Assembly: GCF_028618695.1 (NCBI RefSeq)
Contig: NZ_JAQIVI010000501.1
Location: 1-9,950, forward strand
Direction: 5' to 3'
From: Natrinema soli
GTDB lineage: Archaea > Halobacteriota > Halobacteria > Halobacteriales > Natrialbaceae
DNA length: 9,950 nt
In this document: piece after piece, positions 1 to 9,950 of the stretch
How the letters are laid out: each line of letters opens with the position of its first letter
Position numbering within the stretch: the first letter of the stretch is position 1
Translations under genes and position numbers: made by a program
The notes under the pieces: model-generated
What the model was told of the DNA's origin: nothing
Database searches by the model: none
What the model saw: only the letters and a program-made list of their open reading frames with translations

Positions 1-438
1 CCGTCGCTCGAGTCGGTCCTCCGCGTCGACGCTCGAGTCGACCTCGACCGCGGCGTTGTCGGGTTCGACGGTCGCGACGAGGTCCGTCGAGACGCGGGCG
101 AACTCCTCGAGCGCGGCCGCGGGATCGGGGAGATTGATCAGGAGCGCCTGACAGACCACCAGGTCGAAGGTGTCGTCGGGAAACGGAAGCCGAACGGCGT
201 CGCCGGTTACGACCGGAACGTGTTCGTCCGCGATCGCGAGCAGGTCGGAATCCGCGTCGCAACCGATCACCTCGCCCGGCGACTCCGCCGCGAGGACGTG
301 GCTCAACTCGCCGGTCCCACAGCCCGCATCCAGAACCCGGTCGCGAGAGTCGAGGGCGAGCGGCTCGAGCGCGTCGCGGGAATCGGCCCACATCCCCTCG
401 CGGGTCCGACTGAGATAGGATTCGGAGAACTCGCGCAC
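1..438 (-). CDS. Class I SAM-dependent methyltransferase (partial, 3' end outside window)
   Basis: Reading leftward from a GTG at 438, 146 codons are open to the window edge, so the C-terminus is missing. The protein shows the Rossmann-fold methyltransferase signature: motif I VLDAGCGTG at residues 35-43, an acidic residue after strand 2 (GCDAD, Asp61), and GDAVRLPFPDDTFDLVVC at 79-96, the Methyltransf_11-like motif II/III region. These bind S-adenosylmethionine; the methyl acceptor cannot be told from sequence. The GTG start is preferred because a TTTTTA box lies 25 nt upstream (463-468), as for a leaderless transcript. An in-frame ATG at 393 would cut off residues that look like part of the family N-terminus (REFSESYLSRTREGMW). 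The frame is closed by TAG at 490-492. The gene follows nfo on the same strand after a 71 bp gap but has its own promoter-like box. Family assignment is firm, function is not. Confidence 0.88.
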   Translation of the reverse strand, partial: MREFSESYLSRTREGMWADSRDALEPLALDSRDRVLDAGCGTGELSHVLAAESPGEVIGCDADSDLLAIADEHVPVVTGDAVRLPFPDDTFDLVVCQALLINLPDPAAALEEFARVSTDLVATVEPDNAAVEVDSSVDAEDRLERR

Positions 439-462
439 GGACGGCGCTTCGAGCGTCTCGAG

Positions 463-468
463 TAAAAA
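463..468 (-). promoter_or_regulatory. TATA-like box of the methyltransferase gene
   Basis: On the minus strand this reads TTTTTA and ends 25 nt before the GTG at 438. That spacing fits a leaderless haloarchaeal transcript. It is within the short gap after nfo, so the methyltransferase may be transcribed separately from nfo. Confidence 0.5.
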
Positions 469-509
469 CGGGTCGATTTCTCGGATCCGCTACAGGGCTG
501 TGACGGCAG

Positions 510-1385
510 CTACTCGTCGCGAAGCTCTTTGACCCGCTGAATGTTCCACGCGAAGCCGCGGCCGTCCTCCGTCGGCGTCTCGAGCGCGAACGGCAGATCC
601 CGCAGTTCCGGGTGGTTCACGATCGCGCGCATGCCGTCCTCGCCGATGTAGCCCTCGCCGATGTGGGCGTGCTCGTCCTTGTGCGTGCCCACGTCGTGTT
701 TCGAGTCGTTGAGGTGGATGTACTCGAGGTGCTCGAGTCCGACCACGTCGTCGAAGCGGCCGACGGTCTCGTCGACGGCTTCGGGCGTCGTCAGGTCGTT
801 ACCCGCGACGAGCGTGTGGGCGGTGTCGATGCAGATGCCGATATCGGTCTCGGTGCGGTCGATGATCCCCGCGAGGTGCTCGAACTCGCCGCCCAGCTTG
901 GTTCCGCTGCCCGCGTCGGACTCGATGAGGATCCGAACGCCGTCGGGCACCTCGAGATCGTCGATGACGCTCGCGGCGTTGTCGAGCCCGCCCTCGACGC
1001 CCGCGCCGGTGTGGGCGCCGAGGTGGACGTTGACGTACGGAATCCCGAGCCGTTCGGCGGCGTCGAGTTCCGCCTGCATGCTCTCCATGGACTTCCTGCG
1101 GAGGTCGTCTTTCGGCGTGCAGAGATTGACGAGGTAGGCCGAGTGGATGACCCACGGGCCCTCGAGTCGGTCGTCGCTCGCTTCGCGGAAGCCCGCGGCC
1201 GCCTCGTCGCTGATCTCGGGCTGTGCCCAGACCTGCGGCGAGGTGGTAAACACCTGCCCACAGTTGCCGCCGAACGCGGTCTGGCGGTGAACCGCGTTTC
1301 GGAGATCGTCGTACGGCGGTGTTTCCTCGTCGGACGAGACGCGCGAACCGGAGATCGAAACGTGTGCGCCGACCTTCATCGTCAT
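510..1385 (-). CDS. nfo: Endonuclease IV (apurinic/apyrimidinic endonuclease, Nfo/AP endonuclease family 2)
   Basis: A 291-residue protein of normal length for endonuclease IV, a zinc-dependent TIM-barrel enzyme that cleaves the DNA backbone 5' of abasic sites in base excision repair. All nine metal-ligand positions of the E. coli enzyme can be matched by eye: His81 (VIHSAYL), His121 ([10 protein letters not shown]), Glu155 (ILIESDAG), Asp187 and His190 (CIDTAH), His224 (YIHLNDSK), Asp237 and His239 (HKDEHAHIG) and Glu269 (ALETP). The three family signatures are therefore intact and the enzyme should be active. The start at 1385 gives [10 protein letters not shown]; the ATG at 1379 (MKVGAHVS) is also possible, but TATA-like sequence at 1411-1420 fits 1385 better. 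The large opposite-strand reading frame across it (612-1535) is a GC-rich shadow. The methyltransferase follows 71 bp downstream. Confidence 0.96.
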
Positions 1386-1410
1386 GGATTCCCGTCAGTA
1401 CCGGGTCGTG

Positions 1411-1420
1411 ATAGGTATAA
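1411..1420 (-). promoter_or_regulatory. TATA-like promoter element of nfo
   Basis: The minus strand reads TTATACCTAT, with its left edge 26-31 nt upstream of the nfo ATG at 1385. Transcription would then start at or within a few nucleotides of the ATG. No Shine-Dalgarno sequence is seen before the ATG, which agrees with a leaderless mRNA. Confidence 0.45.
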
Positions 1421-1467
1421 CGGAGCGCCTCGAGTTCGGGCAATGTCTCCATACCGGCCGATAGACG

Positions 1468-1611
1468 TGCGGTGGCGCGTGCCGCGCTACGGTTCGCCAC
1501 TGGCAAACCGTCGCTCGAATCCGCGCGAGGGATGAGCGAGGGAAGTATGACCGAGCGAATCGGCTGGGGAGGGTGTGGAAATCCCTAAATGCCAGTATGA
1601 GAACCGGTGAC
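1468..1611 (+). repeat. Structured repeat unit, left copy of an inverted pair
   Basis: Reading on the plus strand, this unit has a 15 bp outer block (1468-1482), a 38 nt slot holding a hairpin, a 19 bp block (1521-1539), a 20 bp block containing GGCTGGGGAGG (1553-1572), then short blocks TGCCAG (1590-1595) and GGTGAC (1606-1611). The same blocks occur in the same order on the minus strand at 1655-1786. The hairpin in the slot pairs ACGGTT (1489-1494) with AACCGT (1506-1511), with a GCC/GGC continuation. From memory of haloarchaeal genomes, similar GGCTGGGGAGG repeats are widely dispersed, but I cannot search. A 61-codon minus-strand reading frame (1487-1672) lies in the repeat and is probably not a gene. 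Confidence 0.72.
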
Positions 1612-1654
1612 CGATTTTGAACAGATAGCTTATATCATACCGGAGTAAATAGCT

Positions 1655-1786
1655 GTCACCTGCTTCTGGCAACTAGGAATACCACGTCCTCCCCAGCCGA
1701 TTCGCTCACTACGTTCGCTCATCCCTCGCGCGGTGTTCTCCTGCGATTCACTGGTCGTTCATCGCAGGACAGCACGCGCCACCGCA
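1655..1786 (-). repeat. Structured repeat unit, right copy of an inverted pair
   Basis: This is the minus-strand copy of the unit at 1468-1611. Outer block 1772-1786 is a perfect 15 bp match, 1715-1733 a perfect 19 bp match and 1688-1707 a perfect 20 bp match, followed by CTGGCA (1666-1671) and GTCACC (1655-1660). The slot between the first two blocks is again exactly 38 nt but has unrelated sequence, and it contains its own perfect hairpin: TCCTGCGAT (1739-1747) with ATCGCAGGA (1761-1769), loop of 13 nt. The two units converge on a 43 bp AT-rich centre (1612-1654). With nfo ending its promoter at about 1420 and lplA ending at 1833, the pair fills most of this 447 bp gap. No target-site duplication was found. 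Confidence 0.72.
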
Positions 1787-1832
1787 GCAATCGTTCGAGC
1801 CCGTCTACGAGACGCCGGTCGATCGCCGACGG

Positions 1833-2669
1833 TCACTGGTTGTCCGCCTCGAGCACCTCCCGATTCCGAACCCACGCGTCACTGCCGAACTTCCGGTCGG
1901 CGAGGTCGCGAGCGGCCTCGAGTTCGCCATCTCGCCAGGTCGACTCCGCGGCGTCACACCAGTCTCCGAGTGCCCCCGCGATCGCGTCGACGGCTTCCTC
2001 GCGGCCGATCCCCCTCTCGTCACGGATACTCGTCACCCGATCGGTGAACGTCGATTCCGCGAGATCGGCCTCGAATACCCCCACGTGTTTCCGGGGCTCG
2101 AGGGCGTAACTGATCGACCCGTGCTGGATGACGACGTCGCGCTGGCGGTACTGAGCGTTGCCGCTGATCTTCTCTGCTTGCGCGCTCGCATCCGCAGGCG
2201 CGACGATGTCGTGTGCCGGGTTGATGTCCCGCAGATAGCACGAGGGCTGGTAGATCGCATCCTGTTCGGCCGACGCGAAGGCCGCGCCGACGCCCATCCG
2301 ATCGAAGGCCTCGAGAACGGGTTCGCAGAACAGTTCGTAACAGTCCATCAGGTTCCCCGGAACCTCGTCGGCGGGAGCCACGATCGTGTACGAAATATCG
2401 GCGTGTCGGTCGTGGTAGATGCCGCCGCCGCCGGTCTGTCGGCGGGTGACGTCGATCCCCTCGCGCTCGCAGAACTCCCAGTCGACCGTGTCGGCGTCCT
2501 GCCGGTACCCAAGCGAGAGCGTGCTCGGCTCCCACGAGTACGTGCGGACGGTTCGAACGTCGTCCTCGAGCGCCGTTCGCGCAGCGATCTCCTCGAGGGC
2601 CATCTGCGTCGCCCCGTCACGGGGCTCGTCGCGGATCAGTCGCCAGTCCCGATCGGACAGTGCCGTCAT
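1833..2669 (-). CDS. lplA: Lipoate-protein ligase A family protein (BPL/LplA/LipB fold)
   Basis: The product (278 residues from the ATG at 2669) belongs to the biotin/lipoate ligase superfamily, which attaches lipoate or octanoate to a lysine of E2 or GcvH lipoyl domains. Counted from the ATG, the lipoyl-binding motif RRQTGGGGIYHD is at about 76-87 and the active-site lysine is Lys167 in KISGNAQYR. The C-terminal part is shorter than the full accessory domain of bacterial LplA. The start is chosen by a GGAG Shine-Dalgarno-like sequence six bases before the ATG; an in-frame GTG at 2681 would add four residues. A TATA-like box lies at 2724-2727. The gene is divergent from rio2. Ligase, octanoyltransferase or amidotransferase activity cannot be separated by eye. 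A lipoylated partner is suggested by the E1 gene at the right edge of the window. Confidence 0.9.
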   Translation of the reverse strand: MTALSDRDWRLIRDEPRDGATQMALEEIAARTALEDDVRTVRTYSWEPSTLSLGYRQDADTVDWEFCEREGIDVTRRQTGGGGIYHDRHADISYTIVAPADEVPGNLMDCYELFCEPVLEAFDRMGVGAAFASAEQDAIYQPSCYLRDINPAHDIVAPADASAQAEKISGNAQYRQRDVVIQHGSISYALEPRKHVGVFEADLAESTFTDRVTSIRDERGIGREEAVDAIAGALGDWCDAAESTWRDGELEAARDLADRKFGSDAWVRNREVLEADNQ

Positions 2670-2675
2670 GTCCGA

Positions 2676-2727
2676 CTCCACGCGGACGAGGTGGAAAGTG
2701 ATTCCGACGGCACCGGCATTTCGTATA
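2676..2727 (-). promoter_or_regulatory. lplA promoter and ribosome binding site
   Basis: A TATA-like box (GCTATAC on the minus strand, TATA at 2724-2727) would place transcription start near 2698. GGAG at 2676-2679 then lies six nucleotides before the ATG at 2669. This is one of few genes here that seems to have a leader with a ribosome binding site. Confidence 0.4.
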
Positions 2728-2836
2728 GCACTGAAAGGTTTATTCGGGGCCGAAACGCGGTTTCGACCGTCTTCGAACGGGTACCTCGAGTCAGTTCACG
2801 TCACCTCGAGCGAGCATCGACACGCTCCCGACCGCG

Positions 2837-2910
2837 GTACGAAGCCGATGCCGCCGATCGGTCCAAGTACGAACGCCGATACCGCTGATCGTCCCCGAGT
2901 ACGAGCGCTC
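2837..2910. repeat. Tandem repeat of about 31 bp upstream of rio2
   Basis: Three imperfect units start with GTACGA at 2837, 2867 and 2899. Units one and two match at 25 of 30 aligned positions with two one-base gaps; the third is partial and runs into the rio2 promoter. The period of 30-32 bp is close to three helical turns. Confidence 0.55.
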
Positions 2911-2919
2911 GTCACGCCG

Positions 2920-2925
2920 TTTTTA
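2920..2925 (+). promoter_or_regulatory. TATA-like box of rio2
   Basis: TTTTTA ends 25 nt before the ATG at 2950, the same spacing as at several other genes of this window. No Shine-Dalgarno sequence precedes the ATG, so a leaderless mRNA is likely. A second promoter-like string, GAAAGGTTTATT (about 2733-2744), lies farther upstream and would give a leader of about 180 nt. Confidence 0.5.
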
Positions 2926-2949
2926 CGTACCCGGCGGCTAGCCACCCGT

Positions 2950-3858
2950 ATGGTGCGCAACGTCGCCGGGTTACTCCCGGAACTCGAGGCGGAGGACTTC
3001 TATCTCCTCTCGGGGGTCGAACAGGGGATGCGGTTCTCCGAGTGGGTCCAGCGGGAGAAGCTCCCGAAGTTCTCCGATCTGAGCGAGGAGGAGGTCGAGT
3101 ATCGGCTCGGGCGCTGTCTCGAGCGCGGACTGGTCGAGAAGAAAACGATCCAGTACGAGGGCTACACCCTCCAGTTCGAAGGCTACGATACCCTGGCACT
3201 GCGGGCGCTCGTCGAACAGGATACCATTTCCGAGTTCGGCTCGCCGCTGGGCGTCGGCAAGGAGAGCGACGTCTACGAGGTCAAGTCGTACAAGCCGCTG
3301 GCGCTGAAGTATCACCGCGAGGGCTATACGAACTTCCGGAAAGTCCACAAGGAGCGCGATTACACGTCTGAGAACGATCACGTCTCCTGGATGTACACCG
3401 CCCGAAAGGCCGCCGAGCGCGAACACGGCATCCTCGAGGAACTCTATCCCGACGTCGCGGTGCCACAGCCGATCGGCCAGAACCGCCACGCCATCGTGAT
3501 GGAGAAAATGGACGGCGTCGAACTCTCCCAGACCCGGCTCGAGGACGAGCAGGTGCTCGGGGTCCTCGATCTCCTGCTCTCGGAAGTCTCGCGCGCGTAC
3601 GCGAAGGGGTACGTCCACGCCGACATGAGCGAGTACAACGTCTTCGTCAACGAGGAGGGCGTGACGGTCTTCGACTGGCCTCAGGCCGTCCCGACGGACC
3701 ACGAGAACGCCGACGAGTTCCTCCGGCGCGATCTGACGAACATCGTCGGCTACTTCCGGCGCAAGTACCCCCAGCACGTCCCCGACGCCCTCGCGAGCGA
3801 CGATCTCGCCGAGGCGATCGCCGACGATTCGTTCGAGACGGTCGCCGACTTCGTCTGA
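2950..3858 (+). CDS. rio2: RIO-type serine/threonine kinase Rio2
   Basis: The 302-residue product is an archaeal Rio2 atypical kinase/ATPase, which acts on pre-30S particles late in small-subunit maturation. An N-terminal winged-helix region (about 1-90) characteristic of Rio2 rather than Rio1 is followed by the RIO domain. Visible motifs are the P-loop GVGKESDVYEV (101-111), the ATP lysine Lys120 (LALKYHREG), the catalytic HADMSEYN with Asp225 and Asn230, and metal-binding Asp242 in FDWPQ. Length is typical. The frame stays open upstream to 2419, but that stretch is antisense to lplA; the ATG at 2950 is chosen because the protein then starts MVRNVAGLLPELEAEDFYLL, as in Rio2, and a TATA-like box lies 25 nt upstream. 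A hairpin follows the stop codon directly. Confidence 0.96.
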   Translation: MVRNVAGLLPELEAEDFYLLSGVEQGMRFSEWVQREKLPKFSDLSEEEVEYRLGRCLERGLVEKKTIQYEGYTLQFEGYDTLALRALVEQDTISEFGSPLGVGKESDVYEVKSYKPLALKYHREGYTNFRKVHKERDYTSENDHVSWMYTARKAAEREHGILEELYPDVAVPQPIGQNRHAIVMEKMDGVELSQTRLEDEQVLGVLDLLLSEVSRAYAKGYVHADMSEYNVFVNEEGVTVFDWPQAVPTDHENADEFLRRDLTNIVGYFRRKYPQHVPDALASDDLAEAIADDSFETVADFV

Positions 3859-3881
3859 GACCCCTGATTTTCTGAGGGGTC
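3859..3881 (+). terminator. Hairpin directly after rio2
   Basis: GACCCCT (3859-3865) pairs perfectly with AGGGGTC (3875-3881) around a 9 nt loop that includes TTTT. It begins at the base after the TGA stop. The bases that follow are only weakly T-rich, so it may mark or protect the mRNA end rather than be a classic terminator. Confidence 0.45.
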
Positions 3882-4201
3882 GAGCTGGTTCTCCCCGATG
3901 TCGGAGCCGCGCGTCTCGACTCCGTCTACGGGTGACGGAGTGCAGGGTATCAGACGAGACTCCCGGAAACGCCAGTGAACGATGACGTTCACCGTGAAAA
4001 ACGCTCACCTCCCCGTTCAGTATGCGGCTCGCCTACCAGACGGCCTCGAGCAACGTTCTCGAAACCGATCGGTCTGCAAGCGTATTAGCGGAATACGGCC
4101 CCCCGTTCGGATCAATAAATTATATACTGATATATGAAATTCAGAGAGGCGTGATGATAGCCCGCTCGAGGAGCGACCGTTCGAAGCACCCGAAGAGCGA
4201 C
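3882..4201. other. Gap between rio2 and the membrane protein gene: two hairpins, an isolated SD-like site and an AT-rich patch
   Basis: No convincing gene is seen. Perfect hairpins are ACTCCGTC/GACGGAGT (3919-3926 with 3934-3941, loop 7) and GTGAACG/CGTTCAC (3975-3981 with 3986-3992, loop 4). On the minus strand GGAGGTGA at 4005-4012 is a full Shine-Dalgarno sequence, followed 12 nt later by a GTG at 3992 that opens 80 poor-quality codons running antisense into the end of rio2. A strongly AT-rich stretch with several TATA strings lies at 4111-4140; it could end transcripts of the leftward membrane gene, or be a promoter. Confidence 0.45.
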
Positions 4202-4933
4202 TCAGGCGGCCATCCCGGCGGATCCTTGTCGCGGCTCCGGCTCAGAGGGGTGCTCGAGGCCCCGAAGCTGGTCGTACGCGCGGGCCGTGGTCGCGATAAT
4301 GTACACCGTGACGACCGCGGCGACGACCTGCGTGAGGACGAGTCCCGCAGCACCGCCGAGCAGGAACGTCGGAATCGCGACGGTCGCGTTGACGGCGAGG
4401 CCGAGGACGACGACGGCGATCCCGAGGCCGAACAGGCGAAGGCGACTTCCACGGGTCAGCGCCCAGCTGCTGCGGAACGCCCGGACGAAGTTCTGATCCT
4501 CGACCGCGACGAACGCGCTCCAGTAGTAGAGGGTGACGAGGAGGAACAGTCCCGGCACGAGCAAGAAGACGCTGCCGGCGGCGACGAGTGAGACGAAGAC
4601 GATCGTCCCGACGAAGGCGTTGAGCGTGGCGGTGGCGATCTTCCGGCGGCGGAACTCGCGGGGGATCGTCTCGGTTTCGTCGGAGGCAAACGTCCGGAGC
4701 GCAACGATGGCGACAGCGATCGTCGCGAGCCCGATCGCGAACGAGAGCAGTCCGGTGAGGAGCCCAACGAGACCCGTGGTCAGCGTTACGCCGATGGCAG
4801 TCTCGGTTTCGACCGGGGCGACGGACGCGTTCAACAGCGCGAGGACGGCAAATACGGCGACGAAGACGAGTCCGTTTCGCTCGGTAGTGCGGGAGAACCC
4901 GTCGGTCATCGCGTCGATGATGTGAAAGACCAT
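4202..4933 (-). CDS. Six-helix integral membrane protein, related to GPDP-membrane-domain/DUF975-like proteins
   Basis: The 243-residue product is strongly hydrophobic, with about six predicted helices near residues 22-41, 46-65, 66-85, 104-123, 124-146 and 168-220 (the last stretch may be two helices). The segment LVPGLFLLVTLYYWSAFVAV followed by VEDQNFVRAFRSSWALTRG resembles the repeated motif of the glycerophosphodiester phosphodiesterase membrane domain and YciC/DUF975-like families common in haloarchaea. No catalytic domain is attached and the biochemical role is unknown. The ATG at 4933 is well supported: a TATA box ends 25 nt before it. An internal ATG at 4909 is possible. The C-terminal tail (from about residue 225) is polar. 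A perfect dyad overlaps its promoter, so it may be regulated. The opposite-strand frame at 4022-4591 is a shadow. Confidence 0.85.
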   Translation of the reverse strand: MVFHIIDAMTDGFSRTTERNGLVFVAVFAVLALLNASVAPVETETAIGVTLTTGLVGLLTGLLSFAIGLATIAVAIVALRTFASDETETIPREFRRRKIATATLNAFVGTIVFVSLVAAGSVFLLVPGLFLLVTLYYWSAFVAVEDQNFVRAFRSSWALTRGSRLRLFGLGIAVVVLGLAVNATVAIPTFLLGGAAGLVLTQVVAAVVTVYIIATTARAYDQLRGLEHPSEPEPRQGSAGMAA

Positions 4934-4957
4934 AGGTGTAGTATGCGGTCGAAGTAC

Positions 4958-4973
4958 ATATAGTAATCATTAC
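4958..4973 (-). promoter_or_regulatory. TATA box and overlapping dyad upstream of the membrane protein gene
   Basis: On the minus strand CTATAT (4958-4963) ends 25 nt before the ATG at 4933. The perfect dyad GTAATGATTAC (4963-4973) sits just upstream, over the position where transcription factor B would bind. A protein bound there would block initiation, so this is a candidate operator. Confidence 0.5.
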
Positions 4974-5062
4974 ATATATCTGGGAAACAGACATTTACAG
5001 GGCCGTGAACGATCTAAACGACATATCTGAACAGTCGTTCTTGTAGACTAAATTAGCACTCG

Positions 5063-5141
5063 AGTAAAAGATGGATGTCCCGGGAGCGAGCCGGCGATGC
5101 AAACGTGACTCGCAGTGCGGCGTTCGTCGCGCCGCCGAGTC
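5063..5141 (-). terminator. Bulged GC hairpin and T-rich site downstream of the protease gene
   Basis: GACTCG (5107-5112) pairs with CGAGTC (5136-5141), and inside it GCGGCG (5117-5122) pairs with CGCCGC (5130-5135) around a 7 nt loop, with a 4 nt bulge on one side. The structure begins 10 nt after the protease stop codon on the minus strand. A T-run (CTTTTA at 5064-5069) follows about 35 nt later. Transcript end or 3' stabiliser is an inference. Confidence 0.35.
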
Positions 5142-5151
5142 GCGTCCGGTG

Positions 5152-6690
5152 CTATTCGCTACTGCTCGGCGCGATCTCGATTTCGTCGAACGTCGCGAAG
5201 TCGCCCGTCTCGGCGCGGACAACCGCAGCGTGGGCGTCGACGTATCCCGCGCCGACGGATTCCGCAGTGTAGGACTCGAGCCGTCGTTCGTCGGCGGTCG
5301 CCTCGAGCGTCACGAGCACGTCAATCGGGTCGGGCGCGTCGTCGGTTTGTCCCTCGAGAGCGGCGTCGTAGACTAACGCGGCGCAGCCGGCGGTGACGGG
5401 ACAGGACATGCTGGTGCCGGACATGGGGCCGTAGTAGAGCGCTTCGTCGGGTGTGGTGAGGTTCAACGCGTCGTAGGGATCGAGCGTGCTCGTTACGTCT
5501 TCGCCTTTGGCGGCAACGCCGTTCCGGTAGACGCCCAGCGGCCCGTCGATCTCTTCTTCGGGGGATCCCTCGTGGAACGCGGTGAGGTTTTCGTAGGCCG
5601 CTCCGCGGTCATAATTATCGGCGTCGTACGAGCCGTCCTGCGGACGGCCACGCGAGGAGAAATCCGCGACGGCACCCTCGTCATCGGTGGCCGCGACGCC
5701 CAGAACGTGCGGGGCCGTCGCGTACTGGTTCAGCGTTCCCGCATCGGGGCCGTCGTTGCCCGCCGAGAAGACCGGGAGGAGCCCCGCCTCGTGGGCGTGC
5801 CACGTCGCGACGTTGACGGGATCGTCGGGGACGAACGAACGGTCGTCCTGTGCCGGTCCGTACGAGTTCGAGACCACCTGAACGTCGTGCTCTCCCTCGC
5901 GCTGTCGGCGGAGCAGATCGTCGTACGCGGCGACGATGAACACGATCGACAGCCCCAGCCCCGTCGCGTACATCGTCAGATCGGCGTCCGGAGCCCCGCC
6001 GGCGTACTCGCCGTCGATCCGGACGCCGGTCCCGCCGACGCTGCCCGCACAGTGGGTCCCGTGACCGCTCGCGTCCGTGTCGACACCGCCGACGTCCTGC
6101 CACCAGAGCGGGTCGTCCTGAACGACGGGGACTCCAACGTACTGGTAGTTCGCCGCGACGTTCGCCTGCAGATCGGGGTGGGACCCGTCGATCCCTGAAT
6201 CGATGAGGGCGACGTGAACGTTATCGCCGGTGTAGGGCGTCTCGAGACCCTCGCCGGCCTGTACGGCGTCGGCGTTCGCGTCTTCCCGGGCGTCGTCGTT
6301 GTGGTACTCGAGGTCGTAGTTCGACGAGACGTACCGCACCGCGTCCCAGCCGGCGACGGTCTCGATGAGCGATCCCGGGAGTTCGGCGTAGCCGATCGGA
6401 AGGACGTCGAAGCCGACCGCAACCGCGACATCGAGTGCCTCGAGTCGGACGAGGTCCGCGGTCGACTCGAAGACGATCAGCACCTCCTGAAGGACGTCGC
6501 TCTCGAGGTCGAGGTCGTCGTCGACGAGCGTGTCGCCGACGGTCACCACTCCCTCGAGCGCGTCGCCGACGAGAGTCCCTTCGAGCCCAGCAGCGGTTCC
6601 GGAGAACGCGACGGTACCGGCGACGCCGGTTCCGAACGCCTCGAGGACCGTTCGACGAGTCGGCCGGGTCGTGGGATCGTCGTCAGTCAT
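5152..6690 (-). CDS. Tat-exported subtilisin-like serine protease (S8 family, halolysin-like core)
   Basis: The 512-residue product is a secreted subtilase. Its N-terminus has a twin-arginine signal (TRRTVLEAF, Arg12-Arg13, then a weakly hydrophobic stretch ending near AAG at 33-35), which is the usual export route for folded proteins in haloarchaea. A propeptide-like region covers about 60-130. The catalytic triad is Asp164 (ALIDSGIDG), His210 (GHGTHCAG) and Ser427 (SGTSMSCP), with oxyanion Asn312 (SAGNDG). The domain ends near residue 495 and is followed by only a short tail, so the C-terminal extension of classical halolysins is absent. The ATG at 6690 has a GGTGA ribosome binding site six nucleotides upstream (6697-6701). 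It overlaps by four bases a possible 70-codon frame upstream. It likely degrades extracellular protein; the substrate is unknown. Confidence 0.95.
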   Translation of the reverse strand: MTDDDPTTRPTRRTVLEAFGTGVAGTVAFSGTAAGLEGTLVGDALEGVVTVGDTLVDDDLDLESDVLQEVLIVFESTADLVRLEALDVAVAVGFDVLPIGYAELPGSLIETVAGWDAVRYVSSNYDLEYHNDDAREDANADAVQAGEGLETPYTGDNVHVALIDSGIDGSHPDLQANVAANYQYVGVPVVQDDPLWWQDVGGVDTDASGHGTHCAGSVGGTGVRIDGEYAGGAPDADLTMYATGLGLSIVFIVAAYDDLLRRQREGEHDVQVVSNSYGPAQDDRSFVPDDPVNVATWHAHEAGLLPVFSAGNDGPDAGTLNQYATAPHVLGVAATDDEGAVADFSSRGRPQDGSYDADNYDRGAAYENLTAFHEGSPEEEIDGPLGVYRNGVAAKGEDVTSTLDPYDALNLTTPDEALYYGPMSGTSMSCPVTAGCAALVYDAALEGQTDDAPDPIDVLVTLEATADERRLESYTAESVGAGYVDAHAAVVRAETGDFATFDEIEIAPSSSE

Positions 6691-6899
6691 CCGTCGTCAC
6701 CGCGAACGGGTTCGTCCCTGTCATCGGTGAGCCAGTGTGGCGCCTGCGCGGCGCGGGCGAACGGCTGACCGGACGGCTGTGGTTCGTCTCGGCTGCTGCT
6801 CGAGGCAGCGACGAAGCCGGAGGCGGGCAAATCCTGCTGGTCTCGGCAATCATCGTTACTAATGGTTGCATCGTCTCTTGATCCGAGACTGTCCTCCAC
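6687..6899 (-). CDS. Possible small ORF overlapping the protease start (doubtful)
   Basis: From a GTG at 6899, 70 codons end in a TGA that shares ATGA with the protease start, the usual arrangement for translational coupling. The product is acidic and rich in Asp, Ser and Ala, with no motif I recognise. The second half uses mostly G or C at third positions (about three quarters), but the first half does not. The AT-rich TATA-like patch at about 6910-6918 would start transcription near 6885, inside the ORF, which speaks against the GTG. It may instead be the protease leader. I leave the call open. Confidence 0.22.
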   Translation of the reverse strand: MEDSLGSRDDATISNDDCRDQQDLPASGFVAASSSSRDEPQPSGQPFARAAQAPHWLTDDRDEPVRGDDG

Positions 6900-6918
6900 G
6901 AATCAGTTGAAAAATATT
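6697..6918 (-). promoter_or_regulatory. Protease leader: TATA-like patch and ribosome binding site
   Basis: The minus strand carries AATATTTTT at about 6910-6918, the only clear TATA-like site before the protease gene, and GGTGA at 6697-6701 six bases before the ATG. If this promoter is used, the mRNA has a leader of nearly 200 nt, unlike the leaderless genes nearby. Confidence 0.35.
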
Positions 6919-7067
6919 GTGATAGTCATAACAGTGGATTGATCCGTGACCCTCATATTCTGCTTCCGATTCACTGACCTGCTGAGTGGGAGCGAACCGG
7001 TGGGAATCGGTCTCGACGATGAAACTATCGATCCGATCCAATTTCTCGAAAGACGGATAATGTGAGC
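6919..7067. other. Non-coding part of the protease / membrane protein intergenic region
   Basis: No gene is supported here. The only structure seen is an inverted pair CCGATTC (6966-6972) and GAATCGG (7004-7010), enclosing a small CACT/AGTG hairpin (6972-6975 with 6985-6988). It separates the divergent promoters of the protease and of the gene at 7099. Confidence 0.3.
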
Positions 7068-7074
7068 ATTAAAC
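7068..7074 (+). promoter_or_regulatory. TATA-like box of the membrane protein gene at 7099
   Basis: ATTAAAC ends 25 nt before the ATG at 7099 and no Shine-Dalgarno sequence is seen, so a leaderless transcript is likely. Confidence 0.45.
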
Positions 7075-7098
7075 ACGCACGCATCCGTACTACAACCC

Positions 7099-7629
7099 AT
7101 GAGTGAAAATAGCAAACAAACCCTCGACAGGGTCGGCGTATGGGGAGGTGGCATCACGGGCGGACTGGTCGCCGGGATCGCCATGGGACTGGTTCTCCAC
7201 CTCGGCGGGAACCAGATCGAGTTGCTCGGCGGGCTCGCGACGGATCCCGGGACGGCAGCCGGCGTCGGCTGGACGATTCACCTGATGATTAGCATCGCGT
7301 TCGGGCTACTGTTCGCCGTGATCGCCTCGAGGTCGCTCGTCCAGCAGCTGGTCACCTCGTTCGGCGATTACGTCATCATCGGACTGGCCTTCGGTGCGGT
7401 CATCGGGCTCTTCGCCGGCGGCGTCGTGTTTCCGCTGGCGATGGAACGGGCCGGCGTCGCGGCATTGCCGCTGCCGTTCCTCCCCGTTTCGGGAGCCACG
7501 GCGGAGCTCTTCAGCGCGCTGGTGTTCGGCCTCGGTCATCTCGTCTACGGGCTGGTCCTGGGAGCCGTCTTCGCGACGGTCAACGGAATTACGCCCGGCG
7601 GCGTGCGCGAGCGCGTCGCGGTGCGATAG
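7099..7629 (+). CDS. Four-helix membrane protein with internal duplication, function unknown
   Basis: The 176-residue product has four likely transmembrane helices near residues 15-35, 56-76, 90-114 and 136-162, a short polar N-terminus and a basic C-terminal tail. The helices are rich in glycine and alanine with GxxxG-like packing. The two halves look duplicated: the second helix of each contains a His-Leu pair in a similar setting (His61 in WTIHLMISIAFGLLFAV and His147 in GLGHLVYGLVLGAVFAT). It recalls small haloarchaeal membrane proteins of unknown role, but I cannot name a family with certainty. The ATG is fixed by a TATA-like box 25 nt upstream. The gene stands alone between the divergent protease and rpl15e. 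Reverse-strand frames over it are shadows. Confidence 0.8.
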   Translation: MSENSKQTLDRVGVWGGGITGGLVAGIAMGLVLHLGGNQIELLGGLATDPGTAAGVGWTIHLMISIAFGLLFAVIASRSLVQQLVTSFGDYVIIGLAFGAVIGLFAGGVVFPLAMERAGVAALPLPFLPVSGATAELFSALVFGLGHLVYGLVLGAVFATVNGITPGGVRERVAVR

Positions 7630-7693
7630 GTCGACGCGATAGGCGGGCGCTCACCCGTCTCGCCGGCACCGTTCCGCATCGGAGTTCGAAGCC

Positions 7694-7700
7694 CTTATAC
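7694..7700 (+). promoter_or_regulatory. rpl15e promoter
   Basis: CTTATAC preceded by TTCGAAGCC resembles a haloarchaeal BRE plus TATA box. Transcription would start near 7724, leaving a leader of about 120 nt before the ATG at 7848, long for a haloarchaeal gene. Confidence 0.5.
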
Positions 7701-7737
7701 TCGAGAGTTGGGTAGGTTCGGTAGACTCGCTGGTTCG

Positions 7738-7842
7738 CGCGGGCATCAGCGGGCACCTGTACGACGCGGTGTCACAGGTCGGGATGTGATCCGCGGGGCA
7801 CGCGCCCCGGTCGGGATTGAACCACGCAACGCCCGCGGGTGA
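7738..7842 (+). promoter_or_regulatory. Structured 5' leader of rpl15e with ribosome binding site
   Basis: By eye the leader folds into a three-stem shape. The closing stem is CGCGGGC (7738-7744) with GCCCGCG (7831-7837). Inside are ACCTGT (7755-7760) with ACAGGT (7774-7779) and CGGGGC (7794-7799) with GCCCCG (7804-7809). The sequence GGTCGGGAT occurs twice, at 7777-7785 and 7809-7817, each at the 3' side of a hairpin. The closing stem ends directly at the ribosome binding site GGGTGA (7837-7842), five bases before the ATG. This could couple leader folding to translation, but no such leader is known to me. Confidence 0.4.
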
Positions 7843-7847
7843 ATACA

Positions 7848-8438
7848 ATGGCACAAAGCTTCTATTCCCACATCAAGGACGCATGGAAGGACCCCGACGA
7901 CGGCAAGCTCGGGGAGCTACAGTGGCAGCGCAAGCAGGAGTGGCGCGAGCAGGGCGCGATCGAACGGATCGATCGCCCGACGCGACTCGATAAGGCGCGC
8001 GAACTCGGCTACAAGGCGAAACAGGGCATCATCGTGACCCGGGTCTCGGTCCGCAAAGGGACCGCCCGGAAACAGCGACACAAGGCCGGTCGGCGCTCCA
8101 AGCGCCAGGGTGTCAACCGCATCGGGCGGCGCAAGAACATCCAGCGCATCGGCGAGGAGCGCGTCTCCCGGAAGTACCCCAACCTGCGCGTGCTCAACAG
8201 TTACTGGGTCGGGGAAGACGGCTCGCAGAAGTGGTTCGAGATGATCCTCGTGGATCCGAACCACCCCGCGATCGAGAACGACGACGATCTCAACTGGATC
8301 TGCGACGACAACCACACGAACCGCGCGTTCCGCGGACTCACCAACGCCGGCAAGTCGAACCGCGGCCTCAACAACCGCGGCAAAGGCGCAGAGAAGGTCC
8401 GTCCGTCCAACAACGGCGGTAAAGGCCGCGCGAAGTAA
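7848..8438 (+). CDS. rpl15e: 50S ribosomal protein L15e (eL15)
   Basis: The 196-residue product is the archaeal/eukaryotic large-subunit protein eL15, which binds 23S rRNA. It begins MAQSFYSHIKDAWKDP and carries the family core with KARELGYKAKQGIIVTRVSV, the very basic RKGTARKQRHKAGRRSKRQG and GRRKNIQRIGEER, then RKYPNLRVLNSYWVGEDG, and a Gly/Asn/Lys-rich tail ending NNGGKGRAK. Length is normal. A further upstream ATG at 7839 is in frame, but it is not the start because the ATG at 7848 gives the conserved MAQSFYSH N-terminus and has GGTGA five bases before it. The gene appears monocistronic, with a promoter at 7694-7700, a long leader and a T-run at 8472-8476 after the stop. Confidence 0.97.
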   Translation: MAQSFYSHIKDAWKDPDDGKLGELQWQRKQEWREQGAIERIDRPTRLDKARELGYKAKQGIIVTRVSVRKGTARKQRHKAGRRSKRQGVNRIGRRKNIQRIGEERVSRKYPNLRVLNSYWVGEDGSQKWFEMILVDPNHPAIENDDDLNWICDDNHTNRAFRGLTNAGKSNRGLNNRGKGAEKVRPSNNGGKGRAK

Positions 8439-8451
8439 CGCGGACAGTCAA

Positions 8452-8481
8452 CGCAGCCGATTTCACGTCGATTTTTCTGCG
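8452..8481 (+). terminator. T-run and weak hairpin after rpl15e
   Basis: CGCAG (8452-8456) can pair with CTGCG (8477-8481), and TTTTT (8472-8476) lies inside. Archaeal termination depends mainly on T-runs, so this site 34 nt after the stop is a plausible end of the rpl15e mRNA. Confidence 0.4.
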
Positions 8482-8552
8482 ACTCGAGTCGAGAGCGATC
8501 GTGCCGAGCGTGCAGTCACCTTCCCAACGACCCCACAGCAGCGCCGAGCGCC

Positions 8553-8587
8553 GGCCACGCGATGGCCGAGACGGGCACTAAGTGGCC
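8553..8587 (+). promoter_or_regulatory. Promoter region of the E1 gene with a dyad
   Basis: A weak TATA-like string ACTAAG (8577-8582) ends 24 nt before the ATG at 8606. Just upstream is the dyad GGCCA-CGCGA-TGGCC (8553-8567); GGCCAC (8553-8558) can also pair with GTGGCC (8582-8587) across the TATA position. Either could be a regulator site; support is by eye only. Confidence 0.3.
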
Positions 8588-8605
8588 CACCGTCGTACCA
8601 GCGAT

Positions 8606-9950
8606 ATGCCGCGCTCTCAGGTCGCCGCGTTCTCGATCGATCGCGTCCAGGTGCTCGATCAGGAGGGGCGGGTCGACGAGTCCCTCGAGCCCGAAATCGA
8701 CGACGAGCGCCTGCTCGAGTGGTACCGGACGATGAAGCGATCGCGGCGACTCGACCGGCGGGTGATCGCCCTCCAACGACGTGGCGAACTTGGGACGTTC
8801 GCGCCCGCGACGGGACAGGAGGCCGCCCAGGTCGGAAGCACCGCGGCGCTCGACGAGACCGACTGGACGGTGCCCGCGTTCCGCGAACATCCGTCGGCGC
8901 TGGCCCGCGGCGGGTCGGCTCAGGAAATTATCGAGTACGGGATGGGGCTCGAGGAGGGCGGGGAGCCGCCCGAGGACGTACCGATGATGCCGCCGTCGAT
9001 CGCCGTGGGGACTCAGCCGCTCCACGCAGCCGGAATCGGCTGGGCGGAGTCGATGAACGAGACGGAGTCGGTCGCGCTCACCTACTTCGGGGACGGTGCG
9101 ACCAGCGAGGGCGAGGTGTACGAGGCGATGAATCTGGCCGGCGTCTACGATGCCCAGACCGTCTTCTTCTGCCAGAACAACCAGTACGCGATCTCGACGC
9201 CGCTGTCGAAACAGACGCGGGCCGCGACCCTCGCCCAGAAGGCCGTCGCCGCGGGAATCGAGCCGATTCAGGTCGACGGCAACGATATCTTGGGCGTCTA
9301 CGCGGTTACGAAGGAAGCGCTCGAGCGCGCTCGGCGCGGCGTGCCGACGCTGATCGAGGCGACGACCTACCGGCGCGAGATGCACACGACGGCGGACGAT
9401 CCCTCCGTCTACCGGACCACCGAGGAAGAGGAGTCGTGGGAGCCGCTCGACCCGATTCTGCGGTTCGAACGCTACCTCCGAGAACGCGGAGTTCTCGACG
9501 ACGACACAATCGACTCGATCGAGTCCGAGATCGAAACGGATCTCGAGGAGTCGCTCGAGGCGGCCCGGGAGACGGAAGCGACCGCCGAGCCGGTGGACAT
9601 GTTCGATTACGCGCACGCGGAACGACCACCGTATCTCGAGCGCCAGCGCGAGGCGTTCGTCGCGAACGACGGGCACACGGTCGCGCCAGCCGAGGGGAGC
9701 CAGCGAGGTGACGGAGGGTCATCGGCGGCGGACGCGGGCGCTAGTGACGGGAGCAGTGCTAGCGAGACGGCGGAAGCCACTGAGGCGGATCTCGAGGACA
9801 CCGACCGACTGAACATGGTCGAAGCTATTCGGGAGACGCTGCACGCCGAACTCGAGCGCGACGACGACGTGCTCGTCTACGGCCAGGACGTCGGCGTCGA
9901 CGGCGGCGTCTTTCGGGCGACGCAGGGCCTCCTCGACGCCTTCCCCGGAC
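8606..9950 (+). CDS. 2-oxoacid dehydrogenase E1, fused alpha and beta subunits (partial, 3' end outside window)
   Basis: From the ATG at 8606 the frame is open for 448 codons to the window edge. Residues 1 to about 352 are an E1 alpha subunit of the pyruvate/branched-chain 2-oxoacid dehydrogenase family: GTFAPATGQEAAQVG (63-77), then the thiamine diphosphate motif from GDGATSEGE (162-170) to NNQYAIS (191-197), and HTTADDP (260-266). Without a stop, a Gly/Ala/Ser/Asp/Glu-rich linker (about 356-400) leads into the start of an E1 beta subunit (RLNMVEAIRETLHAELERDD and LVYGQDVGVDGGVFRATQGLL). These subunits are usually separate genes, so this appears to be a fusion. An ATG at 9815 is internal to the beta domain and lacks a ribosome binding site. 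The enzyme decarboxylates a 2-oxoacid and hands the acyl group to lipoyl-E2; the substrate is not clear. E2 and E3 genes are expected downstream. Confidence 0.9.
   Translation, partial: MPRSQVAAFSIDRVQVLDQEGRVDESLEPEIDDERLLEWYRTMKRSRRLDRRVIALQRRGELGTFAPATGQEAAQVGSTAALDETDWTVPAFREHPSALARGGSAQEIIEYGMGLEEGGEPPEDVPMMPPSIAVGTQPLHAAGIGWAESMNETESVALTYFGDGATSEGEVYEAMNLAGVYDAQTVFFCQNNQYAISTPLSKQTRAATLAQKAVAAGIEPIQVDGNDILGVYAVTKEALERARRGVPTLIEATTYRREMHTTADDPSVYRTTEEEESWEPLDPILRFERYLRERGVLDDDTIDSIESEIETDLEESLEAARETEATAEPVDMFDYAHAERPPYLERQREAFVANDGHTVAPAEGSQRGDGGSSAADAGASDGSSASETAEATEADLEDTDRLNMVEAIRETLHAELERDDDVLVYGQDVGVDGGVFRATQGLLDAFPG

What the first reader, a model, noticed from the sequence alone, without database searches (positions are those of the whole stretch)
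8606..9950. Fused E1 alpha-beta 2-oxoacid dehydrogenase in a haloarchaeon
One continuous frame carries the end of E1 alpha, a linker and the beginning of E1 beta. I re-read 8606-9950 codon by codon: the GDG motif (9089), ATG at 9599 and ATG at 9815 are all in one frame and no stop lies between. Haloarchaeal E1 subunits are, to my knowledge, usually two adjacent genes; fused forms are known from some bacteria. Fusion would fix the subunit ratio and change assembly of the E2-bound complex.
Basis: partly seen in the sequence, partly recalled or inferred. Interest (0 to 1): 0.75.

Follow-up and report, generated by a model that had tools for sequence, protein, structure and literature searches.

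The report
Single-chain E1 enzyme, no linked partner
In a group of salt-loving archaea the two halves of a vitamin-B1-dependent metabolic enzyme really are made as one protein, a conserved gene fusion standing alone without its usual partner genes; similar fusions exist elsewhere, so it is real but of modest surprise.

Summary
From ATG 8606 to the window end one frame runs without a stop through a complete E1-alpha domain, a 49-residue linker and the first 48 residues of E1-beta. It is no sequencing error: 19 of 125 genomes of the nearest family hold the same gene as one uninterrupted frame (702-718 aa), among them named Natrinema and Natronorubrum genomes. Alpha and beta parts are under purifying selection; the linker drifts but stays in frame. 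The fusion arose inside a haloarchaeal E1 lineage otherwise encoded by two genes in different frames, apart from other fused E1s sampled. It sits beside rpl15e, a site empty of it in 20 of 20 relatives examined; one of these and the nearest genome G001 keep remnants. Substrate unknown. Fused E1s are plentiful in databases, and several of these are filed there as plain 'subunit alpha'.

The parts
8606..9949 (+). fused E1 alpha-beta gene, 5' 448 codons (runs off the window)
   Evidence: open frame; full-length relatives of 702-730 aa
8606..9658 (+). E1 alpha domain, residues 1-351
   Evidence: Pfam E1_dh and TIGR03181; aligned to 1w85_A residues 20-361
9089..9181 (+). thiamine diphosphate motif GDG...NN, residues 162-192 (motif name recalled)
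   Evidence: sequence; invariant G162 D163 G164 N191 N192 in 17 aligned rows
9113..9115 (+). Glu 170, at the place of alpha Asp180 of 1w85
   Evidence: alignment; Glu in 16 of 17 fused rows
9383..9385 (+). His 260, equivalent of alpha His271 of 1w85
   Evidence: alignment; His in 17 of 17 fused rows
9659..9805 (+). linker of 49 residues, predicted disordered in the relative P0002 at 361-386
9806..9949 (+). beginning of E1 beta, residues 401-448; the Met at 9815 is internal to the first conserved block
9884..9886 (+). Gln 427, at the place of beta Glu28 of 1w85
   Evidence: sequence; Gln in 17 of 17 fused rows, 5 of 20 split rows
7839..8438 (+). ribosomal protein L15e gene, upstream neighbour that marks the site of the fused gene
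   Evidence: PF00827; beside the fused gene in 18 of 18 genomes examined (coordinates)

Best explanation
A single-chain E1 (2-oxoacid decarboxylase) of the alpha2-beta2 class, in which alpha and beta are joined by a disordered linker. Two chains probably pair into the equivalent of the alpha2-beta2 tetramer, with thiamine diphosphate held between an alpha and a beta domain. It would decarboxylate an unidentified 2-oxoacid and pass the acyl group to a lipoyl domain; as it has no linked E2/E3, the likeliest partner is the E2/E3 of the separate E1-E2 operon in the same genomes. Shown: the continuous conserved frame, the predicted fold of a relative, kept catalytic residues, no linked E2, E2 present elsewhere. 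Inferred: pairing of chains, substrate, docking on E2 in trans.
Against: No E2, lipoyl or docking evidence for this protein itself; no biochemical data. Loss in relatives (remnants in G001 and G024) shows it is dispensable. Beta E28 and alpha D180 are changed. The window's own beta half beyond residue 448 was not seen.
Confidence: 0.65

Rival explanations
1. The enzyme works without any E2, as a stand-alone thiamine enzyme (decarboxylase, carboligase, or one passing electrons straight to an acceptor).
For: No E2 or lipoyl hit in the flanks of 7 of 7 fused loci and 23 of 24 split loci of the lineage; changes at beta E28 and alpha D180.
Against: Residues tied to lipoyl acylation (alpha H271, beta H128) are kept in 17 of 17 fused and 20 of 20 split rows; E2 genes exist elsewhere in each genome searched.
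Confidence: 0.2
2. The frame is a sequencing or assembly artefact that hides a stop or frameshift between two genes.
For: Reads could not be examined and the window's own assembly is not held.
Against: The same single frame in 19 other genomes and named records, with linkers of 33-49 aa differing by whole codons.
Confidence: 0.02
3. A separate beta subunit is also made by internal initiation at ATG 9815 or in the linker.
For: ATG 9815 is matched by a start codon in the 18 genomes printed; 5 of those 18 have a further in-frame start codon in the linker.
Against: The codon lies inside the first conserved beta block, six residues after the split beta start; the residue is Val in G120; the window linker has no other in-frame start.
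Confidence: 0.07

Closest known systems
Split E1 pairs of the same haloarchaeal lineage (for example Halegenticoccus soli L014, Halomarina halobia L015, Halorussus amylolyticus L016)
   Same: Alpha 59-65% and beta 61-68% identical to the fused protein P0002 (21 pairs); likewise no E2 found nearby
   Different: Two genes, with beta in another frame than alpha in 22 of 22 pairs printed (the 21 and the basal L149)
Geobacillus stearothermophilus pyruvate dehydrogenase E1 (1w85, 3duf)
   Same: Same fold in both halves and key residues beta E59, alpha H271, beta H128
   Different: Separate alpha and beta chains, bound to a dedicated E2 (title of 1w85; PMC2663715 passages); Gln for beta E28 and Glu for alpha D180 in the fused lineage
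Other fused E1 alpha-beta proteins (second haloarchaeal type L125, L141-L143)
   Same: Same order alpha, linker, beta in one chain
   Different: Separate clades in the tree; 3 of the 4 loci of the second haloarchaeal type have an E2 beside them
Haloferax volcanii oadhAB1-3 and oadhA4
   Same: Haloarchaeal E1 paralogs, most without a known substrate (PMC8305020, passages)
   Different: Listed as separate A and B genes, or A alone; their relation to this lineage was not tested

Membership tests
E1 of 2-oxoacid dehydrogenase complexes (alpha2-beta2 class) | E1_dh domain with GDG...NN cofactor motif | tested here: met
   Window residues 41-324, 269.3 bits; motif
E1 of 2-oxoacid dehydrogenase complexes (alpha2-beta2 class) | Complete beta domain (Transket_pyr plus Transketolase_C) | tested here: inconclusive
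   Window ends 48 residues into beta; full in relatives P0002-P0017
E1 of 2-oxoacid dehydrogenase complexes (alpha2-beta2 class) | Catalytic residues beta E59, beta H128, alpha H271 | tested here: met
   Kept in 17 of 17 fused rows; only alpha H271 can be seen in the window itself
E1 of 2-oxoacid dehydrogenase complexes (alpha2-beta2 class) | E2 gene linked (common, not obligatory) | tested here: not met
   No hit in 7 of 7 fused loci with flanks; nearest E2 at least 417 kb away or on another contig in 19 of 19 genomes
E1 of 2-oxoacid dehydrogenase complexes (alpha2-beta2 class) | 2-oxoacid decarboxylation and acyl transfer to lipoyl-E2 | not testable with these tools
   Needs biochemistry
Pyruvate dehydrogenase E1 alpha equivalog TIGR03181 | Score over the curated cut-off | tested here: met
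   425.1 bits against 411.35
Pyruvate dehydrogenase E1 alpha equivalog TIGR03181 | Pyruvate as substrate | not testable with these tools
   For H. volcanii oadhAB1-3 pyruvate and 2-oxoglutarate were excluded (PMC8305020 table passage)
Other fused E1 alpha-beta proteins | One continuous alpha-linker-beta frame | tested here: met
Other fused E1 alpha-beta proteins | Shared origin of the fusion | tested here: not met
   Fused rows group with split haloarchaeal pairs on a starred branch (98, SH-aLRT), apart from 22 sampled other fused proteins and 4 of the second haloarchaeal type (quick tree)

The most novel reading that the evidence does not exclude
A haloarchaeal E1 lineage has become free of a dedicated E2/E3: first as an orphan alpha-beta gene pair, then, beside rpl15e, as one self-sufficient chain with changes at alpha D180 and beta E28 that may uncouple its two active sites and let it serve several complexes or an E2-free reaction.
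Probability: 0.2. Interest if true: 0.6.

Novelty: new member of a known kind. Interest (0 to 1): 0.35.

Why it matters
Haloarchaea carry several E1 paralogs whose substrates are mostly unidentified, while pyruvate and 2-oxoglutarate are oxidised by ferredoxin-dependent enzymes (PMC8305020, passages). A single-chain E1 with no linked E2 in named Natrinema genomes is a convenient protein for testing substrate and docking on E2 in trans, and relatives that have it, lack it or keep a remnant of it offer a natural comparison. It also shows an annotation trap: several of these 702-711 aa proteins are called 'subunit alpha' in databases, so the beta half can go unnoticed.

Tried and rejected
Link with the lipoate-protein ligase gene at window 1836-2681: rejected as specific evidence. 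The ligase and rpl15e lie on one contig within about 16 kb in 21 of the 22 genomes without the fused gene as well; in the other, G060, they are on different contigs (distances worked out from the listed coordinates).

A weak lipoyl hit in the split locus L145 (44 residues, E 1.6e-5) was judged spurious, because the query was a stop-to-stop frame whose beginning can overlap the neighbouring beta gene. The basal relative L149 does have an E2 beside it.

E2-docking residues of beta: the residue numbers I expected were recalled and did not match the printed chain, so no conclusion was drawn.

Does P0017 share the same fusion? The careful concatenated tree joins it to the others (86/94, not starred); the quick trees do not. 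Left open.

Genomes with both fused and split forms: 0 of 125 (19 fused, 23 split, read from the capped list; hypergeometric 0.015). Suggestive only, as the genomes are related.

The first structure prediction, with 17 rows of close relatives, was poor (pLDDT 45.4); the second, with 117 rows, was used.

Rows left out: trees and residue counts used 17 fused rows; five of the 19 fused genomes (L096, L099, L103, L104, L105) and duplicate named loci were left out beforehand, many bacterial rows were thinned (script), and the split loci L119, L120, L121 and L129 did not enter because the pairing script did not list them. For E2 distances, second pieces of the same gene were not typed in.

Papers: searches showed no title or abstract start reporting a haloarchaeal E1 alpha-beta fusion; the library lacks most subscription journals. 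One early H. volcanii paper was not held; others of that series were known only from reference lists.

Full report
Observation. The + strand frame from ATG 8606 to the window end is open for 448 codons. It encodes a complete E1 alpha domain (Pfam E1_dh, 269.3 bits, residues 41-324; TIGR03181, residues 14-350, above its cut-off) and then the first 48 residues of E1 beta.

Is it real? A protein search listed 16 full-length fused relatives of 702-730 aa with E1_dh, Transket_pyr and Transketolase_C: 15 at 74-89% identity to the window protein and P0017 at 59%. Named genomes with the fusion are Natrinema versiforme, N. ejinorense, N. salsiterrestre, N. zhouii and Natronorubrum texcoconense. Of 125 genomes of the family of the nearest held genome, 19 hold the single frame with no stop at 77% identity or more to P0002. 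In a sample of 391 genomes of the class, 16 had it, each of them in that family. The linker is 33-49 aa in the window and the 18 genomes printed; the 19th, G120, is also one frame. In 6 of 6 comparisons dN is well below dS in alpha (0.016 against 0.19 with L092) and in beta; the linker has a higher dN (0.12 against 0.30 with L092; above dS in one pair, L098). A hidden stop or indel is excluded for the lineage; the reads of this strain were not available.

Origin. The nearest non-fused relatives are alpha-beta gene pairs, 59-65% (alpha) and 61-68% (beta) identical to P0002 in 21 pairs. In 22 of 22 pairs printed, the basal L149 included, the beta frame differs from the alpha frame. Candidate beta starts could be placed in 9 of them, and in 8 an ATG gives an overlap of 8 nt with alpha. 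Fusion therefore needed a change of frame as well as loss of the stop. In a concatenated tree of 42 rows the 17 fused rows form one clade within this lineage (86/94, not starred). A quick tree of 100 rows with 22 other fused proteins and four of a second haloarchaeal fused type keeps them apart. That second type was found in 4 of 391 genomes of the class, and 3 of its 4 loci have an E2 beside it. Fusion of E1 alpha and beta has thus occurred repeatedly.

Chromosomal site. In 18 of 18 fused genomes examined the gene lies 0.15-2.4 kb from rpl15e (coordinates). In 20 of 20 genomes without an intact copy, rpl15e is followed directly by a universal stress protein gene. One of these 20, G024, keeps a short piece of the beta end (48% identity, query 654-701). 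The nearest genome G001, examined apart, keeps the first 27 codons and a piece of the 3' end. The gene is therefore dispensable between close species.

Partner genes. PF00198 (E2) matched in 36 of 36 genomes searched. In 14 of 19 fused genomes the nearest E2 on the contig is at least 417 kb away; in the other 5 it is on another contig. Searches with E2 and lipoyl-domain queries found nothing in the flanks of 7 of 7 fused loci and of 23 of 24 split loci; the one weak hit, in L145, was judged spurious. The basal relative L149 does have an E2. G077, G078 and G079 show a single E2 each, beside their other E1.

Interpretation. The simplest account is a single-chain E1 that pairs into the equivalent of an alpha2-beta2 tetramer and uses E2/E3 made by another operon. 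Kept lipoyl-acylation residues favour a lipoyl acceptor; the lack of a linked E2 leaves an E2-free reaction possible. The substrate is unknown: 'pyruvate dehydrogenase' is a database label, and for three H. volcanii paralogs pyruvate and 2-oxoglutarate were excluded (PMC8305020, passages).

Novelty. Fused E1s are plentiful in databases: one search scored 3016 proteins with E up to 0.001 and many of the 120 listed carry all three domains on one chain. The kind is known. This is a separate haloarchaeal instance, standing alone. No report of it appeared in the listings, in a library that lacks most subscription journals.

Noticed in passing
window 1836-2681 (-): Lipoate-protein ligase-like gene (PF21948), about 6 kb from the fused E1. 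It lies near rpl15e in genomes with and without the fused gene, so the nearness is not specific.
   Followed up: yes
L118 (G001) about 8540-8664; L171 (G024) 4039-4182: Remnants of the fused gene between rpl15e and the universal stress protein gene, signs of loss in relatives.
   Followed up: partly
L125, L141, L142, L143: A second haloarchaeal fused E1 type, about 43% identical, with E2 beside it in 3 of 4 loci; a further copy in G094 (L126) appears split over two frames.
   Followed up: partly
L002 (G001:C1:1979716-1980741, -): An E1 alpha paralog at 51% identity with no beta match listed near it, reminiscent of the alpha-only entry oadhA4 of H. volcanii.
   Followed up: no
window 4205-4933 (-) and 7099-7626 (+): Two open frames rich in hydrophobic residues by eye, without a Pfam match at 0.001.
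   Followed up: no
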